A DNA stretch of 64,000 nucleotides from Heterohyrax brucei (lineage: Eukaryota > Chordata > Mammalia > Hyracoidea > Procaviidae): positions 141,332,829 to 141,396,828 of the forward strand of contig CM053143.1 of assembly GCA_028571685.1 (NCBI GenBank). Reading direction: 5' to 3'. A program made the translations under genes and the position numbers. Below are positions 1 through 64,000 of the stretch, piece by piece. Within the stretch, counting starts at the first letter, position 1, and each line of letters begins with the position of its first letter. Under the pieces are notes generated by a model, which was given only the letters and a program-made list of their open reading frames with translations, searched no databases and was not told where the DNA came from.

Positions 1-513
1 CTTTATCAAAGGAAGGTTTATTCTTACACAGTCCAGTAGGCTACAAGTCCAAATACAGCCTTCTCCGAGGGAAGGTTTTCCCCCTTGTCGGCTCTGGAGG
101 AAAGTCTCTGTGTTGCATCAGCCTCTGTTCAGGGAGTACCTTGGTGAAGGAAACTCAAGTCTACAGTATATGCTCTGCTCCCAGTTCTGCTTTCTTGATG
201 GTGTGAGGTTCCCAGTTTTCTGCTTGAGTCCCTTTCCTTTTACCTCTTGTAGGATGAAAGGGTAATACATGGTGTAAGCCATACTCCAGGGAAACTCCCT
301 TTACAGTAAAGCAGGGAGGTGATCTTCTGAAGGGATGGATTTACAGTCCCATCCCAATCCTCTCTAACATAATCCACTCTGTGAACCACAGGCAGAGATT
401 AGGATTTACAGCATCAGAAAATCACAGAATGGAGGGCAGTTACAGAATACAGGGAATCCTAGCCCAGTCACATTGTTACACATATTTTGGGGGAACACAA
501 TTCAATCCATGAC
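1..513 (-). mobile_element. MaLR-like solo LTR, cut by window edge
   Basis: Reads as the reverse complement of an LTR. It opens inside the conserved 'CAGTCCAGTAGGCTACAAG' block and ends at 'GGGGAACACAATTCAATCC' plus ATGAC, which is the reversed start of this LTR family. It shares an internal 'GCAGAGATTAGGATTTACAG' block with the copy at 48246-48768, so the two form one subfamily. The missing end lies outside the window. Confidence 0.75.
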
Positions 514-590
514 TGTGACTCTAGTGATATTCAGCAACGAGGTATATAGCATTTTTTCTAGGATTAGTTCACAGACTTAATTGTCAGACT
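514..590 (+). mobile_element. mariner-like transposon end fragment
   Basis: Contains 'TAGTGATATTCAGCAACGAG', a TTTTTCTAGGAT block and 'CTTAATTGTCAGACT'. This is the same terminal sequence seen at the right end of the mariner-like element at 43799-44348. Only the terminal part remains. Confidence 0.65.
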
Positions 591-814
591 TCACAATAGA
601 TAACCTTGGACATCTGTTGTTAATTGCTATGAGTTCTTTCCAATTTATGGCAACTCCACTCCTTTCTTGCTGATGGATCTCAATTTTGTACAGAGCTCTG
701 CAGAATCATAGGTTTAAGGTGTACGAGTGCCATCTTGAGGCCTGGCAGACTAATGGAAGATCAGGGAGAGGGGAGTCTCTCTCTCTTTTGTGCCACTCTG
801 AGTCATGTGACCTT
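591..814. other. unassigned sequence
   Basis: No gene seen. A weak match to a reversed SINE/RTE tail sits near 618-660; the rest is not recognised. Confidence 0.4.
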
Positions 815-936
815 GGGATCTAGTAGTTAAGTGCTATGTCTGCTAATCAAAGGCTCGTAGTTTAAATCTACTCTGTCTTGTATGGTGGCTATGAGTTGGA
901 ATTGAGTCGGCCATGGGTTTGGTTTGGTTTGGTGTT
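815..936 (+). mobile_element. type A SINE, partial
   Basis: Has 'TAGTTAAGTGCTATGTCTGC', then a shortened middle, then 'GGTGGCTATGAGTTGGAATT' and a (GGTTT)n tail. About 40 bp of the middle is missing compared with full copies. Confidence 0.8.
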
Positions 937-937
937 T

Positions 938-1130
938 GAGTGGTACAAGTGGTTTATGCACTTGGCTACTAACTGAAATCTTGGAGACTACCCAGAGATG
1001 CCTCAGAAGAAAGGCTGGATGACCTCCATCCTACAAGTCAGTCATTGAAAACCCTGTAGAGCACAGCTCCTCTCTGACACGCAACGTGTCACAAGTTAGA
1101 GGCGACTCAATGGCAACTGTTTCTTTGGCT
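938..1130 (+). mobile_element. type B SINE
   Basis: Head 'GAGTGGTACAAGTGGTTTAT', middle CAGAAGAAAGGCTGGATGA, then 'GAAAACCCTGTAGAGCACAG' and a degraded tail GGCGACTCAATGGCAACTG. It follows directly after the previous SINE. Confidence 0.8.
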
Positions 1131-1349
1131 CTGTTTTCACCAGGGACATACAAGAAGAGACTCCTTTTGCTGTTGCCAGATATTTTTTCGAGTGTGAAGG
1201 TGGGGGCCGTGGCAACTATCCTGGAGTTGTGAGGGCAATTAGCCGAGGACCAGTTAGCCTGCTGAGGAAGGGAGAGCAGAAGGAGAAAAGAACCTGGGTG
1301 TGTGATGATGCTGTTTGGTCACTGAGTTGTCAAACCCTGTAGTCTTCTG
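1131..1349. other. unassigned sequence
   Basis: No ORF or repeat that I recognise. Confidence 0.4.
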
Positions 1350-1506
1350 GGAAACCCTGGTGGCGTGGTGGTTAATTGCTACATCTGCTAACCCAAAGCA
1401 TGGCAGTTTGAATCCACCAGGCACTTCTTAGAAACTCTGTGGGTTGGTTCTACTCTGCTCTATAGGGTTGCTGTGAGTCAGAATTGACTTGATGGCAGCA
1501 GGTATG
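1350..1506 (+). mobile_element. type A SINE, full length
   Basis: Head 'AAACCCTGGTGGCGTGGTGG' through 'AGGGTTGCTGTGAGTCAGAA' and TTGACTTGATGGCAGCAGG. The B-box-like GCAGTTTGAATCC is present. Confidence 0.88.
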
Positions 1507-1892
1507 GTAGTCTTCTTACCTGTGGACTTTTTGTAACGTGAGATAGTAAAGTCCTTGTTAAGTTATTTTAAATTGACTTTTCTATTACTTGCAGCCAAAT
1601 CATTTGGTGTACAATAAACATCCAGTTTTAAAGTACAGCCACTTAAAATGCACTAAACTGGGAGTTAGGAAACCCAGTTTTAGAGCTAGCTCCTGGGCCA
1701 GAAACTAGGTGTCACTGGCGATTGCTCATCACTGCCCGTTAGCATTGGGTCTTTCATCCTCTGGACTCTCATGTTTAGCTTGCCTTGGCCTGTGGTACTA
1801 ACAAGGTTTTTCTTACCTGAGCTGACTTTACCTAAGCAATCTTCCACGGCTGGGTACTTCCGTGTAATACTAGTAGTCCACCTACCCTGGCC
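1507..1892. other. unassigned sequence
   Basis: No gene or repeat recognised in about 390 bp. Confidence 0.4.
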
Positions 1893-1941
1893 CCTAGGGT
1901 CGCCATGAATCGGATCCGACTCGACGGCACCTGGCTTGGCA
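1893..1941 (+). repeat. 48-bp SINE/RTE tail-only unit, copy 1
   Basis: 'CCTAGGGTCGCCATGAATCG' followed by GATCCGACTCGACGGCACCTGG and CTTGGC. No SINE body precedes it. The same sharp-edged unit recurs at 40338-40386 and, reversed, at 19252-19286. Confidence 0.8.
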
Positions 1942-2164
1942 TGCCAACCCCAATTTTTTCCCGTACCTGCCGTACCCATAGTTCCTGCCAGAACCGTCCT
2001 ATCCTCCTCCTAAGACAACGCTATCTGAACGAGTTTTTAGTCACTCCATTTCAGTCCAAGCAAAATAGAAGAGCAGTGTTGTTTTCTTGAATCTTCTTGA
2101 ACTTCTGTCCAAGCTAAATGTAAGAGTATAAGAACCAAACCCTACATTTCTCAGCACTCATAGG
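1942..2164. other. unassigned sequence
   Basis: No gene or repeat recognised. Confidence 0.4.
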
Positions 2165-2563
2165 CTCTAAAACAGTGGTTTTGAACCACTGGTTTTGAAC
2201 CTGCCCCACCAGGAGATATTTTGAGCAATGTCTCTTTTGGAGCCCTGGTGGTGTAGTGGTTAAGAGTCCATCTGCTAACCCAAAGGTTGGCCGTTCAAAT
2301 CTAGTGGCTGCTCCTTGGAAACCTATGGGGCAGTTCTGTTCAGTCCTATAGGATTGCTGTGAATAGGAAATGACTCAGTGATGACAATAGGTTCAGTATT
2401 GTTTCTTTTGGTTGTCACACCTGGAGGGATGCCACGGGCAGCCAATGAGTAGAGGTCAGAGATACTGCTAAACATCATAGAATACATAGAACAGTCTCTC
2501 GCAATGAAGAATTATCTGACCCAAAACATCAGTAGAGCTGAGGTTGAGAAACTCTGCTCTAAA
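2165..2563 (-). mobile_element. MER5A-like hAT transposon remnant, split by a SINE
   Basis: The left part 'CAGTGGTTTTGAACCACTGG' and the right part 'AGAATTATCTGACCCAAAAC' plus GAGGTTGAGAAACTCTGC match the two ends of the non-autonomous MER5A family. The middle is interrupted by the SINE at 2238-2395. Confidence 0.75.
2238..2395 (+). mobile_element. type A SINE nested in MER5A-like element
   Basis: Full head 'GAGCCCTGGTGGTGTAGTGG' and body. The tail has drifted ('ATTGCTGTGAATAGGAAATG'). It is younger than its host element. Confidence 0.87.
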
Positions 2564-3337
2564 GAATGTAAAAATACAAAAATACATCGTATTCTAAGGC
2601 TTTCACAACTTTAAGCGGCCCCACACCACTGTCCTCAAACAGCAGTTATTCTACATGCAGCCTTCTGCTGTGTTACTGTTCTGTATTCTGTGTTGTTTGT
2701 CAAAAGAGGAAGCCTCTTACACTCAGATACCGCTTATCTACTGCGCTTCCTCTGGACCCTTCTGATTTATCAAAAGAATTGCATAAATAATTATATGTGA
2801 CCTCAGGAACAAGGAAGGGGCTTTGATCTTCTGGCCATTGCCTGTTTCCTGAAGGATTTTGCTCTCTGCTTCCTTCTGTTCGGGATAATTCTCAAACCAC
2901 ATAATCGAGTCCTTAATCAAACTCTCTTTGTAATCTTAGTAGAGTGTAGCCTTAGGACTTTAGGTCACGTCTTAGATTGATGCTACCCCTGTTAAGGTTC
3001 AGATTTACAGTCTGCTCTGTTTTTGTGGAAATCCAGCATCTTAACGGTGAGGGTGGTCTTCATCCATCACTTCAGTTAAACTTTATACTTGCAGAATTTC
3101 TTTTCAAGACTGTAGATTATTAAACATTCTGGGGCTGGTTGTAGCAGAAGGTGAAGGGGGGAATCAATCACTGATAGAAGAAAGGAAACAGCAGATATGT
3201 CTGCTCTGGGGGAGTACCACAGTTTGAATCAGACTGGCTAACTCTTAACTTCATTAGACTAATAATAAACATTCAAATTGTAATCAACATTAACAGTTAT
3301 GTTAGTTATCTGTTCAATTCCATGATAGCTGAACTAG
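2564..3337. other. unassigned sequence
   Basis: Single-copy-looking DNA of about 770 bp with short ORFs only and no recognised domain or repeat. Confidence 0.4.
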
Positions 3338-3347
3338 TAATAAATGA

Positions 3348-3511
3348 CCCAAAGCCATCACCACCATCAAGTTGACTCCAATTCATAGTGACCCTACAGA
3401 CAGAGTGGAACTGCCCCATAGAGTTTCTAAGGAGTGTCTTACGGATTAGAACTGATGACCTCTTGGTTAGCAGTCATAGCACTTAACCACTACACCACCA
3501 GGGTTTCCATT
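3348..3511 (-). mobile_element. type A SINE with 10-bp target duplication
   Basis: Reversed SINE from 'AAGTTGACTCCAATTCATAG' to CACCACCAGGGTTTCC. It is flanked by TAATAAATGA at 3338-3347 and 3512-3521, a clean target-site duplication. Confidence 0.9.
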
Positions 3512-3521
3512 TAATAAATGA

Positions 3522-4017
3522 TCAGGATTGTTTATTAAATGATCTCTAAGTTTTGAAATTTCTTCAGCTATGGGCGATGACAGATTCCTGCTCAAAAGCA
3601 AGATGAAACCCCAGCCAGTGTTGTGAAGGATTATGGAGCTGTGAACCAGGAGGTTAAGACGAGGAGCTTAACTTTTATGTTCCATAAAATGGGAAGCGGC
3701 TTCTGTACCTCTGACCTCAAATCTGACAATGATTCTCAGTGCCCAGAGAGAGTTCATGCCATCGTGATTTCATTTGTTCTTCATCACAGGAGCTCTCTGT
3801 GCCGGGGAGGTTAAGTATTTTGAACCTCACTGGACCAAGGGGAAATGGAAAGCTATAAAGGTTAAGTGACTGGCTTCAGATAAACAAAACTGAGAGCTGT
3901 GTTAACTCACTGAGAGATGTATGGCTTTTGAATATAACCAAACATTCCATATTTTTCCAGGGCAGTTAGGATTTGAAACTGTTTCTTTATCCCAGATATG
4001 TGCACTTATCTGATTAA
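3522..4017. other. unassigned sequence
   Basis: No gene recognised. 'GGGGAAATGGAAAGCTATAA' plus GGTTAAGTGACTGGCTTC near 3839-3877 hints at an old MIR but is too short to call. Confidence 0.35.
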
Positions 4018-4224
4018 AACAGTTTGTCATTGAGCAGATTCCAACTCACAGTGACCCCCTGTGTGTCAGAGTAGAGCTGTTCTCCATAGGATTTTCCATG
4101 GCTGATTTTTTGTAAACAGATCATGAGCCTTTATTTTTTAATTAAAGGAAGCTCTTGATGGACTCAGACCTCTAATCTTTTTGTAGCAGCCAAACATGTT
4201 AACTGTGCCACTCAGGGACTCCAC
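4018..4224 (-). mobile_element. type B SINE
   Basis: Reversed copy running from CATTGAGCAGATTCCAACTC through 'CCATAGGATTTTCCATGGCT' and GATTTTTTG to GTGCCACTCAGGGACTCC. An AT-rich stretch (TTTATTTTTTAATTAAAGG) sits in the middle. Confidence 0.8.
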
Positions 4225-4621
4225 AGCTTACAAGTCCAGATTTTTTATTTTGAATATAGTCACCGGAACACTGAGCTGGAGGTGTTCATTTTGCAAGTTG
4301 TATGTGGGAGATTTTGTACTAGGCGCTAGAGGAGAAAGGATACAATGATTGGTAAGATATGAGGTGTGGTATTTACCCTCAGGTTGCTTATAACCTTATA
4401 GGGGACACAGACATGTAAATCACCAGCTGTCACATAAGGCAGAAAAGCTTCCAAGAGGCAGAAGCCACATTTTGGAGACCAGAATGAAAGGAGTGGTTAG
4501 TTCTATGGGTGAGGAAATAGGGAAGGCTCAGAGTAGGAGAAGGAGCTGGTAAATGGAGCCTTAAAGGAGTGGGGTTCTGATAATCAGGGAAGATAAAAGC
4601 AGCAGGAACCTTGGTTATATT
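4225..4621. other. unassigned sequence
   Basis: No gene or repeat recognised in about 400 bp. Confidence 0.4.
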
Positions 4622-4860
4622 CCCAGTCAGTGTACCTCAAGCATACCCCCTCCCTCTGAATAGGTCTTAGCAGAGCCTCCAGACTAAGACAGACTAGGAA
4701 GAAAGTCTCGTGATCTGTTTCCGAAATTCAGCCAAAGAAAATTCTTTGGATGACAACAGTCCTGTGCTATTGTGCCACTGAGCATACACCAGCAACAAAG
4801 TGCATCAAAGAGAAAAAGAAATATTCACTACTTTCTCGGTGACGCTTTACCCAAAGTTTT
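4622..4860 (+). mobile_element. Gly-RTE SINE-related copy, 5'-truncated
   Basis: 'CAGTGTACCTCAAGCATA', then 'CAGAGCCTCCAGACTAAGAC' and AGACTAGGAAGAAAG, as in the Gly-RTE SINEs. The 3' half (CACCAGCAACAAAGTGCATC to GACGCTTTACCCAAAG) differs from that family but is shared with 5388-5675. Confidence 0.65.
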
Positions 4861-4878
4861 AAGTGTAACACAGACTTA

Positions 4879-5042
4879 AACCCCATACCAAACCAGTTAC
4901 GGCCAAGTTGATTTTGACTCACAGTGACCCTATAGGACAGAGTAGAACTGCCTCAGATGGTTTACAAGGAACAGCTGATGGATTTGAATTGCTGAACTTT
5001 TGGTTAGCAACCAGGTTCTAAATTATGGTGCCACTAGGGCTC
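4879..5042 (-). mobile_element. type A SINE
   Basis: Reversed copy: 'AGTGACCCTATAGGACAGAG' plus TAGAACTGCC, ending GTGCCACTAGGGCTCC. Confidence 0.87.
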
Positions 5043-5289
5043 CAATTCATTATTCTATGGTAAACCAGTACAGTAATCTCTTGGATTGTAAACCAATTGG
5101 CTTATTAACACAAGAAAAGCATTTTCTTTCTCTTCTTCGGAAATGGCATACTTTTTAGTTAAGGTGCAAACTGAAATGATTTTACAATCTGAAGTTACCT
5201 CATTTCAGTTTTCAAGGTCCTTTTGACCTTGATCATTTATCATTCCTGAATCCTGTTCCTTGTATAACTTAGAGTGTATACTAGAGTAT
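5043..5289. other. unassigned sequence
   Basis: No gene or repeat recognised. Confidence 0.35.
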
Positions 5290-5375
5290 TCCCTAATAGC
5301 ATTAACAGTTAAGTGCTCAGCTAATCATAAAGCTGGTGGTTCGGATCCACCCAGTAGTTCTCAGTGGGAATAGCT
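5290..5375 (+). mobile_element. SINE head fragment
   Basis: 'AACAGTTAAGTGCTCAGCTA' and GGTGGTTCGGATCCACCCAG resemble a SINE head with its B box. The 3' half is absent. Confidence 0.55.
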
Positions 5376-5387
5376 GTTAATTTGTTG

Positions 5388-5675
5388 TATTACCAGTCAG
5401 TGTACCTCAAGCATAGCTACCCTCGTCTGTCAGGGAAGGCCTGTGTGATGCTATGATGCTGGACAGGTTCTAGCAGAGCTTCCAGACTGAGACGGACTAG
5501 GAAGAAAATTTGCTGATGTGTTTCCTAAAAACTGTCAGAGAAAACCTTTTGGCTGACAAGAGTCCAATGCTGTTGTACCATTGAGCATTATCAACACAAC
5601 AAAGTGTATCAGAGAGAAAAATATTTGCTTCAGAGTCTGAACATTCTTGGTGAAGCTTTACCCAAAGTCTGCCAG
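5388..5675 (+). mobile_element. Gly-RTE SINE-related copy, partner of 4622-4860
   Basis: 'CAGTCAGTGTACCTCAAGCA' through 'AGCTTCCAGACTGAGACGGA' and CTAGGAAGAAAAT, then CAACACAACAAAGTGTATC and GAAGCTTTACCCAAAGTCTG. It shares its unusual 3' half with the copy about 770 bp upstream. Confidence 0.65.
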
Positions 5676-5684
5676 ATGTCTGTC

Positions 5685-5749
5685 CAATTTCTCTTTGTTA
5701 AAGCTATCCACCTGTGGTACTTTTGTTATACGAGCACTAGATGACTAAC
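5685..5749 (+). mobile_element. MaLR-like LTR, 3' end only
   Basis: 'AATTTCTCTTTGTTAAAGCT' plus ATCCACCTGTGGTA and AGCACTAGATGACTAACA is the last about 65 bp of the LTR family seen in full at 13449-13952. Confidence 0.7.
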
Positions 5750-6089
5750 AAAGAAGAAAATCACTCTCTATTTCCTTTCCTTTTCTTTTCCTGTGAAATG
5801 GAACATAGTCATGGTACAGGTCATCTTCCTTGACAGGACACAACTACAAGTTAGAAAGAATCTGGGTTTCTGGACAATTTGGTGAAGCCGAGCCTGGACC
5901 ACTCCACCTTCCTTTGGGCAGTTAGTAAGAGAGAAAAGAGAGGAACTTCTTAGCTGAGCCACTGCAGTGTTTTGATCTCCTAATTTATGTCCCATGATTC
6001 AAGAACACTACTGTCAAGGCTGCCCAACTCCAAATATATAAAAATTACAAACTTTAATGGGTTGTAACTTAAAGACCCTTTGACAAAAG
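5750..6089. other. unassigned sequence
   Basis: About 340 bp, possibly an old repeat (pyrimidine-rich start). No coding signal. Confidence 0.35.
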
Positions 6090-6190
6090 CCTGATTGCCT
6101 GCCCTGGAATTGTGTCCAATTCATGATGACCCCATGTATAGGAGGGTAGAACTTTGTTCCACAGGGTTTTCAATGGCTGATTTGGGAAGA
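6090..6190 (-). mobile_element. type B SINE, truncated
   Basis: 'TCATGATGACCCCATGTATA' followed by GGGTTTTCAATGGCTGATTT matches the reversed 3' half of type B copies. The head is missing. Confidence 0.7.
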
Positions 6191-6823
6191 ACTAACTGTT
6201 GATTTGGGAGGCTATGAGTTATCCTAAATGCAAGTTAGACGTGTTGTTTAAGGATGACTTATGCAAAGAAAAAGATATTTGGTGGTTGAAGGTACTCTAT
6301 GGTTACGATACAGGTTTTGAGTTCTAACTCTCTGGGCCCTGCTACTTTGCTCTTCCTTGTCTAGACCACATTTCTAGTCTTGACTGTCTGTCTGACCAAT
6401 GTCCCCTCTCCACTTGTCTTCATGACAGTGGGAATGCTAGCATATATGTCATCACAGCATATATGTCATCTCTAGATAATTAGAAGTTAAACCAGGAATA
6501 CAAAGATTTATGATCTTGGGGCTAGAGACTCTATCAGCATGTGAAATCTATAGAAAAGTGCAAAGTCACACACAATTTTGCATACCATTTTGGAGCTGCT
6601 CTTAGACCTTCATGGAGCTCATCTGTGAATACTGTTAATAGTCCCCGCATGCGTGGACAGTTGCTAGTAGTATATTTGCCTAAATATATATCCTAATATT
6701 TAATATCACTGTGCACTAAGTTGGTAATTCCTTGAGGACAGGAATTAAAGTAAGCTGGCCTAGTACAGTCCTATGTAATAGGTGATTTATGTGTTGTATA
6801 GAGAACTAAGTTTAATAACCAAC
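6191..6823. other. unassigned sequence
   Basis: About 630 bp with no recognised repeat or coding domain. Confidence 0.4.
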
Positions 6824-7324
6824 TGTCTTAGTTATCTAATGCTGCTATAACAAAACTACCACCAGTGTATAGTTTTAACAAAGGTAAATTTGTTTTCTCA
6901 CAGTCTAGGAGGCTAGAAGTCTGAATTCAGGGCACAAACTCCAGAAGGCGGCTTTTTCTCTCTGTTGGCTGACCAATTTTGTTACCAGTTGGCCTCTGGT
7001 CTAGGAACTTCTCATAGAAGGGATCCTAGGTCCAGAGGAGGTGCTATTCTCTGGGCTCTTGTTTCTGGATGGTGTGGGGCCCCCATCTCTTTGCTTACTT
7101 CTCTCTTTTATATCTCAAAAGAGATAGACTTAAAATACAGCCTAATGTTGCAGACTGAGTTCTGCCTCATGAATATAATTGCTGTTGATCTCACCTAATT
7201 TACACAGAGGTAGGATTTACAACACATCACATACCAGATGACAAAATGGAAGTCACATAATCCTGGGAATCATGGACTAGACAAGTGGGCACACTTTTTA
7301 AGGAGCACAGTTCAATCCATGGCA
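6824..7324 (-). mobile_element. MaLR-like solo LTR, full length
   Basis: Starts 'TGTCTTAGTTATCTAATGCT' and ends CAGTTCAATCCATGGCA, a TG...CA LTR in reverse. Between them are CAGTCTAGGAGGCTAGAAG and TTATATCTCAAAAGAGATAG, family landmarks that also occur at 57005-57514. Confidence 0.85.
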
Positions 7325-7332
7325 CCAATAAT

Positions 7333-7489
7333 ACCAACCAGTTGCTGTTGAGTCAATCTCAACTCATAGTGACCCTATAGGATAGAGTAGAACTGCCTTA
7401 TAAGGTTTTCAAGGAGCAGCTGGTGGATTCAAACTGCCAACCTTTTGGTCCGCAATTGTAGCTCTTGACCACTGTGCCACTAGGGCCCC
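7333..7489 (-). mobile_element. type A SINE
   Basis: 'CAACCAGTTGCTGTTGAGTC' to GTGCCACTAGGGCCCCC, inserted just after the LTR end. Confidence 0.87.
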
Positions 7490-8152
7490 CAATTTAGTAG
7501 GAAGCTAGATTTTTTCCATTTGATTTAAAGATTCCAGGCAAATATTTTTAGAAATATTTCAAAAAGAGGCAAGACAATGAAAAAAAGTGTTATAGACTCA
7601 ACATCCAGGAATTCTCAGTTCCACCCGTATATAAATCATTTAAAAGCTTGCAAATTATTTAGCAGCTGGTCACTGGCCCCACAATAAATCCTTTCGTAGG
7701 CAAGAGGCCTTCTTCTTTGTCATTATTTAAAAGATCCAGCCTAAAGTTGATGTAATACTTTAAGCTGTTTACTTTTGCTTAGAGGTATAATGATTCTTGA
7801 GCTCAATAAAATAAAATAAAATTCCCACTATTTGCTTGCTTTCTATGGCAGAAACCACTAATTGTTCTACCATATTCATTTTCTCCTTCCTCAGCAAGAG
7901 AACCCCAGGGTGTGGACTGGACACACAACTGTTGGGAATAAAGGCAGTATTTCCCAGTCTCCCTTGTGGCTGTGAGGCACCATCTGCCCAGCCAATGGGA
8001 TTCAGTGGAATTGATTTTTATGACAGACATTGGAATTAAATTAGGGGAAGGGCTGCTTTTTTTCCTGTTCCTTTCTTCCTTCCTGCTTGTTGGAATGTGA
8101 TGTTGATGTGCAGAGAGGTCCTGATGCATGTTGCGGGTGTTGCTGCTGTTGT
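7490..8152. other. unassigned sequence
   Basis: About 660 bp. The part at 7845-8100 has the look of an old interspersed repeat, but I cannot name it. No gene seen. Confidence 0.35.
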
Positions 8153-8516
8153 TTTGTGCCATCAAGTCAATTTTGACTCATAGTGACCACAGAGTAAAGA
8201 TGCCTCAAAAGACTATTTTATTTTATTGACTTGCTGTTCGGAATCTGCACAGCAAAGCATAGCAATTCAACAGTTTCTACATCTACAATTCGGTAACATT
8301 GATTGCTATCTTCAAGTTGTACAACCATTCTCACTCTCCTTTGCTCCGTTGTTCCTCTTCCTTTAACATAAACCCACTGCCCCCTGAAGTCCCATAAGAT
8401 TTTCTTGGCTGTAATGGTTATTGAAGAAAGTCACCAAATCTTTCTCACTCAGAGCTGCTGAGTGCCAGCTTTTCAATTAGTAGCCAAGCCGTTAACTGTT
8501 GTTCCACCAGGGCCCC
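8153..8516 (-). mobile_element. SINE split by a later insertion
   Basis: The tail half 'GCCATCAAGTCAATTTTGAC' plus TCATAGTGACC ends near 8205. The head half 'TTTTCTTGGCTGTAATGGTT' to GTTCCACCAGGGCCCC resumes near 8395. Confidence 0.7.
8206..8392 (-). mobile_element. interspersed repeat fragment, same family as 61605-62685
   Basis: 'AATTCAACAGTTTCTACATC' plus TACAATTCGGTAACATTGAT and TAACATAAACCCACTGCCCC match the start of the repeat at 61605. Probably an L1-type 3' region that landed inside the SINE. Confidence 0.6.
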
Positions 8517-8589
8517 TTATGTTGAAGATAATAGACCAAAAGTTGCTGCCTGGATCTCTCATCACAGGGAATCCTCCCTTCCAGTCTTA

Positions 8590-8926
8590 AACTACTTCAG
8601 GGCTTCCTGAGACCACCTTTATACTCAGAGTTCTGCTAGAAGGACTTACAAGACTCAGCATACAGTGCCGACGACTAAGATTGACAACAATGGTGCAGTC
8701 AGAGTGCTGAGCTGGATCATAAGGAAAAAAGACACAGGCAGGGTCTGGAGAAATCCACATGCAGGCTCCTTATCGTCTACCATGAGGAGTCACACAGAGC
8801 ACACCTTACCCCCAAACAATAAGTCAGCAAAGCATACACAGTATTTATGCTCAGGAGCCCATTGGAAACACAGAGCTCAAGGTTTTTATTTAGGGCTGGT
8901 CATTAGGTGCTGTCTGCCTAATACGT
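8590..8926 (-). mobile_element. possible old ERV LTR remnant
   Basis: 'CTGCTAGAAGGACTTACAAG' plus ACTCAGCATACAG near the start and GTTTTTATTTAGGGCTGGTC near the end resemble a reversed mammalian ERV LTR. This is from memory and is degenerate. Confidence 0.4.
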
Positions 8927-9085
8927 GGAGCCCTAGTGGTGCAGTGGTTAAAAGCCTGTTTACTAACCAAAAGGCTGGCAGTGCAAATCTAACAGCCACT
9001 CCTTGGAAACCCTAGGTGGCAGTTCTACTCTGTCCTGTAGTGTTGCTATGAGTTAGAATCAACTCGATAGTGAAAAATTTTGGAA
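8927..9085 (+). mobile_element. type A SINE, full length
   Basis: 'GGAGCCCTAGTGGTGCAGTG' through 'TTGCTATGAGTTAGAATCAA' and CTCGATAGTG. Confidence 0.88.
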
Positions 9086-9114
9086 TTTTGTCTTTGTTCC
9101 TTTTGCCTGATACA

Positions 9115-9445
9115 TAGGGACATTGTTCATTGTTTAGTGGCAGAATTCTCACCTTACGTGCAGGAGAACTGGAATTTATTTCAGCTAATGTACCTCAAGC
9201 ACGATCACCAGCTATCCCTCAACAGAGGCTTCAGAGTTGCTATGAAGTTGTACAGATTTTAGCAGAGCTTTGAGATTAGGATAGACTAGGAAGAAAGGCT
9301 TGCTGATTTGCTTTTGATTAATTGTAAGGGTCTGGTCCAAAGCCTGTCACGGGGACCTGACGTGATACAGAACTGGGCAGCATTTAATTCTGTTGTATAC
9401 GGGGTCACCACAAGTTGGAGACCAACTCAGTGGCAGCTAACAAAA
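9115..9445 (+). mobile_element. Gly-RTE SINE
   Basis: tRNA-Gly-like head 'CATTGTTTAGTGGCAGAATT' plus CTCACC, then AGCTAATGTACCTCAAGCAC, 'AGCAGAGCTTTGAGATTAGG' and ATAGACTAGGAAGAAAGG. The tail GTATACGGGGTCACCACAAG ends at CAGTGGCAGCTAACAAAACC. Confidence 0.8.
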
Positions 9446-9702
9446 CCAATCTGCTGTTCTTAGTTGTCATCCAGGGGATTCTAAGGAAAAGAAGTGCTCA
9501 GCAAAAAAAAAAATAGCCTAGGCACAGGGAATCATCTTTACCAGTTAATTGTTGTGTGGAGCATTCCAGGAAACCAGTTCCCAGATACCAACCAAGGACC
9601 AAACTTGCCAGCAGGCCTTTCAAAGGACAGCAGTTTTAGACCTGCTGTGTTAACTCTTTTCTGCACATGAACTATCCACAATTACCTGGAAGAGAAATAA
9701 AT
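9446..9702. other. unassigned sequence
   Basis: No gene or repeat recognised. Confidence 0.35.
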
Positions 9703-10357
9703 TGTTATGAGTCGAATTGTATCTGCCCAAAATATGTGTTGGAATCCTAAGCCCTATACCTGTGGCAGGAGTGATGGCAGCACAGCGGTTAAGCTGATAA
9801 TGGAAGGGTGATGTCCAGTTTAGCAGTAGAGGTGGTTTAAATCCACCAACCACTCTATAAGAGAAAGCTATGGCAGTCTGCTTCTGTAAAGGTTCACAAC
9901 CCTGGAAGCCCAATGGGACAATTGTACTCTGTCCTATAGGGTTGCTATGAGTTGGAATTGACTTAACAGCAATGGGTTGGATTTTTTTTTTTTAATTTCC
10001 TGTGGATGTGGTCTTGTTTCGGAATAGGCTTTTCTTTGTCGTGGTTAATGGGGCCATACAAGTGTTAGATATATCCTAAACCTAACTACTTCTGAGTTGT
10101 AAAAATCAAATTAGGCCAGTACATATAGAGGCAAGAGAGACACTATCTGATGACCAAGGCAGGTGAATCTGCTAGTCCAAGTGTTCCAAGGATTGATGGC
10201 TACTAGAAGCTGAAATAGACAAAGAAAGACTTTACCAGAGAGCCATACCTTTAATTCAGACTTTCAGCCTCCTGAGCTGTGAGAAAATAAATTTTGTTTT
10301 TCGAAGCCACTGACTTGTGTTATTTCTGTTACAGCAGCACTAGCTAACTAAGATGCA
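9703..10357 (+). mobile_element. MaLR-like LTR, second subfamily, split by a SINE
   Basis: Opens 'TGTTATGAGTCGAATTGTAT' and closes ACAGCAGCACTAGCTAACTA plus AGATGCA. The polyadenylation region GTGAGAAAATAAATTTTG is conserved. The body differs from the 13449 copy, so it is another subfamily. Confidence 0.75.
9765..9985 (+). mobile_element. long type A SINE nested in LTR
   Basis: Drifted head AGCACAGCGGTTAAGC, the extra internal block 'CTATGGCAGTCTGCTTCTGT' seen in long copies, and tail 'GGGTTGCTATGAGTTGGAAT'. Confidence 0.8.
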
Positions 10358-10738
10358 GACTTTGAATTTGTTTAAGCAAATGTTTCTCTGGATTTTCTGT
10401 CCCTTTCATCTAAACCTAATTCTAACAGATGACTTTCCTTTTTTATCAATGCAAACCTACACTGAGCCAAATCATACCATCCAGTTTGGACACTGCCAGC
10501 TAATTGTAATATGCTGAGCCAAGAACATGTTTTTACATCTTCAAATCTTGCTTAGGATGTCAGGCAAAATCAATTTACAAAAGAACCTGTGCTCACAAGA
10601 TTTGCTTGTAAACTAATTGCATACATCAGTTCATGAAGTGAAGCCAAAGGGCCTAAGTAAGGCTGAGTCTAAGGTCCAGTTGGAGGAATCAGTTTCCTGT
10701 GGGGAGTCTGCAACTGCTTTCTACTTCTACTAACAATA
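10358..10738. other. unassigned sequence
   Basis: No gene or repeat recognised. Confidence 0.4.
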
Positions 10739-10996
10739 TGTATCTTAGTACTGCTATGACAAAGACACCACTGGTGAGGGGCTTTAATGAACTGTGACAA
10801 CAGTTTGGAAGGCTAGAAATTCAGATTCAGAACACCAGCTCTCGGGGAAGACATTCTTTGTCAGCTCTGGGTATTAGTAGCTGGAACTTAATCAGGGTCA
10901 CCTGGACTCCTAAATAACATTCCATTTCCTGTCTTAATTGCTGTCCTGAATGAGATCAACAGACTTAAATCCCTCTCCCTGTCTCCTCAAACCTTC

Positions 10997-11298
10997 AGGG
11001 AAGTAATAATATTGTGAGTAGTTTAAGACTGTTTCGTAAGATGTTAAGGAATCTTGTGACTCCGTGTTCTATCTTACAACAAAGTTTGACATTTTCCAGA
11101 TGCAAATCCCTTTGTAATCTAGCTATAAAAGCAACTGGAATTGTAACCTAAGTGGGACAGTCTTGGAGAAACCGTTCTCACTGTCTCCTAGATTCTCATG
11201 GTTATGTGTTAATAAAGTATTGCTTAAACCTTTTTCCCTGTATCTGAATTTGGCTGCAGTAATAGGTGGAACGAACTTGTTTTTGGTTCGGCAACATT
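10997..11298 (+). mobile_element. ERV solo LTR (edges approximate)
   Basis: Has a TATA-like 'CTAGCTATAAAAGCAACTGG', a polyadenylation signal in GTGTTAATAAAGTATTGC and a terminal 'TTTTTGGTTCGGCAACA'. This is the promoter-R-U5 order of a gammaretrovirus-type LTR, nested in the reversed MaLR-like LTR. Confidence 0.65.
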
Positions 11299-11373
11299 TT
11301 GAGGTTCCTTGGTGATCTTCATGTGGTGTGGCTTTTCTTTTCCCAGCTATGCCTTCTAACCTGTGCCTAACCT

Positions 11374-11545
11374 AACCAAACCAAACCCATTGCTGTTAAG
11401 TTGATTTTGACTCACAGTGACCGTACAGGATGGAGTAGAACTGTCCTATAGGATTTCCAAGGAGCAGCTAGTGGATTCAAACTGCGAAAATTTGGTTAGC
11501 ATCTTAGCTCTTAACCACTCATAACCGCCGTGCCACCAGGGCCCA
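11374..11545 (-). mobile_element. type A SINE nested in LTR
   Basis: 'AAACCCATTGCTGTTAAGTT' to CGTGCCACCAGGGCCC. Confidence 0.87.
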
Positions 11546-11709
11546 TTCTGAGCCTACTCTGCTCTTTTATATCTCAAAAATAATTAGCTTCATACGCATC
11601 TGAGATTGTTACATGTCCTCATGGATGTAACAAAGAAAGTCCTATTCTCGAACGAGATTACATTCACAAACAACACCTATTTTTGTAGGTCACAATTCAG
11701 TCTATAACA

Positions 11710-12004
11710 CCGTGGCTGAATAAGTAATGGCAATATGCAATGAACAGCTCGGCAGTGACATTTGTCCAGGTTATTATAGGTCTGATAAATCTCAAAGTCT
11801 ATCATTTCATGGTAATTCACAGAGAAACACTGCATTTCATGGATTTTCTGCATCAACATTCCAACTCCAAAAATAGAACCCACAGGATGTTTTCTGAAGT
11901 GGGGAGACCCTAATCATTTTCCTCATTTTAGAGGTAAAATGTAGCACATTTCACCAGACTCAGTAAGTTAGCAAAGTGACAATAGAAATCAATACCCTTG
12001 ATCT
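11710..12004. other. unassigned sequence
   Basis: About 295 bp, nothing recognised. Confidence 0.35.
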
Positions 12005-12330
12005 CCATTCACATACCACTGTGTTACAGAGTAGGACTGGGTTCCATAGGGTTTTCTTGCCTGTAATCTTTATGGAGGCAGATCACTTGGGCTTTCTTCC
12101 ACAGTACCACTAAACCAAAGAAGCAAACCCACTGTTGTTGAGTCACAGTGACCTTATAGGACAGAGTAGAATTGCCCCATAGAATTTCCAAGGAGCACCG
12201 GCAGATTGGAATTTCCAACCTTTTTGGTTAGCAGCCATATCACTTTAAACTGCTACTCCACCAGGGTTTCCACAGTACCGCCGAGTGGATTCAAACCACC
12301 AACTTTCGATTAGCCGGCAAGTGTAAATAT
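12005..12330 (-). mobile_element. outer SINE, split by an inner SINE
   Basis: The 3' half (GTAGGACTGGGTTCCATAGG, 'TGGAGGCAGATCACTTGGGC') and the 5' half (CCGAGTGGATTCAAACCACC) belong to one reversed copy. It is separated by the inner insertion. Confidence 0.75.
12109..12267 (-). mobile_element. type A SINE inside a SINE, with target duplication
   Basis: 'CAAACCCACTGTTGTTGAGT' to CTCCACCAGGG. The 12-bp TTCCACAGTACC is present at 12097-12108 and 12268-12279, though the first bases may belong to the SINE head. Confidence 0.88.
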
Positions 12331-12999
12331 TTGCCTCACCTAAGGACTGTTCCACTTTGAGTAATCGTCCACAACCATCTACTTATCCAGCCAAGCTAGA
12401 AAGCCTGGGGGCTCTGTAAAAACAGACCTAAGCACATGGGCCATCCCTGGGCACTGACTCACTGACAGCTAATGTCAGTGACTCACCCCTCATGCTTAGC
12501 ACTACCTTCAGAGGCAAGAAGAAAAGTCTTCTAGTAGAGGTGTGTGGATGAACAGAAGGCAAATCTCTCTGACATTACATTTCCTGCTTGGAAATTTTAA
12601 ATAGTGTCTGTGGGAGAGTAAAGTTTCTCTTAGAACACAGGAAGCAGCTAAGTACCTCTGTGCTGATTATAACCACAGTACTTCCCCTGCAGTCCCCTTC
12701 AGACATTTATTTAGGATCTTCTTTTATGGTGCTGCTAAGATCCTTGTTACTAACATTCAAACCATTAATTAATTTGCAAGTATACCAAACAATACTATAG
12801 TTGGCTCATACATGAGTAGGCAGTTGATGCGCATTATTTGGAGATGCTAGTATCCGCTCATCAAACAAAAGGCATTTCTTGGTTCTGGGATAGCAACCCC
12901 TTTTAGAGAAAAGTGTAGAGTGAATGCGGAAATACCAGTTTTGGGAATAAATGACTCAGTGGGTTTTCTGGATGCTATTTAGACCTAGTATTGGTGGTA
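12331..12999. other. unassigned sequence
   Basis: About 670 bp without recognised repeats or coding domains. Confidence 0.4.
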
Positions 13000-13205
13000 C
13001 TGTAAGAACCCTGGTGGTGCAGTGGTTGAAGTGCTCTGTTGCAAACCAGAAGGTTGGTGGTTTGAACCAACCAGCTGGTATGCAACAGAAAGATGTGGCA
13101 GTCTATTTTTGTAAAAATTGGTGCTTTGGAAATCCTGTGGAGCAGTTCTACTCTGTCCAACAAGGTTGCTGTGAGTCAGAATTTACTCGACAGCAAGAGG
13201 TTTTT
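13000..13205 (+). mobile_element. long type A SINE
   Basis: Head 'GAACCCTGGTGGTGCAGTGG', the extra internal block 'AGATGTGGCAGTCTATTTTT', tail GGTTGCTGTGAGTCAGAATT. Confidence 0.87.
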
Positions 13206-13227
13206 GATTTCGGTTTACTGGGCATTT

Positions 13228-13437
13228 AATGTCCCTGAGTGGCACAAATGTTCTGTGTTTGTCTACTAACCTAAAAGTTGGAAGTCAAACCTATCCGTCA
13301 GCACTTGGAAAAAAGGCCGACTGATCCACTTCTGTGAAAGTTATAGCCAAGAAAACTCTATGGAATGTAGTCCTACTAGGTAACACATAGGCTCACCATA
13401 AGTTAGAACTGACTTGACAGCAAAGGATTTGGTTTTG
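13228..13437 (+). mobile_element. type B SINE whose 3' target duplication is split by an LTR
   Basis: Head 'TAATGTCCCTGAGTGGCACA' to tail CTTGACAGCAAAGGATTTGG. The upstream flank TTTACTGGGCATTT (13214-13227) reappears after the tail as TTTACT... and ...GGGCATTT, separated by the LTR at 13449-13952. Confidence 0.8.
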
Positions 13438-13448
13438 ATTTTACTAGG

Positions 13449-13952
13449 TGTCATGGATTGAATTGAATCCCCTTGCCAAAAAAGACAAAAAAAAAAAAAT
13501 TGTAGGTATCAATTTGCCTGGAACATGATTCTTGGTATTATGCAATGTTCCTGTATGTTATGAATCCTGCCTATATGATGTTAATGAGGAAGGATGGCGG
13601 CAGTTACGTTGGTGAGGCAGGACTTAATCTGTAAGACTGTTGTGCATTGAGCCAGTCTCCTGGAATACAAAGGAAAAGGAAGCAACTAGAGAGTTAGAGA
13701 CCTCATATCACCAGGAAAGTAACACCAGAAGCAGTGTACATTCTTCGGACTTGGGGTCTCTGGGTCTGAGAAGCTCCCAGTCTAGAGGAAGATTGATGAT
13801 AAGGATCTTCCTCCAGAGTCAACAGAGAAAGCCTTACCCTGGAGCTAATATTTGGACTAGTAGCCTACTTTTCTGTGAGAAAATAAATTTCTCTTTGTTA
13901 AAGCTATCCACCTATGGTATGTCTGTTACAGCAGCACTAGATACCTAAGACA
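13449..13952 (+). mobile_element. MaLR-like solo LTR, full length
   Basis: 'TGTCATGGATTGAATTGAAT' to GCACTAGATACCTAAGACA, with polyadenylation signal GTGAGAAAATAAATTTC. Flanking CTAGG and CTGGG fit a 5-bp target duplication with one change. Confidence 0.85.
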
Positions 13953-14179
13953 CTGGGCATTTGTTTTCTGTCCTCTCATTTAAGATCAGGCACTATGGAC
14001 TGACCAGAGTCCATGGCAGCTTCAACTGGGTGCACATAACCATCAAATCACTGAGGGCTGTTCTCTGTGTTGTGTCCATTCTAACTCTGAACAAAACGTA
14101 GGAATCTTTATGAGCACAACCAAAGAGGAGAAGTTAAAAATCTATATATCTATATGTAAAATATCATGTCATTTTACCT
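13953..14179. other. unassigned sequence
   Basis: Nothing recognised. Confidence 0.35.
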
Positions 14180-14630
14180 GTGAACAGTGGGGACAGTTAA
14201 AAAAGTCACAAATGTGGGCACTGCAGATGAATCTCAAGCCTCTCACTATGTTTCATACTTGATGGGTACAAGCCTTGGATCTCTGTAAGCCTGAAGGTAG
14301 CATTACCTACCTCCCAGTGACAAGTGCTACTGGGGTGCCTGATCACTGTCACTTGAGAAGGATAGTTACAGATACAATAGTTTTTTCCTGGCAGTCTGTG
14401 ATATAAATATAATAGTTCTTTCCTAACAGTTGTCATGTAGACATAACAATTCTCCCAGCAGTTGAGATGTGGCCAAACCTGCCGAAGGAACATCTAGAAA
14501 TGACCTAACTCTTATTTCCATACTATTGCCATATCATTGTCATACTCTTTGGGAGAGGACTCATCATGCAGCTGCTGACATATTAGCTGGAATCCAGAAC
14601 CAAGAACTAAGTCACTATCTCTCTTCCCAT
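14180..14630 (+). mobile_element. possible older LTR, left part (host of the ERV)
   Basis: Short internal near-repeats of the type ACAATAGTTTTTTCCTGGCA / ATAATAGTTCTTTCCTAACA resemble LTR U3 enhancer repeats. Read together with 23376-23540, across the ERV, it forms a plausible plus-strand LTR. This is inference. Confidence 0.3.
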
Positions 14631-15180
14631 TGTAATCATAATCACAGATCCATGTCTCCTGTCTTCAAAGCCAATACTGAGACAGGAGGTGAGGTGATTA
14701 AATGAGGATATTTATTGAGTGCTGACACACAAGAGGTAATGGGGAATCAGTTCCTCCAAAGCTTGCCTGCGTGCATAGGCTATGCTTGGAGGTTAAATAG
14801 GTTGATTAAGGAGGGGTACACTGGTTAACATTCTTCCCAGGTCCACACAAACAATTCCTTTGTTGTTTCAACAATATTCTTCGCAAGGGTCTGCATGGCT
14901 CCCAAAAGTCGGGAAGCTGGATAATCATCAAAGTACAAACCATCTGGTGATTCAGTCTGATAGTCGTAGAGAATAGCTGAAAGGCAATAAACAGAACAAT
15001 TAGGGAACAATTGTAAGAGGAAACAACAGCTGTGTGACTTATAACTGCCAAGCCAAGTACAAGGTAAATTCTTGTGGATGTGGGAAAAACAAGTTCTTAG
15101 GACTTGGTACTTTTGACATGACTGTTTTAACTGCTATTTGTAGCAAGTTGGAGTTGGGGTGGCCAAAGACCTCCCTTTCA
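14631..15180 (-). repeat. 3' LTR of the ERV
   Basis: Matches 22844-23375 end to end. Shared landmarks on the plus strand are TGTAA at the left, 'GAGGATATTTATTGAGTGCT', 'CATTCTTCCCAGGTCCACAC', AGTTGGGGTGGCCAAAG and a CTTTCA right end. It has a short extra CCAAGCCAAGTA stretch near 15050 that the other LTR lacks. Confidence 0.92.
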
Positions 15181-15193
15181 ACTCCCCGCTTCT
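15181..15193 (-). promoter_or_regulatory. polypurine tract of the ERV
   Basis: Plus-strand ACTCCCCGCTTCT reads AGAAGCGGGGAGT on the coding strand and abuts the TGAAAGG start of the 3' LTR, where plus-strand DNA synthesis would prime. Confidence 0.75.
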
Positions 15194-15319
15194 GTGGATA
15201 CCTTCTCAATCATGAGAAGAGGGGTGCTGACCTCCTCCAGCTACTTCCTTTTGACAGAGGGTGTCAACTTACCTTACTCACGGTAAGGGGGAGGTGTATT
15301 TTGGGAAGCAGCAGCATCT

Positions 15320-15735
15320 CATATAACATGTGTCTGCATGTGGGAAGAGGATAGAGCATCCATCATGAATACCCCTTCCACCTGGAGGGTGAAACTAGCT
15401 CTTCTCAAGATCATCTTAACAAGGCATGGTACATAAACACAGATTTGAACAATTACCATTATGATAGTGAGAAATGGAGTTAGCCGAGATTCTAGACAGG
15501 GAAACAAATTAGATGGCCAGCTACCCCAAGGCTGCCAGTTTGGATCTCGATGAGTCCAATTAGCCCCAATATGGATTTCATCTAGTCTTATCTTCTCCTG
15601 AAGTGTTAACCCAAGTACAGCAGGTTTTATTGATGACTTCTGGGCACCCCCCATTTTTGTAAGTAGGAAATCTAGTGAAGTGGTTATCAAGGACCAGCAC
15701 TACCAATGAATTGAGCTCTCAAAGCCTTTTCTGTT
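15320..15735 (-). pseudogene. env: env transmembrane subunit remnant
   Basis: The coding strand holds a C-x7-C-C cysteine cluster (codons near 15646 and 15622-15617) followed by T-W-V-N-x-S-G. This is the conserved disulfide region of gammaretroviral TM, which is normally C-x6-C-C. Downstream, in another frame, come a tryptophan-rich membrane-proximal stretch (W-x2-W-G-S-W) and one hydrophobic span (about 15418-15480) that would anchor Env. The frame changes between the cluster and the anchor. The fusion peptide and most of the heptad region are not visible. The V-L-D-N sequence just before the cluster matches the end of the immunosuppressive-type helix region. Non-functional. Confidence 0.75.
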
Positions 15736-16506
15736 CCCACTGCCATCAGATCACTGGTGTCAGAACAGTCTCTTCCATTTGGTACATCCCTAATCTCAGT
15801 ATGACAGTTTGGAGGAGCCACCAGCTGCATCCACTTTCTTCAATAAAAGGATTATATCCTCCTGGATTGTACCCCTCTATGTCCTGTTTAACAATTTTAA
15901 TGGTGACTGTTGAGGCAATTTGATGAACCTGGGTAGGGAACACTAGGAATCCCAAAGTACACTGTGCCAAAAAGACTCTTGCGTTTAGGCATTGTATGGC
16001 CCAAGTCCAAGGTGTGGGTCAAGGCAAGCAATCTCTGTTAGAAGGGTAAGGCCTTCCCCTCCACAGAAGGGTGTATCCTGGAGTGGCATGCAGTGAGAGG
16101 TTAGCAATAAGTGAATCAAAATTGTTCATTAGATAGGCACTAAATTTAGTTTGATCACATAAAGGAAAAAGTTAGAAATCCTGGTAACTGGGGTCCTTGC
16201 CCATCCTCAGGGGTCAAATGAGGAGTCTCCAGCCCTCAGTAGTAGTCTTATTATGTCATCTAGACAGAGTAAAACAAGGTACTGTAACAGGATATTGAAT
16301 TAACTGGGCTCAGACCGGAACTTTTGGCTTTGTAAGGGTGTTGATTCAGTAAGGGGTATGATTATAATTGAGTACCGGAGCAGCCTTGGGGTGAACTGGA
16401 GTTCCTGAGTAGACAAGATGGTGACAAATCCAATAATTTTTAAGTCTACATCCCTAACAACTGCTTGGGACATTGATAATACACCATTAGAGGACCAGTC
16501 CCGTCC
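15736..16506 (-). pseudogene. env surface-subunit region, degenerate
   Basis: Lies between the Ig-like domain and TM. Stretches such as N-K-T (glycosylation sites), A-N-L-S-L and G-x-T-L-L-W with scattered cysteines look like a retroviral surface protein, but stops occur every 10-40 codons and I see no diagnostic motif. The assignment rests mainly on position. About 770 bp is short for a complete surface subunit, so part is probably deleted. Confidence 0.45.
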
Positions 16507-16829
16507 ATCAGGTTGGGATTTTACTGTAACCTGAACCCCTTTCCCCTCAGAACATGAACATCTTGACAGATTACCTTATGAAATTTAACACAGAAATAAG
16601 AGCCTTCATCAAGGAGAGTGATACCAGAGATGGTAATAGAAAAATCCTTATTATTTCTCTGGGTAGTATCAGTGATCGGGGAAATTTGAGAGATTTATTT
16701 TTTGCTTCCCAAACTACAATACTTGCCCCTCCTGAATTTTGTTTCACTTATTTTAGTGGTGCAGGTAAGTGTCAGAGTCCTGTCGGTCATCACAATGAGG
16801 GTTCCTTCTGTCTGATGTAAAATGAGTTC
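16507..16829 (-). pseudogene. SIRP-like immunoglobulin V-set domain inside the ERV
   Basis: One reading frame of the coding strand runs from an E-L start (16829) and aligns with the N-terminal V domain of signal-regulatory proteins. The first cysteine (16763-16761) is 22 residues after that glutamate, as in mature SIRPs. A T-x-R-N-N-x-D-F-S-I stretch, I-S-x-I-T, D-x-G-S-Y and Y-F-C-V-K-F follow, with the second cysteine at 16592-16590. After a +1 frame change near 16525 the strand ends with a G-x-G-x-x-V-x-V-K J-like strand. The cysteines are 57 residues apart, about 9 fewer than usual, and the core tryptophan is not seen. There is an in-frame stop at 16697-16695. In SIRPs this domain binds CD47. 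Here it sits where env should begin, and no signal peptide or membrane segment could be tied to it. Family identity is strong; capture from a host gene is inferred. Confidence 0.85.
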
Positions 16830-16836
16830 AGACCTT

Positions 16837-16866
16837 CCCCAAAAAAATCATTTTTTTTTTTTTGAA
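16837..16866. repeat. A/T homopolymer palindrome at the Ig-domain edge
   Basis: Plus strand CCCC, seven A, TC, A, then thirteen T. It forms a small hairpin-capable AAAAAAAT-C-ATTTTTTT immediately upstream (coding sense) of the Ig-like domain. Confidence 0.7.
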
Positions 16867-16959
16867 TTTGCACTTAAGCCTCCCCACTAGTGTGCAGGAA
16901 TATCTGTGACGAGCCTCTTCATCTTCTCTTTGTTGTTGTTGTTGGGGTTGTAAGAGAGG

Positions 16960-18330
16960 GCTATCCTTAAACAAGTGTGATGTACCCAGCTACTAGAGTG
17001 AGCTTCACAGAGGAGTGCATGGTCAACAGGACTTCATACAGAGCTCGCCACCCTGGAGCCAACTGGTCTTCAGGATGTTGCTGTCTTCACACCTTCGGTA
17101 AGACTTGGCAGCCAGGCTTGAATACGTGGAGAGAGGCCTTGGCTAGGAAAGAGAGACAAGAGGAAACATATTGATTAGTAATAGTAAGGGCTTTTCCCAA
17201 AGAATGGACCCATTCCTGCTCCTCCCTTTCAGTAGTCACTTAGGTGGAAAAAGCGAACTGTTCCAAGAATGGCCTCCCATGTATTAACTCACAAGGGCTT
17301 AATTTAAGCTTGCTTCAAGGGGCCACCCAAACCTAGAGCAAGGCAATTCAATACCTGGTTACTTCCCAGGACTGTTCAGTTTGAGAGGTGAAAGCCTCCA
17401 CCCATCTGGAGGGTGTGTCCACAAAGACCAGTAGTGTCATGGATTGCATTGTGTCACCCTAAAAACATATGTATTGATTTGACTTGGCTATGAGTCCCAA
17501 TATGGTACCATTTCTCACATGTATTGTGAATCCTGCCTTTGTGATGTTGAGGAGGGAGAATGGACAGCATTTGTATTAGTGATGCAGGACTCAAGTTACC
17601 AGCTCAGGTATATAAGGGAGAGAAGTGAGCAGAATAAGTTGGGAACTTCAGACTACCAAGAAGGCAGCACCAAGAGCAGATTACATTCTTTGGGCCTGAG
17701 GTTCCTGTGCTGAGATGCTTTCATTGAATTTGGACTCAGCCCACAGGACTGGAATTAATTCTCTTACTGAATGAACTTGTAAATTGTAAATGGATTTGTG
17801 GCATACTGGACTGTGACAATAACGTTTCTCTTCATGAATCCATCCATTTGTGGTATTTTCTGCTGGAGCAGTACCAGGTAACCAAAACAAGTAGGTACCA
17901 AAAGTTTCCTGGGGCTTGAGGTGTTACAGTCAAGTCCAGCTGCCGATCTTCTCCCATATCTGTTCCACAGAACTGGAACCCTGGTCCTGAGGGGTGTGGG
18001 ACTCTTTGGATTATTCTAGGCACAGAGGAGACCTTCCTCCATCACTTTTTGAATAGTCTTTAAAAGGTGAGGCCCAGCCATTACTTGTTGCAGCCATTCT
18101 ATACTGGCATCCCTACCATACTGAGTGTGGTCATACAGAACAGACACTACATCTCATATCTGAGCTTCAGGTACGAGGACTTTGAGATCTGGACCAACAA
18201 GACAGTCAGTGTTTTGATTGGGGTAAAATCTCCATTTCTTGGCTCTTTTTAAATCCTATTAAGTATAAACAGGTGCAGGAAGATGTGGAAAGGCAAGAGT
18301 GCGAATGACAGCAAAACTGGAATTGGACTC
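16960..18330 (-). pseudogene. pol: integrase remnant, split by an LTR
   Basis: Coding strand from 18330 down shows the end of RNase H/start of integrase. At 17434-17380 there is V-F-V-D-T-P-S-x-W-V-E-A-F, the catalytic-core strand with the first active-site aspartate. Then comes L-I-H-G-R-P-F, typical of the region after the core, and near 17100-16985 a C-terminal W-R-A-L-Y-E-V-L-L-T-like segment matching the GPY/F module of gammaretroviral integrases. Much of the core with the second D and the E is missing, so there is an internal deletion. Interrupted at 17435-17889 by a MaLR-like LTR. Confidence 0.82.
17435..17889 (+). mobile_element. MaLR-like solo LTR inserted in integrase
   Basis: 'TGTCATGGATTGCATTGTGT' to AGCAGTACCAGGTAACCAAA plus ACA. 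Perfect 5-bp target duplication AGTAG at 17430-17434 and 17890-17894. Opposite orientation to the ERV and younger than it. Confidence 0.9.
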
Positions 18331-18339
18331 AATTGGTTG

Positions 18340-18830
18340 GGGTGTGGCCTTCCTAGCCTCAGGATATGCCTTCCTATTTCACATGGCCTCTGGAGTCTTG
18401 CCACTTTGGAGGCCAGGGCAATAGAGAACTGCTACTTGGGCAGGGTCTCCTACGGCCTGCAGGAGTTCCAAAATTTCAGGCACATGTTTTATCTCTATTT
18501 GCTGCAGTGAGGAGGCCTTGTTCTCGCCACATGACACCACAAGCATGTAAAACCAGCTGAGCATACTGAGTATCAGTGTATATATTTACTCTCTTCCCGG
18601 CAGGCAGGCAAAGGGCTCCTCCCAAGGATATCAACTCTGGCTTTGGGGCCGAAGTACCTGGGGGCCAGCCTCCAAAACTTCAGTCAGAGTCACTACTGCA
18701 TATCCAGCGCTTCTTTTCCCACCCATCATACTACTTCCATCTGTGTATATTTCAACTTCTGGATCATCAAGGGGAATGTCAGAAAGATCAGGGTGGCTAG
18801 AATAGAACTCTCTGATGATTCCTAACAGTC
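18340..18830 (-). pseudogene. pol: RNase H domain remnant of pol
   Basis: The coding strand shows I-Y-T-D-G-S-S near 18750-18730 (first catalytic aspartate), an A-E-L-like helix region, then I-Y-T-D-T-Q-Y-A (another catalytic aspartate) near 18580, and V-A-V-L-Y-C-P-G-L-Q-S-G near 18440. The last motif normally reads C-P-G-H-Q, so the conserved histidine is now leucine. Several frame changes. In the intact virus this domain degrades the RNA strand during reverse transcription. Confidence 0.85.
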
Positions 18831-19619
18831 ATGTTGAGGTGGCGCTCCGCAACAGGCAGTAACATGGCTGAATTCAAAGTCATCACCACCCACAGAATTA
18901 TGTTTGGATTGTGTGATAGGTTGGCTTGGTGTTTCCCCATCCATCCTGCTGTCATCCAGAATCCCCATTTCTACTCGAGGAGGGAGAGGACTACACGCGG
19001 GGTATTTACCACCACTTGCTATCCCAGAGTAACTTCTGCTTCTTGGAGCAAATCTCAGGTGGCAGTGACTGCCTGCAGGCATGGGGGCCATCCACAAACC
19101 ACAACATCCAATTGCTTTGAAAAGTAGGCAACAGTCACTTTTCAGGCCCTAAAGTTTGGGCCAGGATCCCCATGGCCACTTTCTGTTTTTTGTGTAAAAA
19201 CAGTGAGAAAGGCTTTTTGAGATTGGGAAGCCCTAGAGTAGAGGCTGTCATTGCCAAGCCAAGTACCGTCGAGTCGGATCTGACTCTGTCATTAGTTTAT
19301 GTTTAATCTTTTCAAAGGCCTGTTGGCACTCAGGTGTCCGTAGCAGAGGTTCCCTTTCTTCTCCTTTTAATGCCTCATACAGATGTTTCGTGATTAGTCC
19401 ATACCTTGGTATTCAAAATGTGACAGAACCCTGCCATACCTAGAAATCCCCTTAGTTGTCACTTACTTGTTGGTGACTTCACTTGGGCAATTACTTTCCT
19501 CCTATAGGGCAAAGGATTTCTTTGTCTCTGAGAAATCTGGAACCCCAGGTACTTTACATGAGGTTATATAACTTGAGCTTTCATTTTGGAGATCTTATAA
19601 TCACATTCAGCTGGACAAT
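18831..19619 (-). pseudogene. pol: pol thumb/connection region
   Basis: The coding strand contains Y-L-G-F-Q-I-S and L-R-G-F-L-G-M-A-G-F-C near 19560-19440, characteristic of the region after the RT active site in class I retroviruses, followed by a degenerate connection. A 35-bp reversed SINE-tail fragment interrupts it at 19252-19286. Multiple stops. Confidence 0.8.
19252..19286 (-). repeat. SINE/RTE tail-only unit, copy 2 (reversed, truncated)
   Basis: 'TGCCAAGCCAAGTACCGTCG' plus AGTCGGATCTGACTC is the reverse complement of the last about 35 bp of the unit at 1893-1941. It lies inside the ERV pol gene. Confidence 0.75.
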
Positions 19620-20210
19620 TTAGGACATATATAGTGTTTTGATCTGAGTCCTCTTTAGTTTCACTGGCCACCAGTATATCATCTACATATTGTAAAATGA
19701 TTATCCCTTTCAGTTCTGTGCCAGAATTTCCACAAATATTGTAGGGGAATTCTTACATCCTTGTACAAAAACCTGCCAAGTCAGATGTCTCTTTGTTCCA
19801 GTCTCAACATCTATCCATTCAAAAGCAAACCAAAGCTGTGAGTGTGAATGTAAAGGTATGCAAAAAAATTTATCTTTTAAGTCCAGCACCAAAAATCACG
19901 CGCAGTTCCCAGGATTCGTGACCAGGAGGGTATAGGGTTTGGATACAACTGGATTAATCTCCTCCACAGCTTGATTAATTTTTCTTAAGTCTTGTACAAA
20001 CTGATATTTTTGTGTGCCTGGCTTAAGTACAGGCAAAATGGGAATAGTGTAAGGAGACAGGCAATATCTTAAAACTCCTGTTTTCAAATATTGTTGAGCC
20101 AGAGGTGCAAGGCCTTCCAGGGCTTCTCTCTGAATTGTGTACTGTTTTTGACCTACTGTGGGGGCCCCGGGTTTTAGAATAGTTTTTACTGGTGCCATCG
20201 ACTTTGCTCA
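19620..20210 (-). pseudogene. pol: reverse transcriptase remnant
   Basis: A 100-codon open stretch (20198-19896) starts with A-P-V-K and L-K-P-G-A, includes L-P-V-L-K-P-G-T and V-Q-D-L-R-K-I-N, and ends near the palm. The frame then shifts. 19892-19710 carries V-L-D-L-K-D-K-F-F (motif A aspartate) and Q-G-C-K-N-S-P (motif B). In the following bases (about 19700-19660) Q-Y-V-D-D (motif C) is intact. The order and wording are those of gammaretroviral RT. Inactive because of frame breaks. Confidence 0.95.
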
Positions 20211-20640
20211 CCCTGGCTGGCCTGCTGTCCACATGGCTGCATTTGCCTGTTGTTCAGTGTACTCGGGAATGTTTTCACCTACACTAGGTGGCATTGTTTC
20301 CTCATGTAGCAGAGCAGCCTGCAATGCACAGCTGCATGAAGATGGTTCTGCAACCGTATATTGGGGGGATTGAAAACTTTGAGAGGAGGTCTCGTCTGAC
20401 AAGGGCCACTGGGCACTCAGGCATATAAAGGAATTCATGATAAAGTAGTTTACTTCCTAACTCACAGCTTACTGGCTGTAAGAAAAGTTGGGTTGCAAGT
20501 TTTCCGGTGATTCCAACAATAGGTGTTTTTTCTGTGGCTCAAAGGAGACTCAACCATATTCAATACTGAGAACATTACATCTATGTCAAGTTTACCCAGG
20601 GTTCTTGGTGGGAGATAGGGAAGTTGTTCTCTGACCCTGG
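20211..20640 (-). pseudogene. pro: retroviral protease and pro-pol linker
   Basis: The coding strand shows an F-S-V-L-N segment near 20570, the end of the active-site region (normally D-T-G-A-x-x-S-V-L; the D-T-G-A part is not recognisable). Then, one frame over, come P-I-V-G-I-T-G-K (flap), H-E-F-L-Y-M-P-E-C-P-V and R-R-D-L-L-S-K, the conserved C-terminal block. 20380-20211 is the acidic linker leading to RT. An aspartic protease that would process Gag-Pol, inactive here. Confidence 0.82.
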
Positions 20641-20689
20641 GCCCTTTCATTCTGAATCCTCAATGTTAGGACTTTCCAGAATGCTTGTA

Positions 20690-20770
20690 ATTTGCCTTGT
20701 GGGGGCCTGTGTTCGGGGTACTCTCACTTCCAATGTCCCATTTTTTTACAGTAGGCACATTGATCTGCCT
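20690..20770 (-). pseudogene. gag: nucleocapsid zinc-knuckle remnant
   Basis: The coding strand reads C-A-Y-C-K-K-M-G-H-W-K then a TGA stop and E-Y-P. It matches a C-x2-C-x4-H-x4-C knuckle whose last cysteine is now tyrosine (one base change) and which has gained a stop. The single knuckle fits a gammaretrovirus-type Gag. Confidence 0.85.
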
Positions 20771-20849
20771 GCAAAGACTGCCCTTGAAATGGCTTTGCCT
20801 GGTTAGGGATTTCTCTGGCCCTGTTTCCCATTTTCACCCTTTATACCAT

Positions 20850-21620
20850 GTTTGTCAGGTGTGGAAAGAGTGGCTGCCAACAGTGCAGCCACTGTTTTTG
20901 GTTCTGTTTCTCCTGTTCAGTAGCCTGGTCCCGGGAATTAAAAACCAGTTGTCCTATAGGCATCCCAAGAACCTCTTTAAGTTTCTGTAATTTTTTTTCT
21001 GGATATCAGGGGCACTCTGAGAGAAGAAGGTCATATTCAGTAACCTAACATTATTGGGATCTCTGGGGTTAATAACAGTGTGTTGGTGAAATGCCTCAGT
21101 GACTCAAGAAAGGTTGAAGGATCCTCCTTTTCTTCCTTTCCTCCCAAATTTTATTTAAGCTTTTTGGCTTTGGAGCCCCATTTCTTAATCCAAAAATAAT
21201 ACAGTACTGATAGTGTTGAAGCTTAGCCTTTCCTTCCTTGGTGTTATACCCCATGCAGAGTTGGTTACAGGGCCTGCTGGCAGGCCAGCAGGGCAATCCC
21301 CATTAGTGGGATCTAAATTATGTAACAGGTCAGCCTCTATCTGTGCCTTTTCCAATACCATGTGGTGCTCCTCAGATGTCAGCAACATATTGCTGTGAGT
21401 CAGTACATCTTCCCATGTGAGGTAATGAGTACAGAAAATGGAAAGAAACTGTTCTGCCTTTCTATTAGGGTCACTTCTGTAAGAAAAGGTGTGGTTCAGA
21501 GGATTGAGTGCAGATGCCCATTAGCAACGACCCCAGTTCGTACTTCTCTTAGAGGGTATTGCCCTGCCTGGAGCCTAGAGCTTCCCTCACCTAAAACAGT
21601 ACCCTGTCGGATATGAGAGG
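20850..21620 (-). pseudogene. gag: gag capsid remnant
   Basis: On the coding strand, Y-P-L-R-E-V near 21560 marks the capsid N-terminus. Then come W-E-D-V-L-T, E-E-H-H-M-V-L-E-K-A, F-G-L-R-N-G-A-x-K-P and, near 21030-20990, Q-S-A-P-D-I-Q-K-K, the start of the major-homology/C-terminal region. There are at least three frame changes, one at an eight-base A run. Confidence 0.87.
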
Positions 21621-22040
21621 GGGCAGCCATACCTGTAGTTGAGTCTGCCCTTCCACTTTCGGATGTGTCTGGAGAGGCCACTGGCTGTCAATCCCTCCAT
21701 CTCGATTCTGCCCATCACTTGGGACTGATGGAGGAGCAGATGAGGGCACCCATCCCCCAAGGAGGAAATCATCTTCTGAAGAATTCTGTAAAATTTTCTT
21801 ACCCAATTTCTTGATACATAATAGACTCATGTGGTTTCACAGATTGATATAGAGGCACCTTGTCCCACTTTTTTTTACTGAACAAGTCTAGTTGTAACAT
21901 GGTGTTAAACCACAAAGACACCACAATGATCCAAATTTCCTGATCTCCCAGAATATACTCAGGCCATACATCATTACACAAAGATGTACCCCAAAGGGGA
22001 GCCCAGTGGAATGGAAGAAGATCCTTCCATGTTAACAGTT
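21621..22040 (-). pseudogene. gag: gag matrix and p12-like remnant
   Basis: The coding strand carries W-P-E-Y-I-L-G-D-Q-E-I-W and K-W-D-K-V-P near 21960-21850, as in gammaretroviral matrix. A proline/serine-rich stretch (P-S-S-A-P-P-S-V-P) follows near 21740, in the position of a late-domain region. Start codon not secure. Confidence 0.7.
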
Positions 22041-22820
22041 GGAGATGGCTGAAGCCATTTGTACCTTGCGTGTTGGAGGAAGATCTCCTTGCCCTTTTAA
22101 GAGATTATCTCCTGCTCTCCTAGTCTTCTTGTCAAGAAATCCTGAGTATATTAGACCTCAGCCTCTTTCTTTTACTGTGCCAGGCAGTCACAGAACCGTT
22201 CTTGGAAATAAGACCAAACCTGACAGATTGGTTTTGTAAGACAAACCTGGCTATGGTCTTGGACTGGTTTCTTATGTCACCTTTCTGTGACTCCAGTTAG
22301 CTCTTCACCTTCACAGTCCAGCAGTTTTGGCGCCATTCACACAACATTCACCCAGCTCCACTCCAACAGTCTGCTCTTCACATACCTGTTCCTACCACCC
22401 AAAGTGGAATAGTCGGAGGTGATCAGTCTCCCAGAAACCAGGGGTGTTCACCACTGTACACACCAGCCCTAGGCGCTTCCAGGGGTTCAAACCAGGTGGG
22501 TACCACTCATGGAACTAGCAATTTTGGAAATAATACAACCCAGGGACAGACTTCTCCCCAGATCTGACATGCTAGTCCAGCACTGAGTGCAACAGGGTAG
22601 GCAGCACCAGACCCTACACCCAGTGAGGATTTCCAGGTCCCAATTTACTCACTACCTCAATCACAGTTGTTGGTGACCAGCAGTGCTGAGGTGGAGAAGA
22701 GAGGGTAACACTCCTTCACGGGTTAACAAGCCCTGCAGTTTCTAATGAAGCAGGATTTGTCCAAGCCACATCCTCCATCAGGGCCACCACATCCCAAGAA
22801 GCAAAAAGGGGAGAAGGGCT
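22041..22820 (-). other. ERV leader between primer site and gag
   Basis: About 780 bp of non-coding-looking sequence that should hold the packaging signal and splice donor. I cannot pinpoint either. Confidence 0.6.
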
Positions 22821-22838
22821 TCACTGTACGGGCCACCA
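22821..22838 (-). promoter_or_regulatory. primer-binding site, tRNA-Ile type
   Basis: Coding strand TGGTGGCCCGTACAGTGA, five bases inside the 5' LTR. It matches the 3' end of tRNA-Ile (complement TGGTGGCCCGTACGGGGA) at 16 of 18 positions, including the first 13. This ties the element to the tRNA-Ile-primed class I group. Confidence 0.88.
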
Positions 22839-22843
22839 GAATT

Positions 22844-23375
22844 TGTAACCACAATCACAGATCCACACTGCCTGTCTGCAAAGCCAATACTGAGACATGA
22901 GGTGAGGTGATTAAACGAGGATATTTATTGAGTGCTGACACACAAGAGACAGGGGACAATCAGCTCCTCCAAAGCTTATGCATAGGCTAAGCCTGGAGCT
23001 ATGTAGGTTGATTAAGTAGGGGGACATTGGTTAATATTCTTCCCAGGTCCACACAAACTATTCCTTTGATGTTTCAACAATATTCTTTGTGAGGGTCTGC
23101 ATGGCTCCAAAAAGTCAAGAAGCTGTATAATCATCAAAGTCCAAACCACCTGGTGATTTAGTCTGATAGTCTTAGAGAATAGCTGAAAGGTCATAAACAG
23201 AACAATTAAGGAGCACTCTTATGAGGAAAGAATAGCTGGATGACTTATAACTAGCACAGGTAGATTCTTATGGATGTGAGAAACACAAGTTCTCAGGACT
23301 TAATACATTTAACATGCTGTTTTAACTGCTGTTTGTAGCAAGATGGAGTTGGGGTGGCCAAAGGCCTCCCCTTCA
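22844..23375 (-). repeat. 5' LTR of the ERV
   Basis: Partner of 14631-15180. Plus-strand left edge TGTAACCACAATCACAG, right edge GGCCTCCCCTTCA. Coding-strand ends are TGAAGG...TTACA, a TG...CA LTR. Confidence 0.92.
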
Positions 23376-23540
23376 CCGTCTTTGAAATTACTCCCTACTT
23401 TTGTCAATAAAAGAGAGCCCCAAAATCTGTACAGGGTCTTTCTCCACTCACAGAGATTGACCCTTTCTTCCTTTGGAATGTACTTTTTCTTAATAAAACT
23501 TTTCTGCCATTTGCATCGTGTGCTTTGAGGAGGCAGCGGG
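23376..23540 (+). mobile_element. possible older LTR, right part
   Basis: Plus-strand polyadenylation-like 'GTCAATAAAAGAGAGCCCC' and 'TTCTTAATAAAACTTTTCTG' plus CCATTTGCATCG resemble R-U5 of a plus-oriented LTR interrupted by the ERV. See 14180-14630. Confidence 0.35.
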
Positions 23541-24023
23541 TGGGAGTGGGAAGGAGCCAAGTTTGCTGCCCACTGGGAGACCAGACTTGCTAGCCCAATT
23601 TCCAAACCTGAACCAGATCACTCAAGGTCTAATGAGTTACAGGATCTGGACACTAGGTAATCTACCTCCTAGGGCCTGGGTGAGGCTAAACATGCGAACG
23701 TGTGTAAAGCATCTGTAGAATACTGGTGAGGACACAAAGAGGCCTGTCCTATCCTGTCACAGTTTTCCAGAGGGAAACTTTGTTATCCTTGAAGACATGA
23801 TTAGACTCTTGGAAATTTAAATTTCAACTACATAAATTCTGAGACATATGCCAGGTAGTTTTTTATTTGTTTTTTTTTTTTTCCCCAGATAGGAAAAGAA
23901 AGATGACACTATTCCATTTCCACAGACAATAACATCACAGTCACGTCACCACCTCCCAGGTGGCATTCTATCAGCCTGTGTCAAGTTGCTCATCAGGCAT
24001 TTCGTATAGGAAGTGGTGTCAAA
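23541..24023. other. unassigned sequence
   Basis: About 480 bp with a T-rich run near 23870. No gene or named repeat. Confidence 0.4.
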
Positions 24024-24215
24024 GGAATCCCTAGGTGATTTAAATAGTTAGCAGGGCTAGCTGAAAGATTGGAGGTTCAAGAACATCCAGAGGTGCCTCC
24101 GAAGAAAGGTCTGTCATCTGCTTCCTTAAAAATCACATATTGAAAACTCTATGGAGCACAGTCCTACTGTGACACACGAGGGTGGCCAGGAGTCAGAGCT
24201 GACTGAATAGCAACT
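24024..24215 (+). mobile_element. type B SINE
   Basis: 'GGAATCCCTAGGTGATTTAA' head, 'GAGGTGCCTCCGAAGAAAGG' middle, 'GACACACGAGGGTGGCCAGG' plus AGTCAGAGCTGACTG tail. Confidence 0.85.
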
Positions 24216-24869
24216 TTTTTTTTTAAGTGGTTTCAAATTTCTTTACCTCTTTAGTTGTTTGACTGACTTACCATGGTTTTTAATGGTCTCTCTCTTGCTA
24301 AGGGTATATATTTTTTTCCCCAGAACTCATAACAACCACCAGGCCCCATATCCCACTGGCTTTGCTTCATCAGTAGGAGACTGTCTTCTTTTGCCTTCTC
24401 TCCCTCCTCTCTCTCCTCTTTCTACTATTGTTTTCATGGCCCATCAGTCCAGAGATATGGGAGTCCTCAGTATTCCAGATGAAGAGAAAAAATCTTAAAG
24501 TGTTTCCTAACCATGGGGTGTGTTTTCAGCTGACACCAGAACTGTCACTATGTAGCATGTCATCTCGCAGTGAGAAAGTCATTCCCATTTCCATTCTCTT
24601 TTAGTCCTTTTGATTTCATAAAGCAGAAAGTCATGCTTTGGTGCTATTATGCCTTTGACACTCCACAACATTTTCAATCTTCACTTTTAACAAAATGAGA
24701 TCTCAGGTTCAAAGCCTTCCACAAGAACTTCAGTGCAAAATTTTGTTTTTATAGTTATTAATTTTACTAATGCTTTCAATCATGCCAAGTGATAGTTTTT
24801 CATTTATAGTAATAAATGAGTTTCCTTTGAAAATGAATTTTCTATTAATAGCAATAAATAATAATTTTT
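24216..24869. other. unassigned sequence
   Basis: About 650 bp, AT-rich at the right end, nothing recognised. Confidence 0.4.
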
Positions 24870-25575
24870 TCCTTGAAAATGCTCCTTGGTTGCTCCACAT
24901 ACCACCTGGGTGCATGGCAACTGGGGTCTTAAAGGCTAGCAAGCTGCCATCTGAATAGCACCAAATGGTCCTAATCCACCTGGACCTGAAGTAATCAATG
25001 GACATCAAATACAGGAGAAAAATATGAGCCCACCAAATGAAAGGGGCCTGCTTCAGTATGGAACCAGAAGAACTAGATGGTGCCCCGCCACCACCGACAG
25101 CCCAGATCAGATGTGCAGAATGGAGCTCCAGACACAGTCAGGGATGGAGTAGAGAACAGAGCTAGAACACTACCAAAAGGCCACATTTGATGATCCTTCT
25201 GCATGGAGGAATCCCTGGGAGCATGGCTCCTGGACTCTCCGACCCTAAGCTGCATCCAACACTGGGGCCAGCTCCCTGGACAAGGACTGACCTGGACCAC
25301 ACAAAACACAGAGTGATACTGGAGGTAAACAAACCTTTAAACGCGAGTTGACTGAGGGACTCTTCACTGGATCCGAGTTGATTGGGTCAAGAGGGTCAGA
25401 CCTTGGTCAAAAGGTCACGAAAAGTTCCAAACAAAAGGGGGGGTATACTGTCACATGATGGGGGGGAGGCAGCTAGAACAGAATAGAGGTGAAAGTTCTG
25501 GCTGTTATATGGCAACATGATATAGACAGTAAAATTGTTTTTAATTCACATTAAAAAAAGACTTCACACAAGGAG
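24870..25575 (+). mobile_element. L1 3' untranslated region
   Basis: 'GGTCTTAAAGGCTAGCAAGC' and 'ACCAGAAGAACTAGATGGTG' plus CCC are the forward form of blocks seen reversed at 39240-39440 and 63190-63370. Ends in AATTCACATTAAAAAAAG. Read as a plus-strand, 5'-truncated L1. Confidence 0.75.
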
Positions 25576-26319
25576 TCAAAAAAAAGACAAACTTGAATGA
25601 AAAGGGAGCTATTCTTTTTTTTTTTTAAAGGCAAATAATGAAGGTGGTTCATGAATTTTTCAAAAATTGTGAACAAAGTCTATCTATTTGTTCAGGATCA
25701 CTGAGGGAGCTTAACTTGTCAGGTGCTACTAAGAATGTATCAGCTATTTCTAAAGATACTCATAGCCCATTTATCTTCTTCCTCAACTACCACCTCCAGA
25801 ATCACCATCATGACCCTCACCACCCCATCCACTATCATTTCCATCACCACCACCACCTGCTTTAGAATCCTGACAACAGTTTCTTACACCTTATGATTCT
25901 ATTACTGCAACGACTTTACCTGGAGTCCATGCCTCACATCACCAGATGCTTCAAAACACAAATTAGTCAGCTCTACTAGTGATTTGATCTTTTTTTCACC
26001 TAATTCACAGAATCGAGCAAAACTTTTGGAAAGCCATTGTATTAGAGATGAAACATTTGATATTACCACAAAAGATGTTATAAATTCAGTTGCAGGGTTT
26101 ACTATTAAAGATAAAATTACATGTGTTTGTAGAGATATTGAATGCAAATTTTAGTAAAGCACAACATTATGTAAAAATATCACTCATCAAATAAGGCAAC
26201 CTCTGGGGCTGAAATGTATTTGAAATCCATTGTAATGTGTACGTGTTTCAGATGAGCTGTGCAGTTCTACCAACAGAAACAGAAACTGTAATTTTCAAAA
26301 TTTACAGATAGGAATATAA
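25576..26319. other. unassigned sequence
   Basis: About 740 bp with a CAC/ATC-rich patch at 25800-25860. No coding domain recognised. Confidence 0.4.
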
Positions 26320-26472
26320 AAAAAGTGTTGCCATCCAGTCAGTTCTGACTCATCGCAACCCTAAGGGACAGAGTAGAACTGTCTCATAGGGTAAAGGAAT
26401 GGCTGGTATTTTGAATTGCTGACCCTTTGGTTAGTGGCAGTAACTCTTAACCACTATGCCACAGGGTTTCCA
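26320..26472 (-). mobile_element. type A SINE
   Basis: 'TCATCGCAACCCTAAGGGAC' plus AGAGTAGAACTG to ATGCCACAGGGTTTCC. Confidence 0.87.
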
Positions 26473-26565
26473 ATATATGGATATGGTGAGAGTAATTAAA
26501 GTATAAACATTTGGAGACAATGATGATACTGATGTTTATAAAATTTAAAATATTTTGGCCTCAAA

Positions 26566-26738
26566 AACCAAAAAAAAATCAAACCCACTGCCATGGAGTT
26601 CATTCTGACTCATAGCAACTCTATAGGACAGAGTAGAACTGCTCCATAGAGTTTCCAAGGAATGCCTGGTGGATTTGAACTGCCAACCTTTTGATTAGCA
26701 GATGTAGCACTTAACTACTATACCAGCAGGGTTTCCAT
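26566..26738 (-). mobile_element. type A SINE
   Basis: A-rich start then 'CCCACTGCCATGGAGTTCAT' to ACCAGCAGGGTTTCC. Possible target duplication TGGCCTCA/TGGTCTCA. Confidence 0.88.
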
Positions 26739-26794
26739 TATGGTCTCAGAGAAGCATTAATTGAAGGCCTCAATATTTTCAAATGTGTTAATTA

Positions 26795-27232
26795 TCATTA
26801 TCAATTATCTATTACCATAAGAATGCTGAGTAACACACAACTGCACAAAACCTCACTGACATCTAACAATGAGTGTTCATTGTTCATGTATTGGGGGTAG
26901 TTAGCTAAGGTCTCTCCTGTCTTGGCTAGGCTTGCTTACGTGTTGGGGAGTTGGCTGGCTATTGGCTGATCCAGGCTGGCCTCAGCGGGGGCAATTAGAA
27001 TGAGTCAGTTTGACTCCCACATCTCTCATTCTCAAGCAGCGTAGTCTGTGTACATTCTCATGGCGATGATCTTTCCCAGACTCTCTATCACATTTGCTAA
27101 CATCCATTGGTCTAAGCAGGTCATGCAGCTTGGCCCAGAGTCGTTGTAGGAGAGCATGGTAAAGTTGCAAGGCACAGGGTATGACTGCAGGGAGGGGTGG
27201 TGAACTGGAGTCCTTTTGCAACCTGTCTTAAC
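26795..27232. mobile_element. possible ancient interspersed repeat
   Basis: 'CAATTATCTATTACCATAAG' with later GCTGATCCAGGCTGGCCTC resembles an old eutherian repeat with that order of blocks. Too diverged to name. Confidence 0.3.
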
Positions 27233-27791
27233 CTTGAAATGCATTTTTGAAAAAGATTTCAGACAATTTTTTGAAAATTTGAGAAGTATTAAGCCATGTT
27301 GGAATAAACACATTGTTTTAAAAAATGCTAGTGATATGCTATTAATCACATCAGATGACAGTGGTGGACAATCACATAATACTAGAATCATAGCCTAGCC
27401 AAGTTGTCACACAGTTCTAGGAAATACAATCCCTGACACCGGAGCTTAACTTTTTCATTTTTATCAGTTAGTGTATTTTACTATGAACATTCTTCTATGC
27501 CATCAAATGTTTCTCCCAAAGCACAATTTTTAATAGTTCCAAAGTATGAATGTTTGATGATAAACAGCCCTTTACAGTTCGATAGTTTAGCTGTTTCCAT
27601 TTTTTCTTTATAATGAACATCCTATAATGAAAAGTCATGTATGTAAACAGGGATCATGCCTTTTACTGTGTTCTTTCTTCCTTACCTTTTGAGAAAGTAA
27701 CAAACTGTCATCGCACAAGTGAAGCCCAAAGGGAAGCAATGGCATTTGGAAATGTCACTTTAAATAGAGACCTCATATTTAGCATAATATA
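27233..27791. other. unassigned sequence
   Basis: About 560 bp, nothing recognised. Confidence 0.4.
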
Positions 27792-28167
27792 TTTATGCTA
27801 ATATATGTTTTTTTCTTTCTATTCCCTTAAAAGTCTCCAGATAGGAAACTGACTTTCCTAAATGTCTATCTGGCCCTACCTTTAGGTCTCTGGTTGAGTA
27901 TTTTTTGTGTGTCTTTTTTGTAGCTTTCAGTTTCCAGAAGCCTGAAGCAGACTTTCAATGAAATCAGTTTTCTAAGTTTTAGTTCTGTTTTCTGAGAGAC
28001 AGTGAGCAGAGAAGGAAGGGAAAAACTCTGTGTGAATATTCTGGGCATGTTGGAAGCAAGCAAAGATTATTCCATACATGTCTTTCTTGTGAAATATTCC
28101 TCCTGATTATCATTTGATCTAATGATTTGCTTTTTGACTAATCCTTTGATTGTTTCTGAAACACATT
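27792..28167. repeat. 376-bp local duplication, copy 1
   Basis: From TTTATGCTAATATATG to TTTCTGAAACACATT. A direct copy at 29734-30108 is about 95% identical by eye. Both contain an open stretch of about 60 codons on the minus strand that resembles no family I know. Confidence 0.92.
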
Positions 28168-28275
28168 TTCTTTCCCCCACTGTTGGGAAAAAAAGCCTTT
28201 GAATCTGACAACTTTGTTTAGTAAAAAGCAAAGAGAGCAGCAGCAAGATGCGTGATTTTCCTTTCAGAAACCGAA

Positions 28276-28482
28276 CCCACCCCCTGCCAAAAAGGTCTTG
28301 CCATTAACTTGATTACAACTCCTAGTGACCCTATACAACAGGGTAGAACTGTCCCATAGTGTTTGAAATCTGTAGAGCTTTACAGAAGCAGATTGCCACA
28401 TTTTTTCTCCCACAGACTGGCTGGTTCAAACCACTGGCTTTTCGGTTAGTAGCTAAGTGCTCAACCACTGTTCCACCAAGAT
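28276..28482 (-). mobile_element. long type A SINE with target duplication
   Basis: 'TTGCCATTAACTTGATTACA' to GTTCCACCAAGATTCC, with the long-form block 'TTTACAGAAGCAGATTGCCA'. Flanks TTTCAGAAACCGAA and TTTCTGAAACTGAA. Confidence 0.85.
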
Positions 28483-28499
28483 TCCTTTCTGAAACTGAA

Positions 28500-28654
28500 A
28501 AACTACTGCTGTCAAGTCAGTTTCAACTCATAGTGACCCTATAGGACAGAGTACAACTGCCCCATAGAATTTTCAAGGAGCGCCTGGTGGATTCAGACTA
28601 CTGATCTTTGGGTTAGCAGCCATGGTACTTAAGGACTATACCATCAGGGTTTCC
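28500..28654 (-). mobile_element. type A SINE
   Basis: 'GCTGTCAAGTCAGTTTCAAC' to ATACCATCAGGGTTTCC, directly after the previous SINE. Confidence 0.87.
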
Positions 28655-29568
28655 TTAAAAAAACCAGAGAAGATATTTATTTCCAAGATCTCAGGAATCC
28701 TGAAATTATGGTCGAAAGGCTTTCGGTTTCCTGCTTATCCTCAGTAGCTGCAGGTTAATCACTTGATGAAGTGATGGTCTCTAGCCCAAACTATCTGTGT
28801 ACCACTGGAGATTAGAAACATTATCTGGAGCTGTTTAGGAGAAGTAACTTATTTTTATTGGGTGAGAATCAGGGGCAAGGGTGGTGAGAAGACACTGCCC
28901 TAAATATGATGCAATCCAGCTGGCCAAACATGCGCAATTCAATTCAGCCAGCCACCCACTCCACAAATCCAGATGTTTGCCATCACACAATCTCAGATTA
29001 TCTTTTCTTCTATTGAAACTAACTTGTACTAATCATGTTTGTCAAAGAACTGCATTTGCTTTTAATTAAAAGACATCTATTTTGATCTAGCTAGGGTCCT
29101 CTAAGCTTTAGCACAGTGACACAGCCTACATTATTAATAAGCTTTAAATTAGACCTGCCCTGCACCTTATGACAAATCATTGAAGTTTTTCTTCCATCTC
29201 AGAATTCGGATACAGGAAACTTCACACCTACACTAAGTATTGAGTTGATCACTTGTATTTGCTAGATTGTGGACTACTCTATCTCCTCTACATGGTTTTC
29301 AACCACCGGATTCCCACTGATGGCTGCAGACTCTTATAATTTCTTATTTTTGTGTTCAGAAGTCTCCAACAATTGTTTTATAGTTAGACCTATTATTGAA
29401 GTCTGATCAGATGTCTGATCTTCATTAGTCACTAACACTATCTCTGAACCTTATTTTTTAATCTGAAAATCATGAGATTATAAAGTGCTATGGTAAGGAT
29501 AGAATAAATATCATAAAGTATTTCAAACACCCAGAAGAATGCTTAACTTACAGAGTGTATGCTACATA
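28655..29568. other. unassigned sequence
   Basis: About 910 bp between SINEs. No repeat or coding domain recognised. Confidence 0.4.
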
Positions 29569-29733
29569 GGAAACCTTTGTGGTGTAGTGGTTAAGTGTTA
29601 AGCTAACAAAAAGGCTGGCAGTACACATCTGCTAGGTGCTCCTTGGAAACTCTATGGGGCAGTTCTACTCTGTCCTCTAGGGTCAGAATTGGCTTGACGG
29701 TAGTGAGTTTGGTTTTTTTTTTTTTGGTTTTGG
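29569..29733 (+). mobile_element. type A SINE
   Basis: 'GGAAACCTTTGTGGTGTAGT' to CTTGACGGTAGTGAGTTTGG and a T-rich tail that touches the duplicated segment. Confidence 0.86.
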
Positions 29734-30108
29734 TTTATGCTAATATATGTTTTTTCCTTCTATTCCCTTAAAAGTCTCCAGATAGGAGACTGATTTTCCC
29801 AAATGTCTATCTGGCCCTACCTTTAGGTCTCTGGTTGAGTATTTTTTGTGTGTCTTTTTTGTAGCTTTCAGTTTCCAGAAGCCTGAAGTAGACTTTCAAT
29901 GAAATAAGTTTTCTAAGTTTTAGTTCTGTTTTCTGAGAGACAGTGAGCAGAGAAGGAAGGAAAAAACTCTGTGTGAATATTCTGGGCATGTTGGAAGCAA
30001 GTAAAGACTATTCCATACATGTCTTTCTCATGAAATATTCCTCCTGATCATCATTTGATCTAATGATTTCCTTTCAGATCAATCCTTTGATTGTTTCTCA
30101 AACACATT
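29734..30108. repeat. 376-bp local duplication, copy 2
   Basis: Partner of 27792-28167, same orientation, about 1.9 kb away. Its left edge is the exact end of a SINE tail. Confidence 0.92.
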
Positions 30109-30134
30109 AATACTAGGTAGCAGGGGAGCGAACA

Positions 30135-30283
30135 AAGAGAAAACCCATTGCCACTGAGTTGATTCCAACTTATAGTGACCCTGCAGGACAGACCAGAACT
30201 GCCCCATGGAGTTTCTAAGGAGTGCCTGGTGGATTAGGTTGGCAGCCATAGCTCTCTTAACAACCATTCCACCAGAATTTCCA
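30135..30283 (-). mobile_element. type A SINE
   Basis: 'CCCATTGCCACTGAGTTGAT' to ATTCCACCAGAATTTCC, with part of the middle deleted. Confidence 0.85.
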
Positions 30284-31069
30284 GCAGGGAAACAGTGTCT
30301 GGTATTTATGGCTGCAGGAACAAGCATTCAGCCTTAAAAATAAGTACACTAGCTTTATGATTAATTCTTTTTTTGTTTCATGAGTTTGTTGACTGAGAGT
30401 TTTTTTCCAATAGGGTGGCCCATTCTTGGTAAGAAGACAAAATCGAGACTCCAGGCCTATAAAGGTGAGGGCCAATTCCAGGAACGATGGAAAAACATCA
30501 AGAGAAATATCCTAAAGACTGTGCTGGTCAGCAGATAGCATTTACTCCCCACTGTCTCTCTGTCTGTCTCTGTCCCTTTTCCTGCCTTCTCCTTCACTTT
30601 CTATCTCTGTTTTCTCATTCCCAGATTTGCCACTTTTTCTGACTCCTGTCTCTTGGTTTTCGCTCACCATCAACATCTTGTCTGGCTCATTCCTACCTCC
30701 TTACTCCAAGTTTCATGTTTCTGTCCTGAGCTACGAGTCTCTTCAAGCCAGCAATGCAGCAGGGTGCACAGTAATGTTTGTGGGACAGACTATGAGAAAG
30801 TTCTCCAGCACAGAGGTGCCTTGGACTTTCTGTAAGTCTCCTAGAAGGTGATGCTTCTGGTACCGGCATCCTCACCACTTCTCTTCCTGGCCTTTCCCAG
30901 GCCAGGCAAGTGTGGTACCTGATTTCTGCTTCCTCTAGTTTCTACTAGCTTTGGCATCTTGCTTAGTTCCTGAGAGCGCCAGCTTGATTCTTCTCATCAA
31001 CTCAACATGGTTTACCAAAACAGCTAACATTCTGCTGGCTACATGTCATTAATCTACTCAATATTCATA
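30284..31069. other. unassigned sequence
   Basis: About 790 bp. A CT-rich patch at 30545-30620, otherwise nothing recognised. Confidence 0.4.
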
Positions 31070-31240
31070 TAAAAAAAAAAACCCAAGCCCATTGCCACTG
31101 AGTTGATTCCAACTCATAGTAACTCAGTGTGATAGAGTAGAACTGTCCCATAGGGTTTCCAAGGAGTACCTGATGGATTCAAACTGCTGATATTTTTGTT
31201 CGCAGTCAAGCTCTCAACTGCTGCACTAGCAGGGCTCCAA
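31070..31240 (-). mobile_element. type A SINE
   Basis: Long A run then 'CCCATTGCCACTGAGTTGAT' to TGCACTAGCAGGGCTCC. Flanks CAATATTCATAT and CAATAACCATAT suggest a target duplication. Confidence 0.88.
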
Positions 31241-31520
31241 TAACCATATGAGGTAGTTAGTATTATTTACATTTAACAGATGAGAAAACTGAGGCACGGA
31301 GGAGTCAAGTAATTTGCCTAAAGATAACGAGTTTTTGAAAACTAAACCAAATTCATTGCCGTTGAGTTGATTCTGACTCATGCAACACTGCAGGGTAGAG
31401 TAGAACTGCCACATAGGGTTTCTAAGAAGTGGCTGGTCAGCAGCTGATCTCTTAAGTACTATACCATCAGGGCTCCCTAGCCAGTTATCACATGATGAAC
31501 ATCAGGATTTGAACGCAGGT
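31241..31520 (+). mobile_element. MIR, split by a SINE
   Basis: 'AACAGATGAGAAAACTGAGG' plus CACGGAGGAGTCAAGTAATT is the MIR core. 'CAGGATTTGAACGCAGGTG' after the SINE continues it. Confidence 0.8.
31341..31476 (-). mobile_element. type A SINE nested in MIR
   Basis: 'TTCATTGCCGTTGAGTTGAT' to ATACCATCAGGGCTCCC. Confidence 0.86.
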
Positions 31521-31533
31521 GAAGTAATTCTAG

Positions 31534-31733
31534 GGAGCCCTGGTGGCACAGTAGTTAAGCACCAGCTGCTAACTGAGAGGCTGGAGGTTTGAACCCATGC
31601 ACCTCTATGGGAGAAGGACCTAGTGGTCTGCTTCCATAAAGATCACAGCCTAGGAAACCCTGCGAGGCAGTCATACTCTGTCACACGAAGTCACTATGAG
31701 TCAAAACTGACTCAACAGCATCTAACAGCAATC
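31534..31733 (+). mobile_element. long SINE with 9-bp target duplication
   Basis: 'GAGCCCTGGTGGCACAGTAG' to ACTCAACAGCATCTAACAGC, with a long-form middle. TAATTCTAG flanks it at 31525-31533 and 31734-31742. Confidence 0.9.
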
Positions 31734-31742
31734 TAATTCTAG

Positions 31743-32111
31743 ACTCAAGTTCTTAACAGCCCTATATTTTTGCTAGTCTATATAATCACCTCAATAGATA
31801 CATCCATTTAAATTTGGAATAAAACAAATTTCTTTCAGATATAATAATGCTGAAGAAAATTTTCAAAAATTATCTTGAGTTCAAAAGTATTGAGTTTGAC
31901 TTAAGAGATGACAATTCTGGAGAAATGTATGAATGAATAGTGTATGAAAACATTGACATTGATGTAATTGTTGTGACCTAAAAAACTTTGATTTATACTA
32001 TGTTTTAATGTAATGGTTGTGTTTTCAAAATTTCTTTAAACTTTAAATCACTCTGTTGTGGAGCTGTGCCTGAAAAGACACATTCCCTGTTTTTAAAGAT
32101 ATCACAAGTAC
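31743..32111. other. unassigned sequence
   Basis: About 370 bp AT-rich, nothing recognised. Confidence 0.4.
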
Positions 32112-32262
32112 TATAGAACGTGAAATGGTTAAGCGTTTGGCTGTTAACCTAAAGGTTGGCAGTTCAAACCCACCAGCCACTCCTTGGATAGCCTACGGGG
32201 GACTTTTACTCTGTTATATGGGGTAGATATAAGTTGGAATCTACTCAAGGGCAATGGACAGG
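32112..32262 (+). mobile_element. type A SINE, diverged
   Basis: 'GAAATGGTTAAGCGTTTGGC' and GTTGGCAGTTCAAACCCACC are the head. The tail is degraded. Confidence 0.82.
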
Positions 32263-32379
32263 GAAACAGACACATACTCTCAGGGCCTCATATATTTACT
32301 CAAATATTTTTTTTGAGAAACTACTATAGGCCTGGTCCCAAAAGGTGTTGAAATAGGATTAGGAGTATGCAAGATGGTA

Positions 32380-32815
32380 AAAATGTGTGTGTCAGCATAT
32401 GTGTCGCTCTGGTGGGTATGGGTGTAAGAAGGCGTTCAAGAAAGGATGAAATACATGAAAAGGCTTGTATGGGGTGAACAGATTGAGCAGCACTGTGTTT
32501 CTCAGTGTGTTTGGTTATATGAGTACGTATATGTGTGTGAGATTGTGTGAGTTTATGTATATGAGTGTCTGCAGGAGGGTAGGCTGGTTGGGGAGGTGCA
32601 TATAAGACGGTTCTCAGGAGAAGTAAGAATTGATGGGAAGTCTTGGAGGGGTAAATCGATTGAATAAGCATATTTGTATATGAATGCGTGTAAATTTGTG
32701 TGAGGGTGTGTGTTAGTGTGTGTATGTGAGTGGGTGATTGTGGGTATAATAAGGCTCCCAGGAGAGAGAAGATGGGAAAAAGTTTGAAGAGCTGAACAGA
32801 TTAAGACAGAGAGGG

Positions 32816-32867
<52 letters not shown>

Positions 32868-33012
32868 GTATGTGGAGCCCAGTTTGAATGTGTTGTGAGT
32901 GTGTAAATATGTGTGGGGTTAGTAGAGGTGGTTGGTGTGGGTATAAGGAAATATTCAAAAAAGGAAAGAATATGTAATGCAGCCTTGAGGGATGAACCAA
33001 CTGAGCAAGAAC
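32380..33012 (+). repeat. degenerate four-unit minisatellite
   Basis: Four units of about 85-115 bp, each with a GGGTATAAGAAGG-like start, an AAGAAAGGA/GAGAAG middle and a GGTGAACAGATTGAGCA-like end, start near 32400, 32586, 32735 and 32935. They are separated by TG-rich spacers, giving a period of roughly 150-200 bp. Confidence 0.7.
32818..32865. repeat. (TG)n microsatellite
   Basis: About 24 uninterrupted TG units within the third spacer of the minisatellite. Confidence 0.97.
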
Positions 33013-33634
33013 AATTTTTCTAATGTTATTTATTTATTTTGGCATCTTTCTTCAGTAGGAATCAATGTTTCACAGGATGCGGGGGATATAACTGTGAGTG
33101 ACCCTGACAGTTGAAAAGTTTTGTGCTATGCCCTTAAACTTAACCAAGCCTTACTTAAAATGAGATCCAGTGCTCAATAGTCTTTGTAATTCATTTAGTA
33201 GTTTGTTTTCCATTCTAAATGGTTCCTCGTCAGAGAAGCATATACCTACACTGTGTTTTTAAATCAATTTTAGAAATTATCTATTAATTTCCTGATACTA
33301 TAGATGTCAAATTAGCCTATCTAAAACAGTTCTTCGACCATTCATTCCCAAGTAACTTCAATACTCTTTTTGAAAAGTTACTACATTGAAAATTTTGAGA
33401 ACTTTAAGTGCTTACATCACTCTTTCATGAACTACACAGACTGTCTCGATATTTGTTTAAAAGATGAAAATACTAGTTTTGTAACAACTTACTGCAGCTT
33501 TCATCCTTTATTTTACCCCCAACTGTTGCCATTTGTATTTTTACTTTTACAGTATCATGGCTGAAATACTTAAATTTCTTTTTGTGAACACGATGGAGCC
33601 TTGTCTATGGGTTAATCCCCAGCATTTAGCTGTC
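33013..33634. other. unassigned sequence
   Basis: About 620 bp, nothing recognised. Confidence 0.4.
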
Positions 33635-34499
33635 AGTGTTCTGTACTATGATAGTTTGCATGTTGCTATGATACTGGAAGCTATGCCATCAATATTTCAA
33701 ATACCTATGGTGGAAAGGTTTCAGAGAAGCTTTCCAACCAGAACACACTTGGAAGAAAAGTTGGGCAATCTACTTCCAACAATCAGCCAATGAAAACCTT
33801 ATGAATCACAGCACAACACTGTCAAAAGATCATTGAAGGGACACACAAAATTACTGTACCGAAAAGAGCTAATCAGTGTTCAACTATTTCAGGAAGTATC
33901 ATATGATCAAGAATCACTGATACTGAAGGAAATGCTCAAGCTGTACTGAAGGCATGGGTGATGAACAAGGCTCTAGGAATTGATGGAATGTCAAGTGAGA
34001 CGCTGTTGTAAGTGAATGAAACACTTGAAGCCTTTACTCATCTATGTCAAAAATTATGGAAGACAGCTACTTGGTCAACTGATTTAAAGGGAGCCATACT
34101 GGTGCCCACTCTGGCGTCCACTCCGAAGAACGGTGATCAAATGGAATGAGCAAAATATTAAACAATAACATTAATATGACAGCAAAATTTTACAGAAGAT
34201 AACTTAGAACAAGATTGTAGCTGTACATTGACAGGAACCTGCTACAGACCTGGATCGAGGGCTATCACTGCTGATGTTAGACGGATCTTGGCTGAAAGCA
34301 GAGAATACTGGAAAGATGTTTCCCATATTTTGTTGGCTATGGAGACAATTCAACTATGTAGGACACAAATTATGGATGACACTATGAAGAATGGCAGTTC
34401 CATGACACTTAATTGTGCTCATATGGAACCTGTACATGGGTAAGAAACAGTCCTTGGAACAAAATAAGGGGATGTTGTATGGTTTAAAATTAGCAATAA
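33635..34499 (+). mobile_element. RTE (BovB-like) LINE fragment with RT region
   Basis: 'GTCAGTGTTCTGTACTATGA' and the GGAAGCTATGCCATCAATAT leader block precede ORF pieces. These include AAGGCTCTAGGAATTGATGG (G-I-D-G-M), GACGGATCTTGGCTGAAAGC and CACTTAATTGTGCTCATATG. Many stops and internal deletions. Confidence 0.85.
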
Positions 34500-34610
34500 T
34501 ATCCCTGGTTCTATATCCTCTTCTGAATCCAGCCTGAGCTTCTGACATGTTCCTGTTGATGCTGCAGCCTTGTCTAAATTTTCCTCGGTGAAAAAATGTG
34601 CAGAGGAAGG
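34500..34610 (-). mobile_element. inverted RTE fragment
   Basis: The minus strand reads E-A-Q-A-G-F-R-R-G-x-R-T-R-D-I-I, the conserved RT segment of the same element, joined head to head with the plus-strand piece. Confidence 0.8.
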
Positions 34611-34830
34611 AACTGTTCTGAGTCCTTGCATATCTGACAATAATGTTATGAATCTACAATTTATTGATATTTTGGTAGTGCATAGGATTCTCAGTTAATT
34701 CTTTTTTAAAGTTATTGGAGGCATTGCTTTGTCTTCTAGCCTTGGTTGTTGTAATTGAAACTGCACAATATAGCTACAAATCTTATTTCATTCATCGGGA
34801 TTGGCATTTAGTAAATACTTTCATTTTGAA

Positions 34831-34985
34831 GGAAACCCTGGTGATATAGTGGTTAAGAGCTACAGCTGCCAACCAAAAGGTTGGTAATTTGAATCCAACA
34901 TGTTCTCCTTGGAAACCGCATGGGGCATTTCAACTTTTTAAAGTCACTGTGAGTTAGAATCCACTCAATGGCAATATTTTTGTTT
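34831..34985 (+). mobile_element. type A SINE
   Basis: 'GGAAACCCTGGTGATATAGT' to 'CACTGTGAGTTAGAATCCAC' and TCAATGGCAAT. Confidence 0.87.
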
Positions 34986-36051
34986 GTTTGTTTTGAAGAC
35001 TCATGTCTCATAAGTGTTCTTGTTATCTTCCTTTGATAATTTTCTCCCTCCATTGTTCTTTGTTTTCTCTTTCTAGACCTCATATTGGCTATATGTTGAC
35101 CCTCCTAAATTAGTCATTTATTTCTTTTACCTTTTAGCTTCTATCTCCTGTTTCCTTATCTTTTTGTCATATTTTGGAAATCTTTCTCAACTTTCTCTTT
35201 CACCTTGTCTTTGACCACATTTGTCTCATTCTTGTTCTCTAACTGTCCCTTTCTTATAGAGCATTATGGTTGTATGCTGTATCTTCTTTAATTTTTCTGA
35301 AGACAAGAAATAGAGGGCTATGGGGGGGCATGTAATCTCTAGTCTTCTGGACTTCTCTATATCCTCAGTAGTCAGTTTGCTCATCTTAGTCTTTCTCTGG
35401 CAAGTGTCAATTTCTTTTTCAGATTTCTGGTGATCCTGAATTATTTACTCATGTTCAGAAATAAATCAATCAGCAGGCTGACTTGGGAATCTGTCTACCG
35501 GAGTAGAACTTGTTGACTAACAGCTTGCACTTGCAGATGAGTGAATGGTGTGTGTCCCTTATGCTGAGAGGATCCTCTCTAAACATCAGAATGCAGAGGG
35601 CTTTACTCTGAGATGCCAACACTTAAACTAGCTGTCCTGGTTCTCCCTAGACTGCTGACCTAGTGTCTTTAGAGGGAATCCTCTTTAGGTTTGGGGGAGG
35701 GATACCAGGTGCCTGGTTATTGGTTGTTCTCCTCCTGGGGTCTGTGGAAGGCACTGGGAGGCATTTTGTTCCGTGAACAGACCATTGAATAACGCTCTCA
35801 TTTTTCATTTCACTTCTCACTCCTGCCCTCCTTTGTAACCATGCAGTTCCCAAGGCTGAAGAATCTGCAGGATTCTAGAACACCTGAAGGTATTCCAGCC
35901 CTCCCACATTGTGTGGCTAGTCTAGGCTACAGACTCGTTTCCTCTTCTTTATCTTCCATCTGTTTCTTATCATCTGGGAACTTGTAGAAAATAAGAAACA
36001 TACTTCGATGTTCTCCCTGCTATCTTGGCTGTTAACTCATTAAAAACAATC
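34986..36051. other. unassigned sequence
   Basis: About 1.07 kb. Pyrimidine-rich 35040-35260 may be an old L1, but I cannot place it. No gene seen. Confidence 0.35.
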
Positions 36052-36242
36052 AAACAAATAAACCAGTTGTCATGGAATTGATTCCCACTCATGATGACCT
36101 GTAACCCTGCTCCAAAGGATTTTCAGTGACTGATTTTTCTGAAGAAGGTTTCCAAGTCTTTCTTCTAAGGTACCTGTGGGTGGACTTGAACCACTAAACC
36201 TTCAGTTAGCAGCTAAGCACGTTAATTGTTGTACTATCCAGA
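36052..36242 (-). mobile_element. type B SINE
   Basis: 'CCAGTTGTCATGGAATTGAT' to TTAATTGTTGTACTATCCAG, with GATTTTTCTGAAGAAGG in the middle. Confidence 0.82.
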
Positions 36243-37635
36243 TATCGCTTGTTACTCATTAGTATCATTTTAATGTGATGGAGGAAAGGAAAGAAATAGA
36301 CATTACCTTCAAAATGAACACTACTTCATTCATTTTCATTGTAAACTATGGGATCAAGGTAAGCTAAACTGCTGTAAAAAAAAAAAGGACCCTAAAATAT
36401 ATAACATAATAAAAGTTCATTTCTTACTCTTGTAATTGTCCAGGATTTCTGGCAGTACTTCTCTTCCACATTATGATTCAGAGGCCCAGGCTCTACCTAT
36501 CTGTGAATCCTCTATCCCCTAAGGTCTCATTAGTGTCTGCCATCCGGCCAACAGAAGAAGAAAAGTGAGCATGGAGAAGCACACCTGCTTCTTACAAGGT
36601 TCACACCTGCAGTGTTCATAGTTCTTGTGTGCACATTCTGCTGACAAGTAGGAGTCCTATACTCACAACTACATACTAGGAGTCCTTGATTGGGCAGCTG
36701 CTTCCCAGTTGCACCTCTAAATGGCAAAGAAAAGAATGGATTTGGTTACATGTCTGTTGTTCTTTGTCACACCTGGCCAGGATCCAGGATGGAGGTTGTA
36801 GACAATGCTAAGACTGGGAAGAAGTATACTTTGCTCAAGGAGAATCTTCAGTCTTTATAATACAGTGTTGTGTGATACCTTTATGCATGTGTGTTCCCCA
36901 AAGCTGTACCAACTGCTTGAAGAGAAACCACAGGAAAATGATTCTCATTTAACAAAACCTATGTGGCAGGACTTGTACTAGGTAATTTACAAGACAGCAC
37001 ATGCTTATCCATGAGTCACAGCAAAAGCTGTTTCTGTCTCTGTATGAAGTTCAGATTCCCTGTGGAAAATGCATATTACTTGTAGGTGTCTTTTTAAAGG
37101 AGTTAGGTTGGCATAACATTAATGCTCACTTACTAGGTAACAGACATGATGCCAGGCCTTGGGAATATGTAGATGGAAAAGATTCTTTGTGTAACTACCA
37201 GAAGCTCTGTTTTCTGTAAAATGCAAACCATCACAAAGTGTTGGTTATTATGGTAGGGAGCAGAGACAACAAGAGAGAATGCTGTCTCCATCTAGACAGA
37301 TGGTAGGCAGTGGGGAGAAAGAGAGTTAGAGAAGATGTCACAAAAAATGTATCTAATGTTTGAGTAAGTCTTGAAAGAAAGAGAAACAGAGGAGTTCAGG
37401 CAGAGGGACTAGCATGTGCAAAGGCTGAGAGACATGAATTGTCCAAGAAGTGAGTGGCAAGAGGTGCTCCAGGAAGCAGGTGAGGTGGGAAAGATGAGGA
37501 GGAGGACAGCAGTGATGACTGGCTTATGATCCACTTCTTCTTAGAACTTTCAGTTACTGATTAGCCTCTTCTCTACCCAACAGGTGCACAACCTGAACTT
37601 CCTCAGAGAATGGAGCAAACAGCCTAACTTAGACT
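36243..37635. other. unassigned sequence
   Basis: About 1.4 kb without recognised repeats. Short ORFs only, none with a domain I know. Confidence 0.4.
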
Positions 37636-37880
37636 GAGGATTCTCACCCTCAGTCATATTGACATCTGAAGCTGGACAACTATTTGTTGTAGGGGGGCTG
37701 TGTTGTACATTGCAGGATGTTTTGCAGCATCTCTGGCCTTGATCCATTAGATGCTTGTGGCCCTTCATCCTCTAGCCTCTCCAGTGGTATCAGTCAAAAA
37801 TGTCTCAAAACACCACCAAATCTTCTGGGGAGGGGGGTGGTATGGGAAATTGCCCTGGTTGGGAACCACTGCCTTAGACA
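37636..37880 (+). mobile_element. MER5A-like hAT transposon remnant
   Basis: 'CATTGCAGGATGTTTTGCAG' plus CATCTCTGGCC and the end GGTTGGGAACCACTGCC match the family in forward orientation. Confidence 0.82.
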
Positions 37881-37944
37881 TGTATCATTTTTCTGTTGTA
37901 ATCTAGCAAAGAACTAAACATAGTGTCTTGTATGTAGTAGAGAT

Positions 37945-38172
37945 TGATAGCTGCCATCAAGTTAACTGTGGCTCACAGTGACTTCTTATGTACAAAAAAA
38001 AAAAATACTGTTCAGTCCTGCATCATCCTCACAGCGCTGAGGTCTGTGAGCCCGTCATGGCTACTGTGCCCATCTGTTGCACTCATGGTCTATTTTCAAG
38101 CTTTGCTTCATCACACGATGTTCTTCTCCACCAATTGGTCCCTCCTGATGACCTGTCCAAAGCTTAATGAAT
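37945..38172 (-). mobile_element. RTE LINE 3' end
   Basis: Reversed tail 'GCCATCAAGTTAACTGTGGC' then 'GTCCTGCATCATCCTCACAG' and GATGACCTGTCCAAAGC, as at 58762 and 54262. Confidence 0.75.
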
Positions 38173-38335
38173 GGGCGAGTGTTCTGCTGCAATCTATAAG
38201 GTTTCCGTGGGCTGATTTTCAGAAATAGATTACCAGGCCTTTCTTCTTTGTCTTAGTCCGGAAGCTCTACTCAAACCCATCCATCAAGGGTGACCCTGCC
38301 TGGGTTTGAAATACTGGTGACATAGCTTCCAGTGA
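38173..38335 (-). mobile_element. type B SINE-like fragment
   Basis: 'TTCCGTGGGCTGATTTTCAG' plus AAATAGATTACCAGGCCTTTC matches the reversed middle of type B copies. Confidence 0.55.
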
Positions 38336-38567
38336 CACAACAACCCACAAGCCACCATATTGTGACAAACAGATGGGTAGGAGGTATGTTGTAGGGTTAG
38401 GTGTAATTTGAGGAAAGATCTTTGGATCAAGCTGCCTTCATCCATTAGTCAACAACCCTGCCTTGGCTTATGATAATGTTATGAGGAGTTACCTCTATTT
38501 TCAATATCTTTAAAATGGTTGTCTTCCCCAGTAAGTTGTAAGCTATTCTAGCAGGCATCCTATACCT

Positions 38568-38702
38568 GTACCCATTGCCAGTGAGTTAATCCAGACTCAG
38601 AGAAACCCGGTAGGACAGAGCAGAGCTGCTGCATCGGGTTTCCAAGGACTGACTGCTGAGCTTGGTTAGCAGCCATAGCCCTTAACCAGTATGCCACCAG
38701 GG
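38568..38702 (-). mobile_element. type A SINE
   Basis: 'CCCATTGCCAGTGAGTTAAT' to GTATGCCACCAGGGAATC. Confidence 0.86.
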
Positions 38703-38979
38703 AATCTGAGCAGGCACGCAGTATACATTTATTTTCTCAAAATGAAAAGCAAACTACCTTTTAAAAATAAACCAAAAGATCTAAAGCAGATTAAAAATAG
38801 TTTTTATTAAGGGTTTTATACTGTGATTGACAGTTTACAATCCAAGACAATTTGCCATACAAAACCCAAGCACCTGCCTCTCTGCAGCTCTATCTGCTCT
38901 TCTCACCCTGTGACAGCAGACTCTTCCACTCCTCACTTCCAGTATCCACTTAACCGATGCTTGTCTCCTCTTCTCTCCC

Positions 38980-40337
38980 CTCTAAAAAGAAACCAGTAGG
39001 ACAGCCTTACACATATACTAAACCATAAAGTACACACAACACATGCATCGCTCTGTGTGCCCTGTTGCAGTCCATTCTTTGAAGTGTTGGTTTCAGTACT
39101 GCTTTCAGCTCTGGTCTAGCAGTCAAATTAGGGGCCACGTTCTCAGGGGACATTGGAGGGTTTTGGACCATCAAGTCTGGTCTTTTAGTAGAACTCTGGA
39201 TCTGCACAGCCCTTTATCTCATGCTATGTCAGGGACTCTGCATCTGTGTCATGGATGTCTTTCGTGATTATTGGGCACCATCTAGTTCTTCCATTCTCCA
39301 GCTGATGTAGTTTCCCAATCATATGGTTTCTTCTGTCTCCTGGACTCATTTTCCCTTGTGTCTTTGATGTTCTCCAGGTAGGCTGGGACCAACTGATGCT
39401 CCTTAGATGGTATTTTGCTGGTTTTAAGACCCCGGATTCCATTCATCAATATGGGGGTGCTTAACACTCTCTTAGAAAAAGACTAGTTATGCCAATTGAT
39501 CTCAATGTCCCCTGAAAACATGGTCCCTGGGCCCCTATCCCACTACTCTGTCTTTTGAAATATTGGATTGAATTTAGAAAACCTTTTAGCTTATGGTGTA
39601 ATCTAATTATGCTGACCTGCCTTATACTACATGCTATCACTTCCTTAACCTAGTGAAATTTCTACTGACTATCTAATCTATGACTGACCCTCTCCTTCCC
39701 TCTCCACCCTTGTAGTCATCAAGGAGTATTTTCTTCTGCGGTAATTCTTTTCTTAAGTCCTTATAATAACGGTCTCAGACATATTTGGCCTTTTGCAGCT
39801 GACTGATTTCACTCAGCATAATGTCTTCCAGCTGATTCCAGATGATTAGACGTTTCACAAAATCATGATTGTTCTTTATCATTGCATAGTGTTCCATTGT
39901 GTATATATACCATAGTTTGCTTATCCATTCATCTCTTGATGAACACTAGGTTGACTCCATCTTTCTGGTGCAGTAAACATTCTTGTGTATGTATCTGTTT
40001 GTGTGGTTGCCCTTATTGCTGTAGGATATATTCCAGCCAGTGAGATTGCTGGATCATATGGTTTTACTATTCTAGTTTTTTAAAGAAATTGCTAAATTGC
40101 TTTTCAAAGAGATTGCAGCAGAGTAGAAGAGTTCCAATCTCTCTACAGCTTCTCTAACATTTGTTGTTTTGTGTATTTTGGATTAGTGCCAACCATGTTA
40201 GGGTGAGATGGTATCTCATTGTAGTTTTGAGATGAGTGTATCCTCATGTGTCTTTTGGCTGCCTGGCTGTCTTCTTTGGAAAAGTGTCTGTCCATATCCT
40301 TTGCTAATTCAAAATGGTTTTTGAATGCCCGGTATAA
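38980..40337 (-). mobile_element. L1 3' end, reversed
   Basis: Contains 'GGGCACCATCTAGTTCTTCC', then 'CACTCAGCATAATGTCTTCC', TTGTTCTTTATCATTGCATA and 'GTGTCTGTCCATATCCTTTG', the reversed L1 3' region ending in the last part of ORF2. The 5' truncation point coincides with the tail-only unit at 40338. Confidence 0.82.
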
Positions 40338-40386
40338 CCCTAGGGTCGCCATGAGTCGGATCCGACTCAACGGCACTTGGCTTGGC
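40338..40386 (+). repeat. 48-bp SINE/RTE tail-only unit, copy 3
   Basis: 'CCCTAGGGTCGCCATGAGTC' then GGATCCGACTCAACGGCACT and TGGCTTGGC. Same start and end as copy 1. Confidence 0.8.
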
Positions 40387-41144
40387 GTTATAACTTTTCA
40401 GACCAAAATTACTTCACCTATTTGTAGATGTCCTTGCATCCTATCTGGGAAAAATACTCACTCTGGCTCCTACATTTTCTCTACTAAATGCTGACTTGAC
40501 TGCCTGCACATACAGCTTCTAAACATACGAATGGTCCTTTAATCAACAATCAAGAATATCAGCAGTTTGAGCACCTGTCAGAGAATTCATCCAAGAACTG
40601 ATTGAAACTCCGCTTTTGTCAAAGTACCAAACAAGACATCTTATTTTCAGAGACAGTCTAAATGGCTTTTTAAATCTCCTTTCCTCTCAGTTTTCCAAGG
40701 TTCAGCCCTGTAGGAAGTTAGCTCCTCAGAAAACAACAGATCTGGACCCTTACTATTCAAGTTTTCCATAGACGTATTTTTATGATTTTTTGTTGTTTTT
40801 CATGAAGGGAAATATAAGAAATAATTATCTGTGGGAATATTTTTATTTCGCAAAATTGTAGTCAAAGGAGTTGCCAGTTACAACCCAGTGTCTGTTTGCC
40901 AAGAGTAAACTGAGTTTTGGCTCCAGCTGCAAGGTGGGAGAAGCTTAGAACTATACCTTCAGAGCGAACACTGGCAGGCTCCAGGCCCAGCACAGAGTGA
41001 AAGGACTGCACCTCCCTGGATGGCCATGGTACTGTGCAAATGAGTGAAGCAGGTTCTGGGGCAGCACACGTGGGCCTGGAGGTAAATGGGCACTGTCTTC
41101 CATCTTCAGAAAGGATATACCTAAATTTTGGCTACCTCTGGACT
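40387..41144. other. unassigned sequence
   Basis: About 760 bp, nothing recognised. Confidence 0.4.
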
Positions 41145-41291
41145 TTCAGTGGAAAGCCTGGTTGCATAGTGGTTAAGTGCTATGGCTGCTAACTAAAAGA
41201 CGGGCAGTTTAAACCTGCCAGATGCTCCTTGGAAACTCTATGGAGGAGTTCTGTTCTGTCCTGTATAGGGTGGCTATGAGTCAAAACTGAG
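41145..41291 (+). mobile_element. type A SINE
   Basis: 'GAAAGCCTGGTTGCATAGTG' to GGTGGCTATGAGTCAAAACT. A small reversed type B scrap may follow at 41370-41425. Confidence 0.86.
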
Positions 41292-42364
41292 GTCCTCTGC
41301 ATGAAGTGGGACACCAGGTGGACTTCCGGCCTCCCCCACCCCAAGAGAACAAAGTGAACGTATTGCTGTGGATTTTGAAGACTCCATGTGTGATAGAGTA
41401 AAACTGCTCCATTGGGTTACAAGTTCTTTTAGTCTGTAAATTTTTGTTTTTTGTTTTTGAGAAGCTGTCTCTTCTTGTTTTGGCATCTTTTGTGTGTGTG
41501 TGTAATTGTGATTTAGGTGAAAATTTATAGAGCAGATTAGTTTCTCACTAAATGGTTAACAAACAGATTGGTTTTTGACATTGATTGCCAACCTCATGAT
41601 ATGTCAACACTCTCCTCTTCTCCATCCCAGTTTCCCTGTCTTCATTCATCCAGGTTTCCTGTCTTTTCCTACCTTCTAGTCTTTGCGTTTGGGATGGTGT
41701 GCGCATTAGTCTCATTACTAATTACTTGGTTGAACTATGAAGCGCATCCCTCACGTGTGTTCTCATCAGGAATGACTTCAGTACTAAGTTAAAGGGATCT
41801 CTGGGGGCCATAGTGCCAGGGTTTTTCTAATCTCTGTCAGATCAGCAAGTCTCGTCTTTTTGTTTTTTTGGTGAATATGAATTTTTTTCAACATTTTTCT
41901 CTCACCCTAGGGCTGTCTATTGTGATCCCTGCCAGAGCAGTTGCTAGTGGGAACCAGACATCATCTAGTTGTTCTGGCTCAGTTGGGTAGGAGTTGTGCT
42001 AAGTATGATCTGTTAGTCCTTCCGACTAATCTTTCTCTTGTGTCTGGTTTTCTTCATTCTCCTTTACTCCACCTGGGATGGGACCAGAAGATATACCTTA
42101 GATGGTGGATTGCAGGCTTTTAAGATCCCAGTAGCTACCCAGCACAGTAGGATTTGGAACATTTAGTGTATAGACTGTGTTATGCCAGTTGAGCTACACT
42201 TCCTCTGAGACCGTGGTCCCCTGCTCTCAGCCCCAGTAGCTCAGTCCCTCAAGGAGTTTGGTTGTGTCTGTGAAGCCTCTGTGACTTTGTCTTGATGAAG
42301 CTGTGCTGGGTTCCCCAGTTTTGTGTATTGTCTTACCCTTTACCAGTTACCACTTACCTACTGA

Positions 42365-42523
42365 TTACCAAAACCGACTGCTATCAAGTTGACTCTGACT
42401 CGTAGTGACCTCAGAGGACAGAGTGGAACTGACTCAGTTTTCAGGGAGTGCCTAGTGTATTTCAACTCCCAGCCTTTTGGTTAACAGCCTTGGGACATAA
42501 CCATTATGCCAGCAAGGTTTCCC
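42365..42523 (-). mobile_element. type A SINE nested in L1
   Basis: 'CAAAACCGACTGCTATCAAG' to ATGCCAGCAAGGTTTCCC. Confidence 0.86.
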
Positions 42524-43798
42524 AGTTAGCGTTTTTCCTTCGTCACCCTGCCCCCCTCATAACCATCAAAGATGATTTATTTCTGTATTGTAAACCTTTT
42601 TGTGAGTTTTTATAACAGTGGTCTCCTACAATATCTATCCTTCTGTAAATGACTGACTTCACTCGGCATAATGCCTTTCAGATTCATCCATGTTGTGAGA
42701 TTCTTCAGAGATTCACCATTGTTCTTTATTGTTGCGTAGTATTGAATCATGTGAATGTACCATAGTTTACACATTCATCTGCTGATGGACAAAAAAGTTG
42801 TTTCCATCTTTGTACTATTGTCAATAATGCTCCAGTGAACATGGATGTGCTTATGTCTATTTGTATGACAGCTCTTTCTCTAGGATAAATTCCTAGCAGT
42901 GGATTTCTGGATCATATAGCGTTTCTATTTCTATCTTTTCAAAATAGTTGTATCATTTTACATTCCCATCAACAGTGCATGAGCGTTACGCTCTCTCTCA
43001 GTCTTTCCAACTTTTTTTTTTTTCTGATTTTCTTTTTGATTGGTGCTGGTAATATCAAGGTGAGATGGAATCTTATTGCGGTTTTGATTTGCATTTCAGT
43101 AATGGTATATAGTGATTGGGAGCATTTCCTCCTCTGTTGGTTAGCCACCTGAATGTTTTCTGTGGTAATGTATCTTGTTTATATGTTTTGCTGATTGTTT
43201 AATTGGATTATTTGTCTTCTTACTGTAGAGGTGCTGGATTTTCCTACAGACTTTAGAGATTAGATATTTGTTGGATATATCATAATAAATATTCTTTTCA
43301 CAGCCTGTGGATTGTCTTTTTATTGTTTTGGTGAAGGCTTTGATGAGGATAAATGTTTCATTTTCAGAAGATCACAGTTATCTAGCTTATCTTCTAATGT
43401 TTGTACATTGTCAGTTATGGTTTGTATCCCATTCACTATATATTAGAACCTCTAGTGATGGCCTCATTTTTTTCTTCTATGATTTTCACTGTTTTGGGTT
43501 TTATATTTAGAGCTTTGGTCCATTTTTAACTAGTCCATTTTTAATTTATGCATAGTGTGAGGTATAAGTCTTCCTGTTTTCTTTTCCTTTTTTTTTAACA
43601 GATGGACATCCAGTTTTACCAACAGCATTTGTTGAAAGGACTGTCTTTTCTCTGCTTCATGCACTTTGGACCTTTGACAATGATCAGGGACTAACAAGAT
43701 GGATTTACTTCTGGGTTCTCAATTCTGTTTCACTATTCAATATGTCTGTTGTACCAGTACAGGCTGTTTTGAATATCATAGCTGTATATGAGGTATGA

Positions 43799-44348
43799 CA
43801 ACTAAGTTTGCAAACTCATCCTAGAAGAAGTGCTACACACCTCATTGCTGAGTGTCATTATGGTCACCTTCAAAGTACTCTCCTTGGGAAGCTATGCACC
43901 AATGCCAGTACCTAGTCCACCCTTCAAAGCAATTTTCAGAATCCTTCTGGAATGGTCATTGTGCACAGTGATGCAGTGGCAAGTTCACGAACTTAATTGT
44001 TTAGTTGTCTGTAAGGAAATTTTTATCCAGTAAACAAATAAGTGTATGGGAACACCCTCCCTACTCACTTGATCTGGCCCCCAGTAACTTTTTTCTTTAC
44101 CTGGAGATAAGGAAATATTGAAAGGAAGATATTTTGATGACATTCAGAATATCAAGAATAATATGATGACAGCTCTGATGGCCATTCCAGAAGAGTTCTA
44201 AAATTGCTTTGGGGGTGGACTAGGTGCTTGCATAGGTGCGTGACTTCCCAAGGGGAGTACTTTGAAGGTGACTACAGTGATATTCAACAATGAAGCATGT
44301 AGCACTTTTTCTAGGATGAATTCTCAAACTTAATTGTCAGACCTGCAG
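43799..44348 (+). mobile_element. fold-back mariner-like element
   Basis: Arms of about 160-165 bp (43799-43960 and 44185-44348) are inverted repeats of each other (for example 'ACCTTCAAAGTACTC' and its complement). Both derive from the 3' end of a mariner transposon. The plus strand between them keeps the transposase C-terminal H-P-P-Y-S-x-D-L-A-P motif with its aspartate, and F-F-L. TA at each edge (43797-43798, 44349-44350) is the expected target. At 550 bp it is less than half a full mariner. Confidence 0.88.
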
Positions 44349-45492
44349 TAGATTCTGAGGTCTGGTAGTGCAAGGCTTCCTCCTTCATTTTTCTCCAATA
44401 ATGATTTATTTATCTGGGCTCTTTTCCTTTCCATATAAAGTTAGTTTTTCCATCTCTTGATTAGCTTTTCCACCTTGTTAAAGACTGCTGTTGGTACTGA
44501 GGTCAGAATTGCATTGTATTTGTAGATTGCTTTTGGTAAAATCGACATTTTCACAATGTTGAGTCTACCAATCCATGACTGTGGTTTATTTTTCCATTTA
44601 TGTAGGTCTCTTTTGGCTTCTTACAGTAGGGTTTTGTAGATTTTTTTTTTTTTTGTATAGGTCTTTTATGTCTGTGGTTCGATTTACCCTGAAGTATTTT
44701 AGTTTGGGGGATGCTATTATTAATGGTGTTTCTTTCCTGATTTCCTCTTAGTTCTCTTTATTGGTTTATAGGAATCCAACTGAGTTTTGCATATTTATTT
44801 TGTATCCTGATACTCTGCTGAATCTTTCTATTAGTTCCAGTAATTTTATTGTGGAGTCTTTTGGGTTCTGTGTGAATAATGTCATATCAGCATGAATAAT
44901 AATATAATGATACAATGACTAATGATACAATAATGAATAATGAATAATATTGTGTTATCAGCAAATAAGGATAATTTTTACTTCTTTCTTACAAGTCTGG
45001 ATGACTTTCTTTTTATTGCCTTAACCCTCTAGCTAGGACATCCAGCACAACATTAAATAGGAGTAATAATAAAGGGCATCTTTGTTCTATTGTTGTTCTC
45101 AGGGGGAATATTTTCAATCCCTCCAGTAGGAATGATGTTGGCCATTTTTTGCAGATGCACTTGACAGTGTTGAAGAATTTCCCTTCTACATCTATTTTAT
45201 TGAGAATTTTTATAAGGAATATGTATTGGACTTGACTGAATACCTTTTCTGTATTGAGATGATCGTGTGATTCTTTTCTTTTGTTCTATTTATGTGGTGG
45301 ATTACATTGATTAATTTTCTAATGTTAAACCATCCTTGCATATCTGGTATGAATCTTTCTTGATCATCAAGCTTTTATTGTTTTTAATGTGGTGCTAAAT
45401 TCTAGCAGATAGAACTTTGTTGAGAATTTTGCATCCATATTCATAAGTGATACTGGTTTGTAATTTGCTTTTTTTGTGGTGTCTTTGCCTAG

Positions 45493-45636
45493 TTTTTTAA
45501 GTGCTACATCTGCTGACCAAAAAGTCAGCAGCTCAAATCTGCCAGGTGCTCTTTCAAAACTCTATGGGACAGTTCTACTCTGACCTGTAGGTTTGCTATG
45601 AGTCAGGTCTGACCTGACAGCAGTGGGCTTTTTGTT
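45493..45636 (+). mobile_element. type A SINE, 5'-truncated, nested in L1
   Basis: 'TTTTAAGTGCTACATCTGCT' to GACCTGACAGCAGTGGGC. Confidence 0.86.
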
Positions 45637-47403
45637 TAGGGTTTTGTCTAGTTTAGGTATCAGAGTTATACTGGCTTCACATTTTGAATTATCTGTATTT
45701 ATCTCTTCCTTTTTTATATCCTGAAATTGCTGAGTAGCACTGGTCCAGTCACTTCTCCATTGTTTGGTAGAATTCTCCAGCGAAACCATCTGGGCCAAGA
45801 CTTTTGTTGTTGTTCTTGGGAGTTTATTTATTACCTTTTCAATCGCTACTCTTATTATGTGTCCATTCACATTTTCAATCTCAATTTATATTAGTTTAAG
45901 TAAATATAGTATTCTTAGACATTTTCTCTACGTTTTCAAGTTTGTTGAAGTACAGTTTTTCATAGAATTCACCTATGATCCTTTTTATTTCAGTTGGGTC
46001 TGTTACAATTTCGTTTCTTATTAGGCTATTTACATCTTCTCCTGTTTTTCTTTTGCTAGTTTGATCAGTGGTTTGTCAGTTTTGTTAATTCTTTCAAAGA
46101 ACTACCTTTTGGTCATATAGATTCTTTCTATTGTTTTTCTACTGTCTATTTCTGCTCTGACCCTCATTATTTACTTTCTTCTGGTGGCTGTGGACTTCTT
46201 TTGTTGTTCTTTTTCTATTTTTTCAAGCTAAAGGGCTAAAGTTTTTATTTTGTCCCTTTCTCATCTTTTGATATGTGTATCTATTACTATAAATTGACTT
46301 CTGAAGACTGCCTTTGCTGTGTTCCAAGGATTTTAGTATGATGTGTTTTCATTTTCATTTGATATGCCCTGGTGACTTTCTCTTGGGCTGTATCCTATGT
46401 GGAGATTCTTATGCTTCTTGGATGGTCAGTTTTTCATCTTCTGTAATATCAAGGTAGTTTTATGTCAGCAAATCTTTAATTATCTTCTCCATGTTTTCTA
46501 CTTTCTCTCCCTGTTCTGGAATGTCAATCATGTTTTGACTTCGCTTTTGGCTTCTTCTATTACACACTGGTTTTTAAGCCATGTCTCATTCAGTGTGCAT
46601 GTATCAGACTTTTTTCCCCTTGTTCTTCCTGATATTAATTTCTACTTTAATAGCATTGTGACCAGAATACTCTTTGTATTATCTCAGTATTTTGGATTTT
46701 GTTAAGGGTTTCTTTGTGGCCTAAGAAGTAGTCTATTCCATAGAAGATTTTTTGTGCATTTGTAGAGAGCATGTACTATGCTGTTGTTGGGCAGAGTGTT
46801 CTGTATATGTCTATGAGATCAGGATGGTTGATGGTGGCTTTTAGGCCTACTGTGTCTTTGCTGAGTTTCTTTCTAGAAGTTCTGTCCTTTTCTAGTTGTG
46901 GTGTATTGAAGACTCCTGCTGTTACTGTGGAATTATCAGTTTCTCCTTTCAGTGCTGTTAACGGTTCTTGTGTAAGTATTTATTATGATTATATAATCAT
47001 GGTGGATTGTGCCTTTAATCCTTATATGATGTCTTGATTGTATCACACATAGCTGTTAGGTTCTGTTTATTCTTTTCTCTGACTTTTCCTCAAAGTGGCA
47101 TCCATGGATTTGTCTTAGGTTTTACTGATCCTGTCTTCCATTATTTCAAATTTGCTCCTAAAACCTCCCATTGCATTGTCCATTTGGAAATTTTGTTGTA
47201 TATCTTTTGGGTGTCTAATTGCTACTTTTGTATGATTTGTAAATATATATTTATTTTGGCCTTCTGTTCTTGTACTCTTCTGAATTTTGCTATTGCTTTG
47301 TCTGTGTTTTGATTTGGGCTATGTTTTGGTTGGTTTTGCCTCTGTTTTAAATGATTTTTTCTCTGTTTTCCTTGATCTCTTTTGCTATATGTTTGGTTTG
47401 GTT

Positions 47404-47600
47404 TTCTTTGGTGGTGCAAATGGTTAACCATTCAACTACTAACCAAAAGGTTAGCAGTTCGGAACTACCCAGAGATACTTCAGAAAAAAGTCTTGGCAAT
47501 CTGCTTCTGAAAGGTCACAGCCTTGAAACCCTGTGGAGCACATCTCTTCTCGTCAACACATGGGGTTACCAGGAGTCAAAATGAACAACTTTGGTTTGTT
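47404..47600 (+). mobile_element. type B SINE
   Basis: 'TTTGGTGGTGCAAATGGTTA' to ACATGGGGTTACCAGGAGTC; a clear B-type head. Confidence 0.88.
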
Positions 47601-48245
47601 TTTTTCCTTGATTTGCCAGGCACTTTATACTCTTTTATGTCTGTAAGTTATGAATTCCTCTCTCCACTTCACAGAAACCGAGAACTTACCATATGAAATT
47701 AAACATAAGAAGTTAAAGATGTATCTATCTTTCCTAAATATGGTTTGAGCTCTTTGATAAGATAATTTCTTATATATTTTAGTTCTTCATAATGAACAGA
47801 TAATGGACATAGGAAAGTTGTTTTATAAAAGTTCAGTGAGTAAATGAGCAAATGAATATACCACTGATAAGGAAAATGAATTTGTTTACAAGTCTAGCTT
47901 GCCTTAAAGGACTGATGATGCAAAAGCATAGGTCATGTGGCTCCTATAGGTAAAGAGATGTAAGTCAAACTTTTTCTATCAGGCAGACACAGCTTCTCTG
48001 GACAGGAAATCAATTGTAAAATTCTGGTTGGAAACACTGAATGCTTCTGGTTCTGGCTCTATCTGTTTGGATGCTTTGAAGTCTGTGAGTCGTGTATTGA
48101 CGATTTCCCAGGAAGCGGCAGCAGGTTTCTGCCTAAAGTGAGAAGACAAGTGTCAGTAGGTGATCTATAGCCATGTGTAACCTACTGAGTGAGGTATTTC
48201 ATAAGCAGTGCATATAAAAAGTATGTCATTAGGGAGTCTGCATTC
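47601..48245. other. unassigned sequence
   Basis: About 645 bp, nothing recognised. Confidence 0.4.
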
Positions 48246-48768
48246 TCTTAGTCATCTGGTACTGCTTTAATAGAAATATCAGAAGTGGATGGCTTTAACA
48301 AAGAAGAATTTATTCACATACAGTCCAGAAGGCTGAAAGCGTGAATTCAGGGTGTTGGCTCCAGGGAAACACACACACTTTCTCTGTCAGCTCTAAAGGA
48401 AGGTACAGTGAGGCATCAGTCTGTCTTTGATCGGAGAGCATCTTGGCACAGGAACCTTGGGTCTGAAGGATGCACTCACAGCGCTGCTTTCTTGACGATG
48501 CGAGGTCCCAGCTCTCTGCTGAAAGCCACACTCCAGGAGAACTCCTTTTACACTGGAGCAGGGAGGTGGCCTTACGAAGGATGTAACGGTGCCTCCCTAA
48601 TCTTCTTGAACATAGTTTAGTGTATTAACCAAAGGCAGAGATTAGGATTTACAGCATAGGAAACTCACAAACTGGAAGGAAGTCCCACAGTACTGAGAAT
48701 GATGGCCTAGTCAAATTACTACACATCCTAGCAGTTTGGGAAGTGGGGATATAATTCGATCTACGACA
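48246..48768 (-). mobile_element. MaLR-like solo LTR
   Basis: 'CTTAGTCATCTGGTACTGCT' to TATAATTCGATCTACGACA. Shares GCAGAGATTAGGATTTACAG with the copy at the window start. Confidence 0.83.
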
Positions 48769-49839
48769 TGCATCTTTGGTGCTTGTGGTTCACTTAATTA
48801 TTTGAAACATATTGATTAAAAAAATTGATGTCTCAACTCTATCCACAAATATTTTGAGGGGAAAAATTCTATTTCCAACAACCAAAGCAGTAATTTTCAT
48901 TTTCATACATTGCATTTCCCAATTCATCCACATACAAACATACATATGCCAGAAACTATAAAGAAAATTTTATTTTGGATTCTGCCTTTTCACTTAAGGT
49001 TACATCAAAAACATTTCTGAAGGTATTGGATTTATAATTTTTGATCTCTGCATACTCTTCTGTCACTATAAACTATCCCCACATTGTTGTGCAATTAACT
49101 CACGTCTTGTATGTTGACTATTTTGTTGTTGTTGTTGTCAATGTTGCAGGAAGCATCTTCTTGCATACAGCTTTTGTCTCCTAGTATGTCATTTCCTTCA
49201 GAAAAGAAGTTCTGACATCTTTGTGGCTTCCACTGTGTAATTCTATTTTGCTTTGCCAAAGCACTTCTGTTAATTCCCAGAACCAGATCCTAGCTCAAGG
49301 AGGATGTCTTGATGTGAACTCTGCACAGACTTCTCCTCAGGGTGAAGAATCACATCATCCATGGGAACAGCATCTCTTTAATAAGAATTTAAAGGCATTT
49401 GGTGAGATAGCCATCTGGGCTGCAAATGAAAGAAAAATTAACACCAAGGGTGTCTTAATTAGAATTTTCTCAAGTAAAAAATATTTTGCTCTGGATATGT
49501 GGATTCTCATGGTAATAATAGAGTCCTCTCCCCTCCGCCCCCACCTCCCAGTTCATCCAGGTGTGCTTGTAAAATTCAAACTGAGTTTATTAACAAACAC
49601 TCTGGAATGATAACATGCAAATGAGGGGTCTTTTTCAAAGGTATTTTCATAGGAAATTTTTACTTACTTGCCTATAACATGAAATGCTTCTTAAGGGATT
49701 GCATTTAGATGTAGGTTTTAAACCACACACACACAAAGTTGCCTCTCTTTCTCTTCCACCAGAGATAATTACCCAGCTTAATGACCAAGCAGTGACAACA
49801 TTGTTTCATCAAACTTACAGAACCAACATGGAGGGGGAG
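48769..49839. other. unassigned sequence
   Basis: About 1.07 kb. The plus strand has a 129-codon open stretch at 49221-49610 with no domain, no codon pattern and no splice context that I can support as a gene. Confidence 0.4.
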
Positions 49840-49965
49840 GTGCTACTAATATTCATGTTTTGTAGATTAGGAAACCGAGCTACAAGAGTGTGAGAGAAGT
49901 GCTTGACCATATGGCAGGGTCGTGGCTGATGTTCAGCTCCAGGCTTGTTTGACTCCAGAGCAAGA
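49840..49965 (+). mobile_element. MIR fragment
   Basis: 'GTAGATTAGGAAACCGAGCT' to TTGTTTGACTCCAGAGC, the MIR core and 3' part. Confidence 0.6.
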
Positions 49966-50729
49966 AAGCATGACTGCCGGTCAAAGGGTGAGGTGAGTTA
50001 AAGCTCCCCAAGGTGAGGTCTGGGCCTTTTCCTTTTCCCTCTTTTCTGGCCAGAAAGGCAAAAATAAAGGCAGTGGTCCAGGCTCAGCAGCTGGAGTGTG
50101 TCGACTTTGGGAGGCCAGGGATTCAGACACCAGCTGTCAGGTGGGAATACTTGGTCACAGTTAAAGGATTAGCTTTGTTATTCCGCACTGCACCACACCT
50201 GGGAGCCTTGGCTGTAGAGGAACCTCCCACAAGACACCTAGTCCCCACCACTGTGCCTCACCCTCAGTCGGAATCCCACTCTTTCTTCCTGGAAGACCAC
50301 TGCAGGCCATTGCTTGAATCTTAATGCTTCCTGCCTTGTCTTTGGACACGAAGTGTTACTTGTTTAGCGATTATTCCACTTACTTGTCTTCCCAGGTCTG
50401 CTTTGTGTCAGGTTCTGTTGTGTGCCTCCCCATCTGACTCTAGCAATTAAGAAGCATCATTCTTTATTTCTAAGCCATAAAAAGTTGATAAATCCTAACA
50501 TACCTTGCCTACCTGGCCAGTCCTCTGCATCCCAGCCCCTAGCCCATTATAGTGGCAGACAGTCTTGTACCAGATCCTGGCTCCTTCTCTCACCTGCTCC
50601 ACATTGTCCCTAGTACCTTCCACCTGGCACCGTCATCCGTGCCCCCTAGTCCTGAGATATGGTGCAGAAAATTAGGAAAAAAACAAAAAACCTTAAAAAC
50701 AGAAACCTGGGATGTTGTCAGGTAGCCAA
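49966..50729. other. unassigned sequence
   Basis: About 760 bp, nothing recognised. Confidence 0.4.
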
Positions 50730-50900
50730 TGCCTATTATACATGTGCCAATTTTTCATGTACTATTTCTTTTAATTTTCACAACAACCCTGTGAGCAAGG
50801 CAATTGCTATTTTTTCCTGTAGCACAAATGGGGAAACTGAAGTTCAGAGAAATTAAGTAATTTGCCTAAGCTCACACAGCTAGAAAATGACAGAGCCTGT
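50730..50900 (+). mobile_element. MIR
   Basis: 'TTTTCACAACAACCCTGTGA' and 'GGGGAAACTGAAGTTCAGAG' to CTAAGCTCACACAGCTAG. A good MIR match. Confidence 0.88.
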
Positions 50901-52178
50901 CTACGGTTTCAGTTGCTATTTCTGGTGGTGCTGGTAGTAGTAATGGTTCTGCTACTGGGGGTAGTGGAGTCTGATGAAGGAAAATGCGTGGGACAGCCTA
51001 GAAACCAGCATGTGGAAATCCCGCTTTGAGAAGGAGAATACTTCAAGGGGGAAGGATGACACTCTGGAAAACAATGAGGCATGTCAAAAGCAGAAAATCT
51101 AAAATGATCTCTTGATACCACCCTAAATCTGATTCTCCCTCAGTCTTTCTCATTTTAGTCAATGGTAACTCTCTTCTTTCAGGTGCTGAGGCCAAACACC
51201 TTGAAGTCTTCCTTGATTCTTCTCTTGTTGCTATCATCAGAAACTTCTATTGGTTCTCCAGAGCTCTGAATCTGACCATTTCTCACACCTCCATTTGTAC
51301 CTCCCTAATCTCAGCCACTGTCATTCTGACCTGAATCATTCAGTCTCCTCAGTGATGACTTAATTCCACCTTCATTCCCTTAAGTCTAATACCCATGTGT
51401 CAGCCACATGCCATTTCAAAACACAAGTCAGAGCATGTCTGCTCTGCACAAAAACCTTCAGTGGCTCTTGTCTTACCCAGAGTCCAAATCCAAGTCTTTC
51501 CAGCAGCCCGTTCCTCATTGCCTTTCAGCTCCTTGATTTTATTTCCCACTACATGCTCTCACTGACTCACTACTCCAGCTTCATGGTCCCCTTGGCTTTT
51601 TTGTGAATTCATCAAGCATACTCCAACCTCTAGGCCAATGGAACATGAGATGTTTATTACATGTGCCTAAACATAAAGTATCCCCAACCACTAAATGGTA
51701 GAAACCAAACAATTCTCCTGAACTCTGACTACAGACAACCCATTCTGTATGTTTTAATGCAAAGAGAAGACATTCTAAGGAATTCAGGGACATTGATTAA
51801 CACTGATATGTGATCTGGAGTTTTTCTTGACAAACAATTATATTTGGCTATGGATTAAATTTCCTGCCACCATCCCCGCTTCCCCCAGTCATCTGGAGCC
51901 GTAACTTTGCCTGTTTTACATTTCAGGTATTTCCAGGAAAGGGGAATGTATAAGAGATACATTTCCAGTTTTGATTTAGGATAAAGACTACAAAAAATTT
52001 TCTATAAATGGCCAGGTAGTATTTTCAGCTTTGTTGGCTGCTATAGCATGATAACAGCCATAGGCAATATATGAGCTAATGAATGTGATTGTGTACAAAC
52101 AAAATGTTATTTTTTAAAAAAAACGGCAGCCCAATTTGATTCAATGGCCATGGCTTGCTGACCACATACGTAGGGGAA
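50901..52178. other. unassigned sequence
   Basis: About 1.28 kb, mostly single-copy in appearance. No gene recognised. Confidence 0.4.
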
Positions 52179-52327
52179 GAAACATTGGTGGTATAGTGGT
52201 TAAGTGTTATGGCTGCTAACCAAAAGATTGGCTAGTTCAAATCCACTAGGAGCTCTTTGGAAACTCTTTGGGGCAGTTCTATCCTGTCCTATGAACTGGA
52301 ACTGACTGGATAGCAATGGGTTTTTAA
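52179..52327 (+). mobile_element. type A SINE
   Basis: 'AGAAACATTGGTGGTATAGT' to CTGGATAGCAATGGGTTT. Confidence 0.86.
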
Positions 52328-52554
52328 TCCTGGGGAGCACGTGGGAACACAAGAAACACACAGGACCACAGGTCTGATATGGTGTTTCCTTGAGAGTTCC
52401 TGGTTAGAAGATAAAGAATATTCTTTTTAATGTTTTTGTTGCATTTGCAGTGTCAAAGTCTTCACTGGGCACATGGGAGACACTCAATAAAACCTTTTTA
52501 GAATAAGCAACTGCATGAATAGTATACAGTTTGGAGTTGATTGGGTAGGTATTT

Positions 52555-52942
52555 TTCTGAGGCGTTGGTAGTTCAGTGGTAGAATTCTTGCTGTCCATGT
52601 AGGAGGTCTTGATTTGATTCCCAGGCAACACCCCTCGTGTGCAGCCAGCACACATCTGCTAGTGGAGGCTTGTGTGTTACCGTGATGCTGTACAGGTTTC
52701 AATAGAGATTTCAGACTAAGACGGACCCAGAAAAAAGTTTTGGCAATCTACACCTGAAAAATCAGCCAACGAACACCGTATGGATCACAACCGTTCAATC
52801 CTCAACCGGTAATTTCTCAGTGATCCGCCTGCAGCCATTTGTGTGGGTGGCATAGAACTGTGCAGCGTTTTGTTCCACGGTGCGTGGGTTTGCAATGAGT
52901 TGAGTATAACTCAAGACTGTGTCACTATGTAACAACACTAGA
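52555..52942 (+). mobile_element. Gly-RTE SINE, best copy
   Basis: The head 'GCGTTGGTAGTTCAGTGGTA' plus GAATTCTTGC and TTGATTTGATTCCCAGGCAA reads as a tRNA-Gly-like A box and B box. The body GGAGGCTTGTGTGTTACCGT, 'TTCAGACTAAGACGGACCCA' and the tail to AACAACAC are RTE-like. Confidence 0.87.
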
Positions 52943-53929
52943 TTTTTCTATACCCATAGATAGAACTTGTTCACTCATATACTTACTAGACAAACATTTA
53001 TTGAGTGTTCTCTTTTTGCCAGATATTGAGACTGAGTAAACAAGATGGGATTTGCATCAAACCTCAAATAGCATAGAATCTTCCTGGAGATACAGATGTT
53101 CAACAAGAGTATCAGCAAAGTTTGAGAACTGTTAACACATGGGAAGTTCAGAAGACTTTGGAGACATTTTGGGGTTTGAGTGTGCCTCTTAAGTATGTTC
53201 CAGGAGTGTCCATTAGACTCCATACCTGCCAATCAAGGACGACTGAGTTTGGCTGGACAGCTAAGAATGGGACATACAAGTGCAGGAACCAGGATTCACA
53301 CAAGTGATGTAGTTGGTCATCTTTATGAATACCAAAAAATTTGTTCAGTTGCAAACATCTATCCTCAATTAAGGAGACTTCAGTTGCTCCCATAGAAAAG
53401 CTTTCCAACAGTTAATCAAGTGGAAATCATTCATTGTTAAGGCTACATCAGAAATTTTGAGCACACTTTATTTCTCTTCAAGTCTCTTTGAGGGAATATT
53501 ATGTTCAGAGCCAGCCTTTTAGCAAAACACTCTATTTAATCTTTTTTGCCACTTTGATCTTTTTCTCTAAAACCTGCTTCTGTTATACAAAGTCTCATCT
53601 TGCCTTTTCTATACCTCCTTTATAAATTTTTCCTTAACAAAGAAAAAGTTCATTGTATGCTGCAAGATTGCAACCTGCCTTCAATAAAGAAAAGAACATG
53701 GGAGCACAGACAGAAAGGTCACTCCATTGTGACAGAAATAGACTGACAGTGAAGTGAGCATGAACCTCACGTTGCATGCATGCTGGAGACAACGCCCAGC
53801 TGTGATTGTAAGAAAAATGATCAACTCCATCCTTGCACTTTATCAGAATGACATTTCTTACGGTAAGTATAGTCAGACTACTACGAAAGATTGAACATTC
53901 ACATAATTGTAGTTCTGTTAAGAGAAGAA
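52943..53929. other. unassigned sequence
   Basis: About 990 bp, nothing recognised. Confidence 0.4.
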
Positions 53930-54255
53930 GAAGAGGATGAAGCTGGAAAAGTACTCAAAGAAATAATATCTGATCATGTCATGAATTTGGTAAAAGATAT
54001 AAACTCACAGATTCAACACAAGGAGTGAACCCTGGACAGGATAAACATAATCCTAAGACAAATCATAAACAAAATTTTGAAAACTAAACACAAACAAAAA
54101 GTTTTGAAAGTAGCAAGAGGACAATGACAGTTTACCTCATGGGGAAGAACTTTTTGAATGATTGTAGCTTTCCCGTTAAAAATGATAGAGGTCAGAATGG
54201 AATGTCACAATGTTTTCCAAGTGCTGGAAGAGGAAACTGTGAATCCAAACTCCCA
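53930..54255 (+). mobile_element. L1 ORF1/ORF2-type fragment
   Basis: 'TATAAACTCACAGATTCAAC' and AAATCATAAACAAAATTTTG plus GAAAACTAAACACAAACAAA match a forward L1 coding region. Truncated at both ends. Confidence 0.65.
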
Positions 54256-54599
54256 CTTGTTGTCAGGTTAATGTCTAGTTAATTCTGACTCATAGACACT
54301 CTATGCACAATGGAACAAAACACTGTCAAGTTCTGCACCATCCTTGCAATTGTGGCTATATTTGAGCCTGTTGTTATAGCGACCATGTCCATCCATCTCA
54401 TTGAGGATCTTCCTGTTTTGTCACTTTCTGTACCTTACCAGGCATAATGTCCTTATCTAGGGTCTGGTCCTTTCTAATAACATGTTCAAAATATGTGAGA
54501 TGAAGTGTCACCATTCTTGCTTCCAAGGAGCACTCTGACTATATTTCTTCCAAGATAGACTTGTTTGATCTTCTGGCAGGTGACGGTGTATTCTATGGT

Positions 54600-55690
54600 G
54601 TGATGAATAGTTCATGTGTGGCCTTTCTAGGTGTAATCATGTAACTCTCAACATCTTAGGCTGGGTTCTCTAGAGAAGCAAAACTAATAAAATGAATAAA
54701 TATGTGTGTGTATGTAGATTTATATCAAAGAAATGATTCATACAACTGCAGAGGCTGGAACACCCCAAGTCTTTGGATCAGGACAGAGGCTTCTCTTGAT
54801 TCACACAGCCTTAGAGGCTGGCAAACCCTATTGGAAGGTTAGAGAGCAAGGCTCTTTTTCATTGGCTATGAAAATCCATGAATCCCAAGATCAGCAGATA
54901 AACTGATACCTCAAGTCTCAAGAACTGGAGGTCATAGGAATGTCGGGCAGCCACAGAATCCAGAGTGAGCAAAAACCCAGAACATCTACCTATATTTGGA
55001 TACGGGCCACAACCCTAAGGAAAGTTCTCTTCAACTGACTGGCTACTCATAGTAGATTCCATCATGGGAGTAATCACATGAGAATCATGTTCCAGCCAAG
55101 TTGACACACAATCTGAATCATCACACCCACTCAAATGATGGGGTATTACTGTATGATGGGGTAATTGGGGCCCACTAAACAAACTGGTCAGTTTTGCCAT
55201 CCCATCAGTTTTGAAATGAGCCACCTGGAGGTGGGAGAGAAGAGCCCACCACCACCAAGGAAGAAGAGACTAGCAGGAGAGACTCAAAAGAGATGGTTTA
55301 GTGGACCTCCTGGCCTGTGGAGTGAGAAAGCTGAGTGCCTCTAGGAAGATACTGAGGGCCAGGGAGAGGCATGCATGGAAAGAGGCTGTCTTGCTGGAAG
55401 AACTGTATTCTGAGCATTCTTCAACCTCTGTTGTAACCTGTTACTTCTCTAATAAATCCCATAATCATGAGTATGATCTGTGAGTTTTGTGTGACCATTA
55501 CAATGAATTATTGAACCCAGCAGAGAAGCAGAGAGTGATTGAGAGGGACAGTTGATGCCAGAATTGGCAAAGATGGTGCAAAGATGCACATCTGGATCCC
55601 ACCTCATGGAAATCAGCCTTGATCTGTTGATCCCGATTCTCCTCATCTTTGATGAAGTTCAAGGAGGCCAGATATTGACTTTACACTGTT
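54600..55690. mobile_element. composite LTR-like insertion in RTE
   Basis: 54655-55135 resembles a reversed LTR ('AGGCTGGGTTCTCTAGAGAA' to CCAGCCAAGTTGACACACAA). 55140-55560 resembles a plus-strand LTR with 'CTTCTCTAATAAATCCCATA' as polyadenylation region and GAATTATTGAACCCAGCAGA near its end. Exact edges are not resolved. Confidence 0.55.
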
Positions 55691-56263
55691 TTTACAATTC
55701 AATATTCTTCATCAACACCATAATTCAAAGGCATTCAGCCTTCTTCAGTCTCTCTTACTCACTGTCCAGCTTTTGCATGTATGTGAAGTGATTGAAAACG
55801 GTTATGGCTTGGGTCAGATGTACCTTAGTTCTCAAGGTGATATTTTTGCTTTTCAACACTTTAAAGAGGTCTTTGGAAGCAGATTTGCCTGTTGCAATAG
55901 ATTGTTTGATTTCTTTACATTGTTTAATTTATTGACTGTTGTTTCCATGGACATTGATTGTGGTTTCAAGTAAACTGAAGTCCCTGATGATTTCAATCTT
56001 TTCTCCATTTATCTTATTGTTGTTTATTAGTTCAGTTATGAGGATTTTTGTGTTCTTTATGGTGAAGTGTAATCAATAGTGAAGGTTGTAGCATTTGATC
56101 TTTATCAGTGCTTCAAATCCTCTTAACTTTCAGCAATCAAGGTGGTGTCATTTTTGTGCCACAGATTGTTAATTAATCTTCTGCCAGTCTCGATGTTGCG
56201 TTCTTCATGTAGTCCAGTGTTATGCAGTGAATTGTGTTCTCCAAAAATACCTGTCAACTTAGG

Positions 56264-56690
56264 GATTACAATAGAGGATTCCAGACAGAGCTGGAGAAAA
56301 ATGTACAACAAAATTCTAACTCACAAAACAAACAGACAAGCAAAAACCCAAACTTACTGGCCTGACAAAGACTAGAGAAACCCACAGGCACCCTTTTAGC
56401 TTAGTAAGAAAGTCACTCCTAAGCTCACTCTTCCCGCAAAGATTAGACAAGCCTATTGAAAAAAACAAAAAAAAAAAAAAAAAGAAACTGAAAGGGTACA
56501 CACGCCCGGGGGCAAGGATAAAAAGACAGAAAGGGACAGAAAAGCTGGTAATAGGAACCAAAACCAAGAAGCGTAAGTGTTGACATTTTGTAGGATTGTT
56601 AACCAATGTCACAAAACAATATGTGTACTCTCTGCTTAATAAGAAGTTAATTTGTTCTCTAAACCTTCATCTAAAGTAGTGTATATATAT
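56264..56690 (+). mobile_element. L1 3' end inserted in LTR
   Basis: 'TTGTTAACCAATGTCACAAA' plus ACAATATGTGTACTC and 'TAAACCTTCATCTAAAGTAG' are an L1 3' untranslated region. AACTTAGG and AACTTGG at the edges fit a short target duplication. Confidence 0.65.
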
Positions 56691-57004
56691 AAATATATAT
56701 AAACTTGGTTGGGCCACTTTTCTCAGTGATTGCATGATTGTCCATTTTGTGATCTGGTATGAGTTTCCTGTGTGTTGTAAATCCTGTCTCTGTGTCAATG
56801 AGATAGGATTAGCAGCAGTTATGTTAATGAGGCAGAACCCAACCTACAAAACTGAACTGTATCTTGAGCCAATCTTCTTTGAGATACAAAAGAGAGAAGT
56901 GAACAGAGAGACATAGGGACCTCATACCACCAAGAAAGTCTAAACAGGAGAACAGCAAGTCCTTTGGGCTTGAGGATCCTGCACAGAGAAGCTCCTAAAC
57001 CAGG

Positions 57005-57514
57005 TATTTTAGTCATCTAGTGCTGCTATAACAGACACACCACACATGGATGCCTTTAACAAAGAGAAATCTATTCTCTCATGGTCAAGCAGGCTGGAAG
57101 TCCAAATTCAGGACACCAGCTCCAGGGAGAGACTTTCTTTGCTGTGTCAACTCTAGAGGAAAGTCTTTGTCATCAATATTTCTATGGGCTAGGAGCTTCT
57201 CTTCACACTAATCTTAGATCCAAAAGATGCATTCTACTTCTGGCACTGCTCCATGGTGATAAGAGGTCCCTGTATCTTTCTGCTTGCTGCTGTCATTTGT
57301 GTCTCAAAAGAGATTGGCTTATAACATTATCTGATATTGTAGATCTCATCATTATAAGTGCCACTAATCTGTCTCATTACACCACAGTGATGTGATTTAC
57401 AACACACAGGAAAATCACATAACATGACAAAATAGGAGACAATCACACAATACTGGGAATCATGACCTAGCCAAGTTGATGGATGCTTTGGTGGACACAA
57501 TTCAATCTATGACA
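57005..57514 (-). mobile_element. MaLR-like solo LTR inside a MaLR-like LTR
   Basis: 'TATTTTAGTCATCTAGTGCT' to CACAATTCAATCTATGACA. Flanks CCAGG (57000-57004) and CTAGG (57515-57519) fit a 5-bp target duplication with one change. Confidence 0.87.
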
Positions 57515-57551
57515 CTAGGGAAAGATGGATGACAAAGCCCTTCCTCCAGAG

Positions 57552-57573
57552 CAGAGAGAGAGAGAGAGAGAGA
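57552..57573. repeat. (GA)n microsatellite
   Basis: About 11 AG/GA units within the LTR body. Confidence 0.9.
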
Positions 57574-58761
57574 AAGGCTCCCCCTGGAGCTGATGACTGA
57601 ATACAGACTTGTGGCCTATTAGACTGTGAAACAACAAACTTTTGTTGGTTGAAGCCACCTGCTTGTGGTATTTCTGTTACTACAGCACTAGATGACTAAG
57701 ACATTCAAATTCTCATATTATTTGCTCAGCATACAGATTGAATAAGTGTGAAGAAAGGATGCAACCCTGACTCACACATTTGCTGACTTCAAATCATGCA
57801 ATCTTTCTTTATTTTGTTTAAAAGACTAGCTCTTGGTCTGTGTACAGGTTCCACATGAGCACAACTAAGAGTTCTGAAACTCCCATTCTTCACAATGTTA
57901 TTCATATTCTGTTATGAGCCATACAGTTGAACACCTTTGTGTAGTCAATAAAACACAGGTAGACGTTTCCTGGTGTTCTCTGCTTTCAGCCAAGAGCCAT
58001 CCAACATCAGTGTTCCACTTTCTCTTCTGAATTTAGCATGAATTGATGGCAGGTCCTTGTCAGTGTACTGCTGCAACCTCTTTTGAATAATATTCAGCAA
58101 AATTTTACTTGTATGTGATATTAACAATATTGTTTGGTTTTTCTGCATTCTGTTGTATCACCTTTCTTGAAGGATCCAAATATGGATCTCTTTTAGTCCG
58201 CTTGCCTGACATCTGTCTTTCAAGTTTCTTGGTGTATATAAATGAGTACCCCCAAATTGCATCTGTTTTTTGAAATACCTCAATTTTTGTTTTGTCAATT
58301 TCTGGAGACTTGTTTTCCGCCAAGCCTTCAGTGCAGCTTGAACTTCTTCTTTCAGTATCATGAGTCTTGATCATGTACTGCTTCCTGAAATGGTTGAACA
58401 CTGACCAATTCTTTCCGATACAGTGACTCTGTATAGTCCTTCCATCTTTTTTTGATGTGTCCTGTATCACTGAACATTTGCCAAGAGAATCTTTCAAAAT
58501 TTTGCTTGAGACTTGAATTTTTTTCTTCAGTTATTTCAGCTTCAGAAATGCCAAATGTATCTTTTCCTTTTGCTTTCTCACTGCAGGTCTTTGTGCATTT
58601 CATTATAATAAATTTACATATCCAACAAATAACTGGTATCTTTAATTTATAGAGAACTTTAAAAATGCAACAGAAAAAAAATCAAACGAGAAAATGGACC
58701 ATGAAAAGATGTTTTACAGATGATAAAAAATAAACACGTAAATGGATGTTCAGCTCATTTT

Positions 58762-59090
58762 TGGTTATTAAGTGCTGTCAGTTCAGTTCCAACTCATAGT
58801 GATGCTATGTATAACAGAACAAAACACTGTCTGGTCCTGCACCATCCTCACAATCATTGTTATGCTTGTACCCTTTCTTATAGCCATGTGTCAGTTCATC
58901 TCGTGGAGGGTCTTCCTCTTTTTCACTGACCCTTAACCAATCATAATACCCTTGTCACCCTTCTGGTAACACATCCAAAGTATGTGAGATGTAGTTTCAC
59001 CATCTTTGCTTCTAAGGAGCATTATGGTTGTACTTTTTCCATGACAAATTTGCCTGTCCTTCCGGCAGTCCACAGTGTAGTCAATATTTA
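58762..59090 (-). mobile_element. RTE LINE 3' end
   Basis: 'AGTGATGCTATGTATAACAG' then 'GTCCTGCACCATCCTCACAA' to GGCAGTCCACAGTGTAGTC. Confidence 0.8.
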
Positions 59091-59129
59091 ATTAATTTTT
59101 TTCTTGGTTTTCTTTATTCACTGACCAGC

Positions 59130-60000
59130 TGCCACAATGAGATAACACTACTGACCTATCAGAATGACTAAAAAGATATTAAAAACCAAATACTAGTGAA
59201 GATGTGGAGAAACTGAATCATTCATATGACTAGAGGAAATGTAAAATGGTGCAACCATTCTAGAAAACAGTTCAGTAGTTTCTTTGAAAGGAAACCCTGG
59301 CGGTGTAATGGTTAAGTGCTATGACTGCTAAGTAAAAGGTTGGCAGTTCAAATCCACCATGTGCTCCTTGGAAACTCCATGAAACAGTTCTACCTTACTC
59401 TGTAGGGTTGCTATAAATCAGAATCTGCTCAACAGCAGCAGGTTTATCATTCACCTCAGCAGTTATACTCTTGGGTGTTTATCCCAGAGAAATTAAAACT
59501 TACTTTTATATGGAAACCTGTACATGAATATCTATGCAGCTTTGTTTGCAATAGCCCCAAACTGGAATAGCCCAGATGTTCTTCAATGAATGACTGTTTA
59601 AACAAACTGATGTATCAACACCATGTGCTGATAGTCAGCCATAAAAAAAATGAATTTTGACATATGTGACACCCTAGATGAATATCCAGAAAATTACACT
59701 GAGTGAAAAAAATCCAAACCCCCAAAGATTACATACTGTATTATTCCATTTATATAACATTCTTGAAGTTATATATTATATAAATGGAGAATATGTTAGT
59801 GGTTGCCTGGGGTTGAGGAAGGGATGGGGGTGAGGGAGAACTGGATGTGGTTGTAGAAGGCCAACATCAGGTATTCTTACAGTGATGGAGATTTTCTGTA
59901 TCTTGTCAGTATTAATGTCAATAAAGAAATTGTGAGGTTGTACTGGAGTTTTGCAAGCTGTTACTATTGGGGAAAACTAAGTAAGAGGTATCTGTGACTG
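59130..60000 (+). mobile_element. old L1 (L1M-type) 3' end, split by a SINE
   Basis: 'GATGTGGAGAAACTGAATCA' and, after the SINE, TGGGTGTTTATCCCAGAGAA and 'TTAGTGGTTGCCTGGGGTTG' are typical of ancient L1 3' regions. Confidence 0.82.
59287..59445 (+). mobile_element. type A SINE nested in L1
   Basis: 'GAAACCCTGGCGGTGTAATG' to TCTGCTCAACAGCAGCAGG. Confidence 0.88.
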
Positions 60001-60400
60001 CTTGCAAATCTACAACTTACCTCAAAAACTTTAATAAAAAATTGAATAATGAGAAGCTTCAAAATATCTGAATCAGCAAACATTAATTCACCAGGTAGTT
60101 AATATATGCCAGGGACCATTCTAGATGCTAAAGGTGTAACAGGAAATCAGAATTCAAGTCCTAGTTCTCAGGGGACTTACATTCTAGTGGGGCAGAGAGA
60201 AACAATTAACAAAGAAAGAAACTCCTATTCCAGTACTCATAAATTCTGTCACTAAAAGTAAGTCATTTTAACGATTTAGAAAATGATTAAGGAAAAAGGT
60301 AGTACAGCGGTTGAAGGAGACCTCTGGGGAGGAGATGGCATGTACATTGAGGTTTACGGCAGCTAGTGTGATTTGTGACATGTTACATTGAGATGTCAAA
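60001..60400. other. unassigned sequence
   Basis: About 400 bp, nothing recognised. Confidence 0.4.
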
Positions 60401-60562
60401 AAAAAAACCAAACCCACTGCCATCTAGTCAATTCCAATTTATAGAGACCCTATAGGACAGAGTAGAACTGCTCTATAGCATTTCCAAGGAGCATGTGGTA
60501 GATTTGAACTGCTGATCTTTTAGTTAGTTGCCATAGTACTTAGCCACTATGCCACCAGGGTT
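60401..60562 (-). mobile_element. type A SINE
   Basis: 'CCAAACCCACTGCCATCTAG' to ATGCCACCAGGGTTTTC. Flanks AGATGTCA and AGGTGTCA suggest a target duplication. Confidence 0.88.
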
Positions 60563-61604
60563 TTCAAGGTGTCACTTAGGTATAGATACTCTAGGAAGAG
60601 ATGCCCACAAAGTAGGAATAGAGACATAGGTTTTCATTCATTGTTATAGGGCTGAATGTTTAATGTTCATTGGAAAAATAATAAAAACAAAGGTGACAGG
60701 GTACAGAGAGGATAGAAAGAACCAAGGAAACAATCCTCATGAGTTAACATGCACATTCATCTCGGGAGAGAACACTTTTCTGCACTAATCTGTTTCCTTT
60801 TGGTTTCACTTTTCCTCCTCACCCTCCTAACCCTGGAGTTTATCTGCTGAAGAGATACCTTGGGTCTCTTTTCTTCTCTGACTTCTCCACTCTTTGGAGA
60901 TTTATCAAACCTAGAAGCTTCTGAGTCCCATTAGTAGGTATCAAGCAAATTTTCTGAAATTCAGTTTGGAGAACTAGTGATGGAAAAAGCAGAAATTCAA
61001 TACATATCTGACAGACCCTAAAATTCACTGTTTTGATTTTATAGGAATTGGAGCACCCTGGCCCAGAATAAATATTCAAGACAAATTTTCCTGCAGGTTT
61101 CCTTAAACCTTTCTGTTCTTGTTAACATAAATATTGTTTGTATGTTTTATTTATAGCCTGTGTTTTGAAATCAATAAACAGAAATGAGACTTGTGGGATG
61201 ATCATCTATTACCTCCTTTTCTTTCTTTGTTAACAGAGAGTCCATCAATAAAAACAAGTTTTATAGAGGCAGAGGTTATCTCTCGAAATAATTTCTATTT
61301 CAAGCTTCAAATATCTTTTATTCTGCAATTGACACATATTCTCTAGTCCATAGGGAGCTCTTTCCACACAGTCAGAAATAGCTCAGATTATTAAAAGTCC
61401 TTCCAAATCACTTTAAATGTTGGTTGGTTTTGTAAATCCTTTATATTGAGGCTAAAAAAGCAAAACCAGTGTCTTCATTAAGTTAGTCTCAACCAGTCAC
61501 AACTCTGACTCACAGCAGTTCCATGTATATTGAATTAGAACTCAGGATGGAGCTTCCATGTGTGTCAGATTAGAAGTGTGATTTACAGGATTTATGTATT
61601 TTAT
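60563..61604. other. unassigned sequence
   Basis: About 1.04 kb; a weak reversed SINE scrap near 61480-61550 (CAGTGTCTTCATTAAGTTAG onward). No gene seen. Confidence 0.4.
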
Positions 61605-62685
61605 AGTTTATTTTTTGTTCTTGTCGCAAATATACACAGCAGAACATAAATCAATTCAACAATTTCTACACATACAATTCAGTAACACTGATGACATTCT
61701 CTTTGACCTTTCTTTTCTGAGTTGCTCTTCCTTTGTTAACATAAACTCACTGCCCCCTAAATTTCACATCTGATTTTTTGAGTTGCTCTTGTCAGTTTGA
61801 CCCCATGTAAATAAATCTTCAAATAGCACAAAGGAAACAATAGTTGGTTTTAAGAAGACTTTGGGCTTAAATTTTAATGTTTCAAGGTTATCTCAGGGCA
61901 ATAGTTTCAGGGATTCATTCAGCCCCCATAGCTCCAGATTTGAAATTGTTTTTTGCCCCTTTTCATCAGGATTCTTCTATACAATATTTGGTTCAGTTAT
62001 GCTAAGTGGGTACCATCCACTTCTTCTGGTCTCATGACAAAGCACACGGTTATGCATGGAAGCAGTTAGGCATATGTTCCATTTTCTCTTCTTAGTCCTG
62101 ACTCTTCCTGTTCCTTCAGGCACATAGAAACTAGTTACTGTACTTGATATGGCCATTGCAAACTTTTAAGATTCTAGACATTATACAAAGAACTAGGAGG
62201 TAGAACAGAGGCACTAGACACAGCATTAGGACAGTTAACCGGGATGTCCCACAATTAGATTCTACATATTGTGCAACTATTATCACGATCTTTATTTAAG
62301 TCATTCTACCACTATTAGCATGAATCAATGTCCCCTAAATAAAAAATATCTTTTGGCTCCTCCCTCTTACCCTGGTACTCAGGTAGCCTTTAAATCATCT
62401 TTGTTTCCTAAATATTGGCTTATCTAATACAAGTGAGATCATGAAGTATGGTATGTTTTGTATTGTATGTTTTGTTTTTCTTGCTAGTTGTGCCTTCTCC
62501 TCATGAGGTATTTTTGTAAACATTTACAAAACATCCTGTAGGAGGTGGGCACAGTGGACAAAAATATGTAGAATGTGGATGTTATTTGTGTAAAAACACA
62601 GTATTTGCCCTTTTGCAACTGACTTTTTTCAATATGTTTTCAAAGTTCCTCCATGTTGTGGGGTTCATCAGGACTTCATTTCTTA
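61605..62685 (-). mobile_element. interspersed repeat, probably an L1-type 3' region
   Basis: 'AATTCAACAATTTCTACACA' plus TACAATTCAGTAACACTGAT recurs at 8206. Later blocks ('AGGTTATCTCAGGGCAATAG', 'ACCATCCACTTCTTCTGGTC') are laid out like the reversed L1 3' regions elsewhere in the window. The family name is uncertain. Confidence 0.55.
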
Positions 62686-64000
62686 TTTTATTTTATTTCT
62701 TTATTTTTTTTATTTTTTTATTTAACATAACTGAGTGAAAATGTACATTCACATGAAAATTTACATGCCCCCCTATATGCAGCTTCCACTGCTCTCCCTG
62801 TCTGGTGACTGCACACTGTTCCTCTCTGCTCCATACATGTCTCATCCTCCCAATAGTCTCCTTTCCCCTCCTCTCTGTCCACTCCCCTTCCTCCAGCCAG
62901 AGGTCAGCAAGATGATATCCTATAGATGTATAGAACCATAAAGTGCTTCCAACATATGGTTACTCTGCATTGCCAAGTCCATTCCATTCCTGTCCAAAGA
63001 GTGGACCTTTGTTATAATTTATGGGAACGGGCAGCATCAGGGCCGGGGGCCATGCTCTCAGAGGAACCCCAAAACCGCTGGACCATCAATTGAGGTCTTT
63101 TAGTGGAGATCTCATGATGCACCTCTTTTTATTGTGTTGCCACTGAAGCTCCTCTCTGTGAGCTCCGTCATGGCTATCACTGGTGGTGGCCGGGCACCAT
63201 CCGGTTCTTCCGGTCCCAGGTCGATGTAAGCACCCACTCTTATGGGTCTCTCTGTCTTCTCGGTTGTCTTTACCGCATGCCATTTTGGCCCTCGGTGAGC
63301 ATCCAATCCTGCTGAGTTGGGACCATTTGCTGTGTCCTCGGATGGCAGCTTGGCAGCTTTTAAGACCCCAGACGCCACTCACCAATGTGGGGTGCAGAGA
63401 GCTCTCTTAGCAAAACGCTAGTTGTGCCAATTGGCCTGGAATTCGCCTAAGAGCATGGTCCCCCGCCCCCCACCCCAGCTACTCTATCCTTGCAGTATTG
63501 AGTTAAGATGGAAGGAGTACTCAAGTTATGCTGAAGTCCACTTAATGTTGTTGTTGTTCCTAATGTGTGCTGTCACCGCTTTCTCCCAACTAGATTTCTA
63601 GTAACTACCTAAACTAAACCCTCCCCCCTTGCCCTCCCTCCCTCCCTCCCCTCCCTTGCAGCTGTCAAAGAGTCTTTTCTTCTATACACAAGTCTGTTTT
63701 TGAGATCTTATCGTAGAGGTCTCATACAGTATTTGTCCTTTTGTCGCTGACTACTTTCACTCAACATAATGTCTTCCAGTTGAAACCAGGTTAGGAGATG
63801 TTTCCTGGAATCATCGTTATTCTTTATCATTGCGTAGTGCTCCATTGAGTATATGTACCACAGTTTACCTATCCATTCTTCTATTGTTGGGCATCTGGGT
63901 TGATTCCACCTTTTTGCTATTGTGGACTGTGCCGCGATAAACATTCTGGTGCATGCATCCGTTGGTGTGAAAGGCCTTGAATCTGTAGGATATATTCCAA
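62686..64000 (-). mobile_element. L1 3' region, runs off the window
   Basis: Begins with a T-rich run (reversed poly(A)), then 'CGGGCACCATCCGGTTCTTC', AGCTTTTAAGACCCCAGACG, 'CACTCAACATAATGTCTTCC' and 'TCTTTATCATTGCGTAGTGC'. It is better preserved than the copy at 38980. The rest lies beyond 64000. Confidence 0.85.

What the first reader, a model, noticed from the sequence alone, without database searches (positions are those of the whole stretch)
16507..16829. A SIRP-family Ig V domain sits inside an endogenous retrovirus
Seen: one coding-strand frame has an E-L start, a cysteine 22 residues later, R-N-N-x-D-F-S-I, I-S-x-I-T, D-x-G-S-Y and Y-x-C-V-K-F. Known: this combination, especially C-V-K-F-x-K after Y-x-C, is characteristic of the SIRP alpha/beta/gamma N-terminal domain and not of ordinary antibody or TCR V domains. 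Inferred: the retrovirus captured a host SIRP sequence, perhaps as a CD47-binding or decoy surface protein. I know of no described retrovirus with this cargo, but I could not search.
Basis: partly seen in the sequence, partly recalled or inferred. Interest (0 to 1): 0.92.

Follow-up and report, generated by a model that had tools for sequence, protein, structure and literature searches.

The report
Retroviral envelope with captured SIRP domain
In this mammal's genome, dozens of relics of ancient retroviruses carry an envelope protein whose outer end is a domain related to the host immune-receptor family SIRP, which suggests that a virus rebuilt its docking head from a host checkpoint receptor.

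Summary
Confirmed and extended. On the minus strand, 16838-16524 encodes a broken SIRP-type V domain; its better half finds SIRPs in the first 19 PDB rows (E 2.6e-10 to 5.5e-8). It lies in an LTR-flanked gammaretrovirus-like provirus between integrase and envelope. It is not a one-off: in the window's own genome 116 places match, 14 in a cluster with host V-exon layout and 102 elsewhere. Of 72 of these 102 examined, 68 hold SU and/or TM beside V, 55 both, and in 71 of 72 the matches lie in the order integrase-V-SU-TM. One natural uninterrupted frame (L009) reads V domain, SU with CWVC, TM with CX6CC. So the domain is not separate cargo but the N-terminal domain of a gamma-type Env, where others carry a receptor-binding domain. 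All 14 ERV V domains in the tree form one group (100/99); six loci, and weakly a seventh, have betaretrovirus-like integrase. Receptor binding is the most likely role; CD47 as ligand is untested. Ten paper searches showed no description. Not done: a search for Env copies lacking V (server did not complete).

The parts
22843..23375 (-). 5' LTR of the provirus (minus orientation)
   Evidence: Direct repeat with 14630-15180, 84.8% identical over 551 columns; begins TG on the minus strand
14630..15180 (-). 3' LTR
   Evidence: the 4 bases flanking the LTR pair, read by eye, are ACGG and ATGG
21188..21520 (-). gag capsid (p30) fragment
   Evidence: Pfam Gag_p30 7.9e-5, below Pfam's cut-off
20305..20538 (-). 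protease fragment
   Evidence: Pfam RVP E 0.1 only; weak
19567..19895 (-). reverse transcriptase, two stop-free pieces, YVDD motif
   Evidence: Pfam RVT_1 1.1e-7 and 6.2e-6, the second below Pfam's cut-off
18634..18828 (-). RNase H fragment
   Evidence: Pfam RNase_H 0.035; weak
16970..17086 (-). integrase C-terminal domain fragment
   Evidence: Pfam MLVIN_C 7e-4, below Pfam's cut-off
16524..16838 (-). SIRP-type V domain, broken by a stop at 16695-16697 and a frame change near the G strand
   Evidence: 101 other matching places outside the host V-exon cluster
16303..16575 (-). stop-free frame with the last V strand and the V-to-SU junction (GVQVTVKSQPDGRDWSSN)
   Evidence: like the junction of sister copies such as L014, L046, L062
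15764..16453 (-). Env SU, degraded
   Evidence: tblastn with L009 SU 157 bits, 38% identity
15379..15718 (-). Env TM, degraded, with CX6CC region and anchor
   Evidence: tblastn with L009 TM 42 bits and L011 TM 58 bits; pieces alone give no TLV_coat and no PDB hit

Best explanation
The interval is the decayed N-terminal domain of a retroviral envelope protein. A gammaretrovirus-like virus once captured the V-domain exon of a host SIRP gene, and it became the outer, N-terminal domain of its gamma-type Env, ahead of the CXXC part of SU, in the slot where gamma-type Envs of the MLV kind carry their receptor-binding domain. The chimeric Env worked as one protein, multiplied in this genome, and was also carried by a betaretrovirus-like virus after env recombination. 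Shown: domain identity, order, in-frame fusion, one group on the tree, two pol backgrounds, dN/dS below 1. Inferred: direction of capture, that the V domain bound the cell-surface receptor, and that this triggered the CXXC/CX6CC fusion machinery. Not shown: which receptor (CD47 is one candidate).
For: Window V half: the first 19 PDB rows are SIRP. L009 V domain: the first 19 rows are SIRP, E 3.6e-23 to 3.1e-19, next an antibody at 1.1e-9 (rows are distinct sequences, several of them variants of one protein). Own genome: 116 matches, 102 outside the V-exon cluster. Of 72 of those 102 examined: 55 match V+SU+TM, 11 V+SU, 2 V+TM, 4 V with integrase upstream only. Best matches lie on the strand of V in 54 of 54 integrase, 66 of 66 SU and 57 of 57 TM cases, in the order IN-V-SU-TM in 71 of 72. 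L009 has an uninterrupted 654-codon frame: integrase end, Met at residue 68, V, CWVC, CX6CC, anchor; L011 a 479-codon frame with V, CWIC, CX6CC and anchor, its leader unclear. Pfam: V-set 1.5e-12 and TLV_coat 1.2e-10 in L009; V-set 8.5e-9 and TLV_coat 3.9e-18 in L011, where the profile match starts at position 255 of 560, so V stands where the N-terminal part would be. The TM part of L009 finds syncytin-2 and syncytin-1. Tree: 14 of 14 ERV V domains on one side of a 100/99 branch, six of the betaretrovirus-backed type nested inside. V dN/dS 0.24-0.63 in 7 ERV pairs, SU-TM 0.16-0.70 in 7 pairs.
Against: No search for Env lacking V was answered, so replacement of an older RBD rests on profile match and position. 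Some gamma-type Envs have CXXC before the RBD (PMC9967133 passages), so receptor binding could lie after CXXC. The tree has no outgroup, and its bootstrap had not settled. In L009 no R-X-[RK]-R-like cleavage site was seen between SU and TM, and its leader, hydrophobic by eye, stayed under the 19-residue threshold used. Recalled CD47-contact positions are only partly kept. The window copy is broken in V, and its CXXC is not intact.
Confidence: 0.7

Rival explanations
1. V is an accessory cap on Env, acting on SIRP ligands to dampen phagocytes or other immune cells, while receptor binding is done by the SU part after CXXC (as in syncytin-2-type Envs).
For: About 164 residues lie between CXXC and the CTLGFL motif in L009. 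PMC9967133 (passages) says that in some gamma-type Envs CXXC lies N-terminal to the RBD. SIRP is an immune checkpoint family (recalled).
Against: In L011 the TLV_coat match starts at profile position 255 of 560, and V is what precedes it. V is present in the Env copies fetched, but these were found through V.
Confidence: 0.22
2. The V domain is a host SIRP exon or retrocopy that landed in this one provirus after integration.
For: The window copy alone could be read that way; the domain matches one SIRP exon.
Against: 71 other ERV loci examined hold V (they were chosen by it), 67 of them with SU and/or TM and 4 with integrase upstream, in the same order in 71 of 72 loci, window included. Median identity of ERV V to own and other mammal SIRPs is 28-40% (window piece 43-45%); host minima are 44-49%, the diverged L088 left out. 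No other SIRP exon was found in the window.
Confidence: 0.01
3. The resemblance runs the other way or is convergent: gamma-type RBDs have IgV topology, and host SIRP was derived from a virus, or both converged.
For: MLV and EnvP(b)1 RBDs have IgV topology (PMC12051499 passages). The tree is unrooted.
Against: Similarity is at sequence level and SIRP ranks far above other V domains. Host V exons have splice-site sequences at their ends; convergence would not give such identity.
Confidence: 0.04

Closest known systems
SIRP alpha/beta/gamma N-terminal V domain (SIRPA, SIRPB1, SIRPG)
   Same: Best sequence match of the V domain; motifs PVGP.KW, DFSI, CVKF.K
   Different: 28-40% median identity to hosts; no other SIRP domain found and no intron next to V; fused to retroviral SU-TM
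Gamma-type retroviral Env (syncytin-2, syncytin-1, MLV Env)
   Same: CXXC in SU, CX6CC in TM, Pfam TLV_coat, best PDB hits syncytins
   Different: N-terminal domain is a SIRP-type V domain; the TLV_coat profile's N-terminal part is not matched
MLV and EnvP(b)1 receptor-binding domains (IgV topology; PMC12051499 passages)
   Same: Same slot in Env and, by the paper, an IgV topology
   Different: No SIRP-level sequence similarity is described in the passages that I read
Env swapping between retroviruses (BaEV, RD-114; PMC10536682 passages)
   Same: Here one Env type sits behind both gamma- and betaretrovirus-like pol
   Different: The Env exchanged carries a captured host-type domain
Host genes captured by retroviruses (acute transforming viruses; recalled)
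   Same: Host coding sequence taken into a retrovirus
   Different: Here the piece is one exon built into Env of a widely multiplied lineage

Membership tests
SIRP family (as a V domain) | Sequence closer to SIRP V domains than to other V-set domains | tested here: met
   First 19 PDB rows all SIRP for the window piece and for L009 V; PDB only
SIRP family (as a V domain) | Groups inside SIRP on a rooted tree with non-SIRP V domains | not tested
   No outgroup in the tree; ERV V domains join between own and other mammal SIRPs
SIRP gene | Multi-exon gene with C1-type domains, membrane part and splice sites next to the V exon | tested here: not met
   No other SIRP piece found in the window; retroviral sequence on both sides
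SIRP alpha-like function | Binds CD47 | not testable with these tools
   Contact positions (recalled list) only partly kept
Gamma-type Env | CXXC in SU and CX6CC in TM | tested here: met
   L009 env Cys 171/174 and 457/464/465; CWIC and CX6CC in L011; CXXC seen in 9 of 14 stop-free V-containing frames; not intact in the window
Gamma-type Env | Pfam TLV_coat | tested here: met
   L009 1.2e-10, L011 3.9e-18, L015 2.9e-19; no hit in L014 nor in window pieces
Gamma-type Env | N-terminal RBD of the MLV/syncytin type | tested here: not met
   TLV_coat match begins at profile position 255 (L011) and 439 (L009); V-set fills the N-terminus
Class I (gammaretrovirus-like) ERV, HERV-I-like | Gamma-type gag/pol and primer-binding site for tRNA-Ile | tested here: inconclusive
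   Gag_p30 and MLVIN_C weak in the window, MLVIN_C 1.9e-9 in L019; PBS reads TGGTGGCCCGTACAGTGA, tRNA-Ile by recall only

The most novel reading that the evidence does not exclude
An ancient retrovirus replaced the receptor-binding domain of its Env with a SIRP V domain and entered cells through a SIRP ligand such as CD47. The Env was successful enough to move between virus classes, and one copy (L009) has been kept by the host as a protein-coding gene. It would be a direct example of how the IgV-like binding domains of gamma-type Envs arise from host genes.
Probability: 0.2. Interest if true: 0.98.

Novelty: new variant of a known kind. Interest (0 to 1): 0.9.

Why it matters
Gamma-type Envs are very widespread, and a review expects novel folds above all in the N-terminal domain of SU (PMC9967133, passages); where those binding domains came from is, to my knowledge, open. 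Published structures show an IgV topology for some (PMC12051499, passages). Here the domain in that slot is recognisably a SIRP-type V domain, seen beside Env in 68 of 72 loci examined and in two retroviral backgrounds, so origin, binding partner and order of events can be tested. If the ligand is CD47 or another SIRP partner, a virus once used an innate-immune checkpoint as a door.

Tried and rejected
Rejected: chance resemblance; an ordinary antibody or TCR V domain; a host SIRP gene in the window; late insertion into one provirus.

Led nowhere: IMG/VR scans with the V piece and two Env queries; the phage collection; protein search with the window V piece and the TM piece (3 and 4 candidates, none at E <= 10); PDB search with three window Env pieces (none, four weak unrelated, none); the 5' LTR of L009 in the two stretches fetched upstream, so L009 could not be dated; the ten paper searches, whose listings show only part of the papers found (for example 12 of 64).

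Not done: the search of the own genome with the SU-TM part, to find Env copies without V. It was sent 26 times and never answered; likewise two other queries. No structure was predicted: loci taken from the genome are not among the sequences that the tool says it accepts, so I did not send them. 30 of the 102 places outside the V-exon cluster were not examined for context (29 not fetched; L089 fetched short only).

Full report
OBSERVATION. The frame described lies on the minus strand. Host SIRP proteins (the 120 listed of 922 found) align to about 16838-16527 and nowhere else in the 64 kb (139 of 139 hits at E <= 0.01). The frame is broken by a stop at 16695-16697 and by a frame change near the last strand. 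The half after the stop finds SIRP beta-1, alpha and gamma in the first 19 PDB rows (E 2.6e-10 to 5.5e-8) before any other family (pIgR 1.7e-4); Pfam V-set 6e-6. The half before the stop finds nothing significant alone.

SURROUNDINGS. Two LTRs, 14630-15180 and 22843-23375, 84.8% identical, enclose a minus-oriented provirus. Weak to moderate matches to Gag_p30, RVP, RVT_1, RNase_H and MLVIN_C follow in order. The flanking 4 bases are ACGG and ATGG, and the primer-binding site reads TGGTGGCCCGTACAGTGA (read by eye), which I recall as tRNA-Ile-like (HERV-I-like). A Kimura distance of 0.16 between LTRs (80 of 547 aligned sites; a few columns outside the LTRs are included, so it is a little high) gives 27-55 million years at assumed rates of 1.5-3e-9. 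AfroSINE-like repeats (name recalled) suggest an afrotherian. Of the 23 contigs among C1-C28 whose lengths I saw, C27 (202 Mb) and C28 (14 Mb) come out of size order, as sex chromosomes after 26 autosomes would; this fits 2n=54 and a hyrax (recalled karyotype, inference only).

NOT A ONE-OFF. The genome holding the window is available: 3.488 Gb, 62 contigs. The window V piece matches 116 places at E <= 0.001 (150 of 195 candidates scored, so a lower bound). Fourteen lie at C17:56.8-57.6 Mb (L020, L081-L088, L090-L094). At the ends of the V exon, 13 of 14 have a CAG acceptor-like end (not L092) and 14 of 14 a GGTGAG donor-like sequence; 12 of them group on the tree next to other mammal SIRPs, L088 is strongly diverged, and L081 was not used. 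I take this for the host SIRP locus; its other exons were not looked for. A fifteenth place on that contig, L089 at 60.9 Mb, proved to be an ERV copy. Outside the cluster are 102 places, the window included. I examined 72 (window, L009-L019, L021-L080). With pieces of L009 and L011 as queries, 55 of 72 match V, SU and TM; 11 V and SU; 2 V and TM; 4 V with integrase upstream only. The best matches lie on the strand of V in every case (54 integrase, 66 SU, 57 TM), and the same-strand matches keep the order integrase-V-SU-TM in 71 of 72; in L015 a weak integrase hit lies elsewhere. Loci were chosen by V, so the presence of V is by construction; the presence and order of Env are not. The one host locus put through the same test (L020) shows no integrase, SU or TM.

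FUSED IN FRAME. L009 holds a natural 654-codon frame without a stop: the end of integrase, Met at residue 68, a leader that looks hydrophobic (below the threshold used), the V domain, CWVC, CX6CC and a membrane anchor. No R-X-[RK]-R-like cleavage site was seen between SU and TM. L011 holds a 479-codon frame with V, CWIC, CX6CC and anchor; its leader is unclear. Pfam: L009 V-set 1.5e-12 and TLV_coat 1.2e-10; L011 V-set 8.5e-9 and TLV_coat 3.9e-18 from profile position 255 on; L014 only V-set, 2.8e-5, below the cut-off. The V domain of L009 finds SIRPs in its first 19 PDB rows (3.6e-23 to 3.1e-19), then an antibody at 1.1e-9. Its TM part finds syncytin-2 and syncytin-1. Of the stop-free V-containing frames printed for 14 ERV copies, 11 show W[DEN]W just after the last V strand, L036 a variant, and L015 and L037 end there; 9 of 14 then show a CXXC.

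TWO RETROVIRAL BACKGROUNDS. Of 72 loci, 47 match gammaretrovirus-like integrase and 7 the betaretrovirus-like integrase of L010, which is itself one of the seven; six are clear (L010-L013, L016, L066), L015 is weak and out of order. L010 carries rve and Integrase_Zn, and L011 has RVT_thumb and RNase_H. In the V tree (64 rows, 37 of 109 other-mammal V domains used; the window piece left out, some rows partial) all 14 ERV V domains are on one side of a 100/99 branch, and the six of the betaretrovirus-backed type, L015 included, form a 100/98 group nested among the others (93/85). The SU tree (22 rows, 10 of 19 inner branches unresolved) separates the same types: betaretrovirus-backed 100/100, L009-type 99/98, window-type 95/96, L046 and L068 unplaced. 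This fits one capture and later Env exchange. There is no outgroup and the bootstrap had not settled: ERV V domains join between own-genome and other mammal SIRPs and are nested in neither, so capture before the afrotherian split or on the afrotherian stem are both open, and long branches may mislead.

SELECTION. Between natural stop-free frames, dN/dS over the second half of V is 0.24-0.63 (7 ERV pairs; 3 host pairs 0.31-0.46). For the part after V it is 0.16-0.70 (7 pairs with dS below 1.5); one further pair has dS 2.4 and ratio 0.24, and 7 pairs are saturated. The ratios were not tested for significance, the pairs share sequences, and decay after integration pushes them towards 1. I read them as V kept as protein while these viruses replicated. 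ERV V medians against hosts are 28-40% identity (window piece 43-45%), host minima 44-49% with L088 left out, which speaks against a late insertion.

HOW IT WORKS. Most likely V is the receptor-binding head of a gamma-type Env: binding at V, then isomerisation of the CXXC/CX6CC link and fusion, as known for this class (PMC9967133, passages). The binding step is inferred from position. An accessory immune role with receptor binding after CXXC is the main rival, since that review says CXXC may precede the RBD. At recalled CD47-contact positions, BC and FG loop residues are largely kept and C'C'' and DE residues mostly changed, so ligand identity is open.

A POSSIBLE HOST GENE. In L009 the integrase just upstream aligns with six stops over about 150 codons (part may be frame shift), while env is open for 587 codons. 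This suggests that env was kept after pol decayed. No orthologue, age or expression could be tested.

NOVELTY. Ten searches of the held paper library listed no report of a SIRP domain in a retroviral Env; the listings are capped. I saw listings and abstract starts, and passages of four papers: PMC9967133, PMC10536682, PMC7683403 and PMC12051499. Most subscription journals are missing from the library. PMC12051499 states that MLV and EnvP(b)1 RBDs have IgV topology, which makes a V domain in this slot structurally plausible.

Noticed in passing
L009 1813-3774 (G000:C27:19744500-19750500): Env frame open over 587 codons next to a stop-ridden integrase remnant, with a polypurine-like tract and LTR-like sequence after it; candidate for an Env kept by the host.
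   Followed up: partly
G000:C17:56.85-57.58 Mb (L020, L081-L088, L090-L094): Cluster of 14 SIRP V exons; one (L088) is strongly diverged (branch 1.65).
   Followed up: partly
L015 2707-3702 (minus): 332-codon frame whose start looks like gag nucleocapsid (zinc-knuckle-like CCFSCGKSGYMIRDC, by eye) joined directly to the V domain, as if pol had been deleted; Pfam reports only Ig families there.
   Followed up: partly
window 27792-28167 and 29734-30108: Direct repeat of about 376 bases, 95% identical, 1.94 kb apart; unidentified.
   Followed up: no
window 10254-10353, 13850-13950, 13558-13597, 17524-17563: Short diverged repeat matches, perhaps old LTR elements; the last one lies inside the provirus.
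   Followed up: no
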